From contig JAFVCA010000027.1 of NCBI GenBank assembly GCA_017479705.1, positions 40,480-104,479 on the forward strand: a stretch of 64,000 nucleotides of DNA, given 5' to 3'. The DNA is from Bacteroidales bacterium (GTDB lineage Bacteria > Bacteroidota > Bacteroidia > Bacteroidales > P3). Both the position numbers and the translations under genes were made by a program. Below are positions 1 to 64,000 of the stretch, piece by piece; position 1 is the stretch's first letter; each line of letters begins with the position of its first letter. Under the pieces are notes generated by a model. The model worked only from the letters and a program-made list of their open reading frames with translations, searched no databases and had not been told where the DNA came from.

Positions 1-1
1 G

Positions 2-394
2 GCCATTGCGCTGAATGTCTGGCTCATCCCCCTGTGGGGCGTTACAGGCTCGGCGTGTGCCACGCTGGTGGCCTACGTGGTCTATTTTACACCATTGCTG
101 ACGCTGTTGTGGCGGAGGATGCGCGTGACGCTCTTCTGCCGCAAACAAGCCGAGGTACTGCTGCTGACCCTGGTGCTCTTCGGTCTCAACGGCCTGTGGG
201 GCTGGGTGGTGAGTCCGCTGTTTGGGCTTATCGGTGGCGGAGTGTGGGTTGTGGTGCTGCAAGCGTTGGTGCGCACTGCCTTCTTTGCCGTGGTAGCGGT
301 CTGGGCAGTGAGCCGCATGAATATCTCGCCGGAAGTGAACAATCTCCTCGCCAAAATCCCGTTCCTGTCAACGCTGCACCGCCGCAGCCGATAA
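2..394 (+). CDS. Polysaccharide flippase, C-terminal part (5' cut by window edge)
   Basis: The reading frame is open from the first bases of the window and ends with a TAA at 392-394, so only the last ~130 residues are present. The peptide is strongly hydrophobic, with the pattern NVWLIPLWGVTGSACATLVAY followed by further membrane segments. That pattern is typical of the C-terminal half of Wzx/MATE-type polysaccharide biosynthesis exporters of the inner membrane, which flip lipid-linked oligosaccharides. The C-terminus is basic (HRRSR). Which polymer it serves cannot be told, because the rest of the gene and its cluster lie outside the window. Confidence 0.7.
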   Translation, partial: AIALNVWLIPLWGVTGSACATLVAYVVYFTPLLTLLWRRMRVTLFCRKQAEVLLLTLVLFGLNGLWGWVVSPLFGLIGGGVWVVVLQALVRTAFFAVVAVWAVSRMNISPEVNNLLAKIPFLSTLHRRSR

Positions 395-536
395 TAGGGG
401 ATAATTGAAATTACCCCGTAGGGCTTTTCGCTCAGTAGGCAACAGCTTATTACCACGCTGATACCCCGTTCCAATTTTCACTTTTCAATTTTCACCTTTC
501 AATTGCCCTCTCCCGTTCCTTGCGATTTGGGAATAA

Positions 537-567
537 AGAAAAGAGACTCCACATCGGAGTCTCTTTC
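537..567 (-). terminator. Intrinsic terminator of tRNA-Cys
   Basis: A 9-10 bp perfect stem (AGAGACTCC / GGAGTCTCT) with a 4-5 nt loop lies 2 nt beyond the encoded CCA end of the tRNA. On the minus strand it is followed by a T-rich run. Confidence 0.85.
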
Positions 568-568
568 T

Positions 569-642
569 TGGAGGTCGCTTCCGGATTTGAACCGGAGTAG
601 CAGGTTTTGCAGACCTGTGCCTAACCCCTCGGCCAAACGACC
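569..642 (-). tRNA. tRNA-Cys (GCA)
   Basis: On the minus strand the acceptor arms GGTCGTT (636-642) and AGCGACC (573-579) pair over 7 bp with one G-T. The discriminator is T, and CCA is encoded at 569-571. The anticodon arm CAGGT-CTGCAAA-ACCTG gives anticodon GCA (Cys). The T arm TCCGG-TTCAAAT-CCGGA is perfect. A -7/-33 promoter lies upstream and a hairpin terminator directly downstream, so this is a single-gene transcription unit. Confidence 0.95.
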
Positions 643-665
643 TTTTTTGTTGTCAAAATCGGGTG

Positions 666-696
666 CAAAAGTACGAAGTTTTTCCCAATTGGCAAA
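666..696 (-). promoter_or_regulatory. Promoter of tRNA-Cys
   Basis: On the minus strand a TTTG (-33 element, 693-696) lies 19 nt before TACTTTTG (-7 element TAnnTTTG, 666-673), which in turn is 23 nt before the mature tRNA 5' end. The spacing fits the Bacteroidota housekeeping sigma consensus. Confidence 0.75.
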
Positions 697-825
697 ATAT
701 TTTTTTATTTTTTAATGTGACCATCTGGTTCTGTGACGCTTATTTATTCTGATGGAGTATGGAGGAGGCTTCTTTTTGGGGTTGTCGGGGAGTCGTTTTT
801 TCGTTTTTTGGGGTGTGCTGCACAT

Positions 826-1635
826 TCATTTTTTCAGGAACTTTATCTCTTTGGCATCTATCAATCCGTATTGCAAGGCTTTGGCTATGCGCGCGCCGGA
901 TTTGTTGACGATGTCGAGCTTGCGCGAGAGGTCCTTCTGCCGTTCTTGTATGCTCTTGTCGGTCTCGTGGAGGGTGACAGCAATCTCGGAGGCGGTGCAG
1001 CCCGCGGCTTCGAGGAGGAGGAGGCTCCGCTCGGTGTCGGTGATGTCGATGTCGGTGCGGCACTGGGAAGCATTCTTGATATAAAGTTCCGCGGCCTCTT
1101 TGAGGGTGAGCATGACGGGGTAGTTGAAGTAGTACTTCTCACCCCGCTCGAGGGACTCGATGGCACGCAACACGTTCTCCACAGAGAAGCCTCCGGCAGC
1201 GTTTTTGCTGACAAAGGCGCGAGCCCCGTGGTCCAACGACTCGAAGACGACGCGCGCTATCTCCAGCATGCGTTCTTGGCGGCCCATCTCAGTGGGCAGG
1301 GGGTTGTCAAAACGGCCTGAGAGGATGGCAATCTTGATGTCGGGGTATTTGCGGTGCACGCGGTCGGCAAGGAATATACCGCCCGTGGGCTCGCCCTGAA
1401 ACTCCATGTCGAGCAGCAGGTAGTCCGGCATCTGGTGCTCGGCGGGGCTGTCGAGGGCGGCCATAAGCTGTGCCCCGTTGGCGAAGGTGTCCAGCACCTC
1501 CACACTGCGGTATTCGATTTCCCCGTCGTCGTTCATGCCACAGGCCACGGTTGTGGACTGGCTGTTGAGCTCGGTTTTGAGGGCCTTGCGGATGATGGGT
1601 TCGTCGTCGACAATGATAATCTTTATAGGATCCAT
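826..1635 (-). CDS. Response regulator, REC + LuxR-type HTH
   Basis: This 269-residue cytoplasmic response regulator has a receiver domain in residues ~4-150: acidic pair D10/D11, phospho-acceptor D76 in the motif YLLLDMEF, and conserved K144 in FVSKN. The C-terminal ~70 residues (TDTERSLLLLEAAGCTASEI...) look like a LuxR/FixJ-type four-helix DNA-binding domain. The gene follows the histidine kinase gene by 78 bp on the same strand, so the two should be a cognate pair with the kinase phosphorylating D76. The receiver has a longer than usual insert between beta-1 and the phospho-site region. Target genes are unknown. Confidence 0.88.
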   Translation of the reverse strand: MDPIKIIIVDDEPIIRKALKTELNSQSTTVACGMNDDGEIEYRSVEVLDTFANGAQLMAALDSPAEHQMPDYLLLDMEFQGEPTGGIFLADRVHRKYPDIKIAILSGRFDNPLPTEMGRQERMLEIARVVFESLDHGARAFVSKNAAGGFSVENVLRAIESLERGEKYYFNYPVMLTLKEAAELYIKNASQCRTDIDITDTERSLLLLEAAGCTASEIAVTLHETDKSIQERQKDLSRKLDIVNKSGARIAKALQYGLIDAKEIKFLKK

Positions 1636-1713
1636 TTGGAATTAAAAATTAATAATTTACAATTAAAAATTGACTCACTCATTCACACATTCACGAATTA
1701 ACACATTCACGAA
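1636..1713. repeat. AT-rich intergenic repeat tract (ATTCACGAATTAACACATT family)
   Basis: The spacer between kinase and regulator is built from short reiterated phrases: ACATTCACGAATTAAC occurs twice, preceded by AATTAAAAATT-type phrases. The same words recur, in either orientation, in the spacers at 24032-24145 and 41404-41482. Confidence 0.6.
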
Positions 1714-3882
1714 TTAACACATTCCACCCTCCCCTCCTCGCGCCATGAGGCAATGAAATGTACTCCCTTTGCCCACCTCGCTCTCCGCCCAAATGCGGCA
1801 CCCACGCAGGGTGTTGTCGTCGTGCCGCTTGATGATGTATTTGCAGAGTATGAGTCCGAAGCCCGTGCCATGCGGGGCGTTGGGATCCACATCGGTGCGT
1901 GTTTTCTTGTCGGTGCGGAACAGGTTCTCCAGTGTTTCGCCGTCCATGCCCGTCCCGGTGTCGCTGACGGTGATGTGTACAAAACGCTTGTCGGTCTCGT
2001 CGACTTCGGCGGAGACCGTGACACTGCCTTTGTCGGTATGCTGCAAGGCGTTGTTCACCAAGTTGCGCAGCAGGATCTCGGTCAGTTGCCGGTCGCCTTG
2101 CAGTCGGAGCGGTGTGGGATGGAAAAGGAACTCCACCTCCGGCCGGAGCCTTACACACGAGGCGGCGACGCTGTCAAACACGTCGGACAGCGGGAAGACG
2201 GAAAGCTGGAATTGCAGTCCCGCGGGGATGGAGAGGTTGGTCCAGTTCTTGATATTGGCGAAGGTGCGCAGCAGCTGGTCCAGCACCTCCTGCCGCATCT
2301 CCGGGCTGAGGTTCTTGGCCGTGAGGTAGGAAAGAAAAGGATTGATGTCATGCCGCATAACGGAGAGACAGGTCTCCACATTGGCAATGCGCTCAACATC
2401 CTGCCGCTTGGCCTGTTGCAGCGCCTGTTTCTCTGCCCGCAGCACTTTGGAACGGCGGCGCAGCAGCACCACTAAGGCAGCCAGCACAACGAGGAAGAGG
2501 GCTCCCACGCTGATGGCGACGGTGTAGTAACGGTTTCGCGACTCGGACCGGAAGAGGCGGTCCTGCAACATGAGGTCGGCACTCTCATTGCGGTTGATGA
2601 GCCCCAGCAACTCCATCTCGCGGGCATACCAGCGGGCATTGTCCTCTGCCGACGGGGAATAACCCATCCGTATCAAGCCGTCGTAAAGCATGGATTCAAA
2701 CTTCGGAGCCATATCGTCATGCCACGAGGTGTCCGTCAGGGCCATCGTGTAGTAGTCGTAAGCATCGTCCAACGCGCCGATATGCAGACAGTATTCCGCC
2801 GCAGCCACCACAGCGCCGAGGTGCTGGTAGGGGTCAACAGTCTGGAAAAAGAGGTCGGTGGAGACGTCGAACATGTTCATCCCGTAGTCCGGCGCGGCCA
2901 GCGTGGTATCGGTCCGATAGACCCGCTGCGTGGTTTGCATAAGCCGCCGCAGCTTGGCATGGCACTGCGGGTTGCGGGTATAGGTGTCGCGGGTGATATT
3001 GGTGTCCGCGGCAATAAAAGCCTGCAGCTGGAACACGTTGGCCAAATGGTAGATGCAGTACTGCCTCGGCATGGCCAGCAGCTTGGCGTTGGCATAGAGA
3101 TAGTCGTAGGCACGCCCCAGCAGCCGCGCATCGCTGCCCGAAGCGGCGGCCAGGCGGTAATAACTGTGCGCCAAAGCATAGTTGAGCGACATCTCCTCGG
3201 CATAATCGCATCGCAAACCCTGGCGCGCCTGCTCCACATCAGCCAGCAAGTCCCTCATCACCGCCTTGGTGTCGGCGGAGAGGGTGGTGCCCGACGACGA
3301 GGCCACCGCGCTGTTCCGGTAATGGTAGTTCAGCGTCAGCGAGGTGATGAAGTACTCCATCTGTGCATAGGAATAAAGATAGTTGTCCGGCTGGCGTTTC
3401 AGCACCTTTGACTGGTTGATGTCGTAGAGCAGCTGGTAGGAATCGGCAATGCGGCAACTGCGCTGCAACAGCCTCACCTGCATCAACTGGGCAATGACCC
3501 TCTCCACTTCGGCATTGCGGCGCAGGGAGCTGTGCCATCGGACAGGGGTGCGGCTCCCCACTGCGGTGACGCTGTCCGTGTAGGCGGCGGCCGAATCGTG
3601 CTCTGCCACCATGTAATAGCCAAAGGCCAGGTTGTTATAAGCCCGCATCAGGCCGTCGTCATAGCTCGGCAGCGAGTCCTGCACCAACCGCACAGCACTG
3701 TAGGAAAAATAGAGGGAGCGGTGGGGATTGTCAAAACGATCCATGAAGGCCTCCTTGTTCAGGCGGTCTACACGGCCGCGCAGCCGCAGATCCACCTGCC
3801 CGCCCGGCTGCCTGTTGCCGCAACCGGCGGCCAATGCAATGGCCATTGCCATCATGCCGATACGCCATACAAAATCCCTCAT
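1714..3882 (-). CDS. Sensor histidine kinase with TPR-like periplasmic domain
   Basis: A 722-residue kinase. The N-terminus is a signal peptide with a lipobox-like LAAGC. It is followed by ~430 residues of helical, probably TPR-like sensor, a transmembrane segment near residue 455-480 (VAISVGALFLVVLAALVVLL), a basic coiled-coil and an H-box (MRHDINPF). The ATPase domain has an N box (NLVNNALQHT), G1 (DTGTGMDG) and G2 (GTGFGLILCKYI). ATG 3882 is preferred over the upstream TTG because the -7 box (3892-3899) is only 9 nt away. The response regulator gene follows. The ligand is unknown. Confidence 0.88.
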   Translation of the reverse strand: MRDFVWRIGMMAMAIALAAGCGNRQPGGQVDLRLRGRVDRLNKEAFMDRFDNPHRSLYFSYSAVRLVQDSLPSYDDGLMRAYNNLAFGYYMVAEHDSAAAYTDSVTAVGSRTPVRWHSSLRRNAEVERVIAQLMQVRLLQRSCRIADSYQLLYDINQSKVLKRQPDNYLYSYAQMEYFITSLTLNYHYRNSAVASSSGTTLSADTKAVMRDLLADVEQARQGLRCDYAEEMSLNYALAHSYYRLAAASGSDARLLGRAYDYLYANAKLLAMPRQYCIYHLANVFQLQAFIAADTNITRDTYTRNPQCHAKLRRLMQTTQRVYRTDTTLAAPDYGMNMFDVSTDLFFQTVDPYQHLGAVVAAAEYCLHIGALDDAYDYYTMALTDTSWHDDMAPKFESMLYDGLIRMGYSPSAEDNARWYAREMELLGLINRNESADLMLQDRLFRSESRNRYYTVAISVGALFLVVLAALVVLLRRRSKVLRAEKQALQQAKRQDVERIANVETCLSVMRHDINPFLSYLTAKNLSPEMRQEVLDQLLRTFANIKNWTNLSIPAGLQFQLSVFPLSDVFDSVAASCVRLRPEVEFLFHPTPLRLQGDRQLTEILLRNLVNNALQHTDKGSVTVSAEVDETDKRFVHITVSDTGTGMDGETLENLFRTDKKTRTDVDPNAPHGTGFGLILCKYIIKRHDDNTLRGCRIWAESEVGKGSTFHCLMARGGEGGMC

Positions 3883-3891
3883 AGCAAAATG

Positions 3892-3899
3892 CAAAAATA
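3892..3899 (-). promoter_or_regulatory. -7 box of the histidine kinase gene
   Basis: TATTTTTG (TAnnTTTG) on the minus strand, with 9 nt between it and ATG 3882. The implied 5' leader is only a few nucleotides. Confidence 0.55.
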
Positions 3900-3972
3900 C
3901 AAAAAAAACTCTAATTAATAAGAATTAAAAAGATTGTGCCCCGCCACGATAGATTCCAGACCAAAACGCAAC

Positions 3973-4923
3973 TCAGGAATGCAAAGATAGATAAAATTTC
4001 CGATATGGCAACTCAAAGCCTATTTTTTTTCTTGGTCTGCGGTTAAGTTTGTGCTGTAGTTCGAGGATGTCGTGGTCAGACCACAGTGCGAAGGAAGGGT
4101 CTCTGGGGAGATACTGCCGGTAGAGCATGTTGGTGTTCTCGATGCAGCCTTTCTCCCAAGAGCAGTAGGGGTTGGTGAAATAGACCTGGGTTCCGAGTCT
4201 GCGTGAGATGTACTCATGCTCGCAGAACTCGGTTCCGTTGTCGGTGGTGATGGTCTTGACCCCTCCGCCGCGCTTGAAGGGGAGCAGGGCGTCAACGACC
4301 GCCTTGGCGACTTCCGTCGCGACCTTTCCGTGCGGGAGGTTGCGGATGATCGAGAAGAGGCTGCTTCGCTCCACGAGCGTGAGCTTGAAGTTCTTGCCCT
4401 CGGAGTCCGACATCAGGTCCAGCTCCCAGTCCCCGAAGCGCGTCCCATCCGCCTCTGGCGGGCGGTGTTCGATGCCCACGCGGTTCTTTATGGGGGAGTA
4501 CTTCCCCACGGGACGCTTCCGGTGCTTGAGCTTGAAACGGCAGTGTGTCCACAGATCACCCCCCTCATCCCTGTCTTTTCGGATGTGGTTGTAGATGGCG
4601 GACTTCGAGACCATCAGCCATCCCTTGTTGCGGCACAGCCCCACAATCTGTTCGGGCGAGAGCTGCTCCTGCCGCATGTACCGCTCTATCCTGTTCCTCA
4701 CCTGCCCGCACATCTTGCGAGGCTCCCTGAGCCTCTCTTTCCTCAAATCGGCCAGCTCCTGCGCACGTCTCCACGAGTACCCGCGTCTGCCGCCGTTCCT
4801 TTTCAGCTCCCTGCTGATTGTTGATTTGTTGACGTTTAGCTGCTGCGCAATATACGTCAGCGTCTTTTTTTCTTTCAGGTACAGAGAAATTGCGTACCTT
4901 TGCATCTGGTTTAGTTGTCCCAT
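3973..4923 (-). CDS. IS30-family transposase
   Basis: This 316-residue transposase is full length for IS30. The N-terminal helix-turn-helix (MQRYAISLYLKEKKTLTYIA, then NVNKSTISRELKRNGG) recognises the element ends. The catalytic DDE core shows D in FGDWELDLM, D in TTDNGTEF and E in CIENTNMLYRQYLP. ATG 4923 was chosen over an upstream in-frame ATG at 4980 because a -7 box (4950-4957) lies between them. No frameshift or stop is visible, so the element may be active. The C-terminus ends in the left inverted repeat. Confidence 0.93.
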   Translation of the reverse strand: MGQLNQMQRYAISLYLKEKKTLTYIAQQLNVNKSTISRELKRNGGRRGYSWRRAQELADLRKERLREPRKMCGQVRNRIERYMRQEQLSPEQIVGLCRNKGWLMVSKSAIYNHIRKDRDEGGDLWTHCRFKLKHRKRPVGKYSPIKNRVGIEHRPPEADGTRFGDWELDLMSDSEGKNFKLTLVERSSLFSIIRNLPHGKVATEVAKAVVDALLPFKRGGGVKTITTDNGTEFCEHEYISRRLGTQVYFTNPYCSWEKGCIENTNMLYRQYLPRDPSFALWSDHDILELQHKLNRRPRKKIGFELPYRKFYLSLHS

Positions 4924-4949
4924 CTTTGTTACTTTTTGGAAGGAGGCGG

Positions 4950-4957
4950 CAAAGATA
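4950..4957 (-). promoter_or_regulatory. -7 box of the IS30 transposase
   Basis: TATCTTTG on the minus strand, 26 nt before ATG 4923. It decides between the two possible transposase starts. Confidence 0.6.
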
Positions 4958-5001
4958 CCAACTTTTTTCCATCCGTGCAAGGGGAGAGGGATTTTTTCCC
5001 T

Positions 5002-5156
5002 CTTCCTTTGCTGGAAAAAAAATCTTTTGCCAGCCTTGTTTCTCTCTCAAAAAGTTGCGTTTCTTATTGGAACTTATCCTTCCTTTGCTGGAAAAAAAAT
5101 CTTTTGCCAGCCTTGTTTCTCTCTCAAAAAGTTGCGTTTCTTATTGGAACTTATCC
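5002..5156. repeat. 77-bp tandem duplication at the IS30 right end
   Basis: Positions 5002-5078 and 5079-5155 are identical as far as can be read. Each unit contains the run CTTTTGCCAGCC and the putative inverted repeat AGTTGCGTTT. The duplication explains why two right ends exist for one transposase. Confidence 0.85.
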
Positions 5157-5428
5157 ACAGGAACGGAATCCGCCCTCTGCTTGGCAGTTGCGCCGCAGCA
5201 CAAACAGCATCCCTCCCCCACCCTTGCACGTTTCTTTCTTCGTTCCTCAGCGCATCCGTGGCTCCTTCTTTGCCAATATTGCTCCAAGCAAATTAGGGCA
5301 AGTGACGGGGAAACGACATAGAGACGGGGGAGAGGGAACGGAGGGAGGGCGACTGTAAGCCCGATGAGGAGGCAGGTTAAAAAAATATGCTTTGCAAAGG
5401 ATTTTGTATTGCATTTAAAAAAAAATGC
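5157..5428. other. Intergenic region without visible gene
   Basis: Pyrimidine-rich, then purine-rich sequence between the IS end and the promoter of the next gene. No coding frame has a convincing composition, and there is no RNA gene or palindrome of note. Confidence 0.5.
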
Positions 5429-5436
5429 TATATTTG
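5429..5436 (+). promoter_or_regulatory. -7 box for the 5461 gene
   Basis: TATATTTG lies 24 nt before ATG 5461, with a TTTG 22 nt further upstream at 5403-5406. Confidence 0.6.
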
Positions 5437-5460
5437 CAAAAGAAATAAAATCGAACAACT

Positions 5461-5901
5461 ATGGAAGAAAACGAAATTATGCTGTTGAAAAATAGCAAAA
5501 TGTATGTTACCCGCGTTGGTAATAGGATGAGTGTTTTTTCAATTCTCGCAATCATCGGTACACTCTTTTTGGCGATTGGCGGCATTGCTATGCTATTTTT
5601 GAGCAACATGCTTCCAGAGGACACGCTCTTCTACATTGACAACATCATGGGGCTGGCAGGTCTGGGCCTGCTGGTGTTGGCCGTGGCCATTGTGCCCGTG
5701 GTTGTTTACATGCGCCGTGCTGTGCGTATGGCCAATGAGCTGAGATCCACTCAGGAGATTTACCCCGTGGTGAACTTCCTGCGCGAGTCGCACAAGATGT
5801 GGCGCTACCTGACCACCCTGCTTTACATCCTGCTGGTGGTGGGCGTGGTGGCTCTGATTATTGCAGCCATCTATCTGCTTCCCATGATTAGAAACATCTA
5901 A
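5461..5901 (+). CDS. Small integral membrane protein of unknown function
   Basis: A 146-residue protein with three predicted membrane helices: residues ~22-48 (SVFSILAIIGTLFLAIGGIA...), ~60-85 (LAGLGLLVLAVAIVPVVVY) and ~118-142 (LTTLLYILLVVGVVALIIAA). A charged cytoplasmic segment (RRAVRMANELRSTQ) lies between helices two and three. It resembles the DUF5362 type of small Bacteroidota membrane proteins, but that link is from memory and weak. nadB starts 60 bp downstream on the same strand, so co-transcription is possible. No function can be assigned. Confidence 0.75.
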   Translation: MEENEIMLLKNSKMYVTRVGNRMSVFSILAIIGTLFLAIGGIAMLFLSNMLPEDTLFYIDNIMGLAGLGLLVLAVAIVPVVVYMRRAVRMANELRSTQEIYPVVNFLRESHKMWRYLTTLLYILLVVGVVALIIAAIYLLPMIRNI

Positions 5902-5961
5902 TTCTGCTGCGCGGAGGACCTCCGCCAACATAAGTTTAGAATACAACAAGACAAAAGTTTG

Positions 5962-7539
5962 ATGAGATACGAAGTCGATTTCCTGGTCATCGGATCGGGG
6001 ATTGCCGGCTTGAGCTACGCGCTCAAAGTGGCACCCTACGGCAAGGTGTGCATTCTCTGTAAAGGCGAGGCCGCCGAAGGCTCGACGCGCTATGCCCAGG
6101 GCGGCATCGCGGCAGTGATGTACGACAGCGACAGTTTCGACAAACACATACAGGACACGCTGGTGGCCGGCGACGGCATCTGCGACCGCGAGGTGGTGGA
6201 GATGACCATCCGCGAAGCCCCGGACCGCATACGCGAGCTGGTGCAATATGGCGTCAACTTTGACATGAGCCGCGCGGGCGACCGCTACGACCTGCACCGC
6301 GAAGGCGGCCATTCGGAGTTCCGCATCCTGCACCACAAGGACAACACTGGGGCCGAGATTGAGCGCGGATTGCTGGAAGCGGTGCACAACCACCCCAACA
6401 TCGAACTCAAAGAACATCAGTTTGCCATCGACATCATCACCCAGCACCACTTGGGACAGCGGGTGACGAAACACACGCCGGACATTGAATGCTACGGCGT
6501 CTACGCCCTCGATTGCCGCACCAACCAGATTGACACCTATCTGGCCAAGGTGACGCTGCTGGCCACCGGCGGCATGGGCAACGTGTACACCACCACCACC
6601 ACCCCCATCATCTCGACGGGCGACGGAGTGGCCATGGTGCATCGTGCCCGCGGAGTGCTAAGCGACTTGGAATTCATGCAGTTCCATCCCACCTCGTTGT
6701 ACAACCCTGCCGAGAAACCCGCTTTCCTCATCACCGAGGCCATGCGCGGCGCCGGAGCCATACTGAAGGACTTCAAGGGCAACGAGTTTATGCACAAGTA
6801 CGACAAGCGCCTGTCCCTGGCCCCGCGCGACATCGTGGCGCGGGCCATCGACAACGAAATGAAGATTGCTGGCGTGGACCACCTGTACCTCGATGCCCGC
6901 GGCATAGACAAGAACGAGCTCATCAACGGTTTCCCGACAATCTATGCCAAGTGCTTAGAGCTGGGCATCAATATCACTAAGGATATGATTCCCATCCGCC
7001 CGGCAGCCCACTACCAGTGCGGCGGCATCAAGGTGGACAAGAACGGCGAGTCGTCCATCCACCACCTCTACGCCGCGGGCGAGTGCTCATGCACGGGCCT
7101 GCATGGTGGCAACCGACTGGCAAGCAACTCGCTGCTTGAGGCCGTGGTATACGCCCACAACGCCGCCATGAGTGCCATCGAACGGGTGAAGACCCGCGAG
7201 ATTTGCCACGCCGTGCCGGACTGGAACGCCGAAGGCATGGTGCTGAACGAGGAAATGGTACTTATAACTCAGACCAAACGCGAACTGCAAGAACTGATGT
7301 GGAACTATGTGGGCATTGTGCGCAGCGACCTGCGGTTGCAGCGTGCTTTCGACCGTCTCAACCTTATATTCCGCGAGACGGAGGACCTCTACAATCGTTC
7401 CGTGCTGACCGAGGAGCTGAGTGAGCTGCGCAACCTGATAGCCTGTGCCTACTTGATTATCAAGATGGCAAGGGCACGCCGCGAGAATGTGGGGCTGCAC
7501 TACTCCATCGACTTGACCAAACTGAAAGTGGAGAATTGA
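5962..7539 (+). CDS. nadB: L-aspartate oxidase
   Basis: This 525-residue FAD enzyme oxidises L-aspartate to iminoaspartate, the first step of de novo NAD synthesis, in the cytoplasm. The N-terminal Rossmann motif is IGSGIAGLSYAL. The fumarate reductase-like signature follows (GSTRYAQGGIAAV), then the active-site region (HREGGHSEFRILH) and the C-terminal FAD-binding stretch (LHGGNRLASNSLLEAVVYA). ATG 5962 is used; the TTG one codon earlier is not needed. The length is normal for NadB. nadA and nadC are not in the window. A PatB-type gene follows after ~100 bp. Confidence 0.95.
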   Translation: MRYEVDFLVIGSGIAGLSYALKVAPYGKVCILCKGEAAEGSTRYAQGGIAAVMYDSDSFDKHIQDTLVAGDGICDREVVEMTIREAPDRIRELVQYGVNFDMSRAGDRYDLHREGGHSEFRILHHKDNTGAEIERGLLEAVHNHPNIELKEHQFAIDIITQHHLGQRVTKHTPDIECYGVYALDCRTNQIDTYLAKVTLLATGGMGNVYTTTTTPIISTGDGVAMVHRARGVLSDLEFMQFHPTSLYNPAEKPAFLITEAMRGAGAILKDFKGNEFMHKYDKRLSLAPRDIVARAIDNEMKIAGVDHLYLDARGIDKNELINGFPTIYAKCLELGINITKDMIPIRPAAHYQCGGIKVDKNGESSIHHLYAAGECSCTGLHGGNRLASNSLLEAVVYAHNAAMSAIERVKTREICHAVPDWNAEGMVLNEEMVLITQTKRELQELMWNYVGIVRSDLRLQRAFDRLNLIFRETEDLYNRSVLTEELSELRNLIACAYLIIKMARARRENVGLHYSIDLTKLKVEN

Positions 7540-7640
7540 GCGGCGGAGGCATCCTTGCCAAGCCCCCAGTTCCCATGAACCACGTAAATACATCTTTGTG
7601 TGATTGTTTTTGCAATTTGCCTACTAATACTCTTAACTCT

Positions 7641-8810
7641 GTGAAGCAATACAATTTCGATGAAGTCATACCACGCAAGGGAACAGACTGCGTGAAACAT
7701 GACGGTTTGAAGCAATTCTTTGGCCGTGAGGATTTGACACCCATGTGGGTGGCCGATATGGATTTCCGCACGCCCGATTTCATAATGGACGCCCTGCGGC
7801 GACGCTGCGAGCACGAAGTGCTGGGCTACGCCATGCCACCGGAGAGCTACTGGAACGCCGTGCGCGGATGGCTGAAAAAACACTACGCAATCAACAGCGA
7901 GCGCGAGGAGTTGCATTTCATCCCCGGCATCGTGTCGGGCATCTCATTCGTCCTGCAAGCGTTGACACAACCGGGCGACGGGGTGCTGGTCACCACGCCG
8001 GTATATCCCCCTTTCCTTGAACTGCCTCAGGGAGGGCACCGCCAATTGGTGTGCAGCCCGCTGAAAATTGAGGACGGCCGTTTTGCCATCGACTTTGAGG
8101 ACCTGGAGTGGCGGGCACGGCAGTGCCGCTGGATGATACTGAGCAACCCGCACAACCCCGGAGGCACCGTGTGGGGCGAGGAGGTGCTGAGACGGCTGGC
8201 GGACATCTGCTATAGAAACAATGTGAACGTAATCGCGGACGAGATACATGCCGACATGACCCTTGCCGGGCACAAACATGTCAGCTTCAGCACAGTGAGC
8301 CAGCATGCCAAGGATATTTCCATCACGTTCATGGCTCCCAGCAAGACCTTCAACATGGCTGGGCTGGGCAGTTCCGTGTGCTATTGCCCCAACCCCTCAT
8401 TGCGGAAGCGGTTTTTCGGCTATTTGGATGGCTACGAGGTGGCGATGGGCAATATCTTTGCATACGTCGGGGCCGAGGCAGCTTTCAGCCATGGCGAAGA
8501 GTGGTTGCAGCAGATGCTGCACTATCTTGAAGGCAATGTGGAGTTTCTGCGGAACCATCTGCACGAGCACCTGCCACAGGTGAAGGCCGTACTGCCAGAA
8601 GCGTCCTATTTGGCATGGCTCGATTTCAGCGACATGGGCCTCCAACATGACGAGTTGAAGGACCGTTTCATCAACCGTGCCCACGTGGCGATGAATGACG
8701 GCACCACGTTTGGCGGGAACGACTACCGTTGCCGTTTCAGGCTGAATCTGGGCTGTCCCCGCTCGATACTCGGCGAGTGCCTGGAGCGTATCAGTGCCTC
8801 ATTAGCGTAA
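7641..8810 (+). CDS. patB: PatB/MalY-family PLP-dependent C-S lyase/aminotransferase
   Basis: A fold-type I PLP enzyme of 389 residues from GTG 7641, the usual length for MalY/PatB. The N-terminus VKQYNFDEVIPRKGTD matches the family start, which favours this GTG over the in-frame ATG at 7575 or the longer frame. Family hallmarks are the TPVYPPF substrate loop, NPHNPGG, the PLP-phosphate Asp in VIADEIHAD, and the Schiff-base Lys in MAPSKTFNMAGL. Members cleave cystathionine or cysteine C-S bonds; the actual substrate is not readable here. A strong terminator follows. Confidence 0.88.
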   Translation: MKQYNFDEVIPRKGTDCVKHDGLKQFFGREDLTPMWVADMDFRTPDFIMDALRRRCEHEVLGYAMPPESYWNAVRGWLKKHYAINSEREELHFIPGIVSGISFVLQALTQPGDGVLVTTPVYPPFLELPQGGHRQLVCSPLKIEDGRFAIDFEDLEWRARQCRWMILSNPHNPGGTVWGEEVLRRLADICYRNNVNVIADEIHADMTLAGHKHVSFSTVSQHAKDISITFMAPSKTFNMAGLGSSVCYCPNPSLRKRFFGYLDGYEVAMGNIFAYVGAEAAFSHGEEWLQQMLHYLEGNVEFLRNHLHEHLPQVKAVLPEASYLAWLDFSDMGLQHDELKDRFINRAHVAMNDGTTFGGNDYRCRFRLNLGCPRSILGECLERISASLA

Positions 8811-8832
8811 ATTCCAAACAGTTTTACATTCT

Positions 8833-8884
8833 AATCCTCCCTGCACACCACCCTTGAAAGAGCGGACGGCAGGGAGGATTTTTT
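8833..8884 (+). terminator. Intrinsic terminator after patB
   Basis: Stem AATCCTCCCTGC / GCAGGGAGGATT (12 bp) followed by TTTT. It separates the nadB-patB region from the ATP synthase operon. Confidence 0.9.
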
Positions 8885-8974
8885 ACTGAGGAGAACCGCG
8901 ATATAGGATAGTCAGGCAATATAATTGCAAATCAGCGTTTTGAAAAAAATATGAAAGAATATCGTGTTAAAAAC

Positions 8975-9005
8975 TTGTGTAAATGAATTTTTTTATCTAA
9001 TTTTG
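8975..9005 (+). promoter_or_regulatory. Promoter of the atpEFHAG operon
   Basis: A TTG at 8975-8977 is followed about 20 nt later by TAATTTTG (8998-9005), a perfect TAnnTTTG. The leader to atpE is ~92 nt and A-rich. The operon therefore appears to have its own promoter. Confidence 0.7.
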
Positions 9006-9102
9006 CGTGTTCAAAAGTGGGGCATGTGCCAATGCTGTAGAACAGATTTATAATACTGAAATACAAAAAAATACATTAATAAAACACATAAAAAACACAA
9101 CT

Positions 9103-9357
9103 ATGTCATTACTCATTTTATTACAAGCAGCTGCCCAAATGGCCTGGGGTTATTTCGGTGCAGCAGTCGGAGCAGGTTTGGCAACTATCGGTGCCGGTCT
9201 CGGTATCGGTAAAATCGGTCAGGGTGCAATGGAAGGTATGGCCCGCCAGCCGGAGGCTGGTGGCGACATCCGTTCTACCATGATTATTGCCGCCGCACTG
9301 GTTGAAGGTGTTGCCTTCTTCGCAGTGGTTGTCTGCTTGCTGGTTGTCCTCAAGTAG
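9103..9357 (+). CDS. atpE: ATP synthase F0 subunit c
   Basis: This 84-residue proteolipid forms the membrane rotor ring of F1F0 ATP synthase. It is a two-helix hairpin. Helix 1 is glycine-rich (GAAVGAGLATIGAGLGIGKI), the polar loop contains ARQPEA, and helix 2 carries the ion-binding Glu in AAALVEGVAFFAVV. The residue after that Glu is Gly, not the Ser/Thr usual in Na+-binding rings, which suggests proton coupling. ATG 9103 gives the canonical length; the upstream extension is leader sequence. It is the first gene of the operon here, with no atpB in front of it. Confidence 0.95.
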   Translation: MSLLILLQAAAQMAWGYFGAAVGAGLATIGAGLGIGKIGQGAMEGMARQPEAGGDIRSTMIIAAALVEGVAFFAVVVCLLVVLK

Positions 9358-9373
9358 TTCCGACACAACAGGA

Positions 9374-9412
9374 GAAAGGGGTGCCGGCGCGATTGGCACC
9401 GACATCCCTTTC
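9374..9412 (+). promoter_or_regulatory. Stem-loop between atpE and atpF
   Basis: A two-part hairpin: outer AAAGGG / CCCTTT and inner GGTGCC / GGCACC. There is no poly-T run, so it is more likely an mRNA stability or partial attenuation element than a full terminator. Subunit c is needed in many copies per complex, so differential expression at this point would make sense. Confidence 0.5.
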
Positions 9413-9451
9413 TATTTACCAATCCATCAGAAACTTAAATAGTAGTAATAC

Positions 9452-9952
9452 ATGAATAACCCGTTAATCAATCCCGGTTTAGGTACGTTTTTCTGGATGC
9501 TTGTCTCGTTCGGCGTGCTGGCATTCATCCTTGGCAAATGGGGCTGGCCAATGCTGCTGAAGGCATTGCAGAAACGCGAAAAGGCTATCGCCGACTCGCT
9601 GAACGCCGCCGAAAAGGCCCGCGAGGAGATGCGCCAGCTCACAGCACACAACGAAGACCTGCTGAGAGAGGCCAAGATGGAGCGCGACGAACTGCTGCGC
9701 AACGCCCGCCTAACCAGTGAGAAAATTGTTGAGGACGCCCGCATCAAGGCTACCGAGGAGGCTGACCGCATCGTAGAAAATGCACGTGAGAGCATTAACT
9801 ATGAGAAGCTGAAAGCCATGCACGATTTGAAGAATCAGATTGCCAACCTCTCGATAGAGATTGCCGAGAAGCTGATGAAGGCAGAACTCTCCGACAAGCA
9901 GAACGCCGAGAAGCTGATTCAGCATGAGCTTGAGCATGCCCACCTCAATTAG
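9452..9952 (+). CDS. atpF: ATP synthase F0 subunit b
   Basis: The 166-residue peripheral stalk subunit. An N-terminal membrane anchor (residues ~8-28, GTFFWMLVSFGVLAFILGKW) is followed by a long charged helix of coiled-coil type (KREKAIADSLNAAEKAREEM...). It runs to the C-terminus, where it contacts subunit delta. Length and architecture are standard. It lies 94 bp after atpE and 42 bp before atpH. Confidence 0.95.
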   Translation: MNNPLINPGLGTFFWMLVSFGVLAFILGKWGWPMLLKALQKREKAIADSLNAAEKAREEMRQLTAHNEDLLREAKMERDELLRNARLTSEKIVEDARIKATEEADRIVENARESINYEKLKAMHDLKNQIANLSIEIAEKLMKAELSDKQNAEKLIQHELEHAHLN

Positions 9953-9994
9953 TCGCAACCCGTTTTTGAAAACAATCATCAGAATACTGTCACC

Positions 9995-10552
9995 GTGCAA
10001 GACTATAGAATCAATATAAATTACGCAAAGGCCCTCTTTATGCTGGCCGACGAGTTGGGCGAGCAGGACCAGGTGGCTCAGGACATGAGGCTGGTGAATG
10101 CCGTCAGCTCGGAGAACAGGGTGTTCAGCACCGTCTTCCGCAATCCGGAAATCAAGGAGTCGAAGAAGATTGCCATCGTGCGGGACATCTTTGCCCAGCA
10201 TGTCGGCAAGACAACCATGGCTTTCTTGGAGTTCGTTGTGCGGAAGAGCCGTTCGGTGAACCTGAGCGGAATCAGCGCGTCGTATCTGGACCTCTATCGC
10301 GACAGCCGCAACATCGTGCTGTCCAAGTTCACCACGGCCACCGAGGTGGATGCCTCCATCAGCGAGACCGTCAGCCAGACTGTGGCCCGCTACACGGGCA
10401 AGGAGGTGGAGCTGGTAACAAAGACGGACCCCAAGATCATTGGGGGCTTCGCCATAGAGTATGACAACAACATCTACGACGCCCGCCTCAGCACCAAGCT
10501 TGTCAAGCTCCGTCAGCAGTTCGACAAGAACGTGTACGAGAGTAAATTGTAA
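9995..10552 (+). CDS. atpH: ATP synthase F1 subunit delta
   Basis: The 185-residue OSCP/delta subunit joins the b stalk to the top of the alpha/beta head. The N-terminal helical domain begins INYAKALFMLADELGEQDQV. The C-terminal part has the family sequence PKIIGGFAIEYDNNIYDARL. The start is GTG 9995; no ATG is available at the right place. atpA follows after 24 bp. Confidence 0.93.
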   Translation: MQDYRININYAKALFMLADELGEQDQVAQDMRLVNAVSSENRVFSTVFRNPEIKESKKIAIVRDIFAQHVGKTTMAFLEFVVRKSRSVNLSGISASYLDLYRDSRNIVLSKFTTATEVDASISETVSQTVARYTGKEVELVTKTDPKIIGGFAIEYDNNIYDARLSTKLVKLRQQFDKNVYESKL

Positions 10553-10576
10553 GAAATAAACTAATACAAAAGATAT

Positions 10577-12157
10577 ATGTCAGAAATTAAACCTGCCGAA
10601 GTATCGGCGATTCTGAAAAAACAATTGGCCGATGTCAATCTGGATGTTGCGCTGGAGGAGGTGGGAACCGTCCTCACCGTAGGCGACGGCATTGCCCGCG
10701 TCTATGGGTTGAACAACGCACAGGCTGGCGAGTTGGTCGAGTTCGCCTCCGGCGAGCAAGGCATCGTCCAGAACCTCGAAGAAGACAATGTCGGCGTGGT
10801 GATGTTGGCCGAGGCCAGCACCATCAATGAAGGCGACACGGTGAAACGCACCAAGCGCATTGCCTCCATCCGCGTGGGCGAGGGTCTTGTGGGCCGCGTC
10901 ATCAACACCATCGGCGAGCCCATCGACGGCAAGGGTGCCATCGAGGGCGAGCTCTTCGAGATGCCCATTGAGCGCAAAGCCCCCGGCGTCATCTTCCGTC
11001 AGCCCGTCGAGCAGCCCTTGCAGACCGGCATCAAGGCCATTGACTCCATGATTCCTATCGGACGCGGACAACGTGAGCTCATCATCGGCGACCGCCAGAC
11101 AGGTAAAACCGCTATCGCTATCGACACCATCATCAACCAGAAGAATTTCTATGACGCCGGCGACCCCGTGTATTGCATCTATGTTGCTTGTGGTCAGAAA
11201 GGTTCTACCGTCGCCAATATGGTCAAGAATCTGGAGGAGAAAGGCGCCATGGACTATACCATCGTGGTGGCCGCCACAGCTTCCGACCCCGCAGCCATGC
11301 AGTTCTACGCTCCTTTTGCCGGAGCCGCCATCGGTGAGTATTTCCGCGACACAGGCCGCAACGCACTGGTCATCTACGACGACCTCAGCAAACAGGCTGT
11401 GGCCTACCGCGAGGTCTCGTTGCTTCTCCGTCGCCCGCCGGGACGTGAGGCCTACCCCGGCGATGTGTTCTACCTGCACAGCCGTCTGCTGGAGCGTGCC
11501 GCCCGCATCATCCAGAGCGACGACATCGCACGCCAGATGAACGACCTGCCCGCTTGCCTGAAAGACAAGGTGAAAGGTGGCGGTTCGCTGACAGCCCTGC
11601 CCATCATCGAGACCCAGGCTGGCGACGTGTCGGCCTATATTCCCACCAACGTCATCTCGATTACCGACGGACAGATATTCCTTGAGACCAACCTCTTCAA
11701 CTCCGGCATCCGTCCCGCCATCAACGTGGGTATCTCGGTGTCGCGCGTAGGCGGTAAGGCTCAGATCAAATCGATGAAGAAGATTGCCGGTACGCTGAAG
11801 CTGGACCAAGCCCAGTACCGCGAGTTGGAGGCCTTCTCCAAGTTCGGCTCCGACCTCGACGCTGCCACCAAGGCAGTGCTGGACAAGGGTGCCCGCAACG
11901 TGGAAATCCTCAAGCAGCCGCAATACAGCCCCATGCCCGTCGAGGACCAGGTGGCCATCATCTACTGCGGCACCAACGGTCTGCTCCAAAAGGTGCCTAT
12001 CGACAAGGTGCGCAACTTCGAGAGCGAGTTCCTCTTCTTCCTCCACCAGAACCATGCCGCAATCCTTGAGAACCTCCGCAAGGGGAAACTCGTGGACGAA
12101 GACCTTGCAACCCTCAAGAGTGTTGCACTCGACATGGCTGAGAAATACGCAAAATAA
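10577..12157 (+). CDS. atpA: ATP synthase F1 subunit alpha
   Basis: The 526-residue non-catalytic nucleotide-binding subunit of the F1 hexamer. The beta-barrel N-domain is at residues ~28-95, Walker A is GDRQTGKTA, and the alpha-family segment [25 protein letters not shown] and the helical C-terminal domain are present. The length is slightly above the ~505-513 common in other phyla but normal for Bacteroidota. It lies 24 bp after atpH and 6 bp before atpG. Strong C-ending codon bias is consistent with high expression. Confidence 0.97.
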
Positions 12158-12163
12158 TAAAGT

Positions 12164-13051
12164 ATGGCAAACTTAAAAGAAGTCAGAACCCGTATCGCAT
12201 CGGTCAGCTCGACGCAGCAAATCACGTCGGCCATGAAGATGGTCTCGGCTGCGAAGTTCCGCCGTGCGCAGAATGCCATTGTCGGCATGAGGCCCTATGC
12301 CAACCAGCTGGGAGCCATAGCCGCCGACATCGATACGGGCGACGGCATACAGACCCCCTACCACGAGGTGCGTCGGTTAGACAATGTGCTGCTGGTGGTG
12401 GTGACGTCCAACAAAGGCTTGTGCGGGGCTTTCAACAGCAACGTCATCAAACAGGCCCAAGCACGGATTGACTACTACCACTCCACAGCCACGGCCGAAC
12501 AGCCCGCACGGCTGTCCATGATTACCATCGGCAAGCGTTGCAGCGAGTTTTTCGGCAAGCGTTTCGACAATGTCGTAGGCTCCTATGATGACATGCTCGA
12601 CAATGCCACATTCGACACCGTGGCCAAACTGGCCGACGAGGTCATGCAGCAGTTCTGCGACAAGAAATACGACCGAGTAGAGCTGATATACAACCAGTTC
12701 AAGAACTCATTGGTGCAGATTCTCAGCACCGAGCAGTTCCTCCCTATCGTCCCCACGGAGACCTCAAAAAGTGCTGGCCAGGGAGTGGCGAACGACTACA
12801 TCTACGAGCCCTCCAAGGAGGCCATCCTCCGCGAGATGATTCCGCTCACGCTCAGGTCTCACTTCTATCGTGTCATCCTCGATTCTCTGGCTTCCGAACA
12901 TGGTGCCCGCATGAATGCCATGCAGAAAGCCACTGACAACGCCACTGAGCTGCTCAAAGAGTTGCGCCTCAGCTACAACAAGGCCCGTCAGGCTGCCATC
13001 ACCAACGAGATTATCGAAATCGTTAGCGGCTCCGAGGCTCTGAAAGGGTAG
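12164..13051 (+). CDS. atpG: ATP synthase F1 subunit gamma
   Basis: The 295-residue central shaft subunit. The N-terminal helix (KEVRTRIASVSSTQQITSAM, then KMVSAAKFRRAQ) and the C-terminal helix (NAMQKATDNATELLKELRLS, then YNKARQAAITNEI) form the coiled coil that turns inside the head. The Rossmann-like middle domain includes VVVTSNKGLCGAFNSNV. It is the last gene of the unit and a terminator follows. The beta and epsilon genes do not follow it. Confidence 0.95.
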   Translation: MANLKEVRTRIASVSSTQQITSAMKMVSAAKFRRAQNAIVGMRPYANQLGAIAADIDTGDGIQTPYHEVRRLDNVLLVVVTSNKGLCGAFNSNVIKQAQARIDYYHSTATAEQPARLSMITIGKRCSEFFGKRFDNVVGSYDDMLDNATFDTVAKLADEVMQQFCDKKYDRVELIYNQFKNSLVQILSTEQFLPIVPTETSKSAGQGVANDYIYEPSKEAILREMIPLTLRSHFYRVILDSLASEHGARMNAMQKATDNATELLKELRLSYNKARQAAITNEIIEIVSGSEALKG

Positions 13052-13078
13052 ACTTATGTGTGCTCTGAGCATCATTTA

Positions 13079-13121
13079 ACAGCGCATGGGGACGCAAGCC
13101 CCCATGCGCTGTATGTTTTTT
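13079..13121 (+). terminator. Intrinsic terminator of the atp operon
   Basis: Stem CAGCGCATGGGG / CCCCATGCGCTG followed by TATGTTTTTT. It closes the operon after atpG. Confidence 0.9.
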
Positions 13122-13146
13122 GAAACAAACAATTAGTATCATCAAT

Positions 13147-14409
13147 ATGGAAAAGAAACAAAACTACACCATTCCCATCATTGTGATGTTTCTGCTGTTC
13201 TTCATGATAGCATTCGTCACCAACTTCGCGGGCTCCATGGGAGTCATTGTCAAGAACCAGTTTGGCACCAGCAATGCCGTTGCACAGCTCGGCACCCTGG
13301 CCAACTTCATTGCCTACGCCTGCATGGGCATCCCCGCCGGCATCATCCTGCGACGCAAAGGCTACAAATTCACCTCCCTGCTGGCCGTCACGGTCGGTTT
13401 CATCGGCGTGGGCATCCAGTTCCTCTCCGGCTACGCCGAGAGCTTTGCCGTCTACGTCGCCGGTGCCCTTGTCGCCGGATTCTCCATGTGCCTGCTCAAC
13501 ATCGTTGTCAACCCCATGCTCAACACCCTTGGCGGTGGCGGCAACCGCGGCAACCAGCTCATCCAGTGGGGTGGCACCATCAACTCCACCGGCGGCACCA
13601 TCGCCCCCATCCTGCTGGGGTACCTCATCGGTGGAGCCGCCAGCCAGGCCTCCGTCAGCGACGCTGCCCCGGCCATGATTATTGCCATGGCCATCTTCGC
13701 CGTCGCCTTTGTCGTCATCGTGCTCACCAAAATCCCCGAACCCCATTTGGAGACAAAAGAGATGCGCGCCGCCAAACAGAAAGACTCCCACTCCCCCCTC
13801 AGCTTCCGCCATTTTGTGCTCGGAGCCATCGCCATCTTCTTCTATGTGGGCGTTGAAGTGGGCATCCCCAACACCGCCAACCTCTACATGACCACTGGCG
13901 CCGAAGGCGGCGGCTTAGGACTTGGTGCCGACCTCGCCGGCTGGTTTATCGGGGCCTACTGGTTCCTCATGCTCTGCGGCCGTTTCATCGGCGGCTTGCT
14001 GGGCAGCAAAGTCTCCTCCAAAGCCATGCTCTCCACCACGGCCACCATCGCCATCCTCTTCCTGCTCTGCCTCATCTTCATCCCCACCACGGCCACCATC
14101 CACCTCCACGGCTCCGACGTGCCCCTCAAGATTGCCTTTGCCACCCTCTGCGGCCTCTGCACCTCCGTCATGTGGGGCGCCATCTTCAACCTCTCCGCCG
14201 AAGGCTTGGGCAAATACACACCCATGGCCAGCGGCATCTTCATGGCACTGGTCTGCGGCGGCGGCATCCTGCCGTTCATACAGAATTATGTTGCTGACAG
14301 CGTAGGCTACGTGGGCAGCTATTGGATTGTCATAGCCGGCTTCGCCTACATCCTCTTCTATGCTCTCTGGGGCAGCAAGAACGTCAACAAAGACATCCCC
14401 ACCGAATAG
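13147..14409 (+). CDS. MFS sugar permease, FucP/FHS-like
   Basis: A 420-residue inner-membrane transporter with about 12 hydrophobic helices. The segments NPMLNTLGGGG, GNQLIQWGGTINSTGGTIAP and FYVGVEVGIPNTANLYM resemble the fucose:proton symporter family of the major facilitator superfamily. The substrate is probably a monosaccharide, but this is inference. ATG 13147 is preferred over TTG 13120, which lies inside the preceding terminator. It has no sugar-catabolic neighbours, so the context gives no substrate clue. It converges with the next gene, 33 bp away. Confidence 0.82.
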   Translation: MEKKQNYTIPIIVMFLLFFMIAFVTNFAGSMGVIVKNQFGTSNAVAQLGTLANFIAYACMGIPAGIILRRKGYKFTSLLAVTVGFIGVGIQFLSGYAESFAVYVAGALVAGFSMCLLNIVVNPMLNTLGGGGNRGNQLIQWGGTINSTGGTIAPILLGYLIGGAASQASVSDAAPAMIIAMAIFAVAFVVIVLTKIPEPHLETKEMRAAKQKDSHSPLSFRHFVLGAIAIFFYVGVEVGIPNTANLYMTTGAEGGGLGLGADLAGWFIGAYWFLMLCGRFIGGLLGSKVSSKAMLSTTATIAILFLLCLIFIPTTATIHLHGSDVPLKIAFATLCGLCTSVMWGAIFNLSAEGLGKYTPMASGIFMALVCGGGILPFIQNYVADSVGYVGSYWIVIAGFAYILFYALWGSKNVNKDIPTE

Positions 14410-14442
14410 CATCCCTTTCGGGGCAGCAAGCCCCAAGGATTC

Positions 14443-14958
14443 CTAAAGCCTCTGACGCGAACCAGAATCCCCTCTGCTCAGCGTCGGAGGCTTGTGCTCT
14501 TTATAAGCCCTGCGCTCCTCGTGATTCTTGACGTGGAACTCCTCGCGCTCTGCCCACTCCTCATCGCTAATCTCCAACGCTTTTGCAATCACCTCCTTGG
14601 GCGACATCTCTGGATGGTGATTCCTGTAGTGCAACTCATGGTGTTTGACCGAGATGGGATATTTCTTTAGCAATGCCATGTACCTATCGTCACTCTGGAA
14701 CTCGCGCTTCCGCTTATTCTTGCGAATCTCCTTGAACCACTGCCGCCAAAGGTCGACATAATTGAAATGTACCCAAAAACCGACAAGCGTCCCTATTCCC
14801 CACAAGATGCCCGCAACAGCGATAATCACCTTGATATAAAATGCCTGGTACATATACTTTACTATCCACAACGGCACCAATCCTAAAAAAATAATAACAA
14901 GAAACGCCAGCGTCAACAAGGCCAACTTAACAGGTGTAGATAATACGGGTTTGCTCAT
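14443..14958 (-). CDS. Small membrane protein of unknown function
   Basis: A 171-residue protein from ATG 14958. Two hydrophobic helices lie at residues ~10-38 (LALLTLAFLVIIFLGLVPLW) and ~44-68 (FYIKVIIAVAGILWGIGTLV). A strongly charged cytoplasmic tail follows (KEIRKNKRKREFQ..., EEFHVKNHEERRAYKEHK). The longer frame to 15090 would read through a REP-like repeat and is unlikely. The family is not recognised, and no partner gene shares its strand. Confidence 0.65.
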   Translation of the reverse strand: MSKPVLSTPVKLALLTLAFLVIIFLGLVPLWIVKYMYQAFYIKVIIAVAGILWGIGTLVGFWVHFNYVDLWRQWFKEIRKNKRKREFQSDDRYMALLKKYPISVKHHELHYRNHHPEMSPKEVIAKALEISDEEWAEREEFHVKNHEERRAYKEHKPPTLSRGDSGSRQRL

Positions 14959-15030
14959 AATTGTTAGAATAATTTGTTTTGTAATGCAATTGTTATTGGC
15001 TCTATTTTCATATTTGACTGATTCTTCAAC

Positions 15031-15122
15031 AGCCTTGGAGAGGCTGAATCTTAATAACCCCACACAAGGAACACAGTGTGGGGTCAACAAAGTCCCTACA
15101 AATCAGCGTCTCGGAGAGACGC
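15031..15122. repeat. REP-like palindrome cluster
   Basis: Three palindromes in a row: AGCCTTGGAGAGGCT (15031-15045), CCCCACAC...GTGTGGGG (15058-15083) and GCGTCTCGGAGAGACGC (15106-15122). The same types and order recur in the larger cluster at 22278-22722. Confidence 0.7.
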
Positions 15123-15252
15123 GACATGGAGTCTATATGCAAAAAATCAGTCATACCTTATATTAGAGCGTTGCTATTAACGCAAAAACAACCGTGATAT
15201 TATATACCACAAAAACATTTTTCCCTCGAAATCTTTTTTTTCAGCATAAAAC

Positions 15253-15282
15253 TTTGTAATCCAAAAAAAAAGCGTATCTTTG
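15253..15282 (+). promoter_or_regulatory. Promoter of rpsA
   Basis: TTTG (15253-15256), then an 18-nt spacer, then TATCTTTG (15275-15282). The implied leader to the rpsA ATG is about 100 nt. Confidence 0.75.
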
Positions 15283-15306
15283 CTCTCCACATTGCGGCGT
15301 TCGCAT

Positions 15307-15363
15307 TCCTGCCAATGCGATAGAACCCAATGTATTAACCCAAGTTTCACCCGGCTGGCAGGA
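15307..15363 (+). promoter_or_regulatory. Structured 5' leader of rpsA
   Basis: TCCTGCCA (15307-15314) and TGGCAGGA (15356-15363) form a perfect 8-bp helix enclosing a 41-nt loop, 26 nt before the start codon. A closed leader of this kind is the usual form of ribosomal protein autoregulation. That it binds S1 is inference. Confidence 0.5.
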
Positions 15364-15389
15364 GCCACAAAAAAACCAAACCCGCACAC

Positions 15390-17189
15390 ATGGATTATAA
15401 AAATGTGCAGCCGATAGCAGATTTTGACTGGAGTGCTATCGATAAAAAAGAAGAAGTCAACAGCGAAAAGGTCAAACAAATGACCGAGCAGTACGAGCAG
15501 ACCTTCAAATCATTCACCGAACAAGAAGTTATCGAAGGCACCATCGTCAGCATCAGCGACCGCGAGGCCGTTGTCAACATCGGATTCAAGAGCGACGGTG
15601 TCATCCCCGCCTCCGAACTCCGCTACAACCCCGATTTCAAAGTGGGCGACAAGATTGAAGTCTACGTCGAGAGCCAGGAAGACTCCAACGGCCAGCTTCT
15701 CCTCTCCCACAAGAAAGCCCGCATCCTCAAGAGCTGGGAGCGCGTCAACCAGGCCTACGAGAATCAGGAAATCATCACCGGTTATGTCAAGAGCCGCACC
15801 AAGGGCGGTCTCATTGTCACCGTTTTCGACAACATCGAAGCCTTCCTCCCCGGTTCGCAAATCGATGTCAAACCCATCCGCGACTACGACGTCTTTGTCG
15901 ACAAGAGCATGGAGTTCAAAGTCGTCAAAATCAATCACGAATACAAGAATGTGGTAGTCTCCCACAAAGCCCTCATCGAGGACGAAATCGAAGCCCAGAA
16001 GGCCGAAATCATCAGCCACCTCGAAAAAGGCCAGGTGCTCGAAGGCACCGTCAAAAACATCACCCCCTATGGTGTCTTCATCGACCTCGGTGGTGTCGAC
16101 GGTCTCATCCACATCACCGACCTCAGCTGGGGCCGTGTCTCCGATCCTAAGGACATCGTCGAACTCGACCAGAAAATCAACGTCGTCATCCTCGACTTCG
16201 ATGAGGCCAAGCACCGCATCGCCCTCGGTCTCAAGCAGCTCACTCCTCACCCCTGGGATGCTCTCGATTCTAACCTCAAGGAAGGCGACCATGTCCACGG
16301 CAAGGTCGTTGTCATCGCCGACTACGGTGCATTTGTCGAGGTGGTTCCCGGCGTCGAAGGTCTCATCCACGTCAGCGAGATGAGCTGGAGCCAGCACCTC
16401 CGCAGCGCTCAGGACTTCCTCAAAGTGGGACAAGAAGTCGAAGCCGTCGTCCTCACCCTCGACCGCGAACAGCGCAAGATGAGCCTCGGCCTCAAGCAGC
16501 TCATGCCCGACCCCTGGCTGACCATCACCGAGAAATACCCCGTCGGCAGCAAGCACACCGCCGTTGTCCGCAACTTCACCAACTTCGGCATCTTTGTCGA
16601 ACTTGAAGAAGGCGTTGACGGCCTCATCCACATCAGCGACCTCAGCTGGAGCAAGAAAATCAAGCACCCCGCCGAGTTCACCAAGATTGGCGACAGCATT
16701 GACGTCGTCGTCCTCGAAGTCGATGCCGAAAACCGCCGTCTCAGCCTCGGCCACAAGCAGCTCGAAGAGAATCCTTGGGACGTCTACGAGTCCCTCTTTG
16801 GCGTAGGCACCGTCCACCAAGGCACCATCTCCAACATCAACGACAAGGGCGCCACCGTCGCTCTCCCCTATGGCGTTGAAGGCTTCGCACCCATGCGTCA
16901 CCTCGACAAGGAAGACAAGACCAAAGCCCGCCAGGGTGAAACCCTCGACTTCAAGGTCATCGAATTCTCCAAAGAGAACAAGAAAATCATCGTCTCCCAC
17001 ACCCGCGTCTTCCAGGATGCCCTCGACAACGAGCGCCAGAAGAACGAGAACGAGGATGCAAAGAAAGAGCGCGCCACCAAGAAGACCGTCAAGAAAATCA
17101 CCGAGTCTCTTGAAAAGACCACCCTTGGCGACCTCAGCGTCCTTGCCAACCTGAAAGAGGAAATCGAGAAAGAAGAAAGAGGCGAATAA
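15390..17189 (+). CDS. rpsA: 30S ribosomal protein S1
   Basis: This 599-residue protein helps mRNA bind the small ribosomal subunit. Repeated S1/OB-fold RNA-binding domains start near residues 42, 125, 212, 297, 385 and 470, several carrying the phrase VDGLIHITDLSW or close variants (VEGLIHVSEMSW, VDGLIHISDLSW). The C-terminus is acidic and lysine-rich. The length is normal for Bacteroidota. Very strong C-ending codon preference fits high expression. It has its own promoter, a structured leader and a terminator. Confidence 0.96.
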   Translation: MDYKNVQPIADFDWSAIDKKEEVNSEKVKQMTEQYEQTFKSFTEQEVIEGTIVSISDREAVVNIGFKSDGVIPASELRYNPDFKVGDKIEVYVESQEDSNGQLLLSHKKARILKSWERVNQAYENQEIITGYVKSRTKGGLIVTVFDNIEAFLPGSQIDVKPIRDYDVFVDKSMEFKVVKINHEYKNVVVSHKALIEDEIEAQKAEIISHLEKGQVLEGTVKNITPYGVFIDLGGVDGLIHITDLSWGRVSDPKDIVELDQKINVVILDFDEAKHRIALGLKQLTPHPWDALDSNLKEGDHVHGKVVVIADYGAFVEVVPGVEGLIHVSEMSWSQHLRSAQDFLKVGQEVEAVVLTLDREQRKMSLGLKQLMPDPWLTITEKYPVGSKHTAVVRNFTNFGIFVELEEGVDGLIHISDLSWSKKIKHPAEFTKIGDSIDVVVLEVDAENRRLSLGHKQLEENPWDVYESLFGVGTVHQGTISNINDKGATVALPYGVEGFAPMRHLDKEDKTKARQGETLDFKVIEFSKENKKIIVSHTRVFQDALDNERQKNENEDAKKERATKKTVKKITESLEKTTLGDLSVLANLKEEIEKEERGE

Positions 17190-17220
17190 CCCCCTCAATC
17201 TCGTATCACTCTATCAATAA

Positions 17221-17256
17221 AACCGGGGCTCACACCGAGCCCCGGTTCTTTTTTTC
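17221..17256 (+). terminator. Intrinsic terminator of rpsA
   Basis: AACCGGGGCT / AGCCCCGGTT stem with a short loop and a T7 run. Confidence 0.92.
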
Positions 17257-17288
17257 ACCACCCCACACCCTCAATCATTTTTTTTATG

Positions 17289-17296
17289 TATCTTTG
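17289..17296 (+). promoter_or_regulatory. -7 box of the XRE gene
   Basis: TATCTTTG, 33 nt before ATG 17330. It shows that the in-frame start at 17294 is upstream of the transcript. Confidence 0.6.
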
Positions 17297-17329
17297 CACC
17301 CAATTAGCAACAACAAACACCCCCTACCC

Positions 17330-17554
17330 ATGCCCAACAACATGCAGATACACATAGGCCTCATCATCCGCGACGAGCTGCGACGCCAAGGGCGCACCAA
17401 CGCCTGGCTGGCCGAGCAAATAGGCATCACCCCGCGCGCCCTGCAAAAAATCTTCAACAAACAATCCATCGACACCCAGCAACTCACCACCATCTGCACC
17501 GTCCTCCACACCGACCTCTTCCGCCTCTACTCCGACCTCCTCGCCAACCAATAA
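17330..17554 (+). CDS. Small XRE-type helix-turn-helix regulator
   Basis: A 74-residue protein made almost wholly of one Cro/C1-type HTH: RDELRRQGRTNAWLAEQIGI, then TPRALQKIFNKQSIDTQQLT. It would act as a cytoplasmic DNA-binding protein. ATG 17330 or ATG 17342 are both possible starts; the -7 box at 17289-17296 excludes the longer frame. It stands alone between rpsA and the peptide-lipoprotein module, and no toxin or phage gene accompanies it. Its target is unknown. Confidence 0.72.
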   Translation: MPNNMQIHIGLIIRDELRRQGRTNAWLAEQIGITPRALQKIFNKQSIDTQQLTTICTVLHTDLFRLYSDLLANQ

Positions 17555-17829
17555 TCCCCCCTCGCGCCGAAAGCCAAAAAAGCAAAAATTCCACCCTCAG
17601 AAAGCATTTTTGCAGCCCCAAAAACCATTTTTTTCCTCATTTTTCATTACCATTTTCACCCACACCGTCATGCTGCTGCCATCCCGTAGCACTCCATGAA
17701 CCATGGCCCTTCCACGCCCTGTTGCCAACAATCATACCCAAACAATAGTCACCAACAGCACCTACTCTCAACTATTTACAATTACAACACATGCCCTTTT
17801 TGGACACCCCACCATCGTTCAAAAGAGTG
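17555..17829. other. Non-coding spacer with a degenerate promoter copy
   Basis: No gene is seen. CATTTTTGCAGCC near 17610 resembles the promoter-like TATTTTTGCAGCCGAA at 17830, suggesting a local duplication. Short frames here have no support. Confidence 0.4.
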
Positions 17830-17837
17830 TATTTTTG
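17830..17837 (+). promoter_or_regulatory. -7 box of peptide-lipoprotein module A
   Basis: TATTTTTG, followed by CAGCCGAA. The leader to ATG 17977 would be ~135 nt. Confidence 0.5.
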
Positions 17838-17976
17838 CAGCCGAAAATAAAGCGGAATGCCGCCTTTTTGCACTTTCCAGACACCTCCACCACCACCATT
17901 CCTCACCCATCCTTTCCCCGGCAACACAAAGCAGTTTTAATTCAAATAATAATCATTAAAAAATCGAAAGGAAAAA

Positions 17977-18156
17977 ATGAAAGAAAACAAAATCTATTGC
18001 GCCCCCATTATCGAGGTGCTTGATGCAAGAGTTGAAAAAGGTTTTGCCGGTTCCCCTGTGATAGAGCCACAACCCGACCCCGTAACCCCTCCCGATGGCG
18101 GTTTCGACGCTGGTGGTCAAACAGGTTGGTCTGATGGCGGCTACCTGCTCACCTAA
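17977..18156 (+). CDS. Module A small peptide (59 aa), unknown function
   Basis: A 59-residue protein too short for most gene callers. The N-terminal half (YCAPIIEVLDARVEKGFAGS) matches the peptides of module B (20104) and module C (62595) by the pattern Y-x-x-P-x-[VI]-x-V-x-x-x-R-V-E-x-G-F-x-[AG]-S. The C-terminal half is Pro/Gly/Asp-rich and unlike the others. It has no signal peptide or Cys cluster. It lies 70 bp before a large lipoprotein gene, as its homologues do. Conservation in three loci supports a real gene. Function is unknown. Confidence 0.75.
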   Translation: MKENKIYCAPIIEVLDARVEKGFAGSPVIEPQPDPVTPPDGGFDAGGQTGWSDGGYLLT

Positions 18157-18226
18157 TTGCTCCATGCAACCTCGCGTTTATCAACAAACAAACATTAATT
18201 AATCGATTAAAAATCAAAACCACACA

Positions 18227-19840
18227 ATGAGAAAAATATTAAGCAAGACATCCATTGTCCTCTTTGCCGCTGCCATGTTCATGGTTGGCTGCAAAAACGA
18301 AACCGAACAGATTTTCCAACTCCAGATGCCCGAGTACTCCGGTGAAGACAAAACCACCTTTGGCTCCGGCAACACCACCCTGTGGACCGCTGGCGACCCC
18401 GTGCTCATCAACAGCACCTCCGGCAACGTCCAGAGCAGCAGCAGCATCTCCTTCAGCACCCCCATCGACCCCATCAACAAAATGTTCTACTCCCTCTATG
18501 CTGGCCGCGCCACCAGTCCTTCATTCGATGCAAACACTTGCAGCTACACCTACACCATGCCCTCCTCCTTCACCTACACTGCCAACCAGCTGCAGGCTCC
18601 CATGGTGGGTCAGTGCGCCTACATCGGCAAGGATGCCAGACACACCATCATCTACTCCAACATCTGCACCCTGCTGAAACTCGAATTCGTCGTCATCCCC
18701 GACCAGGTGACCATCACCTCCGAGAACACCGCCCTCTCCGGCAACTTCACCGCCACCTATGCTGACGGCAATTGGACGGTTACCGCTCCCGCCGCCACCA
18801 GCTCCAACAAGACTCTCACCATTACAAACTCCAACTACAACTCCGTCATGTACGTCCCCCTGCCCGCTGGCAACCACAAGCTGACCATCTCCGGCACCTG
18901 CAATGTCAGTGGCACCAATGTGGCCGCTCCTTTCTATAAGGAAATGACCAGTAGCGTCAATATGCTGAAAGGTTACCTCTACACCGTCAAGTGCGCCCAC
19001 GCCTTCTCCATTTCCGCCAACAGGAAAGTATTTTTCTCTCCCGGCAACCTCCAGTATTACAACACCAGCACCTATCCTTTAAGCATTACTGATTTAGATG
19101 CTCGTTGGGATGGTGATGGAATCAATTCGAATAGCTGTTTCAGATTTGCTCAACATCAATGGGACAACAACATCACCAGCAACAATATCAAAGAGGAACG
19201 AGTACTTCTTGTCACCTATCACGATGTCCGAGGCAATGGGGCTTGGATTGACCTCTTTGGCTGGGCCACTGGCAGAAATCCCGGCCGCAGCAGAACCACC
19301 AGCCTTGCCTATAGCGGTAGCGGTGTTGACTACGCCGACTGGGGCAACAACCTCACCCTTCCTATTATCAATGCCAAGACCAACGAAAGCTGGCGCACAT
19401 GGCACACCGAAGGCTCATGGTATACCTTAGGCAGATCCGAATGGACATACCTTATCGGACACAGCACTAAGAAATTGGCTACCGTAAATGGTACCGCCGG
19501 TCTTATCATTGCCCCCGACGATTTCAGCGGCTCCCTCCAAACTTCATACTCTGGCACAGCCTGGACCAACCTCGAAAAAAGAGGTGTAATCTTCCTGCCC
19601 GGCTCTGGTTACAGACACTACGGCGAAGGTATTCGTCGCTCATGGGGCTACAGCAGCGACTGGAATGGCTACTGGACAATGACCGACTCCGAGGAATGGG
19701 GCGACTACTATGCCTACTTCATGAAGTTCAGTCCCTCTTATGGCCCCAACGTTGAACGTCCCAGCGTATCACATTCTGGAACAGCTAATTCCAACAAACC
19801 TACCGGCCTGTGCGTCCGTTTAGTTCAAAATGCCAACTAA
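18227..19840 (+). CDS. Module A lipoprotein with C-terminal GNLQY/IDLFGW domain
   Basis: A 537-residue exported lipoprotein: signal peptide with lipobox FMVGC (Cys22), then acidic CKNETEQ, compatible with surface export in Bacteroidota. The N-terminal half (~30-260) is Ser/Thr/Asn-rich and beta-rich, fimbrillin-like. The C-terminal ~270 residues begin AFSISANRKVFFSPGNLQYY and include WIDLFGWATG, VDYADWGNN, WRTWH, GLIIAPDDF and a final CVRLVQ. The domain recalls the Fib_succ_major/DUF1566 lectin-like folds, but this is inference. It follows the 59-aa peptide and ends at a terminator. Confidence 0.78.
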   Translation: MRKILSKTSIVLFAAAMFMVGCKNETEQIFQLQMPEYSGEDKTTFGSGNTTLWTAGDPVLINSTSGNVQSSSSISFSTPIDPINKMFYSLYAGRATSPSFDANTCSYTYTMPSSFTYTANQLQAPMVGQCAYIGKDARHTIIYSNICTLLKLEFVVIPDQVTITSENTALSGNFTATYADGNWTVTAPAATSSNKTLTITNSNYNSVMYVPLPAGNHKLTISGTCNVSGTNVAAPFYKEMTSSVNMLKGYLYTVKCAHAFSISANRKVFFSPGNLQYYNTSTYPLSITDLDARWDGDGINSNSCFRFAQHQWDNNITSNNIKEERVLLVTYHDVRGNGAWIDLFGWATGRNPGRSRTTSLAYSGSGVDYADWGNNLTLPIINAKTNESWRTWHTEGSWYTLGRSEWTYLIGHSTKKLATVNGTAGLIIAPDDFSGSLQTSYSGTAWTNLEKRGVIFLPGSGYRHYGEGIRRSWGYSSDWNGYWTMTDSEEWGDYYAYFMKFSPSYGPNVERPSVSHSGTANSNKPTGLCVRLVQNAN

Positions 19841-19860
19841 ACAATTCAGCTGACATACTA

Positions 19861-19904
19861 ACTTATTTGCTCACCCTCTTTGCGGGGTGGGCAAATAAGT
19901 TTTC
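19861..19904 (+). terminator. Intrinsic terminator of module A
   Basis: ACTTATTTGC / GCAAATAAGT with an inner CACCC / GGGTG, then TTTT. It separates modules A and B. Confidence 0.88.
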
Positions 19905-19940
19905 TCTGTCAACCGGCAACAACAATCATCAACAAACAAT

Positions 19941-20065
19941 AGGTCACCTCTAAAAATTATTGTTGAACACGAATTACACTAATCTAACGAATTATTATTC
20001 GAGCTATTTGTGTTATTCGTGTTCGTCAGAAATGAATAACTAATAATTAGTGTTAGAGGTTGCCT
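19941..20065. repeat. Imperfect palindromic element between modules A and B (MITE-like)
   Basis: The ends AGGTCACCTCTAA and TTAGAGGTTGCCT are near-inverted repeats. Inside, GAACACGAATTACAC faces GTGTTATTCGTGTTC. The ~125 bp has no coding potential. Confidence 0.6.
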
Positions 20066-20103
20066 GAATACAATAAACAATCCAAAACAATAACAACACA
20101 ACA

Positions 20104-20295
20104 ATGGAAAAAGAGACATACACCACACCCCGCGTCAAAGTGGTACATTTCCGCGTGGAGCACGGATTCGAAGCCTCCCCAAATTTCTCCGCTGGCGACA
20201 GCAGTACCATCGAGACCACCAGCGACCTGTTCGGCACCGAAGCCATTTCACAAAACGGCGATGTTATCGGCCGCGATGCTCTTACCCGTTACTAA
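20104..20295 (+). CDS. Module B small peptide (63 aa), unknown function
   Basis: A 63-residue protein. Its N-terminal half YTTPRVKVVHFRVEHGFEAS aligns without gaps to the peptides of modules A and C. The C-terminal half is Ser/Thr/Asp-rich and ends GRDALTRY. It has no signal peptide or membrane helix. The lipoprotein gene begins 12 bp after its stop, the tightest coupling of the three modules, so translational coupling is likely. No -7 box close to its start is convincing; expression could come from the palindromic element upstream or from read-through. Confidence 0.75.
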   Translation: MEKETYTTPRVKVVHFRVEHGFEASPNFSAGDSSTIETTSDLFGTEAISQNGDVIGRDALTRY

Positions 20296-20307
20296 AAACC
20301 CATAGCC

Positions 20308-22176
20308 ATGAACAGACAACACACACTCCTTACCCTTGGCGCAGCCTTCGTGATGCTCGCCTTCAGCTCGTGCCAGAAAGACCGTATGGGCAGCACCTTC
20401 ACCGCCACCCTTGAGCGCTATGCCGACATCAACACCAAGACCCACCTCGACGGCAACCGCCTCAAGTGGGACGCCTCCGACCGCATCATCGTCCTGAACG
20501 ACAACATGAACTTCGGCATCTACGCCGCCACCGCCGGCGGCGCAGTCACCGCCGACTTCACCTACATAGACAACGCCTCCAACACCGGCTGGGACCTCGA
20601 CGTGGGCAACCCCGAAGCCTCCTGCTACGGCGACGGCTACCCCCAAGCCAATTTCTTCCAAGCCATCTATCCCGCCGAAATCGTCGACATCCAAGCCGGC
20701 GGCGTCACCCTCCCTGCCACCTACAGCAGCCCCGACGGCAACCTGCACGGCTTCCCCATGTACGCCTACTCCACCACCAACAAGCTCAACTTCAGGAATG
20801 CCTTCGGCCTTGTCAAGCTCACCATGTATAAAGCCAACACCACCATCACCTCCATCTCCGTCACCGCCGACCGTCCCATCAACGGCCTCTTCACCATCGA
20901 CAACACTACCGAGTGGACCCTCGGCCAGGTTGCCGTCCCCCCGTTAGCCTACAGCAGCAACGGCAACAACACCACCACCCTCACCCTCGGCACCAACGGC
21001 GCTGGCATCTCCATCGACGACGTCAACGCGAAAGACTTCTACATCTGCCTGCCTCCGGGAGAATACAGCAGCCTCACCTTCACCTTCACCAACAGCGAAG
21101 GCGGCTACTGCACCCTCAGCAAGAACTCCCCCACCACCATTGCCCGCAGCCAGTACACAGCCTTCGACCTCCGCGACAACGACCCCACCGACGAACTGTT
21201 AGTCTTCCGCGACATCAGCGGCCTCTTCTCCATCGGCTCCAACCAGTACGTCAAGTTCTCCCCCGGCAACCTGCAATACAGCCCCTCCACCAACGTCTGG
21301 CGCTTCGCCCCCACGCAGCTCAGTTATGTAGGTGAAAGCCAAGGAGACTATTTCCGCGGGGATGTATCGTCCATAGAGTGGATAGACCTCTTTGGTTGGG
21401 GAACAGGCAATAACCCCACCCTCTGCTCAACCGACGATGCCGACTACTCCACTTTCAACGACTGGGGTAACAACACCATTTCAAACGGCGGCGACTACAC
21501 CTGGCGCACCCTTACCTTAGACGAATGGGCATACCTCGCCGCAGGACGTCCCGACGCATTCCAAAAGGTAGGCGGAGCCAACGTTGCGGGCGTAAACGGC
21601 TTCATCTTCCTGCCCGACGTATGGCACCAGCCAGCAGGGACCACCTTTGTTCCCGGTTTCGGCTGGAACGACTTCTACAGCCGCAACACCTACACTGCCG
21701 CCCAGGCACAATTAATGGAAGCTGCTGGAGCCATCTTCCTGCCCGCAGCAGGAGCAATGGGAACCGTGACCGTTTCTGGCACCAACGTACAATGGATGTA
21801 TACTCACAGTGCACAATGGCCACAATTAGGAACCCGCTGGGAAGATGCAGAAGGTGTTCTGGCACCTTTAGTGTGGCTGATTTTACAGCTTGAGGAAAAG
21901 GCCAACTTTTATTGGTCTGCCACATCCTCTGGCGATGAATACCTTTCATTCGAGAATACAAATAACACAACAGGTGCCTACGGCGGTGCATTCTCACAGA
22001 CTGGCCTGTATGATGACATCTTCAGTCACCCCGATGCCGAAGGGGTAATACAAGATGGGCAAGATATGGGCTTTTATATTGCCGATGGATTATATGCCAT
22101 CATGCTGCCCATGGCACCCCAGGCTAAGGCTGCTGTGCGTTTGGTGCGCGACGTCGTTCCCGGCGGCTCCAAGTAA
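20308..22176 (+). CDS. Module B lipoprotein, fimbrillin-like with GNLQY/IDLFGW domain
   Basis: A 622-residue lipoprotein: lipobox AFSSC, then QKDR. The N-terminal part has the Mfa/fimbrillin-like pattern KTHLDGNRLKWDASDRIIVL (residues ~40-60), as in Bacteroidales surface adhesins. A beta-rich middle follows. The C-terminal domain begins ISGLFSIGSNQYVKFSPGNL and contains WRFAPTQL, WIDLFGWGTG, FNDWGNN, WRTLTLDEWAYL, GFIFLPD, LMEAAGAIFLPAAG and a terminal AVRLV. It is a clear paralogue of the module A and C proteins. Probably surface-exposed; the ligand is unknown. Confidence 0.8.
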   Translation: MNRQHTLLTLGAAFVMLAFSSCQKDRMGSTFTATLERYADINTKTHLDGNRLKWDASDRIIVLNDNMNFGIYAATAGGAVTADFTYIDNASNTGWDLDVGNPEASCYGDGYPQANFFQAIYPAEIVDIQAGGVTLPATYSSPDGNLHGFPMYAYSTTNKLNFRNAFGLVKLTMYKANTTITSISVTADRPINGLFTIDNTTEWTLGQVAVPPLAYSSNGNNTTTLTLGTNGAGISIDDVNAKDFYICLPPGEYSSLTFTFTNSEGGYCTLSKNSPTTIARSQYTAFDLRDNDPTDELLVFRDISGLFSIGSNQYVKFSPGNLQYSPSTNVWRFAPTQLSYVGESQGDYFRGDVSSIEWIDLFGWGTGNNPTLCSTDDADYSTFNDWGNNTISNGGDYTWRTLTLDEWAYLAAGRPDAFQKVGGANVAGVNGFIFLPDVWHQPAGTTFVPGFGWNDFYSRNTYTAAQAQLMEAAGAIFLPAAGAMGTVTVSGTNVQWMYTHSAQWPQLGTRWEDAEGVLAPLVWLILQLEEKANFYWSATSSGDEYLSFENTNNTTGAYGGAFSQTGLYDDIFSHPDAEGVIQDGQDMGFYIADGLYAIMLPMAPQAKAAVRLVRDVVPGGSK

Positions 22177-22234
22177 CAGTTGCCGCTGCACGCTTTGAAG
22201 AACTGCTTTTTCTTCAGAATCATTTTATACAACT

Positions 22235-22262
22235 GGAGGCTCGCCTGTATGGGCGAGCCTCC
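22235..22262 (+). terminator. Terminator-like hairpin after module B
   Basis: GGAGGCTCGCC / GGGCGAGCCTCC, an 11-bp stem with a 5-nt loop. The T run is short. Confidence 0.7.
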
Positions 22263-22277
22263 TGCTTTCAGCAAAAG

Positions 22278-22722
22278 TCCCTACGGGACAATGCCCAACG
22301 TCCTTCCACCCATTACTCCGTAGGCGTTTTCGCTTTTCTATTGACCGATTTGGGGCAAACCGCCCGACTGCCCGCATCATTCCGAAGAAGCCTCGGAGAG
22401 GCTTAATCCTATTAACCCCAGACTGCGGAAATCTCCAATTTCCGCAGTCTGGGGCCATGCCATCCCGTACCATCCGGCGTCCCGGAGGGACGCAACTTCA
22501 TCATTCTATCTCAATGTAGCGTCCCTTCGGGACGCTGTATGTGGGGGCATTTCTGACCCCACACTGCGGGATAGAGGGTTGCTCCCTTTCGGTCGCGACC
22601 CCTACCCTTGTGTGGGGTTAATAGAATTCAGCCTCTTCGAGGCTGTCAAACGTGAGTTTATCCTGTCACCGCACTGCGCTGCGCTTGTACGGTGTTATTA
22701 GGATTCAGTCTCTTCGAGGCTG
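22278..22722. repeat. REP-like palindrome cluster
   Basis: Successive short palindromes fill a 0.7-kb gap without genes: GTCCCTACGGGAC (22278), AAGCCTCGGAGAGGCTT (22388), CCCCAGACTGCGGA...TGGGG (22417-22454), GCGTCCCGGAGGGACGC (22477), GCGTCCCTTCGGGACGC (22519), CCCCACAC...GTGTGGGG (22557-22618), CAGCCTCTTCGAGGCTG (22629) and CAGTCTCTTCGAGGCTG (22706). They are separated by ATT(A)-rich linkers. The same palindromes occur at 15031-15122. Confidence 0.8.
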
Positions 22723-22944
22723 TAAAAAGTCAGCCCATATTAAACATAGCCATTGGGATTGAGCCTCCCCGGAGCTTCTTTGTGGCGTGTGCGGACAATC
22801 GTTTCACTTTTCACTTTTCAATTTTCACTTTATCACGGACCGCTCCTTACAGGCCACTTTTAGATTATTTCTCATTCACTTGTCCTACTCCCGTTGGGCA
22901 ACACGAGCGGGAAGTGAGGGCTGAACGAACAATAGGAATCGGGG

Positions 22945-24015
22945 TTAGCCCACACTTTCTTTGAGTTTCTCGGCATTCTCGGCCAGCTGAAGGGCGTCGA
23001 TGAGGTCTTCGATGTCGCCGTCCATAAAGGCGGGGAGGTTGTACATGGTGTAGCCGATGCGGTGGTCGGTGACGCGGCTCTGCGGGTAGTTGTAGGTGCG
23101 GACCTTTTCGCTGCGGTCGCCGGTGGCCACCATGGTTTTGCGCTTGGAGGAGAGTTCCTCCATGTATTTGTTGTATTCGCGCTCGTAGAGGCGGGTGCGG
23201 AGGATGGAGATGGCCTTCTCCATGTTTTTGATTTGGGATTTCTGGTCCTGCATGGAGACGACGATGCCGGTGGGGATGTGCGTGAGGCGGACGGCGGAGT
23301 AGGTGGTGTTGACGCACTGGCCGCCGGGGCCGGAGGCGCAGAAGGTCTCCTTGCGGACGTCGGACATGTTGAGCTCGACATCAAGTTCCTCGGCTTCGGG
23401 CAGGACGACGACGCCGGCTGCGGAGGTGTGGACGCGGCCCTGGGTCTCGGTGGCGGGGACGCGCTGCACGCGGTGCACGCCGCTTTCATATTTGAGCATG
23501 CCGTAGACCTTATCGCCGGTGACGTTGAAGGTGATGTCCTTGTAGCCGCCGGAGGGGCCTTCGTTGAAGTCGACGACCTCGATGCGCCAGTGTTTCTTCT
23601 CGCAGTAGCGGGAGTACATGCGGAAGAGGTCGCCGGCGAAGATACAGGCTTCGTCGCCGCCGGTGCCGCCGCGGATTTCGACTACGGCGTTCTTGCTGTC
23701 GGTGGGGTCCTCGGGGATAAGGAGGATGCGGATTTCCTCCTCCATCTTGTCACGGCGTTCGGAGCATTCGGCGAGTTCGGCTTTGGCCATTTCGCGCAGT
23801 TCCTCGTCCTTCTCGGTGCTGAGGAGGTCCTTGCACTCGGCAATGGTGTCGAGGAGGTTCTTGTAGTCATGGTAGGCTTTGACCACGGGCTGGAGGTCTT
23901 TGTAGTCCTTGCTGAGTTTGACGTAGCGTTTCATGTCGGATGTGACCTGGGGGTCGTTCATCTGCTGTTCTATTTCCTGGTAACGGGCGTAAATGGCTTC
24001 GAGTTTGTCTAACAT
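22945..24015 (-). CDS. prfA: Peptide chain release factor 1
   Basis: This 356-residue factor releases the nascent peptide at UAA and UAG codons. The helical N-domain is followed by the decoding tripeptide PAT (residues 187-189, in RVPATETQGR), which marks RF1 rather than RF2. The catalytic GGQ is at 231-233 in SGPGGQCVNTT. No frameshift site is present, as expected for RF1. Its leader contains the ATGTGGGAATGTGTTAAT repeat tract. The acyltransferase gene lies 108 bp upstream on the same strand. Confidence 0.96.
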   Translation of the reverse strand: MLDKLEAIYARYQEIEQQMNDPQVTSDMKRYVKLSKDYKDLQPVVKAYHDYKNLLDTIAECKDLLSTEKDEELREMAKAELAECSERRDKMEEEIRILLIPEDPTDSKNAVVEIRGGTGGDEACIFAGDLFRMYSRYCEKKHWRIEVVDFNEGPSGGYKDITFNVTGDKVYGMLKYESGVHRVQRVPATETQGRVHTSAAGVVVLPEAEELDVELNMSDVRKETFCASGPGGQCVNTTYSAVRLTHIPTGIVVSMQDQKSQIKNMEKAISILRTRLYEREYNKYMEELSSKRKTMVATGDRSEKVRTYNYPQSRVTDHRIGYTMYNLPAFMDGDIEDLIDALQLAENAEKLKESVG

Positions 24016-24031
24016 TTCTATTGTGATATTG

Positions 24032-24145
24032 CGTTAATTCTTGAATGTGGGAATGTGGGAATGTGTTAATGTGGGAATGTGTTAATTCTTGAATGTGTTA
24101 ATGTGGGAGTCGTGTTTCAATTTTCACTTTTCAATTTTCAATTTT
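24032..24145. repeat. AT-rich intergenic repeat tract
   Basis: GAATGTG(G/T)(G/T)AATGTG phrases repeat several times, then TTTTCAATTTTCACTTTTC-type phrases. The tract is related to 470-503, 1636-1713, 22801-22832 and 41404-41482. It slightly overlaps the 3' end of the acyltransferase gene. Confidence 0.6.
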
Positions 24146-25203
24146 TGCAGCGGTGCAGCGTAGATGCCGAGGAGGGTTTGGCGGATGTCGGGGCCGAGGG
24201 GGTAGCGGGAACAGGCCTCGTCGAGGTAGTGTTCAAAGCGGAGGAGCTGCGGCGTGTGTTTGATGGGGCTTCCGGCCAAGAGGGCGGCAGCAAGGCGGCT
24301 GTTGTCATAGATGGTGTAGCCCTGGGCTATGCGGCTGTCGATGAGGGAGGCGACGCCGTCGGGGCTGCCGTGCAGCTCCTCCAGTTCGGTGCTGGAGAGC
24401 GGCTGGCAGACGGTGAGGTGGACATGGCCTTTGGGGGCCGAGAGGCCGCTGAGGATGCTCTGGGTGTCCTCGCCGGGCTGCTTGGTGTAGGGACCTTGGG
24501 CACTGAGGAGGAGTTCGCGCGCTTTCTGCGGGGCGCAGGGTTCCCACTCGTATGAGATGCTGAGGGGGACGATGTGGAGGGTTTCGAGGGCGCGGACGGG
24601 GTCGGGGTCGGAACGGGAAATCATCTTGATGAGCGCGGGGTCGGTATGGTCGATGCCGTCCTTGGTGCGGCCGTTGCGCTGGGCAATCCATACGCTTTGC
24701 CCCTGTCCGACAACCAGTGTGCGCAACAGGCGGGAGAGCTGCATCATGCTGTTGTAAAAGGCCTTGCCGCCACTGGCACGGGGTATGCCAATCATCTTGT
24801 TGACCTTGGCCATCTGGGCCATGAGGGGCATCTCGAAGAGGTTGGAGCCGATGACGATGTAGGAGGTGTCGAGGCCTTGGGTGACGAGCTGGTATTGCAG
24901 CAGGAGACTGTCGACAACGATGTCGCGGTGGTTGGAGATGAAGAGGGAGGGTTGGCCGTCGAGGTATTGCGTGCCGGAGCAGGAGAAGTCCGTGATGGTG
25001 GTTTGGATCAGGTACTGGCAGGCGCGGTACATGGCGTCGGACTGGAATGAACGCACGCCGTCGTAGGCCAGGAAACGCTGTTTCAAGGCCTCGTGGGAAA
25101 GGTCAGGAAAGAGTTTTGCGGCCAACGGCTGGTCGGCCAAGGCAGCCATAATAGACTTAAATTCCTGTCCTTGACAAGAATATTGTTCTTCGTTCAGTTC
25201 CAT
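24124..25203 (-). CDS. Acyltransferase, PlsC/GPAT-like
   Basis: A 359-residue protein with an NHRDIVVDS motif (the acyltransferase H-x4-D box), a second block NKMIGIPRASGGK and a third WIAQRNGRTKDG. These are the signature of glycerophosphate/lysophosphatidate acyltransferases acting at the inner membrane face in phospholipid synthesis. The protein is longer than PlsC (~240 aa) and has no obvious membrane helix. ATG 25203 is used; the -7 box (25213-25220) ends only 9 nt upstream, so the mRNA is nearly leaderless. The acceptor substrate is uncertain. Confidence 0.8.
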   Translation of the reverse strand: MELNEEQYSCQGQEFKSIMAALADQPLAAKLFPDLSHEALKQRFLAYDGVRSFQSDAMYRACQYLIQTTITDFSCSGTQYLDGQPSLFISNHRDIVVDSLLLQYQLVTQGLDTSYIVIGSNLFEMPLMAQMAKVNKMIGIPRASGGKAFYNSMMQLSRLLRTLVVGQGQSVWIAQRNGRTKDGIDHTDPALIKMISRSDPDPVRALETLHIVPLSISYEWEPCAPQKARELLLSAQGPYTKQPGEDTQSILSGLSAPKGHVHLTVCQPLSSTELEELHGSPDGVASLIDSRIAQGYTIYDNSRLAAALLAGSPIKHTPQLLRFEHYLDEACSRYPLGPDIRQTLLGIYAAPLQKLKIEK

Positions 25204-25212
25204 AGTAAATGG

Positions 25213-25220
25213 CAAAGATA
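25213..25220 (-). promoter_or_regulatory. -7 box of the acyltransferase gene
   Basis: TATCTTTG on the minus strand, 9 nt before ATG 25203. The in-frame TTG at 25215 falls inside the promoter and can be excluded. Confidence 0.65.
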
Positions 25221-25302
25221 CGAAATTTATTTGAATCAGTGAAGTTTTTGCGTTCGGCGGCCTTGCAGACAGCCTTGCAGGTGCGGCCCACCCTTGTGCA
25301 TA

Positions 25303-25331
25303 GGTCGTGTGATGGTCGTGTGATGGTCGTG
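25303..25331. repeat. 11-bp tandem repeat (GGTCGTGTGAT)
   Basis: Two full units and a partial third lie in the spacer between two divergent genes. The rest of the spacer (25221-25461) shows no gene. Confidence 0.7.
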
Positions 25332-25461
25332 CGGAAAACGTGTCGAGCCCCTCCCCAAAAAGGCACCGGCGCGGCCCACCGACAAGTCCCGTTGGGTAGG
25401 CGCACTTACTTATTTTTTACATAAAGATCACGAGAATATATCACAATCCGATTTTTTTATT

Positions 25462-25469
25462 TATCTTTG
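25462..25469 (+). promoter_or_regulatory. -7 box of the 25474 gene (leaderless start)
   Basis: TATCTTTG with only 4 nt between it and ATG 25474. Transcription should begin at or next to the A of the ATG. Confidence 0.7.
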
Positions 25470-25473
25470 CACT

Positions 25474-26697
25474 ATGAAAACACAACAGGCAGTTGCATAT
25501 ATCGCACTGATTATATGCTCATTACCGTCATTCTCACAGACCCGGAATGGCGGTGATGAGGTTGATAATGTATCCGTAATCGGAATTTTGGACAGCACGC
25601 TGTCCGGCACGTCGGCATTAATCTACTGGGAAGGCGAGCTGTGGACCAGCAACGACCATGGGCAGATGAGGCTCTTCAGCTTGGACACCACCACTGGCGC
25701 AACGATGGACAGCATAGTGTGTGGATTCCAGTATTTCGACATGGAGGAGGTGACTCAGGATGAGCACTATTTCTACTTCGGAGATTTCGGCAACAGCAAC
25801 GCATCTCTGCGCCGTGACTTTTATATCTACCGCATGCCCAAGCAGTCCGTTGGAAACGGCACATGCCATGTGGACACCATCCGCTTCACCTACTACGGCT
25901 ATGACCCCGACGGTGAGCGGAGCAAGGGCTTGCCTACGACGGACTATGACTGCGAAGCGATGGTGGCGGTGGGCGACAGCCTGTACCTGTTCACGAAGCA
26001 ATGGACCACGCAGCAGACAACCTGCTACGCCCTGCCCAAGGTGCCAGGCTCATACACGGCCCTGCCCAAGTTCCGCCTGAATGTGAACGGCTTGATAACG
26101 GGAGCGTGCTACTATGGCTACCCGTCGGACGAGGGGCAGTGCGTGCTGGCATTGTGCGGCTACAGCGCATTGGCACAACCGTTCGTGTATGTGGTGTACG
26201 GGTTCAGCGGCACGGATTTCACCCACAGCCAACGGAAAAAGATTCTATATTGCAACAAGATAGGATGGCAGACCGAGGCCATAGCCACGGCGGACGGATT
26301 GCACTACTGGGTGACGAGCGAACAGTTCAGCAGCATGGGCATGAACATTCCCCCACGGCTGATAGCCCTCGACCTTTCGGAATATTTAGCAGGGTACCTG
26401 CGCCCCGTAGGACGGATGATGGATTGCCAAGAGCCCGAAAAGAGCTGGCCCACGCTGGCTCCCAACCCCACCGACGGGATAGTGCAGCTGGTGTATACCG
26501 AGCCCGACGCCCAACAGGAGTTGAAGGTGGAGGTGTGGGACTCGCAAGGCCGCATGGTGAAACATGTGGTGAAGGGCAACACGATAGACCTGAGAAAACA
26601 ACCCGAAGGCATCTATGTGGTACGGATGACCACACAGCAGGGCGAGGTGGCGACGCGCAAGGTGAGGAAACTGCCCTCAACGCATTCGAAGCATTAA
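25474..26697 (+). CDS. Secreted protein with T9SS type A sorting domain
   Basis: A 407-residue protein with a signal peptide (residues 1-~22, ending PSFSQ). A beta-propeller-like body of ~300 residues follows, then an ~80-residue tail: LAPNPTDGIVQLVY, LKVEVWDSQGRMVKHV, QPEGIYVVRM and a basic end KVRKL. This tail is the Por_Secre_tail type, which directs export across the outer membrane by type IX secretion and anchoring on the surface. The body has no catalytic motif that can be named. It is transcribed alone from a leaderless promoter and converges with aroE. Confidence 0.82.
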   Translation: MKTQQAVAYIALIICSLPSFSQTRNGGDEVDNVSVIGILDSTLSGTSALIYWEGELWTSNDHGQMRLFSLDTTTGATMDSIVCGFQYFDMEEVTQDEHYFYFGDFGNSNASLRRDFYIYRMPKQSVGNGTCHVDTIRFTYYGYDPDGERSKGLPTTDYDCEAMVAVGDSLYLFTKQWTTQQTTCYALPKVPGSYTALPKFRLNVNGLITGACYYGYPSDEGQCVLALCGYSALAQPFVYVVYGFSGTDFTHSQRKKILYCNKIGWQTEAIATADGLHYWVTSEQFSSMGMNIPPRLIALDLSEYLAGYLRPVGRMMDCQEPEKSWPTLAPNPTDGIVQLVYTEPDAQQELKVEVWDSQGRMVKHVVKGNTIDLRKQPEGIYVVRMTTQQGEVATRKVRKLPSTHSKH

Positions 26698-26746
26698 CTC
26701 TTCCAGATAATCACAACACTTATACCGCGGCAGGATTGCTTGCGGT

Positions 26747-27505
26747 CTAATTGTATTTGTACTCCCGCGGGATGGGGGCCGTCCAGAGTTGCCAGCTGAG
26801 CTCGGCCTGGGTATGGAGCATGGCGAGGCCGTCGCAGGTGGCGGCCCCCGCCTGGGCGGCGGAGATGAGGAAGGCCGTGGGGGAAGGGTTGTAGACGAGG
26901 TCGTAGCAGAGGTGGCGCGGGGTGAGCAGGAGTGGATAGGGCCACGGCGAGCGCCCCGCCAGAGTAGACATGCCCACAGGGGTGGCATTGACAACAAGGA
27001 GGTGGGATGAGGAGAGCCGGGCGGCCTGAGCGTAGGAGACGGCCCCGGGGTGGGCCTGCGGCGTGCGAGAGACGAGGGTGGGCACGATGCCCAAAGTGTC
27101 CAAAGCGTGCGCGACGGCTTTGGCTGCGCCTCCTGTGCCGAGGACGAGAGCGTGGGTGTGCCATGGGCGCAGGTGGGGCGCAAGGGTTTGGGCAAAGGCT
27201 GGGGAGTCGGTATTGTGGCCCACGAGGCTCGTGCCCTGCCGCACCACGCAATTGACGGCACCGATGGCCTTTGCGGACGGGTCGACAACATCAAGAGAGG
27301 CAATGACCGCCTCCTTGTAGGGGATGGTCACATTGAATCCATCGATACGGCTGTCGGATGCCCATTGGCGGAGGTTTGCCACGCTGTCCATCTCGTAGAG
27401 GCGGTATTCGGCATCGGTGATGCCCATGTGTGCAAACTTCTCTGCAAACCACTGGGGAGACCATGAGTGCGTGAGACTTTTGCCTATCAGACCGTATTTT
27501 TTCAT
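26747..27505 (-). CDS. aroE: Shikimate dehydrogenase
   Basis: This 252-residue enzyme reduces 3-dehydroshikimate to shikimate with NADPH in aromatic amino acid synthesis. The substrate-binding motif SLTHSWSP, the catalytic Lys/Asn region (FNVTIPYKEAV) and NTDSPAF are present. The NADP domain shows VLGTGGAAKAVAHAL and NATPVGM, and the C-terminal family end is DGLAMLHTQAELSWQLW. ATG 27505 is used because the -7 box (27510-27517) lies 4 nt upstream, making this a leaderless gene. Confidence 0.93.
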   Translation of the reverse strand: MKKYGLIGKSLTHSWSPQWFAEKFAHMGITDAEYRLYEMDSVANLRQWASDSRIDGFNVTIPYKEAVIASLDVVDPSAKAIGAVNCVVRQGTSLVGHNTDSPAFAQTLAPHLRPWHTHALVLGTGGAAKAVAHALDTLGIVPTLVSRTPQAHPGAVSYAQAARLSSSHLLVVNATPVGMSTLAGRSPWPYPLLLTPRHLCYDLVYNPSPTAFLISAAQAGAATCDGLAMLHTQAELSWQLWTAPIPREYKYN

Positions 27506-27509
27506 GATG

Positions 27510-27517
27510 CAAAGATA
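27510..27517 (-). promoter_or_regulatory. -7 box of aroE (leaderless start)
   Basis: TATCTTTG on the minus strand, with 4 nt between it and ATG 27505. Confidence 0.7.
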
Positions 27518-27631
27518 CACTTTATTTTTTTAACCGCAACTCGACGCTACAGAAAAAAGCGTTTGGAGGGGCAAAATTGAACCGAAAAGCGGTCGCTATG
27601 ACGGCTATAAATGTTAAAACGAAGAGACGTA

Positions 27632-27667
27632 TGCAAATTAAGCATGATGAAACATGCTTAATTTGCA
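27632..27667. repeat. Perfect 15-bp inverted repeat
   Basis: TGCAAATTAAGCATG / CATGCTTAATTTGCA with a 6-nt loop, in the AT-rich gap (27518-27845) upstream of the ATPase gene. It could be an operator or a bidirectional terminator. The gap holds no gene. Confidence 0.75.
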
Positions 27668-27810
27668 AATAGCTGTTAATATATTATTAATTAGGAATAT
27701 ATAGATGCAAAATAAAAAAATATGAGGCCGAAAACAGAATGATTTTGCACTAAAAACACTGTTAAATGCAAAATAAGAAAAAAAAAACATCCTATTTTGC
27801 AAAAAAGTCG

Positions 27811-27818
27811 TACCTTTG
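27811..27818 (+). promoter_or_regulatory. -7 box of the 27846 ATPase gene
   Basis: TACCTTTG, 27 nt before ATG 27846. TTTTGCA words recur upstream of it. Confidence 0.55.
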
Positions 27819-27845
27819 CATCGTGGAACAAAAAACGGGAAAGAG

Positions 27846-29309
27846 ATGTTTTTATCTGAATCAGCTGAAAAACAAGCAATAAAAAGACTACAATTAGACA
27901 ACCCCTGGTGGGGAAGCGGTTCGATAAGAGCTGATTATAGAGCCATGGGGCCGCGCGCCTACCTTGACATCTTCTATGGACTGGTGAGCAATGTGCGGGT
28001 GCGCCGGTCGATAATATTGATGGGGCCGCGGCGCGTGGGGAAGACGGTAATGATATACCATGCAATACAACGGCTGATAGACGAAGGTGCTACGGCCAAA
28101 AACATCATATACGTGTCAGTCGACACGCCTATCTACAATGGCATACTTTTAGAGGAGTTGATGGAAGCCGCTTTTACCGCAAGCGGGAAGGCTTACAACC
28201 CCATGGAGCAGTACTACGTGTTTTTTGACGAGGTGCAATACCTCAAGCAATGGGAGGTGAGCATGAAGACGCTTGCCGATGCCTATCTGAATGTGCGCTT
28301 TGTGGCATCGGGCAGCGCAGCCGCCGCGCTGAAGAAGAGCAGCATAGAAAGCGGTGCAGGCAGGTTTACGGACTTTAGTCTGCCCCCGCTGACTTTCTAC
28401 GAGTATGTGCAATTGCGCCACTGCGAAGGAGCGCTGAGAGAGAGCACCATTGAGTGGAATGGACACAATGTGCACGCATTTGCCCCGGTGGATATAACCC
28501 AACTGAACAACACCTTTGTAGAGTATATCAACTTTGGCGGGTACCCGGAGGTGGCCTTCAGCACGGAGCTACAGGCCGACCCCGGACAGTATATCCGCCA
28601 TGACATTATTGACAAGGTATTGCTGCGCGACCTGCCCAGCCTGTATGGCATCACAGATGTGCAGGAGCTGAACTCGCTCTTTGCCATGATTGCGTTCCAT
28701 TCGGGGGCAGAATTCAGCTATGAGAGCCTGGCACAGAACACCGGCGTGAAGAAAGAGACGCTGAGACGGTATCTGGAATACTTCGAGGCGGCGTTTCTGC
28801 TGAAGAAGATACACCGCACCGACGACACGGCGAAACGGTATCAGCGCGAGCACTGTTTCAAGCTTTACCTGACGAACCCCTCGCTGAGATGCGCCCTGTT
28901 TCAGCCCATAACGGAGAATGACAGTGAGATAGGGACAATGGTGGAGACCGCCGTTTTTACCCAATGGATACCCCGGCTGGGGGCCGACATTGGCTATGCC
29001 AGCTGGCGCGAAGGCCGCACCCAAAAGGGAGAAGTGGACATAGTAGGCATCAACGCCGGGCGGCAAAGGCCAGACTGGGCTGTGGAGTTGAAGTGGACAG
29101 ACCGTTTCTATGAGAATCCGGGGGAGCTGACGTCGCTGAAGAGCTTCATGACCACCAACGGATTGACCCAAGCGTTGGTGACCACCATGACGGCCAGCGG
29201 GCTGACAAGCTTACCTTGGGGCAACCTGCAATTCATGCCTACTGCATGCTACGCCTATATCGTAGGGCGCAACACGCTCTACCGCACCAAGGAAGGCATG
29301 GGGCTGTAA
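27846..29309 (+). CDS. AAA_14/DUF4143-type ATPase
   Basis: A 487-residue protein with Walker A GPRRVGKT (residues 60-67), a Walker B-type YVFFDEVQYL and sensor-like VASGSAAAALK. A winged-helix segment (FSYESLAQNTGVKKETLRRY) follows, then a C-terminal DUF4143 nuclease-like fold with GEVDIVG and VELKW (D...ExK). Such proteins are very common and multicopy in Bacteroidota, and their role is unknown. ATG 27846 was preferred over TTG 27816. It stands alone with its own promoter and is AT-richer at the 5' end than in the body. Confidence 0.85.
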   Translation: MFLSESAEKQAIKRLQLDNPWWGSGSIRADYRAMGPRAYLDIFYGLVSNVRVRRSIILMGPRRVGKTVMIYHAIQRLIDEGATAKNIIYVSVDTPIYNGILLEELMEAAFTASGKAYNPMEQYYVFFDEVQYLKQWEVSMKTLADAYLNVRFVASGSAAAALKKSSIESGAGRFTDFSLPPLTFYEYVQLRHCEGALRESTIEWNGHNVHAFAPVDITQLNNTFVEYINFGGYPEVAFSTELQADPGQYIRHDIIDKVLLRDLPSLYGITDVQELNSLFAMIAFHSGAEFSYESLAQNTGVKKETLRRYLEYFEAAFLLKKIHRTDDTAKRYQREHCFKLYLTNPSLRCALFQPITENDSEIGTMVETAVFTQWIPRLGADIGYASWREGRTQKGEVDIVGINAGRQRPDWAVELKWTDRFYENPGELTSLKSFMTTNGLTQALVTTMTASGLTSLPWGNLQFMPTACYAYIVGRNTLYRTKEGMGL

Positions 29310-29435
29310 CGGGGAGCCCTACGCCTTGGTGGCGCATGAAAGGGCTTTGACCATGCAAAGGAGCTGCGGAGAGGACGAGAACGGCGCAAATTAGGCAAGG
29401 ACGATTTGAGTTCTTCATTTCTCAATTTTTATTCG

Positions 29436-29443
29436 TATCTTTG
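29436..29443 (+). promoter_or_regulatory. -7 box of the EEP-nth-BatA run
   Basis: TATCTTTG, 22 nt before ATG 29466. Confidence 0.6.
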
Positions 29444-29465
29444 CAATTTCAAGTACGTAGCACTT

Positions 29466-30524
29466 ATGAAGGGACTGTTTCGCGTTATACTACTAATAAT
29501 CAATCTGCTTTTTGCCGGCGCGCTGATTGCGTCCACTCTGGCGGGGAGCATCGAACCCAGCCGCATGGTGGCGATTTCCATACTTAGCTATGGCTATGTG
29601 GTATTTGTGCTGGCCAATATGTTGTTCATTATTGTGTGGCTTTGCTTCTCGCGATGGGAATTTCTCATCTCGGTGGCCGCCATCGTGTTCCGAATATCCT
29701 TCATCCCGCTGTTCTTCCAAATTGGCGGAACCACAGAGGCCAGCAAAGAGGAGGATGTGTTGCGAGTGATGACTTTCAACATGCACAACCTCAATGGCCT
29801 TGACAGCGACACGCTGATGACGGCAGACTCAGGGGCAGTGCTGTTTTTCAGCATGCTGAATGAGGAGCAGCCCGACGTGCTTTGCTTGCAGGAGTACAAT
29901 TCCACGCGCAAATTGGGCTTAAAAGACTCGCTTGCGGCGTTGGGCTACACCAACCATTACAGCGTCCACGGCGACAAGAAGATGGCACAAAACATCCTCT
30001 TCACAAAGCTGCCTATAGTGCGGGGGAATGAGATGAAAGAAACGACCAAGTTCTATGTCGACCTGAAAAAAGGCGACAAATTAGTCCGCGTGTGCTGCGT
30101 GCATTTAGACTCCTACGAGCTGAACGAGGACGACTACGAGAGCCTCGAACGGCTTACCCATGCCAAGACGGACAGCTCGACCCATAAGTTGCTCCACAAG
30201 TTCACCCAGACCACTCGCCAGCATGAGCAAGAATGGAAGGAAGAGTTGCTGCCTTTGATTGAGTCTACGGGTATACCCATTGTGATTGCCGGCGACTTCA
30301 ACGACACCCCTGCCTCCTACATCTATCAGCAGGCTTCCAAACTGCTCAAAGACTCCTACGTTGAGCAAGGGCGCGGCTTTGGCACCACCTACCACGGTCC
30401 CTTCCCTGCTTTCCGAATAGACTATATCCTCCACAGCCCGGACATGGAAGCCCTGTCCTACAAGCGCATCTCCACACCCATTTCCGACCACTACCCCATA
30501 GTGGTGGATCTGCGTCCGCTCTGA
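29466..30524 (+). CDS. Membrane-anchored endonuclease/exonuclease/phosphatase family protein
   Basis: A 352-residue protein. Three N-terminal membrane helices (residues ~5-25, ~33-58, ~62-80) precede an EEP domain: VMTFNMHNLNG, VLCLQEYNS (catalytic Glu), CCVHLDS, VIAGDFNDTPAS, FRIDYILHS and SDHYPIVVD (catalytic Asp-His). The metal-dependent phosphodiesterase domain probably faces the periplasm. Related Bacteroidota proteins are annotated only as EEP family; the substrate (nucleic acid, phospholipid or other) cannot be told. It is the first gene of a tight same-strand run with nth. Confidence 0.85.
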   Translation: MKGLFRVILLIINLLFAGALIASTLAGSIEPSRMVAISILSYGYVVFVLANMLFIIVWLCFSRWEFLISVAAIVFRISFIPLFFQIGGTTEASKEEDVLRVMTFNMHNLNGLDSDTLMTADSGAVLFFSMLNEEQPDVLCLQEYNSTRKLGLKDSLAALGYTNHYSVHGDKKMAQNILFTKLPIVRGNEMKETTKFYVDLKKGDKLVRVCCVHLDSYELNEDDYESLERLTHAKTDSSTHKLLHKFTQTTRQHEQEWKEELLPLIESTGIPIVIAGDFNDTPASYIYQQASKLLKDSYVEQGRGFGTTYHGPFPAFRIDYILHSPDMEALSYKRISTPISDHYPIVVDLRPL

Positions 30525-30578
30525 CCCTCTTTGCAGAGGGATTGCCTTTATCCGATCCCACAGAAACCCCATGAGACA

Positions 30579-31238
30579 ATGACACAGAAAGAACGATACG
30601 AACGCATGATAGCCTATTTCGAGGAGGCAAGGCCCACAGCGCAGTCTGAACTGAAATATGAGAATCCCTTCCAACTGCTGGTGGCTGTGATTCTGTCCGC
30701 CCAATGCACCGACAAACGTGTCAACATGACCACTCCCGCCCTTTTCGCGGCCTATCCTGATGCTGCCACCATGGCGCAGGCCACCCCAGAGGAGATTTTC
30801 GAATACATACATTCCATCTCCTACCCCCACAACAAGAGCAAACACCTGGCTGGCATGGCCCGCAAGCTGATGGAGGATTTTGGAGGCGAGGTCCCCAGCG
30901 ATGTGGACGAGTTGCAAACCCTCCCCGGTGTGGGCCGCAAGACTGCCAACGTCATTGCCTCTGTTGTCTTCAACCTGCCCGCCCTGGCGGTGGACACACA
31001 CGTGTTCCGTGTGGCCAACCGCATCGGGCTTACACGCAACAGCAAGAATCCTCTGCAAACCGAACGCGAGCTGGTCAAACACATCCCCGAAGAGAAGATA
31101 CCCATAGCCCATCACTGGCTCATCCTTCATGGCCGCTACGTATGCCAGGCGCGCAAGCCCCACTGTGCCGAATGCGGGTTGACGGAGCTCTGCCTGTGGT
31201 ACCAGAAATCAGCCTCTAAAAAGAACACCCCATGCTAA
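30579..31238 (+). CDS. nth: Endonuclease III
   Basis: This 219-residue DNA glycosylase/AP lyase removes oxidised pyrimidines. The helix-hairpin-helix is LQTLPGVGRKTANVIA with catalytic Lys121, and catalytic Asp139 lies in LAVDTHVFR. The [4Fe-4S] cluster ligands are C189-x6-C196-x2-C199-x5-C205. ATG 30579 is chosen because it starts the family N-terminus (TQKERYERMIAYF). The stop overlaps the start of the next gene by 7 bp, so the two are translationally coupled. Confidence 0.95.
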   Translation: MTQKERYERMIAYFEEARPTAQSELKYENPFQLLVAVILSAQCTDKRVNMTTPALFAAYPDAATMAQATPEEIFEYIHSISYPHNKSKHLAGMARKLMEDFGGEVPSDVDELQTLPGVGRKTANVIASVVFNLPALAVDTHVFRVANRIGLTRNSKNPLQTERELVKHIPEEKIPIAHHWLILHGRYVCQARKPHCAECGLTELCLWYQKSASKKNTPC

Positions 31239-33286
31239 CCCAACCGCTATTCCTGATTGGCCTCGCAGCCATTGCCATCCCAATTGCCATCCACCTGTTG
31301 CAACTGCGTCGCTACCGCAAGGTCTACTTCAGCAATGTGGACATGTTGCAGGAGCTGGAGAACGAGAACCGCCGCCAGCGCAATCTGCGCCAGCTGCTCA
31401 TCCTTGCTGCCCGCATCCTCGCCATTCTCTTCATCGTCCTTGCCTTCTGCCAGCCCGTCATCCCTCACAAGGACTCCCGGCTGCAATCCGGCGGCACGGT
31501 GGTGAGCGTCTACGTGGACAACTCCTACAGCATGGAATGTGGAGGCATGGACGGAAGCCTCATTGAAACCGCCAAGCAGAAAGCACGCGAGATTGCCGCC
31601 GCCTACGACCCCTCCATCTCCTTCCAGCTGCTCACCAACAACGCTTCCGGAAGCCAGTTTCGCTGGCTCAGCCGCGAGGAATTTCTCACCGCTGTCGACG
31701 ACATCCAGGCTGGAGCCGTCACCACACCGCTTTCATCCATCACCTTACGTCAAAACGAGTTTCTCCATTCCTCCTCGGCAACAAACCGCCACGCCTACAT
31801 CATCAGTGACTTCCAACGCACAACCGCAGACCTTGCCGACTGCCCTGCGGACAGCGCCATCCTCACCACCCTCATCCCCCTTGGGGGCAGCTCGCTGGCC
31901 AACGTCTATCTCGACAGCCTGTTGTTCAACAGCCCTGCCTATTTCACCGGTGCCACGGTCCAAGTGGAGGTGCACGTACACAATGGGAGCGACAAACCCA
32001 TCGAGAAACAGCCTTTGCGCCTTTATGTAGGCAGCCAGCAACGAGCCGTCACCTCTGTCGACATCCCAGCCAACAGCACCGCCTCAGCCTCCCTTTCTTT
32101 CACCATCCAAGACGATAGCTTGATGTCGGGCTATGTGGAAACCACCGACTATCCCGTCACCTTCGACGACCGCCTCTATTTCTCACTGCCGGTCACCTCG
32201 CGCATCCCCCTGCTGGTGGTAAGCGGCAAAGCGGAGAACCCCTTTGTCCGCAAGCTCTTTGTCGCGGACTCCCTGACGCGCTACCGCCAAGAGTCCTACA
32301 GCAGTCTTGACTACGCCCACCTTGCCGAGAGCCGTTTCATCATCCTCGACGAGCTTCACTCCGTCCCCTCCGGGTTGGCACAGACGCTGACCCAGTTTGT
32401 CACCGATGGAGGCACGCTGCTGGTCGTTCCACCCGCCGATGCCGAAACCTCCTCCTACAACCAGTTCCTCTCCGCCCTGCGCGCACCGCTCCTTGGTGCC
32501 TACAAGTCTCGCCCCGCACGTGCCCTCAGTTTGCAATACGATCACAACCTCTACAATGGAGTCTTCAGCAGTCAAAACGAGGAGATGGAAATGCCCACAG
32601 CCAATGGCCACTACCTCCTACAGCAATCGGCCGGCACCGTGGCACGGCCGGTGATAAGCCTTGTCGACGGCAGCAACCTCCTCTGCGAAACTCCCATGGG
32701 CGGAGGCCACCTCTATCTTTTCACCACACCCCTGCGCTCTGAGTACACCGACCTTGTCAACCAAGCCCTTTTCGTCCCCACCATTTATAACATGGCCCTC
32801 TTCAGCACTCCGCAGCCACTCCCTTACCATCTCCTCACAGCCACGGACCCCATTCCCGTCAGCACCGCCTCCGCCTCCGTCACCCCGCGCCATATCGTCA
32901 ATGTAAACCCCTCCGAACCTCACACAGATTTCATCCCCGATATTCGTCGCATAGGCTCCCGTAGCCATATTATTCCCCATGGCGAAATCACCTATGCCGG
33001 CAACTACCTCCTCACCCCTGCCCCGTTCGAGGGTCTCGCCTTCAACTACAGCCGCCGCGAGTCCGACCTCTCCTGCCTCTCTTCCAACGACATCAAACAG
33101 CTCCTTTCCGATGCCGGCCTCTCCAACTACAACATGACCCCCTCCGCCGCCAAGTCCATGACGGATTACATCCGTTCCCGCAACCAAGGCACTCCCCTTT
33201 GGCGCTGGTGTATCGCTCTGGCCCTGTTGGCTCTTTTGGCCGAAACTCTTCTCATCCGCCTCCCCCGTCGAAACAAGAAGGCTTAA
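31232..33286 (+). CDS. BatA/VWA-domain membrane protein (aerotolerance-like)
   Basis: A 684-residue protein that begins with the BatA-type double membrane segment (PLFLIGLAAIAIPIAIHLLQ, then LLILAARILAILFIVLAFCQ). A von Willebrand A-like domain follows with the MIDAS motif D-N-S-Y-S in VYVDNSYSM. A long beta-rich periplasmic region ends in a C-terminal helix (CIALALLALLAETLLI). Family members occur with MoxR/BatB in Bacteroidota, but here it sits between nth and an ABC exporter. Function is unknown; cell-envelope integrity is a guess. Confidence 0.8.
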   Translation: MLTQPLFLIGLAAIAIPIAIHLLQLRRYRKVYFSNVDMLQELENENRRQRNLRQLLILAARILAILFIVLAFCQPVIPHKDSRLQSGGTVVSVYVDNSYSMECGGMDGSLIETAKQKAREIAAAYDPSISFQLLTNNASGSQFRWLSREEFLTAVDDIQAGAVTTPLSSITLRQNEFLHSSSATNRHAYIISDFQRTTADLADCPADSAILTTLIPLGGSSLANVYLDSLLFNSPAYFTGATVQVEVHVHNGSDKPIEKQPLRLYVGSQQRAVTSVDIPANSTASASLSFTIQDDSLMSGYVETTDYPVTFDDRLYFSLPVTSRIPLLVVSGKAENPFVRKLFVADSLTRYRQESYSSLDYAHLAESRFIILDELHSVPSGLAQTLTQFVTDGGTLLVVPPADAETSSYNQFLSALRAPLLGAYKSRPARALSLQYDHNLYNGVFSSQNEEMEMPTANGHYLLQQSAGTVARPVISLVDGSNLLCETPMGGGHLYLFTTPLRSEYTDLVNQALFVPTIYNMALFSTPQPLPYHLLTATDPIPVSTASASVTPRHIVNVNPSEPHTDFIPDIRRIGSRSHIIPHGEITYAGNYLLTPAPFEGLAFNYSRRESDLSCLSSNDIKQLLSDAGLSNYNMTPSAAKSMTDYIRSRNQGTPLWRWCIALALLALLAETLLIRLPRRNKKA

Positions 33287-33305
33287 AACCCATACCTCAT
33301 CACGC

Positions 33306-34013
33306 ATGTTAGTCATCAACAATATATCCAAGACCTACGGCACCTTCCACGCCCTCGACGACATCAACCTCCATGTGCGCCGGGGCACAGTGTTCGGCCT
33401 CCTTGGTCCCAACGGTGCCGGGAAAACCACCCTTATCCGCATCATCAACCACATCATTGCCCCGGACAGCGGCACACTCGTCTTTGACGGTCACCCCATG
33501 TCCTCCGCCGACGTTGTTCAAATAGGCTACCTGCCGGAGGAACGCGGCCTTTACAAGAAGATGCGCGTTGGCGAACAAGCCGTCTACTTAGCGCGGCTCA
33601 AAGGCCTCGACAAGGCCACCGCCGAGCAGCGGCTGCACCAGTGGTTCGACCGACTTGAAATCGACTCCTGGTGGAACCGCCGTGTCGAGGAGCTCTCTAA
33701 GGGCATGCAGCAAAAGGTCCAGTTTGTGGTCACCGTGCTCCACAACCCCCGCTTGCTTATCTTCGACGAGCCTTTCAGCGGTTTCGACCCCGTCAATGCC
33801 GACCTCCTGAAGCGCGAAATCCTGCACCTCAAAGAGCAGGGCTCCACCATCATATTCTCCACCCACAACATGCCCTCCGCTGAAGAGCTTTGCGACGACA
33901 TAGCCCTCATCAACCATGCCCGTGTGGTACTCAGCGGTTCCCTTGCCGACATCAAGGCGCAGCACAGCAATGCCCCCCTCGACCGCATCTTCATCGACAC
34001 CGTCCAACAATAA
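33306..34013 (+). CDS. ABC transporter ATP-binding protein
   Basis: A 235-residue ATPase with Walker A GPNGAGKTT, Q-loop region IGYLPEERGLY, signature LSKGMQQKV, Walker B LLIFDEPFSGFDP and H-loop IFSTHNM. The sequence is closest to NatA-type exporters. It energises the permease encoded 18 bp downstream. The signature is LSKGM rather than LSGGQ, which is common in this subfamily. The exported substrate is not identifiable. Confidence 0.92.
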   Translation: MLVINNISKTYGTFHALDDINLHVRRGTVFGLLGPNGAGKTTLIRIINHIIAPDSGTLVFDGHPMSSADVVQIGYLPEERGLYKKMRVGEQAVYLARLKGLDKATAEQRLHQWFDRLEIDSWWNRRVEELSKGMQQKVQFVVTVLHNPRLLIFDEPFSGFDPVNADLLKREILHLKEQGSTIIFSTHNMPSAEELCDDIALINHARVVLSGSLADIKAQHSNAPLDRIFIDTVQQ

Positions 34014-34031
34014 CCCTCGTCCCTTCAAGCC

Positions 34032-35402
34032 ATGAACAAGATACTCCTCGTCATACAGCGCGAATATCTCACCCGCGTCAAGAAACCCTCTTTCTGGGTG
34101 CTCACCATCGTTGTGCCAGTCCTTTTAGCCGTGGTCTACGCCATCCCCATTATCCTGGCTTCCCGCCCCCTTGAGCACGCACATGTCCTGGTGGTCGACG
34201 ACACAGGCCTTTTCCAAGGGCAGTTCCGCTCTGGGCGCGACATCACCTATTACGAGGCCGGCAGCATCGACTATGCCCGTCGCCAGCTTCAACAACATGA
34301 CAGCCTCAATGCCATCGTCTACATCCCTGCCCGCGAAACCACCCTGCCACGCGACGCCTACCTCTTCTACCGCTCCGACGCGCCCTCGCTCACCGTCCAG
34401 ACCGATGCCCAAAACCAACTACAAGAGATTCTCCGCAACCGCATACTCCTCGACGTCCACGGCCTCACGCCGGACGATTATGCCCTCCTCACCTCCACCC
34501 ACATCAGGCTCCGCACGCAGGACATAGAGACTGGCCGCGACGGTTTCCTGCAAGTCAAGATAGTTGTGGGCGCACTCCTGGCCATTCTGGTTTTCATGGC
34601 CGTCTTTATGTTCGGCTCGCAGGTGATGCGTGGCGTCATGGAAGAGAAGACCAGCCGCATTGTCGAAGTCATTGTGTGCAGCGTCAAGCCCTTCCAGCTC
34701 ATGATGGGAAAGGTGGTAGGCATAGGGCTTGTAGGCCTTACACAGTTTGCCCTGTGGGTGCTGCTGGCCGGTGCGCTGGTCACGGGCGTGCAGCTCACCC
34801 ATGCCGATCTCTTCGAGCAGGCCTCCTCCCGCCACAGCCAGACCGAGATAGCCTCCAAAGGCACTGAAGCCACCTACCAATACCAGACCGAACAAGAGCG
34901 TGCCGCGCAGTACCAAGCCGGCCAAGGCATTGACAACAGCATCCAGGACCTCATCGAAGGCCTCACGGGCATCAACTTTACCATGCTCATCCTCCTCTTC
35001 GTCTTCTATTTCGTGTTTGGCTACCTGCTCTACGCCTCCCTCTTTGCCGCGGCAGGCTCGCTGGTCGACAACGAGACCGACTCGCAACAATTCACCCTGC
35101 CCATCACCATCCCCCTGCTGCTCACCCTCCTGCTCCTCCCCTCCATGGTCGGCCAGCCCTCCGGCAGCCTCAGCACCTGGCTCTCCATCATCCCTTTCAC
35201 CTCACCCGTAGCCATGCTACTGCGCATCCCCTTCGGAGTTCCCGTCTGGCAGGTGCTGCTCTCCATGCTGCTGCTCCTTGCCACCTTCCCCCTCTGCATC
35301 TGGGCTGCCGCCAAAGTGTACCGCTCCGCCATACTCCGCTACGGGCAGAAAGCCTCCTGGCGCGACGTATGGCGTTTCCTCCGCCCTGGCTCCAAAGCCT
35401 GA
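34032..35402 (+). CDS. ABC-2 type permease (NatB-like)
   Basis: A 456-residue permease with one N-terminal helix (FWVLTIVVPVLLAVVYAIPI), a ~150-residue extracytoplasmic domain and five more helices in the C-terminal half. The motif GVMEEKTSRIVEVIVCSVKP is characteristic of NatB/YhaP-type ABC-2 permeases. It forms an exporter with the ATPase just upstream. The region QTEIASKGTEATYQYQTEQE is a hydrophilic insert between helices. Confidence 0.9.
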   Translation: MNKILLVIQREYLTRVKKPSFWVLTIVVPVLLAVVYAIPIILASRPLEHAHVLVVDDTGLFQGQFRSGRDITYYEAGSIDYARRQLQQHDSLNAIVYIPARETTLPRDAYLFYRSDAPSLTVQTDAQNQLQEILRNRILLDVHGLTPDDYALLTSTHIRLRTQDIETGRDGFLQVKIVVGALLAILVFMAVFMFGSQVMRGVMEEKTSRIVEVIVCSVKPFQLMMGKVVGIGLVGLTQFALWVLLAGALVTGVQLTHADLFEQASSRHSQTEIASKGTEATYQYQTEQERAAQYQAGQGIDNSIQDLIEGLTGINFTMLILLFVFYFVFGYLLYASLFAAAGSLVDNETDSQQFTLPITIPLLLTLLLLPSMVGQPSGSLSTWLSIIPFTSPVAMLLRIPFGVPVWQVLLSMLLLLATFPLCIWAAAKVYRSAILRYGQKASWRDVWRFLRPGSKA

Positions 35403-35478
35403 GCCTTCCCAACACCTACTGCCTACTGCCACACAATAAAATCTCTCCAGCCACGTTATCTAAGAAAAACAGAATGTC

Positions 35479-36375
35479 ATGAAAACTCCACACGACGCCC
35501 GCTACATCAACCCCTACACCGATTTCGGGTTCAAGAAGCTCTTCGGCACCGAATTCAACAAAGAGCTCCTTGCCGACTTCCTCAACGCCCTGTTTGAGGG
35601 CGAACAGGTAATCACCGACATCCATTACCTCAACAGCGAGCACCTTGGAGCCAACCAGGAGTCGCGCCGTGCCATCTTCGACGTCTATTGCGAGAACACC
35701 AAAGGCGAGAAATTCATCGTCGAGATGCAGAACGTCTTCCAGCAGTTCTACAAAGACCGCAGCGTCTACTACGCCACCTTCCCCATCCAGGAGCAGGCCG
35801 ACAAAGGCGACCAATGGGACTTCCGCCTCAACCGTGTCTACACCGTCGGCATTCTCAACTTCGTCTTCCCCGACGACGAATACAGTCCCGAATGCATGCA
35901 CCACACCGTCAAACTGATGGACGTGGAGGACAAGCACGTCTTTTTCGACAAACTCACCTTCATCTACCTCGAAATGCCCAAGTTCAAGAAGAAGGTCAAC
36001 GAACTTGTCACCCCCTTGGACAAATGGCTGTTTGTGCTCAGCAACCTTTCCAAGCTCATGGAGCGTCCGCCCGAATTGCAGGGCCGCATCTTCACACGCC
36101 TGTTCGAGCAGGCCGAAATCTCCCGTTTCACCCCCGAAGAGCAACGTGCCTACTTTGACAACTTCAAGGCCTGGAACGACATCAACAATGCCGTCCTCAC
36201 CGCCCGCCGCGAAGGTCACGACGAAGGACGCGAGGAAGGACGCGAGGAAGGACGGGAACAGGGGCGCAACGAGAAAGCCCGCGAAATAGCTCAGAACCTG
36301 AAAAACGCCAACCTCCCTGTAGCCGACATCGCACAAGCCACAGGCCTCTCACCCAAAGAGATTGAGAACCTGTAA
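35479..36375 (+). CDS. Rpn/PDDEXK_2-family nuclease
   Basis: A 298-residue protein of the Rpn recombination-promoting nuclease / PD-(D/E)XK transposase-like family. The N-terminus has TDFGFKKLFG. The active-site residues are D68 (AIFDVYC) and E82-x-Q84 (IVEMQN). The C-terminal tail carries a short charged repeat (EEGREEGREQGR) and a putative HTH (VADIAQATGLSPKEIENL), as is usual for the family. Some members promote DNA degradation or recombination. Family copies are numerous in Bacteroidota. It lies 76 bp after the ABC permease. Confidence 0.88.
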   Translation: MKTPHDARYINPYTDFGFKKLFGTEFNKELLADFLNALFEGEQVITDIHYLNSEHLGANQESRRAIFDVYCENTKGEKFIVEMQNVFQQFYKDRSVYYATFPIQEQADKGDQWDFRLNRVYTVGILNFVFPDDEYSPECMHHTVKLMDVEDKHVFFDKLTFIYLEMPKFKKKVNELVTPLDKWLFVLSNLSKLMERPPELQGRIFTRLFEQAEISRFTPEEQRAYFDNFKAWNDINNAVLTARREGHDEGREEGREEGREQGRNEKAREIAQNLKNANLPVADIAQATGLSPKEIENL

Positions 36376-36408
36376 CCGCCAACAATAACCCTAACAACCC
36401 CCTGCAAC

Positions 36409-37572
36409 ATGAAGAGACTTATTACCCCACTGCTGCTCACCGTCATTTTCATCCTCACTACAACCCTCACGCCTGCCACTGCACAGACCGACAACCGCAC
36501 CTGGGACCAAGGCCCCCTCACTTGGGACGACTTCACCCTCATGCCCGCTGCCGGTGCCGAACCGTCATTGCTTCAATACGAACTCGGCTACGCTCCCGTG
36601 CACGACACCATTGACAACATCCTGTCTCACTACTACCTTGCCACCGCACGCATGCTTCCCGGCTCCTCTTGGGTCTCTGCCAACCACCGCACGCCGGAAC
36701 TGTTGCGCTACCACCAAGTGGTTTTCGACATGCTCGAAGTGGAACGCCGCACCCTGCAACATGCACTCAATGCCGCCGACGAACCCCGCGCCTTCCAGAG
36801 CATGCTCTACGCCGCCAGCGACAGGCTCAACACCCGCATCGCCAGTTTCCGCAGCCGCACGCAGGACGGTGCCGACACCACCGACCTCGCCGCCTTCGAG
36901 CAACAGGTGCGCCACGAACTTGCCCTGCTCCCCGCCACCTACCAGCCCTCCTACACTCCCCACCCCTTCGGCTACAGCGCCTACTTCTCATTAGGCGCGG
37001 CATTCCCCTTCGGCACCATGGGACAAGACTTCACCCCCGGTTTCACCATCGGCTACGGGTTCGACTTCTCGTGGCGGCGCCATTTCTTCAATGCCGAAGC
37101 CTACATGGGCGGCCTTGATGCACGCAAGCAGTTAGCCTTCTATGGTACACACAACGTGCTCCCGGCGCCCTACAACTTTGTCAAAGGGCAGGCCTACAAC
37201 CACACCGTCATCAACTTCGGCTATGGCTACCTGCTCCTCGACGACACCCGCATGCAGCTGGCTCCCATAGCCGCCCTCAGCCTCCACGAACTCAGCACCC
37301 TCCGCAACTATACCGACCACTTCACCTACACACGCCTCGAACCCGCCGTGGGCCTCATGTTCCGCTACCACTTCTGGCAGCAAAACTCGTTCCCTCACTA
37401 TAGTGCCCTCTTTGGCAGCAAGCGCATCTCCGAGCGCAACCGCATATCCCTGCATAGCAAAGTGATGCTCTCATACTCTTCATTTCCACGCATCGAGGGC
37501 AGCCCCACAGGCCTCAACCTGCTGGCACAAGTGGGCATCGCCTTTGGCGGACGCTACCTGATTGCCGAATAA
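36409..37572 (+). CDS. Secreted protein with C-terminal beta-barrel-like domain
   Basis: A 387-residue protein with a signal peptide (residues 1-~26, ending PATAQ). An N-terminal region begins GPLTWDDFTL, like DUF922-type proteins, and is followed by an alpha-helical segment. The C-terminal ~190 residues contain alternating aromatic strands (FGYSAYFSLGAAFPFG, FTIGYGFDFSW, VGLMFRYHFW) typical of outer-membrane barrels. The last residues are not the usual terminal Phe. It is a likely outer-membrane or periplasmic protein of unknown function, 33 bp after the nuclease gene. Confidence 0.65.
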   Translation: MKRLITPLLLTVIFILTTTLTPATAQTDNRTWDQGPLTWDDFTLMPAAGAEPSLLQYELGYAPVHDTIDNILSHYYLATARMLPGSSWVSANHRTPELLRYHQVVFDMLEVERRTLQHALNAADEPRAFQSMLYAASDRLNTRIASFRSRTQDGADTTDLAAFEQQVRHELALLPATYQPSYTPHPFGYSAYFSLGAAFPFGTMGQDFTPGFTIGYGFDFSWRRHFFNAEAYMGGLDARKQLAFYGTHNVLPAPYNFVKGQAYNHTVINFGYGYLLLDDTRMQLAPIAALSLHELSTLRNYTDHFTYTRLEPAVGLMFRYHFWQQNSFPHYSALFGSKRISERNRISLHSKVMLSYSSFPRIEGSPTGLNLLAQVGIAFGGRYLIAE

Positions 37573-37611
37573 TTCGCTCTTTCATCGCCTCATATACGCT
37601 CCTTCAACCCT

Positions 37612-37663
37612 CGTTCAATATTAGTTCAATATTGAATCAATATAGAACGATTATAGAACGAGG
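37612..37663. repeat. Palindromic AT-rich repeat (CCTCGTTC...GAACGAGG)
   Basis: The outer arms CCTCGTTC / GAACGAGG enclose repeated TTCAATATT / AATATAGAAC words, with the inner palindrome TTCAATATTGAA. It sits between the barrel protein and recJ. Confidence 0.7.
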
Positions 37664-37791
37664 GGTGAAAGGACGTTGCTGTAGCGACCCCAGAGCTGGG
37701 TTGCAGCCGCTAAAGCAATTGTTATCAAGCCTCTTGACAACAAAATACTTAAAAAACAAGATTTTTTTTCATCCAATTCAAAAAAAAGTTG

Positions 37792-37799
37792 TATCTTTA
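37792..37799 (+). promoter_or_regulatory. -7 box of recJ
   Basis: TATCTTTA, a near-match to TAnnTTTG, 13 nt before ATG 37813. Confidence 0.5.
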
Positions 37800-37812
37800 C
37801 AACCAGTAAAAA

Positions 37813-39651
37813 ATGAAAGAAAAACGTTGGATATTAAGGAAAGATTATGACAAAGAGGTAGTTAAAAAACTTGCGGAAGCAATAGGCGTTGATGAAATTA
37901 TCGCCACGTTACTTGTAGAACGTGGTGTTACTACATTCGAAGAGGCACGGTGTTTCTTCCGACCAAGCTTGGACCAGTTGCATGATCCTTTCCTCATGAA
38001 GGACATGGACCGCGCTATAGCTCGTATCAACGAGGCGGTCCGCCGACACGAGCGGATCCTCATCTATGGGGACTACGACGTGGACGGCACGTCGGCTGTT
38101 GCCTTGGTGTACTCCTACCTCAGTACATTCCACCGCAACATCGATTTCTATATTCCCGACCGCGACAGCGAGGGCTATGGCATCTCGTTCCAGGGCATAG
38201 ACTATGCCCGCGAGACGGGCGTGCGGCTCATCATCGCCTTAGATTGTGGCATCAAAGCCATGGAGCAGGTTGAATATGCCAGTTCATTCGGCATCGACTT
38301 CATCATTGGCGACCACCACCTGCCCGACGGCGAGAACATTCCCGCGGCAGTGGCCGTGCTGGACCCCAAGCGCGTGGACTGCCCGTATCCCTACAAGGAA
38401 CTGTCCGGCTGCGGCATAGGGTTCAAGATTGTCGAGGCTCATCAGGAGCAGCGCGTAGGCGTGCGCCTATGCGACCCGCCGGACCGTCTGGACGACACCC
38501 GCCGCGAAAAGCGCGATGCCCTGCAGTTGCGGCTGCTGAAATACTTGGACCTGGTGGCCGTGAGCATCGCGTCGGACATCGTGCCCATCATGGGCGAGAA
38601 CCGCGTGCTGGCTGCCTACGGGTTGAAGGTCATCAACACCCATCCCCGCCCCGGCATCGAGGCCATACTCACCTACGGCCACATTGAGCGCCGCACCGAC
38701 GAGGAACAGCGCCAACACCCGGAGGACAAGTCGTATTTCCGCAAAGAGCTGAACATCACAGACCTCGTCTTCTTGGTAGGTCCCCGTATCAATGCCGCCG
38801 GCCGTATTCGCAGTGCCTTCGACTCGGTACGGCTGCTGCTGAGCGACAACCCCGAACAGGCACACCTGCTGGCCGAGGAAATCAACCAGTACAACCTGCA
38901 ACGCAAGGACTTGGACAGCTCCGCCACCGAGGAGGCGAAGCGCCGCATAGAGAGCAACCCCGTCATGCGGGGACGCAAAAGTATTGTTCTCTTCGACGAG
39001 AACTGGCACAAAGGCGTGGTGGGCATCGTGGCATCACGGTTGGTGGAGGCTTACTACAAGCCCACGGTCATCTTCACCCGCTCCACCGACGACCTCTTCA
39101 CCGGGTCGGCCCGCAGCATCAAGGAATTCGATGTGCACGCCGCATTAGAGCAGTGCAGCGACCTGCTGGAACACTTCGGCGGTCACCGCTGCGCGGCAGG
39201 AGTCTCCGTTAAGCCTGAGAACCTCGACGCCTTCATCCTGCGCTTTGAGGAGGTGGTGAACCAAAACCTGCCCAAGGAGAGCATGGTGCCGGAGATTGAG
39301 ATTGATGCCGAGATAGACTTCGGCCAACACATCACGCCCAAATTCCTGCGCATCCTGAAGCAGTTCGGGCCGTTCGGGCCGGAGAACAACGTGCCGGTGT
39401 TCATGTCGCACAGCCTTGTCGACACGGGCTACCCACGCATAGTGGGCACCAACCACCTTAAATTCAATGTCATCTCACTGCTTTCCCGCTCCAAAACCTT
39501 TCCCGCTATAGGTTTCCAGCTGGGACACTGCTACCCCCGCGTAAAGAAAGGCGACCCCTTCACCATCTGCTACACCCTCGAAGAGAACTACTGGAACGGC
39601 AAGACCGAGATACAAATCAACGTCAAAGACCTCCGCTTTGACGAAGACTGA
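37813..39651 (+). CDS. recJ: Single-strand DNA-specific exonuclease RecJ
   Basis: This 612-residue 5'-3' exonuclease acts in recombination and mismatch repair. DHH motifs are IYGDYDVDGTSAV (I) and IIGDHHLPDG (III), with GPRINAAGRIRSA further on. The DHHA1 domain has FTGSARSIKEFD and FGGHRCAAG, and a C-terminal OB fold follows. It is a little longer than the ~575 aa norm because of an insert around residues 215-235. The start ATG 37813 follows a TATCTTTA box. ettA comes 80 bp later. Confidence 0.95.
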   Translation: MKEKRWILRKDYDKEVVKKLAEAIGVDEIIATLLVERGVTTFEEARCFFRPSLDQLHDPFLMKDMDRAIARINEAVRRHERILIYGDYDVDGTSAVALVYSYLSTFHRNIDFYIPDRDSEGYGISFQGIDYARETGVRLIIALDCGIKAMEQVEYASSFGIDFIIGDHHLPDGENIPAAVAVLDPKRVDCPYPYKELSGCGIGFKIVEAHQEQRVGVRLCDPPDRLDDTRREKRDALQLRLLKYLDLVAVSIASDIVPIMGENRVLAAYGLKVINTHPRPGIEAILTYGHIERRTDEEQRQHPEDKSYFRKELNITDLVFLVGPRINAAGRIRSAFDSVRLLLSDNPEQAHLLAEEINQYNLQRKDLDSSATEEAKRRIESNPVMRGRKSIVLFDENWHKGVVGIVASRLVEAYYKPTVIFTRSTDDLFTGSARSIKEFDVHAALEQCSDLLEHFGGHRCAAGVSVKPENLDAFILRFEEVVNQNLPKESMVPEIEIDAEIDFGQHITPKFLRILKQFGPFGPENNVPVFMSHSLVDTGYPRIVGTNHLKFNVISLLSRSKTFPAIGFQLGHCYPRVKKGDPFTICYTLEENYWNGKTEIQINVKDLRFDED

Positions 39652-39731
39652 AACGAAACAAGCATTGGATGGCCATGTATTCCAACCGAACCCATAGGCC
39701 ATCATTATAAACCTAAATAAAAAACACAACT

Positions 39732-41402
<1,671 letters not shown>

Positions 41403-41403
41403 T

Positions 41404-41481
41404 ACCGAATGTGTCAATGTGGGAATGTGTTAATTTGTGAATCTGATTTACGCATTCCCACATTAACGAATTAACACAGAT
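41404..41481. repeat. AT-rich intergenic repeat tract
   Basis: GAATGTGTCAATGTGGGAA on one side and ATTCCCACATTAACGAATTA on the other give a dyad of the same repeat family as 1636-1713 and 24032-24145. Confidence 0.6.
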
Positions 41482-41928
41482 ATGCGACACTTTTTTGCTC
41501 TTAGTTTTTATTTGTTAACTCTTGCATTTGTTGCCTCAGGCCAAGAGACAGGAGTAAACTACGATGAGCATGGCCGTGTGGTCAGTTCGTCGCACGGTGT
41601 GGTGGACGCCAACGACCGCTTGGCAGTACTCATCACCTATACCTACGACAGCACCGGCGTGGTGGAGACCCGCGCCCTGCAAAGCTACGACAAGCAGCGT
41701 CGCCCCCTGCGCAAAGAGGTATACACAGTGGACGAATACCTCCTCTACACCGAAGAGAACACCTACGACCGCCACGGCAACCGCACCCGCTGCATTCAGA
41801 CCACCTACGACGAAGACGGCAACCCCACACCGACCGTCTACAAATACCGCTACAGCAAACAACCCGACGGCACCTACAAGCTGATTTCCATGAGCATGAA
41901 TGGCGAAGAAGTCTTCCACGACAACTAA
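41482..41928 (+). CDS. Secreted protein with YD-type repeats, unknown function
   Basis: A 148-residue protein with a signal peptide (residues 1-~20, ending VASGQ). It has four to five YD/RHS-like strand units: YDEHGRVVSS, YDKQRRPLRKEV, YDRHGNRTRCIQ and YDEDGNPTPTVYKYRY. Such repeats usually form beta-sheet shells or carbohydrate-binding surfaces. The protein is too short to be an RHS toxin. A relic of the 3' end of a close homologue lies at 50265-50369, so a second copy once existed. The WYL gene follows after 34 bp. Confidence 0.7.
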   Translation: MRHFFALSFYLLTLAFVASGQETGVNYDEHGRVVSSSHGVVDANDRLAVLITYTYDSTGVVETRALQSYDKQRRPLRKEVYTVDEYLLYTEENTYDRHGNRTRCIQTTYDEDGNPTPTVYKYRYSKQPDGTYKLISMSMNGEEVFHDN

Positions 41929-41962
41929 ATTGAATGTGTTATTGTGTAATAATTTGAATCAC

Positions 41963-42970
41963 ATGCCCATTGACCGCAACAAGATGCTCCGCTACCAGGT
42001 GCTCAACCGCTGTTTTCAGGATACCTCACGCCGCTATCGCGTAAAAGACCTGCTCGAATGCTGCAACCGCGAGATGCGGAAATATGACCTGAACCCCATC
42101 TCCGTTCGCACCATACAGAAAGATTTGCAAGACCTTCAGGCCGAACCCTACAACGTGCTATTCGACCCCGAAATGAAAGAGCAGTACTACTATCGTTACT
42201 GCGACACCTCCTATACTCTTGAACTGCTGAAGCTGACCGCGCCCGACCACGATGCCCTCACCCGAACCATCGACCTGCTTCGCGAACGCTACTGCACCCT
42301 TGACGAGCAGAACCCTCAGTGGCAGTGGATGCTCACCACCCTGCAAGCCATAGCCGACGGCCGTCCGCTCGACACCGCGCAGCCCTATGTCAGTTTCGAA
42401 AACAACAGTGCCTTTGCCGGGAACGCCCATTTCGCCACACTGCTCGAAAGCATCATCAACCGCCACCCTGTCATTGTCCGCTACAAACCCTACCAGCAGC
42501 CGGAGCCCGCTGAGTTGAAAATACACCCCTACTACCTCAAACAGTTCAACAGCCGCTGGTTTCTCTTTGCCGCCGCCGAAGGGCATGACACCATCATGAA
42601 CCTTGCCCTCGACCGCATACTGACCATTCGCCAATGGCGGCACCCCTACCGAGAGCCGGAGGTCGACTTCCAGAGCTATTTTGCCGACATGATAGGAGTG
42701 AGCCGCAACGCCGACATGGCCGTTGAACAGATTGTACTGCTTGTGTCCAACCAGCGCTACCCCTATGTCGAGACCAAGCCCTTCAGCGAGCATCAGCGCA
42801 TCCTCCACCACGACGGGCAATCCCACACCATCGCCTTCCCCATGCGGGTCAACAACGAGCTGGTGGCCGAAATACTCTCCTTCGGAGCCGACATCGAAGT
42901 GCTGCAGCCCCAACATCTCCGCCAACGCATAGCCGAAACCGTCGCCCAGATGCAGGCCCAGTATCAATAA
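41963..42970 (+). CDS. WYL-domain transcriptional regulator
   Basis: A 335-residue protein. The N-terminal winged HTH (YQVLNRCFQDTSRRYRVKDL, then SVRTIQKDLQDLQ) binds DNA. The WYL domain (residues ~160-240) contains IKFKP-like VIVRYKPYQQPEPAELKIHP, then YYLKQFNSRWFLFAAAEG. A C-terminal WCX extension follows. WYL proteins often sense nucleic acids or nucleotides and regulate defence genes. It stands at the left edge of the accessory island, which may matter. ATG 41963 was chosen; the longer frame overlaps the preceding gene. Confidence 0.88.
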   Translation: MPIDRNKMLRYQVLNRCFQDTSRRYRVKDLLECCNREMRKYDLNPISVRTIQKDLQDLQAEPYNVLFDPEMKEQYYYRYCDTSYTLELLKLTAPDHDALTRTIDLLRERYCTLDEQNPQWQWMLTTLQAIADGRPLDTAQPYVSFENNSAFAGNAHFATLLESIINRHPVIVRYKPYQQPEPAELKIHPYYLKQFNSRWFLFAAAEGHDTIMNLALDRILTIRQWRHPYREPEVDFQSYFADMIGVSRNADMAVEQIVLLVSNQRYPYVETKPFSEHQRILHHDGQSHTIAFPMRVNNELVAEILSFGADIEVLQPQHLRQRIAETVAQMQAQYQ

Positions 42971-43411
42971 AAAGTTGCTAATTAAATAATAATGCTATTA
43001 TTTAACGGCCGTTAAAATAATGGCTGTTATTGAGATTCTACATCCGGCATAATAAAGCGTCACCCAGATAGGCCTTTCCATGGCTGATATGTGAGCGGGA
43101 CTCCTTTCATCCTGAATCAGCCATTGGAAAAACTCCGTCGTAGCCCGTTGATTATATGCAACCGCGCTCTCAGAGGAACTGGTGGCATGTCTCAGTCGCT
43201 TTTTTCATACCGCACACACTCGTTATTTCAACAGATTTATTCTTTCTATTCTGCAATCTTTACTGTGTATTTTGTTTGTGTTGGACAAATAATAGAGAAA
43301 ATAAATACAAGGTAAATACAAAATAAACAGCCGTGATGCAACAAATTGGAGACGGCCATAACCGAATGACCGATTTGGGTTCATGACAGTTTGATAGTGC
43401 ACAGGCTGGTA
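42971..43411. other. Island boundary region with palindrome, no gene
   Basis: TTAACGGCCGTTAA (near 43000-43013) is a perfect palindrome inside ATTATTT...AAAATAAT. Composition shifts to AT-rich from here. Short frames such as 43091-43315 lack support. Confidence 0.5.
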
Positions 43412-43412
43412 C

Positions 43413-43490
43413 AAATAAGGAAGTTTCGCAGCCGAAAAATGGGTCAAATAAGGAAGTTTTATATACTTTTTTTGTGCAGATAAGGAATTA
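43413..43490 (+). repeat. Three iterons AAATAAGGAAGTTT upstream of a promoter
   Basis: Copies lie at 43413-43426, 43446-43459 and (degenerate, AGATAAGGAATTA) 43478-43490. The spacing is 32-33 bp, three helical turns. A TATCTTTG box follows at 43496-43503. Confidence 0.75.
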
Positions 43491-43495
43491 TTTCG

Positions 43496-43503
43496 TATCT
43501 TTG
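43496..43503 (+). promoter_or_regulatory. -7 box in front of the 43518 relic
   Basis: TATCTTTG, 14 nt before ATG 43518 and directly after the iterons. Confidence 0.6.
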
Positions 43504-43517
43504 CAAAAAAATACCGT

Positions 43518-43583
43518 ATGTCAGTTGAAGAATTAGCCCAAATAGTGGCCGGCCAACGAGAGGAAATCCTGTCAGAAGAATAG
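43518..43583 (+). pseudogene. 5' relic of a lost gene (21 codons)
   Basis: From ATG 43518 an in-frame peptide MSVEELAQIVAGQREEILSE ends at TAG 43581. It keeps a promoter and iterons but has no body. The sequence looks like the N-terminus of Bacteroidota AAA/DUF4143-type ATPases, which is a guess. The break joins directly to the DUF1016 3' relic. Confidence 0.5.
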
Positions 43584-43597
43584 AACGACCACAGGGT

Positions 43598-43642
43598 GCA
43601 AAGGAACAACTTGATGAGATTAATGAAAACCAAAAGCACTGA
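43598..43642 (+). pseudogene. 3' relic of a DUF1016-family gene
   Basis: In frame it reads AKEQLDEINENQKH-stop, matching the last residues of the intact DUF1016 gene (LKEWIDEFNENRIEN-stop). The sequence after the stop also matches that after 44880. Confidence 0.7.
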
Positions 43643-43690
43643 AATAGAAAAAGAACCGCGCAAAAAGGTTGTACTTCGAGGGTGTTTTTT
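43598..43690. repeat. Direct repeat, left copy, flanking the DUF1016 gene
   Basis: It contains GCGCAAAAAGGTTGTACTTC and GAGGGTGT...GCAGCCGA. The right copy is at 44833-44952. The two are similar rather than identical. Confidence 0.7.
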
Positions 43691-43734
43691 TGAGCAGCCG
43701 AGAACGAGACGTGGACAATCAACATATCATTGTT

Positions 43735-44880
43735 ATGAGCAAGGACAACAAATTGAAAGGAACTGAGAGGAATGAAGAGGCACAAATAGATGCGCTTTTT
43801 AATCGGATATCGGATTTGATAGTACAAGCGCGACGTTATGTGAACACCTCTGTAAATGTGGCGGAAGTGAAGACACGTTTCGAAGTAGGGAGGTATATCT
43901 TCGAGAGTGAGCAACAGGGTACACGGGCAGAGTATGGAAAACAGGTCCTGAAAAACCTATCTGTCCGGCTGATTGAGCGATTCGGGAGCGGTTGGAGTTA
44001 TGATATGCTTAAACGCTGTCGCTTTTTTTATCAAGCCTATGGTAATGCAGCATTTGGGGCAACAGCGTTGCCCCAATTTGAGAATAACGCAGATATTATT
44101 GATAAAGAGGATAATACAAATTGGGGCAACGCCGTTGCCACAATTCAACAGCCTCGTTTCACGTTGTCGTGGTCGCACTATTTGGTGTTGATGCGGATAG
44201 AGAATATAGAGGCTCGTAGTTTCTATGAAATTGAATGTGCCGAGCAACAATGGTCTGTCAAGCAACTCAAACGGCAGGTGGGCAGCAGCCTGTATGAGCG
44301 GCTGGCACTCAGTCGAGACAAAGAGGAGGTGATGCGTTTGGCCAGAGAGGGGCAGACGGTAGAAAAGCCGTCCGACATTATTAAGAATCCGCTGACGCTG
44401 GAGTTTCTTGGGCTGAAGCCCGATGTGTCGTATACAGAATCGAAGCTTGAGAATGCTATTATTGACAAAATGCAGCAGTTCTTATTGGAACTTGGGAAGG
44501 GCTTTTTGTTCGAGGCGCGCCAGAAACGGTTTACCTTCGATGAGCGGCATTTCTATGTAGACCTTGTATTCTACAACCGATTGCTGCAATGTTATGTGTT
44601 GATTGACTTGAAGACGGGTGACCTGACCCATCAGGACTTGGGTCAGATGCAGATGTATGTCAACTACTACGACCGCCATGTAAAGGAAGATTTTGAGAAG
44701 CCTACTATTGGGATATTACTCTGTGAAGAGAAAAGCGATGCCCTCGTAGAGTTGACGCTCCCCAAAGATGCCAATATCTATGCTTCGCAGTATTCGCTCT
44801 ATCTGCCCGAAAAAGCCCTATTGCAAAGGAAGTTGAAAGAATGGATTGACGAGTTTAATGAAAACAGAATTGAGAATTGA
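43735..44880 (+). CDS. DUF1016/YhcG-family PDDEXK nuclease
   Basis: A 381-residue protein. The DUF1016 N-terminal domain (residues ~15-160) has VGRYIFESEQQGTRAEYGKQ and a helical hairpin. The C-terminal PD-(D/E)XK domain shows LGKGFLFEARQKRFTFDERH, YVDLVFYN and VLIDLKTG (acidic residues and Lys of the nuclease core). Family members are often found near restriction-modification and mobile genes. ATG 43735 is used rather than TTG 43669. It is embedded in homologous direct repeats, and a 3' relic of a sister copy lies upstream. Confidence 0.88.
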   Translation: MSKDNKLKGTERNEEAQIDALFNRISDLIVQARRYVNTSVNVAEVKTRFEVGRYIFESEQQGTRAEYGKQVLKNLSVRLIERFGSGWSYDMLKRCRFFYQAYGNAAFGATALPQFENNADIIDKEDNTNWGNAVATIQQPRFTLSWSHYLVLMRIENIEARSFYEIECAEQQWSVKQLKRQVGSSLYERLALSRDKEEVMRLAREGQTVEKPSDIIKNPLTLEFLGLKPDVSYTESKLENAIIDKMQQFLLELGKGFLFEARQKRFTFDERHFYVDLVFYNRLLQCYVLIDLKTGDLTHQDLGQMQMYVNYYDRHVKEDFEKPTIGILLCEEKSDALVELTLPKDANIYASQYSLYLPEKALLQRKLKEWIDEFNENRIEN

Positions 44881-44952
44881 AAACACTGAAAAATAGATAG
44901 AAAAACTACTGCGCAAAAAGATTGCACTCCGAGGGTGTAATTTTGCAGCCGA
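44833..44952. repeat. Direct repeat, right copy, flanking the DUF1016 gene
   Basis: It covers the gene's last codons and the following GCGCAAAAAGATTGCACTCC and GAGGGTGTAATTTTGCAGCC, matching 43598-43690. Confidence 0.7.
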
Positions 44953-44961
44953 AATACACGG

Positions 44962-45005
44962 ATTCCGTACAGAAAAACGAGAAAAAGTCGTTTGTCTGTA
45001 CGGAA
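44962..45005 (+). terminator. Strong hairpin after the DUF1016 gene
   Basis: ATTCCGTACAG / CTGTACGGAAT (11 bp) with inner AAAACGA / TCGTTT, then TTTTC. It is probably the terminator of the DUF1016 unit. Confidence 0.7.
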
Positions 45006-45144
45006 TTTTCTATTATTACAAAGTGAAACGAATAAGGAGATAGCGCAAATGTTACACTTTTGAGATGTATCATAGTCGAGAAAAAAATGTAGGAAGTATC
45101 AAGGCTTTTCTTGTCGAGTCCAGGGCTGGTAGTTAATACCAAAA

Positions 45145-45177
45145 TACCTACTCCAACTATGTAGGTAGTGTTTTTTT
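45145..45177 (+). terminator. Hairpin with T run before the DUF262 promoter
   Basis: TACCTAC / GTAGGTA stem and a TTTTTTT run. The rest of the 44881-45232 gap shows no gene. Confidence 0.65.
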
Positions 45178-45199
45178 GTGCCAAATGGGAAATAATTAG

Positions 45200-45207
45200 T
45201 ATCTTTG
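45200..45207 (+). promoter_or_regulatory. -7 box of the DUF262-HEPN unit
   Basis: TATCTTTG, 25 nt before ATG 45233. Confidence 0.65.
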
Positions 45208-45232
45208 CAATCTATTTTAAAAAACAAATAAA

Positions 45233-46297
45233 ATGGTTACCAAAGAGAATTTATTAAGTGCAATTGATGCTAGTCGAAACACATTGCAGACCGATAAACT
45301 TGACATGTCATTTGGTGAGATAATGAACATGTACGAAAGAGAAGAGATTATTATTAATCCGGATTTTCAACGGTTGTACCGATGGACAGAGTATCAAAAG
45401 ACGAGATTTATTGAGTCAGTAATAATTGGAATCCCCATTCCTTCCATTTTTGTTGCAGAAGACGATGCTGGTAGGTGGGAGTTAGTTGATGGACTCCAGC
45501 GGCTTAGTACAATTTTTTCTTTTTTTGGTAATTTAAAAGGTGATGATGTTGTGAACAAATGGACCTTGGGTGCTGGTGATATGATTCAATCTCTTGATGG
45601 ATATAATGTTGATACACTACCATTGAAAATACAATTAAATATAAAAAGAGCAGTATGCAGGGTTGAGATTATTAAGTGGAATAGTGAATACGACTTACGT
45701 TTCGAATTATTTAACCGTCTTAACACGGGTGGGTCACCTCTTTCGAATCAAGAAATTCGTAATTCACTATTTCGTTCAATCTCATCATCTTTTAATGACT
45801 TCTTAAAACAAATGTCAGCAAACAAAGATTTTATTAATAGTGTTCATGTGCCAGATGAGAAAGTGAAACAATTGTATTTAGAAGAGTTGGTACTTCGTTT
45901 TATGTCTTTATATCAAAATAGAAAGAACGTAAAAAAGAGTATTGCACAGCATATGACTGACTTTATGAAGGAGGCAGTATCCAATCCTTACTTCAATTAT
46001 AAGAAATATCATGATGTATTTGGAAAGACTTTCGAGATTCTAAAGCCATTGGGCACTGGTGCATTTAATAGCAAGAATGGAACATTCTCCACTGCAATAT
46101 ATGATACAATGGTAATTGGAATTGCTGAAAATATCCACCTATATAGTAATGTAAAACCTAAGGTCCTAATTGATAAGTTGGCAGAAGTAAAAAGTGACAG
46201 GGTATATCAGGCCATGACTCGCTCTGGTGGTAATAATTCAGTTGAACGAGTGAAAAAACGTCTTGAATTTGCAAAAACGATATTTGGCACAATCTAG
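45233..46297 (+). CDS. DUF262 (ParB/GmrS-like) protein
   Basis: A 354-residue protein with a ParB/Srx-fold DUF262 domain. INPDFQRLYRWTEYQKTRFI is the family N-terminus, and VDGLQRLSTI (DGLQR at 86-90) is the nucleotide-hydrolysis motif, normally DGQQR, with Gln replaced by Leu. FELFNRLNTGGSPLSNQEIR is the second family block. DUF262 proteins include GmrS of the GmrSD type IV restriction enzyme and other defence proteins. Base composition is AT-rich, unlike the core genes. It is followed 2 bp later by a HEPN gene, so the two form an operon. Confidence 0.87.
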   Translation: MVTKENLLSAIDASRNTLQTDKLDMSFGEIMNMYEREEIIINPDFQRLYRWTEYQKTRFIESVIIGIPIPSIFVAEDDAGRWELVDGLQRLSTIFSFFGNLKGDDVVNKWTLGAGDMIQSLDGYNVDTLPLKIQLNIKRAVCRVEIIKWNSEYDLRFELFNRLNTGGSPLSNQEIRNSLFRSISSSFNDFLKQMSANKDFINSVHVPDEKVKQLYLEELVLRFMSLYQNRKNVKKSIAQHMTDFMKEAVSNPYFNYKKYHDVFGKTFEILKPLGTGAFNSKNGTFSTAIYDTMVIGIAENIHLYSNVKPKVLIDKLAEVKSDRVYQAMTRSGGNNSVERVKKRLEFAKTIFGTI

Positions 46298-46299
46298 CT

Positions 46300-46947
46300 A
46301 TGACTATTCAGGAAGAGATTTCTACAGATATTGATTGGCGTAATGGAGAGATGGCAGAGTTGAGGATTATTCTGCACAAAGCAAGACTGACCCCAGCCCA
46401 GCGTGATACTTACATACGTTATATTGTGCCTGCAATATATGCTTTATGGGAAGGCTTTATTAAGAATAGCATTAGACTTTACTCCAAGGAAATTAATAAG
46501 TCAAATGTTCCATTAACATCACTTCATGAAAATCTCTTGACTCACGCAATAACCTCAGACATCAAATTGTCACTTGATAAAGAAAGGATTCAGTTCGATA
46601 AGCAAAAAGATTTTTCTTTATATATTTGTGAATATATAGGAAAACCCTTTCCGACAACTAATAGATTACAGACAAAATCTAATGTTAATTACGACGTTCT
46701 ATCTGATATACTTAATAGGTTTAATCTGGGAATGATAGTAGATAAGAAGGTGGAGCAGACACTAAACAAGTTATTGTTTTTTCGTAATTCCATCGCCCAT
46801 GGTGACAATTCAATTCCTGTAACAGAAGAACATATTAATGAATTTGTTCAACTTATTCAAGATCTGATGCTTGAAGTATACAACAAGATAGATTTTGCAA
46901 TTAATAATAAGACATATCTGAGAACAAAAGTATATACGTGTGAATAA
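46300..46947 (+). CDS. HEPN-domain protein (MAE_28990/MAE_18760-like)
   Basis: A 215-residue, helix-rich protein. The region RDTYIRYIVPAIYALWEGFI and the C-terminal motif FFRNSIAHGDN match the MAE_28990-type HEPN family. The Rx4H residues R162 and H167 are the active site of HEPN RNases, so this is a candidate RNase toxin or effector. It starts 2 bp after the DUF262 stop, the arrangement reported for this HEPN family. AT-rich codon use shows recent acquisition. Activity is not proven. Confidence 0.82.
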   Translation: MTIQEEISTDIDWRNGEMAELRIILHKARLTPAQRDTYIRYIVPAIYALWEGFIKNSIRLYSKEINKSNVPLTSLHENLLTHAITSDIKLSLDKERIQFDKQKDFSLYICEYIGKPFPTTNRLQTKSNVNYDVLSDILNRFNLGMIVDKKVEQTLNKLLFFRNSIAHGDNSIPVTEEHINEFVQLIQDLMLEVYNKIDFAINNKTYLRTKVYTCE

Positions 46948-46989
46948 GATGTTTTCAATACAAAGAGTCATTATTATTTGAGAGTTTTC

Positions 46990-47778
46990 ATGGAGCACTC
47001 TATCAATAAGAAATTATATAGATACGTATTGTTGCTTATAAAGGCAATGCCAATTATTATGTCTGTGATAACACTTATAAATACAATATTCTCTTTTTGT
47101 GGTATTGACTTGATAATAATGTCGTATATTGGTGGGGTTTCATTAATGATTCTGTTGTTAATGTACCTAACTTCTTTTGTGTTTGGATTTGGTGCAAGAC
47201 ATAGGGTATACATATACTATTGTGTAGCTAATTGGATAATAAATATTATTGATGAATATATAGGTGTTCCTCTGAGTAACAGAAATATGTTATTGTTATA
47301 TCTAATAATTGCAGGAATAGCATTGTTGTTATTGTTTTTTCTGAGGATTAAGGAAGGAAATTATCCAGCTAAGAATAATGACAAAAGGCAAGAAGTCAGT
47401 TATCACAAAATATTGTATAAATATGAGTTGTTAATGATAAAAACAATACCCATTTTAACGACAGGGATTTGTGTACTAAATACTACTCTTTCTTATTTTG
47501 GAATTGATTTAACAATATGGTCATGGATTGGAGGGCCGTCTCTATTAATGATATTATTTATGTATTTAACTTCTGTGGTATTTAGATTTTGCGCGTACCA
47601 TAGAATCTTTATTCATTATATTGCGATAGTTTGGCTAATAAATGCTATCGATATGTACACTAGTCTCTTCTCGCTAGAGAATGTTAGAATTGCGATGTCA
47701 TTATATGGTATTTTCACCGGATTAGTTATATTTGTTGCATCATATCTAAAACTCAAAAGTCTAAAAGTAAAACAATGA
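46990..47778 (+). CDS. Internally duplicated integral membrane protein
   Basis: A 262-residue protein built of two similar halves of ~115 residues, each with four hydrophobic helices. Matching landmarks are LYRYVLLLIKAMPI / LYKYELLMIKTIPI, FCGIDLIIMSYIGGVSL / YFGIDLTIWSWIGGPSL, LMYLTSFVFGFGARHRVYIY / FMYLTSVVFRFCAYHRIFIH and NWIINIIDEYI / VWLINAIDMYT. Single-unit versions (~115 aa) are familiar next to small HTH genes in Bacteroides; here two are fused. ATG 46990 is used. Its stop overlaps the HTH start (ATGA). Function is unknown. Confidence 0.8.
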   Translation: MEHSINKKLYRYVLLLIKAMPIIMSVITLINTIFSFCGIDLIIMSYIGGVSLMILLLMYLTSFVFGFGARHRVYIYYCVANWIINIIDEYIGVPLSNRNMLLLYLIIAGIALLLLFFLRIKEGNYPAKNNDKRQEVSYHKILYKYELLMIKTIPILTTGICVLNTTLSYFGIDLTIWSWIGGPSLLMILFMYLTSVVFRFCAYHRIFIHYIAIVWLINAIDMYTSLFSLENVRIAMSLYGIFTGLVIFVASYLKLKSLKVKQ

Positions 47779-48068
47779 ACTTTATAAAGGAACAATTCGC
47801 AAATTTATTAAGAAAGACTGCTGACAAAATTGAATCAGGCAATTGTGAGCTCAATGAGGAGCAAGCAATTGAAATTATGAAGATGATAGCACATCAGCCA
47901 TTAAGCAAAGAACAGGCCGTTCTTTATCTTAATATGTCAACCAGTAAATTTGATGCATTAGTCAAGATGAACAAACTTCCTAAAGGGAGAAAAAGAATGG
48001 GTTTCAAAGAAAAGGTGTGGTATCAAGATGAACTTGACGAATATGTGCGTATTATAAATAACGAATAA
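47775..48068 (+). CDS. Small HTH/excisionase-like DNA-binding protein
   Basis: A 97-residue protein. The N-terminal half is a charged helix (LLRKTADKIESGNCELNEEQ). The C-terminal half is a MerR/HTH_17-like motif: PLSKEQAVLYLNMSTSKFDA, then LPKGRKRMGFKEKVWYQDEL. It overlaps the membrane-protein gene by 4 bp (ATGA), so expression is coupled. It resembles excisionase-type or regulator proteins of Bacteroides mobile elements, but no integrase is nearby. Confidence 0.8.
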   Translation: MNFIKEQFANLLRKTADKIESGNCELNEEQAIEIMKMIAHQPLSKEQAVLYLNMSTSKFDALVKMNKLPKGRKRMGFKEKVWYQDELDEYVRIINNE

Positions 48069-48121
48069 TTAGACGTTTGACTACAAAAATAATAATGTTA
48101 GGTAGATAATAATATCTGTGG

Positions 48122-48129
48122 TATCTTTG
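48122..48129 (+). promoter_or_regulatory. -7 box of the Pif1-like helicase
   Basis: TATCTTTG, 19 nt before ATG 48149. Confidence 0.65.
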
Positions 48130-48148
48130 CAAAAAAAATTAAGATACC

Positions 48149-50263
48149 ATGGATATTACAAAAACATCACAAAAGAATCTCTCACAACAGAAAGAGTTAT
48201 CAGTTAAGAGTACACAATCGGAATGCTTAACAATTGTGTTGGATGCCGACCAGCAGAAGGCTTTTGACCTGATTGCTAACACTAACACTCCGTTGTTTAT
48301 CACAGGTAAGGCAGGCACGGGTAAATCCACATTTATCAATACCATTCAGGAGAAGATAGACAAGAACTTCTTGGTACTAGCTCCAACAGGCATTGCCGCC
48401 ATCAATGTGGGCGGGCAGACCATGCACTCCTTCTTCGGGTTCCCCTTTGAGGTGATTGGCCCCAACACGGAGCTGCGCGTGTCGGACGAGAAGATAGAGT
48501 TCCTAAAGAATGTGGACACAATTATCGTGGACGAGGTGTCGATGGTGCGGTGCGACTGGGTGGACGGCATGGACTGCTTTCTGCGGGCGGTGTTCCACAC
48601 CCACATGCCTTTTGGCGGGTTGCAGGTGGTGTTTGTGGGCGACCTGTTCCAGCTGCCGCCAGTGGTGGGAGATCCGGCCGACGAGGACATGCTGAACCAC
48701 CTGTGGGGACAGGGCACACCCTATTTCTACAAAGCTCATGTGCTGAAACGGATGAATATGCCCAAGATCGAGTTCCGCACGGTGTACCGCCAAAAGGAAC
48801 GGGACTTTCTGGAGGTGTTGAACAGGCTGCGCTTCGGCGACTGCACCCAGCAGGATTTGGACCTGCTGAACAAGCAGGTTTGCCCCTTGGATGACGAGGA
48901 CGACTATGCCATCACGCTGAGTGCCTACCGTCGCGTGGCCGATATGACCAATGAGCGGAAACTGGCTGAGTTGGACGGCGAGGAGTTCTGCTACCAGGGC
49001 ATAGTGGACGGCAAGTTCAAGACGAAGGACTTCATTGTGCCGGAGCAGTTGAAACTGAAGGTGGGCGCACAGGTCATTTTCTGCCGCAATGTGTCGCACA
49101 ACTGCGTCAATGGCACGATTGCCAAGGTGTCGGCTCTGGGCGAGGAGACCATCACCGTGGTGCTGAAGAACGGCGAAGAGATGAACGTGAGCCAGACGAC
49201 GTGGGAGAGCGTGGAGCGGGTGTATGACCGCGAGACCAAGAAGATGAAGTCGAAGGTGGTGGGAACGTTCACCCAGTATCCGCTGAAGCTGGCTTGGGCC
49301 ATCACCATCCACAAGTCGCAGGGGATGACCTTCGACCGGATGCACTTCGACCTTTCGCGCGGCACCTTTGCCCCGGGGCAGACTTACGTGGCCATCAGCC
49401 GCATGCGCTCGTTGGAGGGGCTGACATTGAGCAGACCCATCATGCCTTGCGACATCATCCAGAACCCCGAAATCAGGGCCTTTGCCAATTCCTACAACGA
49501 CACGGAGATGATCGACGACGAGTTGCAGATAGGGCAGGATGTGTACCGATCCCTTGCCGCCAAGGACCATGACGGCGCGGTAGGCACCTGTTTGAAATAC
49601 GTGGTGGAGAAGTGCCGCAGGGGCGACTACCGCAACGCAGCACTGCTGGCCAAGAAGATGTTCGACGTGATGCTGGACGACACATGCCTGATGGGCAGGA
49701 CAAAGGAGGAGGCTCTGCTGAAGGATTGCAGCATGACGTGCAATTTCCTGAATGCCGTGTTGTGCCTCTATGGCGGGCGGTTTGCGGACGCCGTGGGGTT
49801 TGCCAATATGGTGCTGGACCGGAAGAACTGCTTGGAGGCCATGTTTGTCAAGGAGCGCGCACTCTATTGCCTGGAGCGCTACGATGAAGCCTATGACGTA
49901 GACTATCAGATTATGACGGTGACGCAGGAGTCGGACGACAAGAAGACCATCGACATGAAACAGTTGCTCTTGGAGGCCAAAATCAACGTGCAGTTAGGCA
50001 ACTCGAATATGGCCATCTGCAAGCGGCTGATAAAGATATGCCCGGAGTGCCTGTCGGCCTACGTCATGCTGAGACGGGAGGCGCAGAAGAACGGCAAGGC
50101 CCTGCCGACCACCGAGGAGAGCGAGGCCGACGAGAATGAGAAGCTCGTGATGGCTTTCAACAACACGGCGCTCTCGGACGAGGATTTCGAAGGGATGCTG
50201 CGAACTGCTCCACGCGAGGGCAAGGCTTTTGCCCGGCTTGGGAGGAAGGTTGTCCGCATCTGA
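48149..50263 (+). CDS. Pif1/RecD2-like helicase with TPR-like C-terminal extension
   Basis: A 704-residue protein. The SF1B helicase core is: Walker A ITGKAGTGKST (~51-61), motif Ia LAPTGIAA, Walker B IIVDEVSMV, motif III VVFVGDLFQLPPVV, and a late motif (AWAITIHKSQGMTFDRM, AISRMRSLEGL). The last ~240 residues are helical repeats. The first ~70 codons are AT-rich and the rest GC-rich, so the gene straddles a composition boundary. A relic of a second copy's 3' end is at 52074-52142. It is probably a 5'-3' DNA helicase. Confidence 0.87.
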   Translation: MDITKTSQKNLSQQKELSVKSTQSECLTIVLDADQQKAFDLIANTNTPLFITGKAGTGKSTFINTIQEKIDKNFLVLAPTGIAAINVGGQTMHSFFGFPFEVIGPNTELRVSDEKIEFLKNVDTIIVDEVSMVRCDWVDGMDCFLRAVFHTHMPFGGLQVVFVGDLFQLPPVVGDPADEDMLNHLWGQGTPYFYKAHVLKRMNMPKIEFRTVYRQKERDFLEVLNRLRFGDCTQQDLDLLNKQVCPLDDEDDYAITLSAYRRVADMTNERKLAELDGEEFCYQGIVDGKFKTKDFIVPEQLKLKVGAQVIFCRNVSHNCVNGTIAKVSALGEETITVVLKNGEEMNVSQTTWESVERVYDRETKKMKSKVVGTFTQYPLKLAWAITIHKSQGMTFDRMHFDLSRGTFAPGQTYVAISRMRSLEGLTLSRPIMPCDIIQNPEIRAFANSYNDTEMIDDELQIGQDVYRSLAAKDHDGAVGTCLKYVVEKCRRGDYRNAALLAKKMFDVMLDDTCLMGRTKEEALLKDCSMTCNFLNAVLCLYGGRFADAVGFANMVLDRKNCLEAMFVKERALYCLERYDEAYDVDYQIMTVTQESDDKKTIDMKQLLLEAKINVQLGNSNMAICKRLIKICPECLSAYVMLRREAQKNGKALPTTEESEADENEKLVMAFNNTALSDEDFEGMLRTAPREGKAFARLGRKVVRI

Positions 50264-50264
50264 A

Positions 50265-50369
50265 GGCGGCAACCCCACTCCCACCGTCTACAAATACCGC
50301 TTCAGCAAACAACCCGACGGCTCATGGAAACCGACCTCCATGCGCATTAACGGCGACTGTCGCGACTGA
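50265..50369 (+). pseudogene. 3' relic of a YD-type secreted protein gene
   Basis: In frame it reads GGNPTPTVYKYRFSKQPDGS and ends at TGA 50367-50369. It matches the C-terminus of the 41482-41928 protein (GNPTPTVYKYRYSKQPDGTY). The start is lost. It abuts the helicase stop codon directly. Confidence 0.8.
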
Positions 50370-50487
50370 ATAGGAGCAACGGCAAACATTTCCAAGAAGA
50401 ATAGAAACTGAGGCTCCTATCATTTGCATTATTTGTATTTTTTTGCATAAAAATATCCTCCGTAAGTCTCTATTCAAAAATATTTTG

Positions 50488-50495
50488 TATCTTTG
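50488..50495 (+). promoter_or_regulatory. -7 box of the ATPase_2 gene
   Basis: TATCTTTG. The transcript start would fall in or beside the palindrome that follows. Confidence 0.65.
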
Positions 50496-50500
50496 TAATC

Positions 50501-50517
50501 GCCATTACGGTAATGGC
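50501..50517. promoter_or_regulatory. Operator-like palindrome GCCATTACGGTAATGGC
   Basis: A perfect 8+1+8 palindrome 5 nt after the -7 box and 22 nt before ATG 50540. Its position is right for a repressor site. Confidence 0.6.
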
Positions 50518-50539
50518 TATTATTTAAAATGCTGATACA

Positions 50540-51853
50540 ATGAAATTCTACGGTAGAGAGCATGAATCGGAAAGTCTGGAAAAAATATGGGGACAGTCCT
50601 TTCACACCGCAACGATGACGGTGATGATAGGTCGCCGACGTGTCGGTAAGACATCGTTAATAATAAACGCCCTTGGCAGTAAGCGCAACTTTGTTTACCT
50701 CTTTGCCAATCGTACCAGTGAGGGCGTGCTCAGCCAAATGTTTCAACAATCCATCGAGCGACAGACCGACATCCGCATTGTTGGGCACAATCTGAAACTT
50801 CACGAACTTATCGAGCAGCTGTTTCAATATGCAGAGAAAGAGCAGCTGACGTTAGTAATTGACGAGTTCCAAGAATTGGAATATGTCAGTTCCGATTTCT
50901 TTAGCCGGCTGCAATACTTGTGGGATATGTATCATCAGCGGTCTAAAATCAATTTCATTGTGTGCGGTTCCATATACTCAATGATGAAGCGTATTTTTGA
51001 GAATAGCAAAGAACCGTTGTTTGGACGCATGACTCACAAAATCATTCTTAAGTCATTCCGAACCAATACATTGAAACAAATACTTCAAGAGCACAATCCC
51101 CAGTATTCACCAGAGGACCTGCTATTTCTATACACTGTCACAGGTGGAGTGCCCATGTACGTAAGCCTTTTGATGGACCAAGCCGCTACGACTAAAGAAC
51201 GTATGCTGAAGGCTATTTGCTCTGTCGGTTCCCGTTTCTTGAATGAAGCACCAGACATGTTGATTGGAGAATTTGGCAAGCAATACACCAATTATTTCGG
51301 TATACTTCAACTCATAGCCTCTGGCATGACTTCTCAAAAGGAAATCGACAGTGTGGTAGGGAAAAGTACCGGGCAATACATGCAGGTGCTTGAAAACGAG
51401 TATTCACTCATACAGCGCAACCTGCCGTATGGAAGCAAGCCAGGTTGCCGTAATGTGCGCTGGCGTCTGAACGACAACTTCCTTGCTTTTTGGTTCCGTT
51501 TTATTGCACCAAACAGCCAGATGCTGGCCATGGACAATATGAAGTTGCTTCAAGAGATAATCGAAGATGACTATACGCAATATAGCGGTTTAATGCTTGA
51601 AAAATACTTCCGCCAAAGGTATGCGGAGCAGGAGCGGGTGACTGAAGTTTCGTCTTGGTGGGACCGCAGTGGTGAAAACGAAATCGACCTGATAGCCGTA
51701 TATGGTCTCGACCGGCAAGTGAGTGTCGCCGAAGTGAAGCGCAACCGCAGTAGAATCGACCTCCAGTTCCTCAACGAAAAGGTGAAACAAATCAAACCAC
51801 TGTTTCCGCGATATAAAATACAAACATTAGGGCTGTCACTCGAAGATATGTAA
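50540..51853 (+). CDS. ATPase_2/DUF234-type ATPase
   Basis: A 437-residue protein. It begins FYGREHESESLEKIW, then Walker A IGRRRVGKTS (31-38 core), Walker B LTLVIDEFQEL, sensor IVCGSIYSMM and a winged-helix region. The C-terminal DUF234 PDDEXK-like domain has ENEIDLIAVYG and VAEVKRN (D...ExK). Proteins of this type occur widely in archaea and Bacteroidota and are often on mobile DNA; the function is unknown. It lies between two relics that both match core or island genes, so it looks like an insertion. Confidence 0.86.
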   Translation: MKFYGREHESESLEKIWGQSFHTATMTVMIGRRRVGKTSLIINALGSKRNFVYLFANRTSEGVLSQMFQQSIERQTDIRIVGHNLKLHELIEQLFQYAEKEQLTLVIDEFQELEYVSSDFFSRLQYLWDMYHQRSKINFIVCGSIYSMMKRIFENSKEPLFGRMTHKIILKSFRTNTLKQILQEHNPQYSPEDLLFLYTVTGGVPMYVSLLMDQAATTKERMLKAICSVGSRFLNEAPDMLIGEFGKQYTNYFGILQLIASGMTSQKEIDSVVGKSTGQYMQVLENEYSLIQRNLPYGSKPGCRNVRWRLNDNFLAFWFRFIAPNSQMLAMDNMKLLQEIIEDDYTQYSGLMLEKYFRQRYAEQERVTEVSSWWDRSGENEIDLIAVYGLDRQVSVAEVKRNRSRIDLQFLNEKVKQIKPLFPRYKIQTLGLSLEDM

Positions 51854-51865
51854 TACTTTGAGAAT

Positions 51866-51937
51866 ATGACAAGATCATTGTTATGCATCATCATGTTTGC
51901 CGTAATGGCGGCAACTGCAAAACAACAAAAAAGCTGA
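51866..51937 (+). pseudogene. Possible signal-peptide relic
   Basis: A 23-codon frame, MTRSLLCIIMFAVMAATAKQ plus three residues and a stop, looks like a bare signal peptide. It starts 13 bp after the ATPase stop. It may be the head of a lost secreted gene. Confidence 0.3.
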
Positions 51938-52073
51938 CACCCAATCTGATGTCCGCCAAATCATTCAACATCTTCTGTTTTTTAGCAGACTGAATTATTT
52001 CAAAATATATAGTCTACAATTATTCATAAAACCCAATCGGTCATTAGAAAATTCATCTTTCAGGTTTGAGCAG

Positions 52074-52142
52074 TTGCCGAGCTGCTCGTCCCAAGAGGGC
52101 AAGGCCTTCGCCCGGTCAGGAAGAAAGATTGGCCGCCTCTGA
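52074..52142 (+). pseudogene. 3' relic of a Pif1-like helicase gene
   Basis: In frame it reads SSQEGKAFARSGRKIGRL-stop, matching the end of the 48149-50263 helicase (APREGKAFARLGRKVVRI-stop). DNA identity is high over ~60 bp. No upstream part is left. The gap 51938-52073 shows nothing else. Confidence 0.72.
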
Positions 52143-52168
52143 AGCCGCCTCGCCTACCGATTGTTGCA

Positions 52169-53140
52169 TTAACGCGATTGCATGAAAGTGTTGGCGCGGA
52201 GGGCGACATTGCGGCGGAGGGCGTCTCTATAGAGGGAGATTTCAAGGCTGTGGTAGTTGCCTTCGCGGCCTATGAGGGGGAGGATGTAGTTGGTGGGGGT
52301 GTAGCCCGACAGGTGCAGCAGCTTGGAGGCGGTGTCGAGGGCGACGGTGACGGTGTCCGAGGAGATGGGGCTTGCAAAGGTGGCCGGGGTGGCATCGGTG
52401 CACCAGTTGACGGGATTGATGGCGAAACGATTGCCATCGCTAATCATGGGAATGGCACAACTGTTGTCGCGGACGGTGTTGTAGCAGATGGTGACGCCGA
52501 GGTCGGCACTATCCTGTGCGGGACGGAGGCAGGGCGTGGCCACAAGGTCACTGTCGGTGACGCGCCAGCCAATGACGTAGGCAGCGATCATGCGGCTGTA
52601 GACGGAGGAGTCGATATGTTTAAGCAGGTCGACCACAGCCAACGCCCCCTGGCTGAAACCGGCGAGGATGAAGGGTCGCCCTTGGTTGAAACGATTGAGA
52701 TAGTGGGCAAAGGCGCGATGCACGTCTCTCAGAGCCAACGGTGTGCGCACGGCCACAAGGCTGTCGGAGGTAAAGGCCTGGAGGGTGCACTGGCGGTAGT
52801 AGGGGGAGTAGTAGTTGAAGTTGCCGCAGAGGATTTTGTCAACGCCTTTCATCTCGCCGTGGAGGAGGGCACGGATGCTGTCGTTGTAGGTGTCGGCATA
52901 GTGGCAGGGAAGGCCGGCAAGGGTGTAGTCGCCCGTTTCGGTGGAGATGACGTAGAAGATGTCGACAGGCGCGGAGCGGTCGGTGATGTACCACTGCGTA
53001 GCATCGGTATAGACGGGCGGCGCAGGGACGGTGGCAAGGGGTCTGACGCTTTGCTCCCGACGGCAGGAGACAAGAAACAGGGTGGCGACAGCGAGTGCCA
53101 AGGCAACGGAAAGTTTTGTGTTTGTGTATTTTATAATCAT
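52169..53140 (-). CDS. DUF3089 lipoprotein, alpha/beta-hydrolase-like
   Basis: A 323-residue lipoprotein: signal peptide with lipobox LFLVSC, then RREQ. The DUF3089 fold follows, with YITDRSAPVDIFYVISTETG, PYYRQCTL, and the nucleophile elbow GFSQGALAVVDLL (catalytic Ser). The C-terminal region has a His near the end (GNYHSLEISLY). DUF3089 proteins are putative lipases/esterases; the substrate is unknown. ATG 53140 is preferred over the longer frame because the -7 box (53163-53170) lies just upstream. The 5' neighbour is dnaE, divergently transcribed. Confidence 0.83.
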   Translation of the reverse strand: MIIKYTNTKLSVALALAVATLFLVSCRREQSVRPLATVPAPPVYTDATQWYITDRSAPVDIFYVISTETGDYTLAGLPCHYADTYNDSIRALLHGEMKGVDKILCGNFNYYSPYYRQCTLQAFTSDSLVAVRTPLALRDVHRAFAHYLNRFNQGRPFILAGFSQGALAVVDLLKHIDSSVYSRMIAAYVIGWRVTDSDLVATPCLRPAQDSADLGVTICYNTVRDNSCAIPMISDGNRFAINPVNWCTDATPATFASPISSDTVTVALDTASKLLHLSGYTPTNYILPLIGREGNYHSLEISLYRDALRRNVALRANTFMQSR

Positions 53141-53162
53141 AGTGACGATATTGTTTGTGTTG

Positions 53163-53170
53163 CAAAGATA
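53163..53170 (-). promoter_or_regulatory. -7 box of the DUF3089 gene
   Basis: TATCTTTG on the minus strand, 22 nt before ATG 53140. The rest of the 324-bp divergent spacer up to 53420 shows no gene. Confidence 0.6.
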
Positions 53171-53420
53171 GGATTTTAAATTTGATAATTGGATTTTAAT
53201 AATCAAAAAGGGAATGCTCGCCCAGTGCCGACTCCCCTTTTCCCGTTGTCTGGCTGTTCCGTGCTTCGGTCGTTCTTTCAATCTTGTAGGAGGTGACTGG
53301 CTTCAGTTTCCCTCCAGAAAAAGGAGAAATGTATGGGATGTGACCTGTCAGATGATGGTAACGACTGGGCGAACATTGTTCCTATTTTCAATTTAAATTA
53401 GTTGAATCGTTTTTTTTTCG

Positions 53421-53428
53421 TATATTTG
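53421..53428 (+). promoter_or_regulatory. -7 box of dnaE
   Basis: TATATTTG, 36 nt before ATG 53465. It excludes the longer frame starting at 53402. Confidence 0.6.
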
Positions 53429-53464
53429 CAACGTGTATTGTCAAACGTATCTTTTTATACTGAT

Positions 53465-56400
53465 ATGAATTTTACTCACTTGCATGTTCACTCACACTAT
53501 TCGATGCTTGACGGCATGTCGAAGATTGGCGACTTGATAAAGAAGGCCAAGAAGAACGGGATGTATGCCATGGCCTTGACGGATCACGGCAACATGTTCG
53601 GCATCAAGGACTTTGTAGACACCATCGAGAAGGAGAACGGCAAGGTGAAGGACCAGATAAAGGAGCAGGAGGCGGTGCTGAAGAACGACGGTGCCACACC
53701 GGAGGAGAAGCAGGAGGCGAAATACAAGATAGAGCAGCTGCGCGGTCAGCTGTTCAAACCCATCATCGGGACCGAGGCCTACTGCGCCCGCCGCACACTG
53801 TACGACAAGGACAAGGACGTGAAGGAGATCAACCCGGAGACGGGACGCGACCGCATAGTGGACAGCAGCGGCTACCACCTGATACTGCTGGCCAAGAACA
53901 AGCAGGGGTACCACTCGCTGTGCAAGCTGGCCTCCATAGCCTATACGGACGGTTTCTACAGCCGCCCGCGCATTGACCACAATGTGCTGGAGCAGTACCA
54001 CGAGGGGCTGATAGTATGCTCGGCCTGTCTGGGCGGCGAGATTCCGCAGCTGATTATGAAAGGCGACATTGAGGGGGCCGAGAAGGCTGTGCTGTGGTTC
54101 AAGCGGGTGTTTGGCGACGACTACTACATCGAGCTGCAACGCCACAAGACGGACAAGCCCAACAGCAACCGCGATACTTTCCGCATGCAGGAGAAGGTGA
54201 ACCCGGTGCTGATAGAGCTGGCGCGGAAGCACAACATAAAGCTGGTGGCCACGAACGATGTGCACTTTGTGGAGGAGGAACACGGCGAGGCGCACGACCA
54301 CCTGATTTGCCTTGCCACACAGAAGGACTATGCCGACCCCGACCGCCTGCACTATACGAAACAGGAGTGGCTGAAGACCCCGGACGAGATGGCCGCCATC
54401 TTTGCCGACCTGCCCGAAGCCTTGGAGAACACCATGGAGGTGGCCGACAAGGTGGAGGTGTACAGCATCAACAGCGACCCCATCATGCCGATGTTCGACA
54501 TCCCCGAAAGCTTTGGAAGCGAGGCCGAATACCGCAGCCGCATCACGGAGCAGGAGCTCTTTGACGAGTTTACCCAAAACGAGAAGCACGAGGTGGTGCT
54601 GAGCCAAGAGGCCGCGGAGAAGAAAATCAAGAAGCTGGGCGGATACAACAAGCTGTACCGCATAAAGTTCGAGGCCGACTACTTAGAGAAGCTGGTATGG
54701 GAAGGCGCCCACAAACGCTACGGCGAACAGCTGACGGACGAACAGCGGGAGCGCATAGTGTTTGAGCTGCACACCATCAAGACGATGGGATTCCCCGGCT
54801 ACTTCCTCATTGTGGCCGACTACATACGCGGCGCGCGCGAGGAGCTGGGCGTGAGCGTGGGGCCCGGACGTGGCTCGGCGGCAGGAAGCGTAGTGGCGTA
54901 CTGCCTGTGGATTACGGACATCGACCCGTTGAAATACGACCTGCTGTTTGAGCGCTTCCTCAATCCCGACCGCATCTCGCTGCCCGATATTGACGTGGAC
55001 TTTGACGATGCCGGACGCGGGCGCGTGCTGGACTGGATTACGGAGAAGTACGGCAAGGAGAAGGTGGCCCACATCATCACCTACGGCACCATGGCCACCA
55101 AGTCCGCCATTGCCGACGTGGGGCGCGTGGAGAAGATAGAGCTCTCCACCGTCAACAAGCTGAAGGAATATATCCCGGAACGCTCCTTCCCCGACAACAT
55201 CAAGGACGAGAAAGGCAAGTCGCCCAAGGTGAATCTGGTCAACTGCTACAAATACGTGCCTGAGCTGCGCCACATCATGGAGGACCCCGGCAACGACGAG
55301 CTGAAGAACATGCTGACCTATGCCGCCGAGTTGGAAGACACCAACCGCCAGGTGGGCATACATGCTTGCGGCGTCATCATCGGCGCGGACGACCTGACCA
55401 ACATCGCACCCGTCTGCACCATATACGACAAGGAAAGCAAGCAGGATGTCCTGGTGACGCAGTATGACGGCCACGTGGTGGAAACCGTGGGGCTGATCAA
55501 GATGGACTTCTTAGGGCTGAAGAACCTCACCATCATCAAGAACGCCCTCAAGATGATAAAGAAGAACCACGACGTGGACATAGACATCGACCACCTGCCC
55601 ATCGACGACGAGGCCACCTACAAACTCTTCTGCGAGGGCAACACCGTTGGCACCTTCCAGTTCGAGTCCGCCGGTATGCAGAAATACCTCCGGGAGCTGG
55701 AGCCCCACGTGTTTGAGGACCTCATCGCAATGAACGCCCTCTACCGTCCGGGTCCAATGGACTATATCCCCGACTTCATCGACCGCAAGCAGGGACGCAA
55801 ACCCATCGAGTATGACATCCCCTGCATGGAGAAATACCTGAAGGACACCTACGGCATCACCGTCTACCAAGAGCAGGTGATGTTGCTGTCGCGCCAGTTG
55901 GCCGGATTCACCCGCGGCCAGAGCGACACCCTGCGCAAAGCCATGGGCAAAAAGCAGATTGAGAAGATGAACGAGCTGGAGGTGCTCTTCTACAAAGGCG
56001 GCGAGGCCAACGGCCACCCCAAGGACAAGCTGCACAAGATATGGGAAGACTGGAAGAAGTTTGCCTCCTATGCCTTCAACAAGTCGCACGCCACCTGCTA
56101 CTCGTGGGTGGCCTACCAAACGGCCTACCTCAAAGCCCACTACCCCGCCGAGTATATGGCCGCCGTGATGACCAGCGGACAGAGCGACATAAAGCGCACC
56201 ACGGAACTCATGGACGACTGCCGTCGCCACAGTCTTGAAATCCTGCCGCCCTCCATCAACGAGTCGGACATGGATTTCTCCGTCAACAGCAAGGGGCAGA
56301 TACGTTTCGGGCTGCAAGCCATCAGCGGCATGGGCGAAGCGGCGGCCGACGCCATCATCTCCGAACGCGAGAAGAACGGCCCCTACACCGACATCTTCGA

Positions 56401-57358
56401 CCTGCTGGAGCGTGTGGATCTGCGCTCCGTGAACCGCAAGAACATTGAAGTCCTCGTCAAGGCCGGAGCCCTCGACGGCATCGGGGAGATGCACCGCGCC
56501 CAATACTTCTACCGCGACGGCGGTCTGCCCACAGCCCCGACCTACATCGAGAAGCTGATGCGCTGGGGCCTTCACAACCGCCAGAATGCCGACAACGCCC
56601 AGATGTCCATCTTCGACATGAGCGACGAAATCAAGAAAGACTCCCATCCCGACATACCCCAGTGCGACGAGTGGAGCGTGGTGGAACGCTGCCGCGAGGA
56701 GTTCAGCGTCATTGGACTCTACCTCAGCGGCCACCCCCTTGACGACTACCGCTTTGAGATGGACAACTTCACCAACACCCAATGCTCGGAGCTGGCCGAC
56801 CCGTCCAACCTCCTTGAAAAGGAGCTCCGCTTTGGCGGCATCGTCACCGACGCCAAGAGCGGCATCTCGCCCAAAAACGGCGACCCATACGGCATACTCA
56901 CCGTCGAGGACTACAGCGGAGCCTACAACCTCCGTCTCTTCAAAGGCGAATATCTGAAATTCAAAAGTTTCTTCGAGAAAGACCAATTCATCTATATTCA
57001 GGGCACCTTCCGTCAATTTACGCGCCCCCTTGAGGACGGCACCATCTACCGATCCAAGCCCACTCTCAAAATCACCAGCATCATGCTACTGAGTGAGGTG
57101 CTGGACAGCAAAACCAAACTCATCCGATTTAACATTGCCCTCAACGATATTACCGAACCCTTCTGCCGCGAGCTGCAAGCCCTTGCCAAGAAACACAGCG
57201 GCAAGGTCCCCATGGAAGCCTTGGTCACCGACCCCGCCACCGGCCTGAGCCTCACCATGAAGACCCGCGACCTCCTTGTCAACCCACGCGACATGCTACA
57301 GGCACTCAACCAGATGCCATCCCTCACCAATATCAAACCCCTCGCCACAGCCTATTAA
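53465..57358 (+). CDS. dnaE: DNA polymerase III subunit alpha
   Basis: A 1,297-residue replicative polymerase. The N-terminal PHP domain begins FTHLHVHSHYSMLDG and keeps its metal-binding His residues. The polymerase domain has GPGRGSAAGSVVAY and the catalytic Asp cluster LPDIDVDFDDAGRGR. The helix-hairpin-helix and C-terminal OB domain are present. An inserted charged segment (residues ~60-95, KVKDQIKEQEAVLKNDGATP) lengthens the PHP domain, as in other Bacteroidota. GSCFA and ddl genes follow closely on the same strand. Confidence 0.96.
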   Translation: MNFTHLHVHSHYSMLDGMSKIGDLIKKAKKNGMYAMALTDHGNMFGIKDFVDTIEKENGKVKDQIKEQEAVLKNDGATPEEKQEAKYKIEQLRGQLFKPIIGTEAYCARRTLYDKDKDVKEINPETGRDRIVDSSGYHLILLAKNKQGYHSLCKLASIAYTDGFYSRPRIDHNVLEQYHEGLIVCSACLGGEIPQLIMKGDIEGAEKAVLWFKRVFGDDYYIELQRHKTDKPNSNRDTFRMQEKVNPVLIELARKHNIKLVATNDVHFVEEEHGEAHDHLICLATQKDYADPDRLHYTKQEWLKTPDEMAAIFADLPEALENTMEVADKVEVYSINSDPIMPMFDIPESFGSEAEYRSRITEQELFDEFTQNEKHEVVLSQEAAEKKIKKLGGYNKLYRIKFEADYLEKLVWEGAHKRYGEQLTDEQRERIVFELHTIKTMGFPGYFLIVADYIRGAREELGVSVGPGRGSAAGSVVAYCLWITDIDPLKYDLLFERFLNPDRISLPDIDVDFDDAGRGRVLDWITEKYGKEKVAHIITYGTMATKSAIADVGRVEKIELSTVNKLKEYIPERSFPDNIKDEKGKSPKVNLVNCYKYVPELRHIMEDPGNDELKNMLTYAAELEDTNRQVGIHACGVIIGADDLTNIAPVCTIYDKESKQDVLVTQYDGHVVETVGLIKMDFLGLKNLTIIKNALKMIKKNHDVDIDIDHLPIDDEATYKLFCEGNTVGTFQFESAGMQKYLRELEPHVFEDLIAMNALYRPGPMDYIPDFIDRKQGRKPIEYDIPCMEKYLKDTYGITVYQEQVMLLSRQLAGFTRGQSDTLRKAMGKKQIEKMNELEVLFYKGGEANGHPKDKLHKIWEDWKKFASYAFNKSHATCYSWVAYQTAYLKAHYPAEYMAAVMTSGQSDIKRTTELMDDCRRHSLEILPPSINESDMDFSVNSKGQIRFGLQAISGMGEAAADAIISEREKNGPYTDIFDLLERVDLRSVNRKNIEVLVKAGALDGIGEMHRAQYFYRDGGLPTAPTYIEKLMRWGLHNRQNADNAQMSIFDMSDEIKKDSHPDIPQCDEWSVVERCREEFSVIGLYLSGHPLDDYRFEMDNFTNTQCSELADPSNLLEKELRFGGIVTDAKSGISPKNGDPYGILTVEDYSGAYNLRLFKGEYLKFKSFFEKDQFIYIQGTFRQFTRPLEDGTIYRSKPTLKITSIMLLSEVLDSKTKLIRFNIALNDITEPFCRELQALAKKHSGKVPMEALVTDPATGLSLTMKTRDLLVNPRDMLQALNQMPSLTNIKPLATAY

Positions 57359-57372
57359 CAACCCCTCGCCCT

Positions 57373-58239
57373 ATGCAACTCTATACTCCAGTACCTGTAG
57401 AGCCTTCATCCTTGCGCATCAGCCATGGGACGCCCCTGCTAACCCTTGGCTCCTGCTTTGCCGACAACATAGGGCAAAAGCTGTCCGACGCTGGGCACAA
57501 CATCCTCTGCAACCCCTTTGGCACACTCTACAACCCCCTCTCCATCGCCTTGGCTCTTGACCACGCCCTCGCCGACCGCGAAATCGACTCCACATGGCTT
57601 GTCCACAACCAAGGCCTCTGGCACTCATGGCTGCACCACACCCGCTTCTCCCACCCCGATGCCGACACCTGTCTGCAGGGCTGCAACCAGTCTATCCACC
57701 AAACCCATCGCTGGCTCCTTCAGCATCCAATAATCCTCATCACCTTCGGCACAGCCTTTGTCTACCAGCTTGCCGCAGGGCCATACCGAGGGCGTACCGT
57801 TGCCAACTGCCACAAACTGCCCCCGCAGCACTTTACACGCACCCCCCTCAGCATAACGCAGATTGTCGACACCTGGCAGCCCCTGCTTAACAGGCTCTGC
57901 GAACTGGATTGCACTCTAATATTCACCGTCAGCCCCATCCGCCACCTTGCCGACGGGCTGCACCAAAACCAACTCAGCAAAAGCACCCTCCTGCTGGCAG
58001 TGGATACCCTCCTTCAGCAAACGCCCTCTGCGCAATACTTCCCTGCCTACGAAATCCTTCTTGACCAGCTGCGCGACTACCGTTTCTATGCACGCGACAT
58101 GTGCCACCCCTCCGACCTCGCAGTCGACATCATCTGGCAGCAATGGCAAGACACCTTCATGTCCCCATCCACACAACAACAAAATATCATCAACACCAAA
58201 CATCATCTGCACGCCCAGCACCGCCCAATTGCCAATTGA
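57373..58239 (+). CDS. GSCFA-domain protein
   Basis: A 288-residue protein with the defining motif LLTLGSCFADNIGQKL (residues ~24-40), followed by NPFGTLYNPLSI. The family is related to SGNH/GDSL hydrolases, with the Ser of GSCFA as the probable nucleophile and a late D-x-x-H-type region (DMCHPSDLAVDIIW). The substrate is unknown. It starts 14 bp after dnaE and ends 51 bp before ddl, suggesting one transcript, though the three have no obvious shared pathway. Confidence 0.87.
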   Translation: MQLYTPVPVEPSSLRISHGTPLLTLGSCFADNIGQKLSDAGHNILCNPFGTLYNPLSIALALDHALADREIDSTWLVHNQGLWHSWLHHTRFSHPDADTCLQGCNQSIHQTHRWLLQHPIILITFGTAFVYQLAAGPYRGRTVANCHKLPPQHFTRTPLSITQIVDTWQPLLNRLCELDCTLIFTVSPIRHLADGLHQNQLSKSTLLLAVDTLLQQTPSAQYFPAYEILLDQLRDYRFYARDMCHPSDLAVDIIWQQWQDTFMSPSTQQQNIINTKHHLHAQHRPIAN

Positions 58240-58290
58240 GCCCTTTCTGAGCATAATTATTATAACCACAGAACACAAAATCAACATCTC

Positions 58291-59274
58291 ATGAATAAAC
58301 CCAACATAGCCCTTGTCATGGGCGGATACTCAGGCGAACACGACATCTCCATCCTCAGCGGATGCCAAGTCTACGAAAACCTTGACCACCAGAAATACAA
58401 CATCTACAAAATCGTTGTCGAGCGCGAAGGCTGGTACTGCCTTGCCGACAATGGAGACCATATCCCCGTCAACCGCCACGACTTCACCATTCCGGGAGTG
58501 GACCGATTCCAACTTGCCTTCATCATCATCCACGGCAACCCCGGCGAGAACGGCATCCTGCAAGGCTACTTCGACATGCTCGGCATCCCCTACACCACCA
58601 GCGGCTATTACACCTCTGCCCTCACCTTCCACAAAGGCTACTGCAACCCCGTCGTCAAGAGCTTCGGCATCGTCAACGTAGCTCCCTCGGTGCTCATCTA
58701 CGACATGAGCCAAGCCTCATTGGACAAGGTTGCTGCCGCCCGGATGCACTACCCCCTCTTTGTCAAACCCGCCGCCGGGGGCAGCAGCGTCGCCACCACA
58801 AAAGTCAAAACTCCCGCCGACCTCCTTCCCGCCATCCGGCAAGCCTTCACCGAAGACAGCCAGGTACTCGTTGAAGAATGCATCAATGGCCGCGAGTTCG
58901 ACTGCGGCGTCCTGCGCACAAAAACCGACAAGTACGTCTTTCCCATCACCGAAATCATCCCCCTCGGCAACCACGAATTCTTCGACTACCAAGCCAAATA
59001 CGAAGGGTTCAGCAACGAAGTGACCCCCGCCGAATGCCCCGAATCCATCGCGCGCCAAATACAGGAAACCTCATCGCAACTCTACGACCTGCTCAACTGC
59101 CGCGGCATCTGCCGTTTCGACTACATCTACGACACCTCCCGCAACCAACTCTACTTCCTCGAAGTCAACACCATTCCCGGACAAAGTGCCGAAAGCATCG
59201 TCCCCAAACAGGCGCGCGCCATGGGCATCAGCACCCGCCAACTCTACCAACTGGTAATAGAAAGCAGCCTGTAG
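58291..59274 (+). CDS. ddl: D-alanine--D-alanine ligase
   Basis: This 327-residue ATP-grasp enzyme makes D-Ala-D-Ala for peptidoglycan. The N-terminus has GGYSGEHDISILSG, and HGNPGENGILQGYFDMLGIP is the substrate loop (HGxxGE family). The ATP-binding region is FVKPAAGGSSVATTKV and VLVEECINGREFDCGV. The metal site is YFLEVNTIPGQS. Residue order and length are canonical. It follows the GSCFA gene. Confidence 0.95.
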   Translation: MNKPNIALVMGGYSGEHDISILSGCQVYENLDHQKYNIYKIVVEREGWYCLADNGDHIPVNRHDFTIPGVDRFQLAFIIIHGNPGENGILQGYFDMLGIPYTTSGYYTSALTFHKGYCNPVVKSFGIVNVAPSVLIYDMSQASLDKVAAARMHYPLFVKPAAGGSSVATTKVKTPADLLPAIRQAFTEDSQVLVEECINGREFDCGVLRTKTDKYVFPITEIIPLGNHEFFDYQAKYEGFSNEVTPAECPESIARQIQETSSQLYDLLNCRGICRFDYIYDTSRNQLYFLEVNTIPGQSAESIVPKQARAMGISTRQLYQLVIESSL

Positions 59275-59345
59275 CCCGCCACCATGAGGAAAAAACGGAT
59301 AATCCCATTAACATGCCAACACACCAACATAGAACCGAACAGCAC

Positions 59346-60413
59346 ATGAACACATCACAGTCACCTCCGGGACGAAACAGCTTCCCGCTGATTCTGATTA
59401 TTCTTTGCCTCCTCACCCCTGCCACACACCAAGCCCAACGCCCGTGCCAAGACACCTTAGTGCGCATCTTCGACACCATCTGCGAAGGCGACACCCTCCA
59501 TTACCGCGGACGCATCCTTGACCATCCAGGACTATTCTTCGACACCATACCCCGCACGGACACCATTTGCGACAGCATTATCATCCTAAAACTCAGCGTG
59601 CTCACCTCCCCCGGAATCAACATCTACCCCATCAAGCACTGCACACCCATCATTGCTTACGACCTTCTGGGCGGATATCCACAGATCACCTACTACCGTT
59701 GGTCGTCCGAACCGTTTGACTCTACCCTCATAGGGCAAGAACACCTCAGCCGCGTGCGCGTCAACCCCCGTCAACCCACCACCTACACACTCCGGCTCGA
59801 CTACCGCGAAGACCCTCCGCAATGCCCAGGCACCGCAACCATCGAAGTCATCCCCATCGAACCCGTTACCGCCGCAATGCATGTCACACCCGACGAGATA
59901 ACCTACGACAACATGCACATCATTGCTGAAGACTTCAGCACCGGCACACGTGAAAACCACTGGGGCGGTTGGGCTGGACGGCACTGGTACATCAACGGAG
60001 AACGCCAACCACAAAACGGCGAATGGGTGGAATTCTACGGTGACCCCTCCTGGGGCGACACCGTACACCTCATGATGGAAGCTTACACACCCACCTGCCT
60101 TGACACCGCCTATCGAGACATACCCTTTCGTCGCGTGGCCATATACATTCCCAACGTCTTCACACCCGGAGCCGAAACCAACAACACCATACAACCCCTC
60201 ACCACAGGAGTCACAGACTTCCAAATGTGGATTTACGACCGCCAAGGAACCCTCATTATCCACCTCGACGACCGCCAGCAAAGCTGGGACGGCACCGCCG
60301 CCAACGGCCACCCATGCCCCCAAGGCACTTACACATACTACTACCGCTACCGCGATGCCATCACACCCACAGGCGACAAGTCTGCCACGGGCACCATCAC
60401 CCTACTCCGATAG
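59346..60413 (+). CDS. Secreted protein with T9SS type B (CHU_C-like) C-terminal domain
   Basis: A 355-residue protein with a signal peptide (PLILIILCLLTPATHQAQ). A beta-rich middle part has repeated CEGD/DTICDS-type segments. The C-terminal ~85 residues have the gliding-motility-associated form: YIPNVFTPGAETNN, FQMWIYDRQGTLI, SWDGTAANGHPCPQGTYTYY and TGTITLLR. Such domains direct type IX secretion without C-terminal lipid anchoring. In-frame ATG 59313 is an alternative start. It follows ddl by 71 bp. Confidence 0.85.
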   Translation: MNTSQSPPGRNSFPLILIILCLLTPATHQAQRPCQDTLVRIFDTICEGDTLHYRGRILDHPGLFFDTIPRTDTICDSIIILKLSVLTSPGINIYPIKHCTPIIAYDLLGGYPQITYYRWSSEPFDSTLIGQEHLSRVRVNPRQPTTYTLRLDYREDPPQCPGTATIEVIPIEPVTAAMHVTPDEITYDNMHIIAEDFSTGTRENHWGGWAGRHWYINGERQPQNGEWVEFYGDPSWGDTVHLMMEAYTPTCLDTAYRDIPFRRVAIYIPNVFTPGAETNNTIQPLTTGVTDFQMWIYDRQGTLIIHLDDRQQSWDGTAANGHPCPQGTYTYYYRYRDAITPTGDKSATGTITLLR

Positions 60414-60761
60414 ACCTTCTCGCTAAACCCCTGCAACTTTAAGCCCATTCCTCCTTCCTACACACCGTCAACCTGCAAACAAGTACTATCAATTTAAACA
60501 GGCGAACCTCCAGCTTCCGCATGGAGGCCAAGCCCATATACCCTAAAGCATTTCGGGCAGAAAGAAAAGCCCATAAAAGACTGATTATAACCCAATTTAG
60601 AGAATCTATAAAAATAGCCCGTCAGAGCTTTCTTTCAATAGAAACACATTAGTTAGCAAAATTATTCTCCTGTAGAGGATTTCTCATAATCCATTTTAGA
60701 ACTCACCTCCAATAAAAAGTTCCCATCAGATTAAAATCGACTTGAAACAAATCCTGATACA
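60414..60761. other. Convergent intergenic region, no gene seen
   Basis: AT-rich and free of convincing frames or palindromes, apart from the terminator at its right end. Confidence 0.5.
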
Positions 60762-60762
60762 A

Positions 60763-60795
60763 AAAAGAGGATGCCACTAAGTGACACCCTCTTTT
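60763..60795 (-). terminator. Intrinsic terminator of module C
   Basis: AAAAGAGG / CCTCTTTT outer stem with an inner TGCCACT / AGTGACA arm. On the minus strand it is followed by a T run (60761-60766). Confidence 0.85.
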
Positions 60796-60813
60796 ATTGT
60801 TGGATTGTAATAC

Positions 60814-62394
60814 TTATTCAGCAACAAGAGCCAAACGGACAGAACTGCCCTGATGTTTGGGATACTGGTTGGTGGAAAGTATCTTAGTATTATTGAAGTA
60901 GGTAGCAGCAGCTTTGTCAGTGTTATTGCTGACATTAGACCAGTAGCAACCAACGGTCTCAACATCTACAGTAAGCTCACCTTCACGGACACCGGCAGCG
61001 GGCAGGAAGACTGCGCCATTAGCCTCCATAAGAGCCCATTCAGCATAGGAGTAGCTGTTGATTTCCCAAGTTCTATTAGCAACAGTAGAGGCACCAGGTG
61101 TGAACTGGAGACCAGCAGGCATTGTCCAATCATCGGGAAGGATAATCAAACCAGGGATACCATTGATGGTACCAATACCACGTTTTGCAGCAGCGTTAGG
61201 ACGGCTGATAAAGAGATAACGGAGCTCGGAAACATTGAGGAGTCTCCACTGGTCAGCTTGGTTACCGCCATTAGCAATAGCATTGTAAACACCCCAATCG
61301 TAGTTAGTCCTGGAAATGCCTCTGTTGTAACCGAAACCATACTGGGTGTTGTCGATGCTGGTCATATAGGGGAGTTTGCCATCAAAACCGCTGGCACCCC
61401 AACCAAAGAGGTCGATAGTGGAGTTAGCGGTGGGGTTGGCATTAGCGGTTCCAAGATAGTCATACTGATGCTCAGCGAACTGCCAAGTACCGGTAGTTCC
61501 AACATACTGGAGGTTACCTTTTGCAAAATAGATTTGCTTGCTTGCGCTGATGGAGAAAAGACCGTTAATGGCACCAGCAGGAACATTAGTGGGTTCAGCG
61601 GGAACGAAGTTGAGGGCGTTCTCACCCAGAGAAATCTGAGAAACCTGGCTGCGATAGATGTTCAAACCAATAAAGTTGCTGTTAGTGCTCTTGGTGCAAA
61701 CACTACCATCCTCAGCAGTGATAGTGATAGTCAGCGAGGTGTACGTGTTGTGAGGCAGGTACATGTAGAAATCGTGACCATTGGAGATGTCCTGAGCAGT
61801 AGCGCAAACCAAAGAAGCGGTGTTGGAGCCACCAGAAACGAGGTTGATGGTGGGGGCATCACCGTTCATGATGATGGTGTACTGACCGTTGACAGCAGCA
61901 TTGGTGGTAACGTCAATGCGGGAAACACTGACACCATTCTTCTGGAGAGAGAGCTTCAAGGCACCACAGAGGTTCTTGAAAGAAAGATTCTCATCGTTGG
62001 AAACGGCATACATGGGGAAACCAGTCAGCGAGCCATCCTCGGAGTTCTGGACAGCGGGGAGAGCAACAGTGGTGGAAGCCACAGCTATGCTGGCGGGGAA
62101 GATAGCAGTATAAGGAGCATCACCAGCATTACCACTCACGAGAGAGAAAGTGGCAGAAGTGGCTTCGACTGCGGGCTGGGCAGCGTAGATAGCACATCCT
62201 GCAGTGCCATAAACAGCAACCTGATCGCCAGAGACCCATTCGACACCTTCACCATTCAAAACAGTCTTACCATCCTGAAAGGTGCAAGGCTCCTGAACAG
62301 CGTTGAACTTTGCAACGCCCTCATCCTTTTGGCAAGAAGTCACTGCCAAGGCGAGACCCATAAGGGAGAAAAGGGAAATAAGAGTTCTTTTCAT
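60814..62394 (-). CDS. Module C lipoprotein, fimbrillin-like with GNLQY/IDLFGW domain
   Basis: A 526-residue lipoprotein: lipobox AVTSC, then QKDEG, a surface-export-like signal. The N-terminal Mfa-like region has KTVLNGEGVEWVSGDQVAVY and GFPMYAVSNDENLSFKNLCG. The C-terminal domain begins INGLFSISASKQIYFAKGNL and has WQFAEHQYDYLG, TIDLFGWGASG, YDWGVYNAIANGG, WRLLNVSELRYL, GLIILPDDW, LMEANGAVFLPAAG and a final SSVRLALVAE. It is a paralogue of the module A and B proteins, 40 kb away and on the other strand. It follows its peptide gene by 39 bp. Confidence 0.8.
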   Translation of the reverse strand: MKRTLISLFSLMGLALAVTSCQKDEGVAKFNAVQEPCTFQDGKTVLNGEGVEWVSGDQVAVYGTAGCAIYAAQPAVEATSATFSLVSGNAGDAPYTAIFPASIAVASTTVALPAVQNSEDGSLTGFPMYAVSNDENLSFKNLCGALKLSLQKNGVSVSRIDVTTNAAVNGQYTIIMNGDAPTINLVSGGSNTASLVCATAQDISNGHDFYMYLPHNTYTSLTITITAEDGSVCTKSTNSNFIGLNIYRSQVSQISLGENALNFVPAEPTNVPAGAINGLFSISASKQIYFAKGNLQYVGTTGTWQFAEHQYDYLGTANANPTANSTIDLFGWGASGFDGKLPYMTSIDNTQYGFGYNRGISRTNYDWGVYNAIANGGNQADQWRLLNVSELRYLFISRPNAAAKRGIGTINGIPGLIILPDDWTMPAGLQFTPGASTVANRTWEINSYSYAEWALMEANGAVFLPAAGVREGELTVDVETVGCYWSNVSNNTDKAAATYFNNTKILSTNQYPKHQGSSVRLALVAE

Positions 62395-62433
62395 TTTTTG
62401 TGTGTGTTTTTGATGTTTTTTAAGGGTTAATAA

Positions 62434-62595
62434 TTAATCGAAGTCGCTACCATCGTGAGATTCACCGCTGGAAACCAGATTCTCATTGGAGCCAGTGGGG
62501 AGCAGTTCGCCACTTGCCTGAAAACCTTTTTCTACACGAGCGTTCAGCACTTCAACCATTGGAGCATAATACTCCTTTTTCAAATTTTCTTTCAT
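62434..62595 (-). CDS. Module C small peptide (53 aa), unknown function
   Basis: A 53-residue protein. YYAPMVEVLNARVEKGFQAS is nearly identical to the module A peptide (YCAPIIEVLDARVEKGFAGS), and both start MKEN. The C-terminal half is Ser/Gly/Asp-rich and ends SHDGSDFD. No signal peptide is seen. The conservation of the first ~27 residues against variable tails suggests that the N-terminal half is recognised by something and the tail is cargo or a spacer. That is inference. Confidence 0.77.
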   Translation of the reverse strand: MKENLKKEYYAPMVEVLNARVEKGFQASGELLPTGSNENLVSSGESHDGSDFD

Positions 62596-62854
62596 GATTT
62601 TTTGATTAAAATTTAACGTTAATATTATTCAGTTTTTTTCTTTCAATCGGTGTATGATAAAGCCTGTTTTTTAATCTACCGCCCCCTCAAAAAACATTTT
62701 TTTGCGGTTTTTCGGTCGATTTTCCCATTCTTTGTTTTGTCCTTACTACGTTCGTATACCTTTTTGCAATTATTTATTATACATTCAATTACACATACAA
62801 TACCTCAAAAAATACAGCCTAAAAAGACTAATATTTCTCGAACTATTTCAAATG

Positions 62855-62862
62855 CAAAGATA
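62855..62862 (-). promoter_or_regulatory. -7 box, possible promoter of module C
   Basis: TATCTTTG on the minus strand. The leader to ATG 62595 would be ~250 nt, with no other gene in 62596-62974. Confidence 0.4.
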
Positions 62863-62974
62863 CACATTTTTTTTGATATGGAAATTTTTTTTGAAAAAAA
62901 CAGAGAAAAGGACACCTTACACGCCAAAGTCGTCTGAAATATAGCGGCCCATGCAACACGAAAACGAGAAACAA

Positions 62975-63007
62975 AAAGAAGACCCAATCTACGATTGAGT
63001 CTTCTTT
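62975..63007 (-). terminator. Hairpin downstream of the tRNA relic
   Basis: AAAGAAGAC / GTCTTCTTT with inner CAATC / GATTG. It is the same design as the tRNA-Cys terminator at 537-567. Confidence 0.8.
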
Positions 63008-63009
63008 CA

Positions 63010-63027
63010 TGGTGCCCGGAACAGGAA
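63010..63027 (-). other. tRNA 3'-end relic (possible att site)
   Basis: On the minus strand it reads TTCCTGTTCCGGGCACCA, the acceptor end of a tRNA with encoded CCA, followed at once by a tRNA-type terminator. The T loop and everything 5' of it are missing. This is what an integration into a tRNA 3' end leaves behind. Confidence 0.55.
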
Positions 63028-63172
63028 CGCCTTAATAGTTCCTTACTATGTTCAATTATCTATAATTGTGTCTCTTGCAGTTGTTTGTATATTCAAATAA
63101 CACAACAAAATCCGACAAAACATCGAAAAAGTGGCCAAAAGGTGGCCAAGGAAAGTGAATCAAACAAAATCC

Positions 63173-63877
63173 TCATTTGGCATAATATCCACCTGTCTTC
63201 TTAGAATCTCGATGCTCAATCAAACCTTCTTTTATAAGGATAGCTATATGTCTGTCGATTGTAGGAATACTCTTTCTTGATATATCTGCAATGTCTTTAC
63301 CTTGAATTCCGGGATTGGAACTAATTATATTGTATGTTGTCATTACACTATCATTTAATCTATCATTTAATCCATCATTTAATCCATCATTTATCGTATC
63401 ACTTGCATGTCTATTCCTATTATTAGGCACCGGGAGCACCAATTCAACCTCATCAATCTCAAATTTGTTTTTCAATTCAGGCTCACCCCAGTGGGCATCT
63501 TTCCAAGCGGATATGATGGTGGGGAAACCTGACCCGACATTCTCACCATATCCAATCATTCGGAGCATATTCTGGATTTTGGGGTTACGAGCCATCGAGT
63601 TGCCGCCTTCGTATATCATCTCGACAGGTAGTTTAAGTAGTCCAGGATTACGGAAACACAACTTGTCATTGTGCTTTTCAACCCGGAGTATTCCAGCATC
63701 CATCAACAAGTCGGAATGTATAATGGCATTTGTGAAGGCCTCTCTGACGGCCTTGTGCTGTGGGGTGTCATCCACACGTTGGACACCTTCCATACGGAAC
63801 GGTCTTGGAAGGTCTGCCGTGACTTTGGGCAGCACTCTGCTGAAGAACTGGTAGAGGTTGTTTGGCGTATAGGTCAA
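63173..63877 (-). pseudogene. 5'-truncated RecG/AlbA_2-type ATP-binding protein
   Basis: An open frame of ~235 residues without an ATG at its head; the only start is a TTG inside a 20-bp repeat. It contains the HATPase_c_4-like part of the AlbA_2/RecG-like family (DTPQHKAVREAFTNAIIHSD, GYGENVGSGFPTI) and a C-terminal winged HTH (GKDIADISRKSIPTIDRHIA). The N-terminal Schlafen/AlbA_2 domain is gone. A tandem LNDG repeat lies before the HTH. Whether the remaining part is expressed is doubtful. Confidence 0.72.
63351..63398 (-). repeat. 12-bp tandem repeat within the RecG-like gene
   Basis: Four units of TCATTTAATCCA type, in frame, encode the sequence NDGLNDGLNDRLND. Confidence 0.85.
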
Positions 63878-63928
63878 ATTGCAGGATGATTTTTTGTACT
63901 TTGTCTCAATAGGTCAAATTGCAGGATG
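63869..63928. repeat. 20-bp direct repeat ATAGGTCAAATTGCAGGATG
   Basis: Identical copies at 63869-63888 and 63909-63928, 40 bp apart, at the broken 5' end of the RecG-like gene. Confidence 0.9.
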
Positions 63929-63948
63929 GCCGATTGAAAAAAGTTTTG

Positions 63949-63956
63949 TATCTTTG
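63949..63956 (+). promoter_or_regulatory. -7 box at the right edge
   Basis: TATCTTTG on the plus strand. It points to a gene beyond the window; no start codon lies in the remaining 44 bases. Confidence 0.45.
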
Positions 63957-64000
63957 CCGCGCAGTCTGAAGCATAGCGGGGCTCTGCTGGGGAGCAACCC

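Follow-up and report, generated by a model that had tools for sequence, protein, structure and literature searches.

A YxxP-type motif in the leader is a feature of lasso precursors, and the small proteins described here share it with the precursors of the paeninodin and pseudomycoidin clusters. Lasso clusters can also hold a PqqD protein, an HPr-kinase homologue, a nucleotidyltransferase of the PF14907 type and an ABC transporter (parts of PMC9266682 and PMC7533575), and a His-Lys-Asp-Asp motif has been reported for the lasso-tailoring HPr-kinase homologues (PMC9266682, in part). The paeninodin and pseudomycoidin clusters, with PadeB1 (PqqD-like), PadeK and PsmK (HPr-kinase homologues) and PsmN (nucleotidyltransferase), have in common with the present system a PqqD-type leader binder, a His-Lys-Asp-Asp kinase, a nucleotidyltransferase and an ABC transporter. 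This shared gene content and the YxxP-type leader would suit classical lasso precursors, but such an identity is highly improbable, as PF13471, the B2 lasso leader peptidase, is over its cut-off in 0/41 genomes of the genus (sub-threshold in 4/41), and visual inspection of the gene maps of the kinase clusters revealed no asparagine-synthetase-like cyclase. Instead, a putative S24/S26-type peptidase is found, the precursors are many and scattered, most of them beside a surface lipoprotein, and they have no conserved C-terminal Ser.

The HPr-rel-A system (TIGR04352, HprK-related kinase A; TIGR04353, PqqD_rel_X) builds on the same concept, in which a PqqD "peptide chaperone" works with a kinase; a literature search on HPr-rel-A terms found no paper. 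In contrast to that system, the proteins described here score far under both cut-offs (two kinases against TIGR04352, E 9.8e-4 and 1.2e-5, 18.3 and 24.6 of 200 bits; one PqqD protein against TIGR04353, E 1.5e-4, 22.6 of 35 bits), and an S24/S26-type peptidase, peptides and lipoproteins are present. RiPP clusters of the same bacterial order likewise comprise precursor peptides and transporters, but the part of PMC10352776 drawn on here deals with radical SAM enzymes and with transporters that contain a peptidase, and a kinase appears there only as histidine kinase; the terms "fimbr" and "lipoprotein" never occur in its main text.

In many gut Bacteroidales, the small proteins encoded next to genes for surface lipoproteins have the appearance of precursors of peptides that undergo processing, with one central kinase-protease set serving them, apparently an undescribed kind of bacterial peptide system; a RiPP-type maturation coupled to surface lipoproteins was not found described in the literature searched. 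It is likely that the small proteins are ribosomal precursors of a RiPP-like system, the tails of which are matured in trans and probably phosphorylated, each precursor being tied to a surface lipoprotein. The PqqD protein would bind the YxxP leader and the kinase would phosphorylate the tail, to which the nucleotidyltransferase may make an addition, while the peptidase would cut near the conserved small-residue/Ser site. The tail would then be exported, and among the roles that the earlier note had suggested for the peptide, that it is itself exported comes closest. At the cell surface, the mature peptide might act with the N-domain of the lipoprotein paired with it, perhaps as a ligand, as a tag, or as part of displaying the variable C-terminal passenger. 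In the genome of origin, a single central enzyme locus on contig C9 would handle the products of at least 11 precursor genes that are scattered over the genome. A more specific version is put forward tentatively: one PqqD-kinase-peptidase set matures peptides genome-wide in trans, each hard-wired to a lipoprotein whose N-domain receives or displays the phosphopeptide, yielding a surface-protein tag that is widespread in Bacteroidales and not a free antibiotic. The RiPP-like reading gives a large family of small proteins that are unannotated in gut Bacteroidales a testable biochemical pathway, and it predicts phosphopeptides and a leader-binding partner, both of which lend themselves to checks in culturable species.

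Three peptide-lipoprotein pairs in the window

The window, meaning the whole stretch of 64,000 nucleotides that was analyzed, harbors two peptide-lipoprotein pairs at 17977-22176, with the spacings of 70 bp (A) and 12 bp (B) that the earlier note had given, and a third pair (C, 39 bp) on the minus strand at 60814-62595. The features are:

17830..17837, plus strand: TAnnTTTG promoter-like -7 element, 5' of peptide A
17977..18156, plus strand: peptide A, precursor-like, 59 aa; leader to GFAGS, then an acidic/Gly/aromatic tail
18227..19840, plus strand: lipoprotein A, 537 aa, lipobox MVGC; N-domain common to the family and GNLQY/IDLFGW C-domain
20104..20295, plus strand: peptide B, precursor-like, 63 aa
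20308..22176, plus strand: lipoprotein B, 622 aa, lipobox FSSC; N-domain common to the family and GNLQY/IDLFGW C-domain
60814..62394, minus strand: lipoprotein C, 526 aa, architecture as in lipoproteins A and B
62434..62595 (approximate, in frame 62434-62628), minus strand: peptide C, precursor-like, 53 aa from its Met; place G000:C44:102916-103074 in its own genome

All three peptides carry the N-terminal motif described before, and their tails differ, as had been noted. The N-domains of the lipoproteins match a profile trained without the window genome (E 1.6e-20 for A, 6e-53 for B and 1.6e-80 for C). The C-terminal domain said to be common to lipoproteins A and B is borne out as a weak likeness that covers residues 357-460 of B (38%, E 6e-4), and both proteins contain GNLQY and IDLFGW. 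Their description as fimbrillin-like was not confirmed: residues 171-257 of lipoprotein A match DUF4493 below its threshold (17.8 of 27 bits), B has no such match, neither matches NCBIfam or Fib_succ_major (PF09603), and fimbrillin families are absent from the Pfam matches of 50 relatives and from PDB matches by sequence. The one PDB sequence match of the lipoproteins places residues 8-59 on a peptidyl-prolyl isomerase (E 0.0043). The TAnnTTTG element, a -7 consensus of Bacteroidales, is present in the 160 bp 5' of the peptide in 34/94 pairs (shuffle mean 6.5) and in the gap between peptide and lipoprotein in 0/96, these gaps being short.

A peptide family with a conserved leader and a variable tail

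A profile of the peptides finds 13 places in their own genome, 11 at E <=1e-4 and 2 that are not significant (E 0.1-0.26), and 149 frames in the fetched loci as compared to 0 in the reversed sequences, indicating that the family is not due to chance. Matches reach 23 per genome, and members are found in Bacteroides and Phocaeicola too. The N-terminus is conserved over about 25 residues (Y-x-x-P-x-[VL]-x-V ... E-x-G-[FY]-x-x-S), with Y9, P12, E22 and G24 invariant in 76 aligned rows, and is followed by diverse tails rich in acidic, Gly, Asn and aromatic residues. The 117 peptide frames matched in total thus have the general anatomy of a RiPP precursor, a short peptide with a conserved leader and a variable core. 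Mean identity is 0.45 in the leader and 0.25 in the tail (82 pairs out of 117 rows, those passing length, lipobox and spacing filters). Both halves are under purifying selection, with dN/dS of about 0.12 and, for the tail, 0.11, and so not near 1, the value that by the earlier note would have spoken against its proposal, in a set of 51 close, non-independent pairs limited to ungapped, equal-length sequences of >=70% identity.

By its sequence, the peptide N-terminus (Y-x-x-P ... E-x-G-F-x-x-S) resembles the leaders of lasso-type RiPPs below any threshold: among the 76 members, 4 are matched by lasso_cyano and 3 by the PadeA family, all weakly (best E 0.043, lasso_cyano). A known small-protein family was set aside as the identity of the peptide, since the 76 members have no significant match in Pfam or NCBIfam (best E 0.027 and 0.043) and a PDB sequence search yields none up to E 1. 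The tail alignment shows no residue conserved as a phosphorylation site, and the C-terminal Ser of paeninodin is not conserved in it.

Pairing with surface lipoproteins

At the 116 distinct peptide places, an N-domain lipoprotein lies directly downstream in 96, directly upstream in 11 and is absent in 5, with the remaining 4 at a contig end. The earlier statement that the peptide always precedes its lipoprotein consequently holds for the 96 and fails for the 11, whereas the expectation that the peptide is rarely without a lipoprotein is upheld, since of the 112 places away from contig ends, 107 adjoin one in the profile search. The background frequency at which the next gene is a lipoprotein is 51/241, an upper bound because the count includes genes that follow peptides. 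Conversely, 9/118 N-domain frames have no detected peptide nearby, in loci that were chosen by their peptides. A first N-domain profile was partly circular, as it had window seeds with signal peptides left in; it is superseded in the focal genus by a second, built from mature parts with 27 training rows from other genomes. This second profile matches 65/67 held-out rows at E <=1e-3, and also 16/52 lipoproteins that have no peptide directly before them; at least 8 of the 16 lie upstream of a peptide. Outside the genus, the first, partly circular profile finds a lipoprotein at 14/20 peptides at E 0.01 and at 5/20 at E 1e-8 (default filters).

This arrangement could also fit a cytosolic peptide that is neither processed nor exported and that regulates or chaperones the lipoprotein, either through translational coupling or because it holds the preprotein. 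The peptide has no signal sequence, the gaps are short (median 28.5 bp in 96 pairs), and co-transcription is apparent. Such a role is nonetheless distinctly unlikely, as the 11/116 peptides that come after the lipoprotein do not agree with it, and nor do peptides that follow what by eye is T9SS-type cargo (L140, L235) or directly precede the kinase (L304); it also does not predict co-occurrence with the kinase. A leader or attenuator peptide was set aside, a role that is unlikely because the peptide is also found downstream of the lipoprotein.

The C-domain of the partner lipoproteins varies among several passengers, including adhesion-type ones: DUF285 is found in 6, LRR_5 in 3 and Fib_succ_major in 2 of 50 partners (E <=0.01), so that the likeness to Fib_succ_major (PF09603) proteins concerns one passenger among several, and not lipoproteins A and B. 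These passengers bear on the product being a secreted antimicrobial or signaling RiPP, with the lipoprotein as its immunity protein or receptor, which assumes the same maturation and departs from the preferred reading only in what the product does. The precursor-like anatomy, the ABC transporter of the clusters, the near-constant pairing and the greater diversity of the tails than of the leaders are all consistent with it. Nevertheless, this role is somewhat unlikely: adhesion-type passengers are odd for immunity, the tails are constrained among close relatives (the dN/dS given above) and not diversifying, and the tail follows the N-domain only weakly (Spearman 0.21). Over 82 pairs, all correlations between peptide and lipoprotein exceed 300 permutations but are weak (0.15-0.35), and they are not taken as evidence of contact because duplication of the cassette alone would yield them.

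The enzyme set and its linkage to the peptides

In the genome of the window, a PqqD-type protein, a candidate HPr-kinase-like kinase and a candidate S24/S26-type peptidase sit on contig C9, away from the pairs, the latter two assignments deriving from motifs and weak profile matches. The pairing of two genes stands, but as a description of the system it is incomplete. A larger system of PqqD, kinase and peptidase, often with a nucleotidyltransferase and an ABC transporter, is encoded elsewhere in this genome and, in other Bacteroidales, next to the peptide and its lipoprotein; the pair resembles a satellite of this larger system and is not a stand-alone two-gene one. As judged from 18 aligned rows, the kinase carries the conserved His-Lys-Asp-Asp set of the lasso-tailoring HPr-kinase homologues, with H138, K159 (Walker A), D178 and D179 invariant in 18/18, as are the P-loop GESGTGKST and NDD, residues that typify HPr kinase/PEPCK-like enzymes. 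A PDB sequence search with the kinase reaches PEPCK only at E 0.05, ranked below the P-loops of ABC transporters, and the kinase and peptidase of one Phocaeicola faecalis locus (L289) have no Pfam match at E 0.01.

Among the 41 genomes of the genus, PqqD is over its cut-off in 37, peptides are present in 37 and the kinase in 35; PqqD is over its cut-off in 3/14 genomes of a control ring. The kinase is found in 35/37 peptide-positive and 0/4 peptide-negative genomes (G013, G014, G332 and G334), with a Fisher p of 1.5e-4 that overstates independence, as few changes on a tree of ribosomal protein S1 explain the peptide absences. On this tree, which holds 37/41 genomes (left out were G004 and G030, with no match, G033, which was too short, and G007, which was short and not fetched), the four peptide-negative genomes need just 2 changes (bootstrap 2-3), the well-supported branches are compatible with a single one, and absence in the genus amounts to 1-3 events. 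The two genomes with peptides and without the kinase, G006 and G034, are 72% and 68% complete, and G006 also lacks PqqD. Order-wide, the kinase is found in 8/11 peptide-positive and 28/284 peptide-negative genomes (p 2.9e-6), the exceptions being G202, G275 and G329 (3/11), and the 6 genomes with a kinase match better than 1e-80 are all peptide-positive. PqqD is so common in the order (183/295 genomes) that its presence in 9/11 peptide-positive genomes tells little; it was dropped as an order-wide marker in favor of the kinase.

These enzymes might have another substrate, their linkage to the peptides reflecting only shared ancestry or habitat. Their location apart from the peptides in the focal genus, which makes the link there a statistical one, the 1-3 events of peptide absence, and the 61/80 kinase loci with no peptide inside the flank examined would all be accounted for in this way, and Alistipes-type clusters may have other substrates. 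This is unlikely, given the order-wide association and because members of several families (L289, L326, L328, L280, L315, L304, L231) have the genes in direct clusters. The 80 kinase loci contain 20 peptides, in 19 of the loci, compared to 0 in reversed sequence. Of the same 80, 79 have an S24-type peptidase, 51 an ABC transporter, 46 PqqD and 16 a PF14907-type nucleotidyltransferase; these four counts were made with profiles trained partly on the loci in question. Frames with YxxP near the 80 kinases number 24 as compared to 10 for the mirrored motif; 11 of the 24 are without E-x-G-[FY] and resemble noise, except for one masked copy in L262.

The preferred reading, a precursor matured by PqqD, kinase and peptidase, agrees with how the genes are arranged outside the focal genus. 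Modifying proteins encoded together with a precursor, as is general for RiPPs, are found as PqqD and kinase in L289, L328, L280, L315 and others; within the focal genus they are encoded solely in trans. Linkage is also found in L231 and L230, and the peptide lies immediately 5' of the kinase in L304 and L295. Bacteroides sp. 519 (L328), Phocaeicola faecalis (L289) and others combine peptide, lipoprotein, PqqD, nucleotidyltransferase, ABC transporter, kinase and peptidase in a single cluster, and P. sartorii (L326) has the full cluster too, with split frames.

Peptides and their partner lipoproteins

The two pairs of a small peptide and a lipoprotein that the earlier note had described are both present, and a third lies farther along the same stretch, which corresponds to C44:40480-104479 of a 2.1 Mb Bacteroidales bin that is 74.7% complete.

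17977-22176: peptide A (59 aa) and lipoprotein A, then peptide B (63 aa) and lipoprotein B
60814-62595, minus strand: third peptide-lipoprotein pair (C)

Peptide and lipoprotein are separated by 70 bp in A, 12 bp in B and 39 bp in C, the first two values being those claimed before. The lipoproteins carry a lipobox. The peptides, as had been proposed, have no apparent signal sequence, in that no hydrophobic segment was seen in them by eye. The ribosomal protein S1 gene and peptide A flank an 86-aa frame (17294-17554, plus strand) that by eye has a Cro/CI-type helix-turn-helix look.

With lipoprotein B as the query, the bin yields 17 matches in 16 genes, two of which (at loci L009 and L011) match in the variable C-terminal part alone. 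A peptide stands just upstream of 11 of the remaining 14, a count that includes L012, where the tail is cut by the contig end, and L015, whose divergent peptide (Y-L-P-P ... E-L-G) was recognised by eye. At L005, L006 and L010 the contig ends only ~440-550 bp upstream of the lipoprotein gene, in repeat-rich sequence. Repeated blocks that read in frame as PPAPLKRGGRGCGSL-like lie upstream of lipoprotein genes in L005, L006, L008 and L010, within peptide-lipoprotein intergenic stretches or at contig ends; such blocks may break assembly and promote recombination between modules. The peptide profile finds 13 places in this genome (11 at E 1e-4 or better) and matches in 35 of 61 genomes, this one counted.

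A wider sample of 100 fetched and 7 earlier loci holds 117 peptide frames at 116 distinct places. Using a profile of the N-terminal domain common to the partner lipoproteins (N-domain), trained on other genomes, a lipoprotein with this domain was found directly downstream at 96 of the 116; the claim that a lipoprotein always follows thus stands for most places and fails as a rule, as the lipoprotein is upstream at 11, a contig end intervenes at 4, and 5 have no lipoprotein with the N-domain. Among these five, L116 retains upstream what by eye is a small leftover from the end of a decayed lipoprotein, and the L140 peptide comes after a large protein that by eye seems to end in a T9SS sorting domain. 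At L152 the lipoprotein present does not match, but three N-domain frames lie farther downstream; L120 and L133 show no N-domain frame nearby. Conversely, no peptide was detected next to 9 of the 118 N-domain frames in these loci. At L076:3244-3729 (minus strand), the peptide's neighbouring lipoprotein is split across two frames.

The N-domain profile matches lipoproteins A, B and C at E values of 1.6e-20, 6e-53 and 1.6e-80, and 65 of 67 held-out relatives. The C-terminal part varies, with DUF285 (6), LRR_5 (3), Fib_succ_major (2), Glug (1) and others among 50 relatives, and a GNLQY-type motif in 29 of 96 lipoproteins. The one hint at the fold of the N-domain is a sub-threshold DUF4493 match in lipoprotein A. 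Some lipoproteins, at about 290-310 aa, are little more than the N-domain (L088, L097, L103, L115, L141), and in the last four of these loci they come after a large protein with a T9SS sorting domain-like C-terminal end (by eye). Because C-terminal parts vary and some lipoproteins barely exceed the N-domain, the N-domain is the peptide's constant partner. At L140, L235, L239 and L242, too, a peptide, or a peptide with an N-domain-only lipoprotein, directly follows a large protein that looks T9SS-ended by eye.

Purifying selection on the peptide, which the earlier note had made a point to check, is evident from dN/dS values far from 1, namely 0.12 over the 20 codons starting at Tyr and 0.11 over the tail (each from 51 close, non-independent pairs). 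Of 94 peptides, 34 are preceded by TAnnTTTG, which we take to be the Bacteroidales -7 motif, where shuffled sequence gives a mean of 6.5. The motif occurs in none of 96 peptide-lipoprotein gaps, a zero that is weak evidence because the gaps are short. This placement is as expected if peptide and lipoprotein share one transcript.

A candidate enzyme set encoded in trans

The peptides match no known family (76 members scanned), and two lasso-precursor models match 4 and 3 of the 76 weakly. Lasso leaders carry a YxxP motif that is bound by PqqD-type proteins. Together, these weak matches and this background led to the prediction of a PqqD protein acting in trans. According to PMC5067487, B1 proteins bear the annotation of PqqD homologues, and for one of them the affinity for its leader is nanomolar. 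PF05402 (PqqD) is over cut-off in 37 of 41 genomes of the genus, and peptides are present in 37 of 41. In most loci read, PqqD is followed first by a kinase-like protein of ~290 aa and then by an S24/S26-type peptidase that ends in a VanZ-like part, and the coordinates place PqqD and kinase within about 100 bp of each other in 33 of 35 kinase-bearing genomes. Invariant kinase residues comprise H138, GESGTGKST and NDD, in agreement with the His-Lys-Asp-Asp set that PMC9266682 describes for lasso-tailoring kinases.

Within the genus, the kinase occurs in 35 of 41 genomes and in 0 of the 4 peptide-negative ones; the two peptide-positive genomes that miss it, G006 and G034, are incomplete. When only the 24 genomes with a completeness of 90% or more are counted, 21/21 peptide-positive and 0/3 peptide-negative genomes have it. 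PqqD is present in 36/37 versus 1/4, the lone match in a peptide-negative genome being 23.7 bits in a 449-aa frame, without which the count is 0/4. On a ribosomal protein S1 tree covering 37 of the 41 genomes, the four peptide-negative genomes amount to 2 changes (bootstrap 2-3), and the well-supported branches are compatible with a single change; the genus p-values thus overstate independence. Order-wide, among 295 genomes, peptides occur in 11 and the kinase in 36, that is, in 8/11 peptide-positive versus 28/284 peptide-negative genomes (p 2.9e-6). PqqD alone is uninformative as an order-wide marker (9/11 peptide-positive versus 183/295 overall).

Linkage in other Bacteroidales and a putative maturation route

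A kinase scan of named genomes gave 569 confirmed stretches, and in the best 80 of these the peptide profile found 20 peptides in 19 loci, and 0 when the same 80 were reversed. In Phocaeicola faecalis (L289), the order is peptide, 1086-aa lipoprotein, PqqD, PF14907 nucleotidyltransferase, ABC transporter, kinase and small peptidase, the last two named via cluster profiles from this study, not Pfam. Bacteroides sp. 519 (L328), P. sartorii (L326, where frames are split), L280, L315, L322, L285 and L272 have similar clusters, that of L272 lacking the nucleotidyltransferase and the transporter; at L304 and L295, the peptide directly precedes the kinase. Linkage of peptide and enzymes is also seen in the L230 and L231 genomes. 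Across the best 80 of 569 loci, an S24-type peptidase is present in 79, ABC in 51, PqqD in 46 and nucleotidyltransferase in 16. In 14 of the 20 cases, the frame after the peptide matches the N-domain profile weakly or better (E 0.01), and in 5 it does so at E 1e-8; additionally, the L266 peptide is followed by a large lipoprotein. Many Alistipes-labelled loci (L259-L329) have an ABC transporter, kinase and S24-type peptidase, with no PqqD gene or peptide detected.

Related gene sets appear in lasso clusters (PMC7533575, PMC9266682). The clusters in the accessible part of a Bacteroidales RiPP survey (PMC10352776) differ from the present system. Models of the HPr-rel-A system (NCBIfam) are matched by proteins here, but far below cut-off. 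In a search that reached only a minority of subscription journals, no literature was found on HprK-related kinase, HPr-rel-A or PqqD family peptide chaperone, nor any joining Bacteroides, PqqD and HPr kinase; an earlier description elsewhere is possible.

From gene content, we infer a route in which PqqD would present the YxxP leader, the kinase would phosphorylate the peptide tail, and a nucleotidyltransferase, in loci that have one, may add to this modification, for which PsmN offers a precedent (PMC9266682). The S24/S26-type peptidase would cut close to the conserved Ser that follows small residues, and the ABC transporter, where encoded, would export the product. More tentatively, the mature product might work at the cell surface together with the N-domain of the lipoprotein. 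In the focal genus, the S24/S26-type part of the third central-locus enzyme (L200:10673-11422) is followed by a VanZ-like membrane domain, and the shorter cluster versions of the peptidase, judged by length, seem to do without it.
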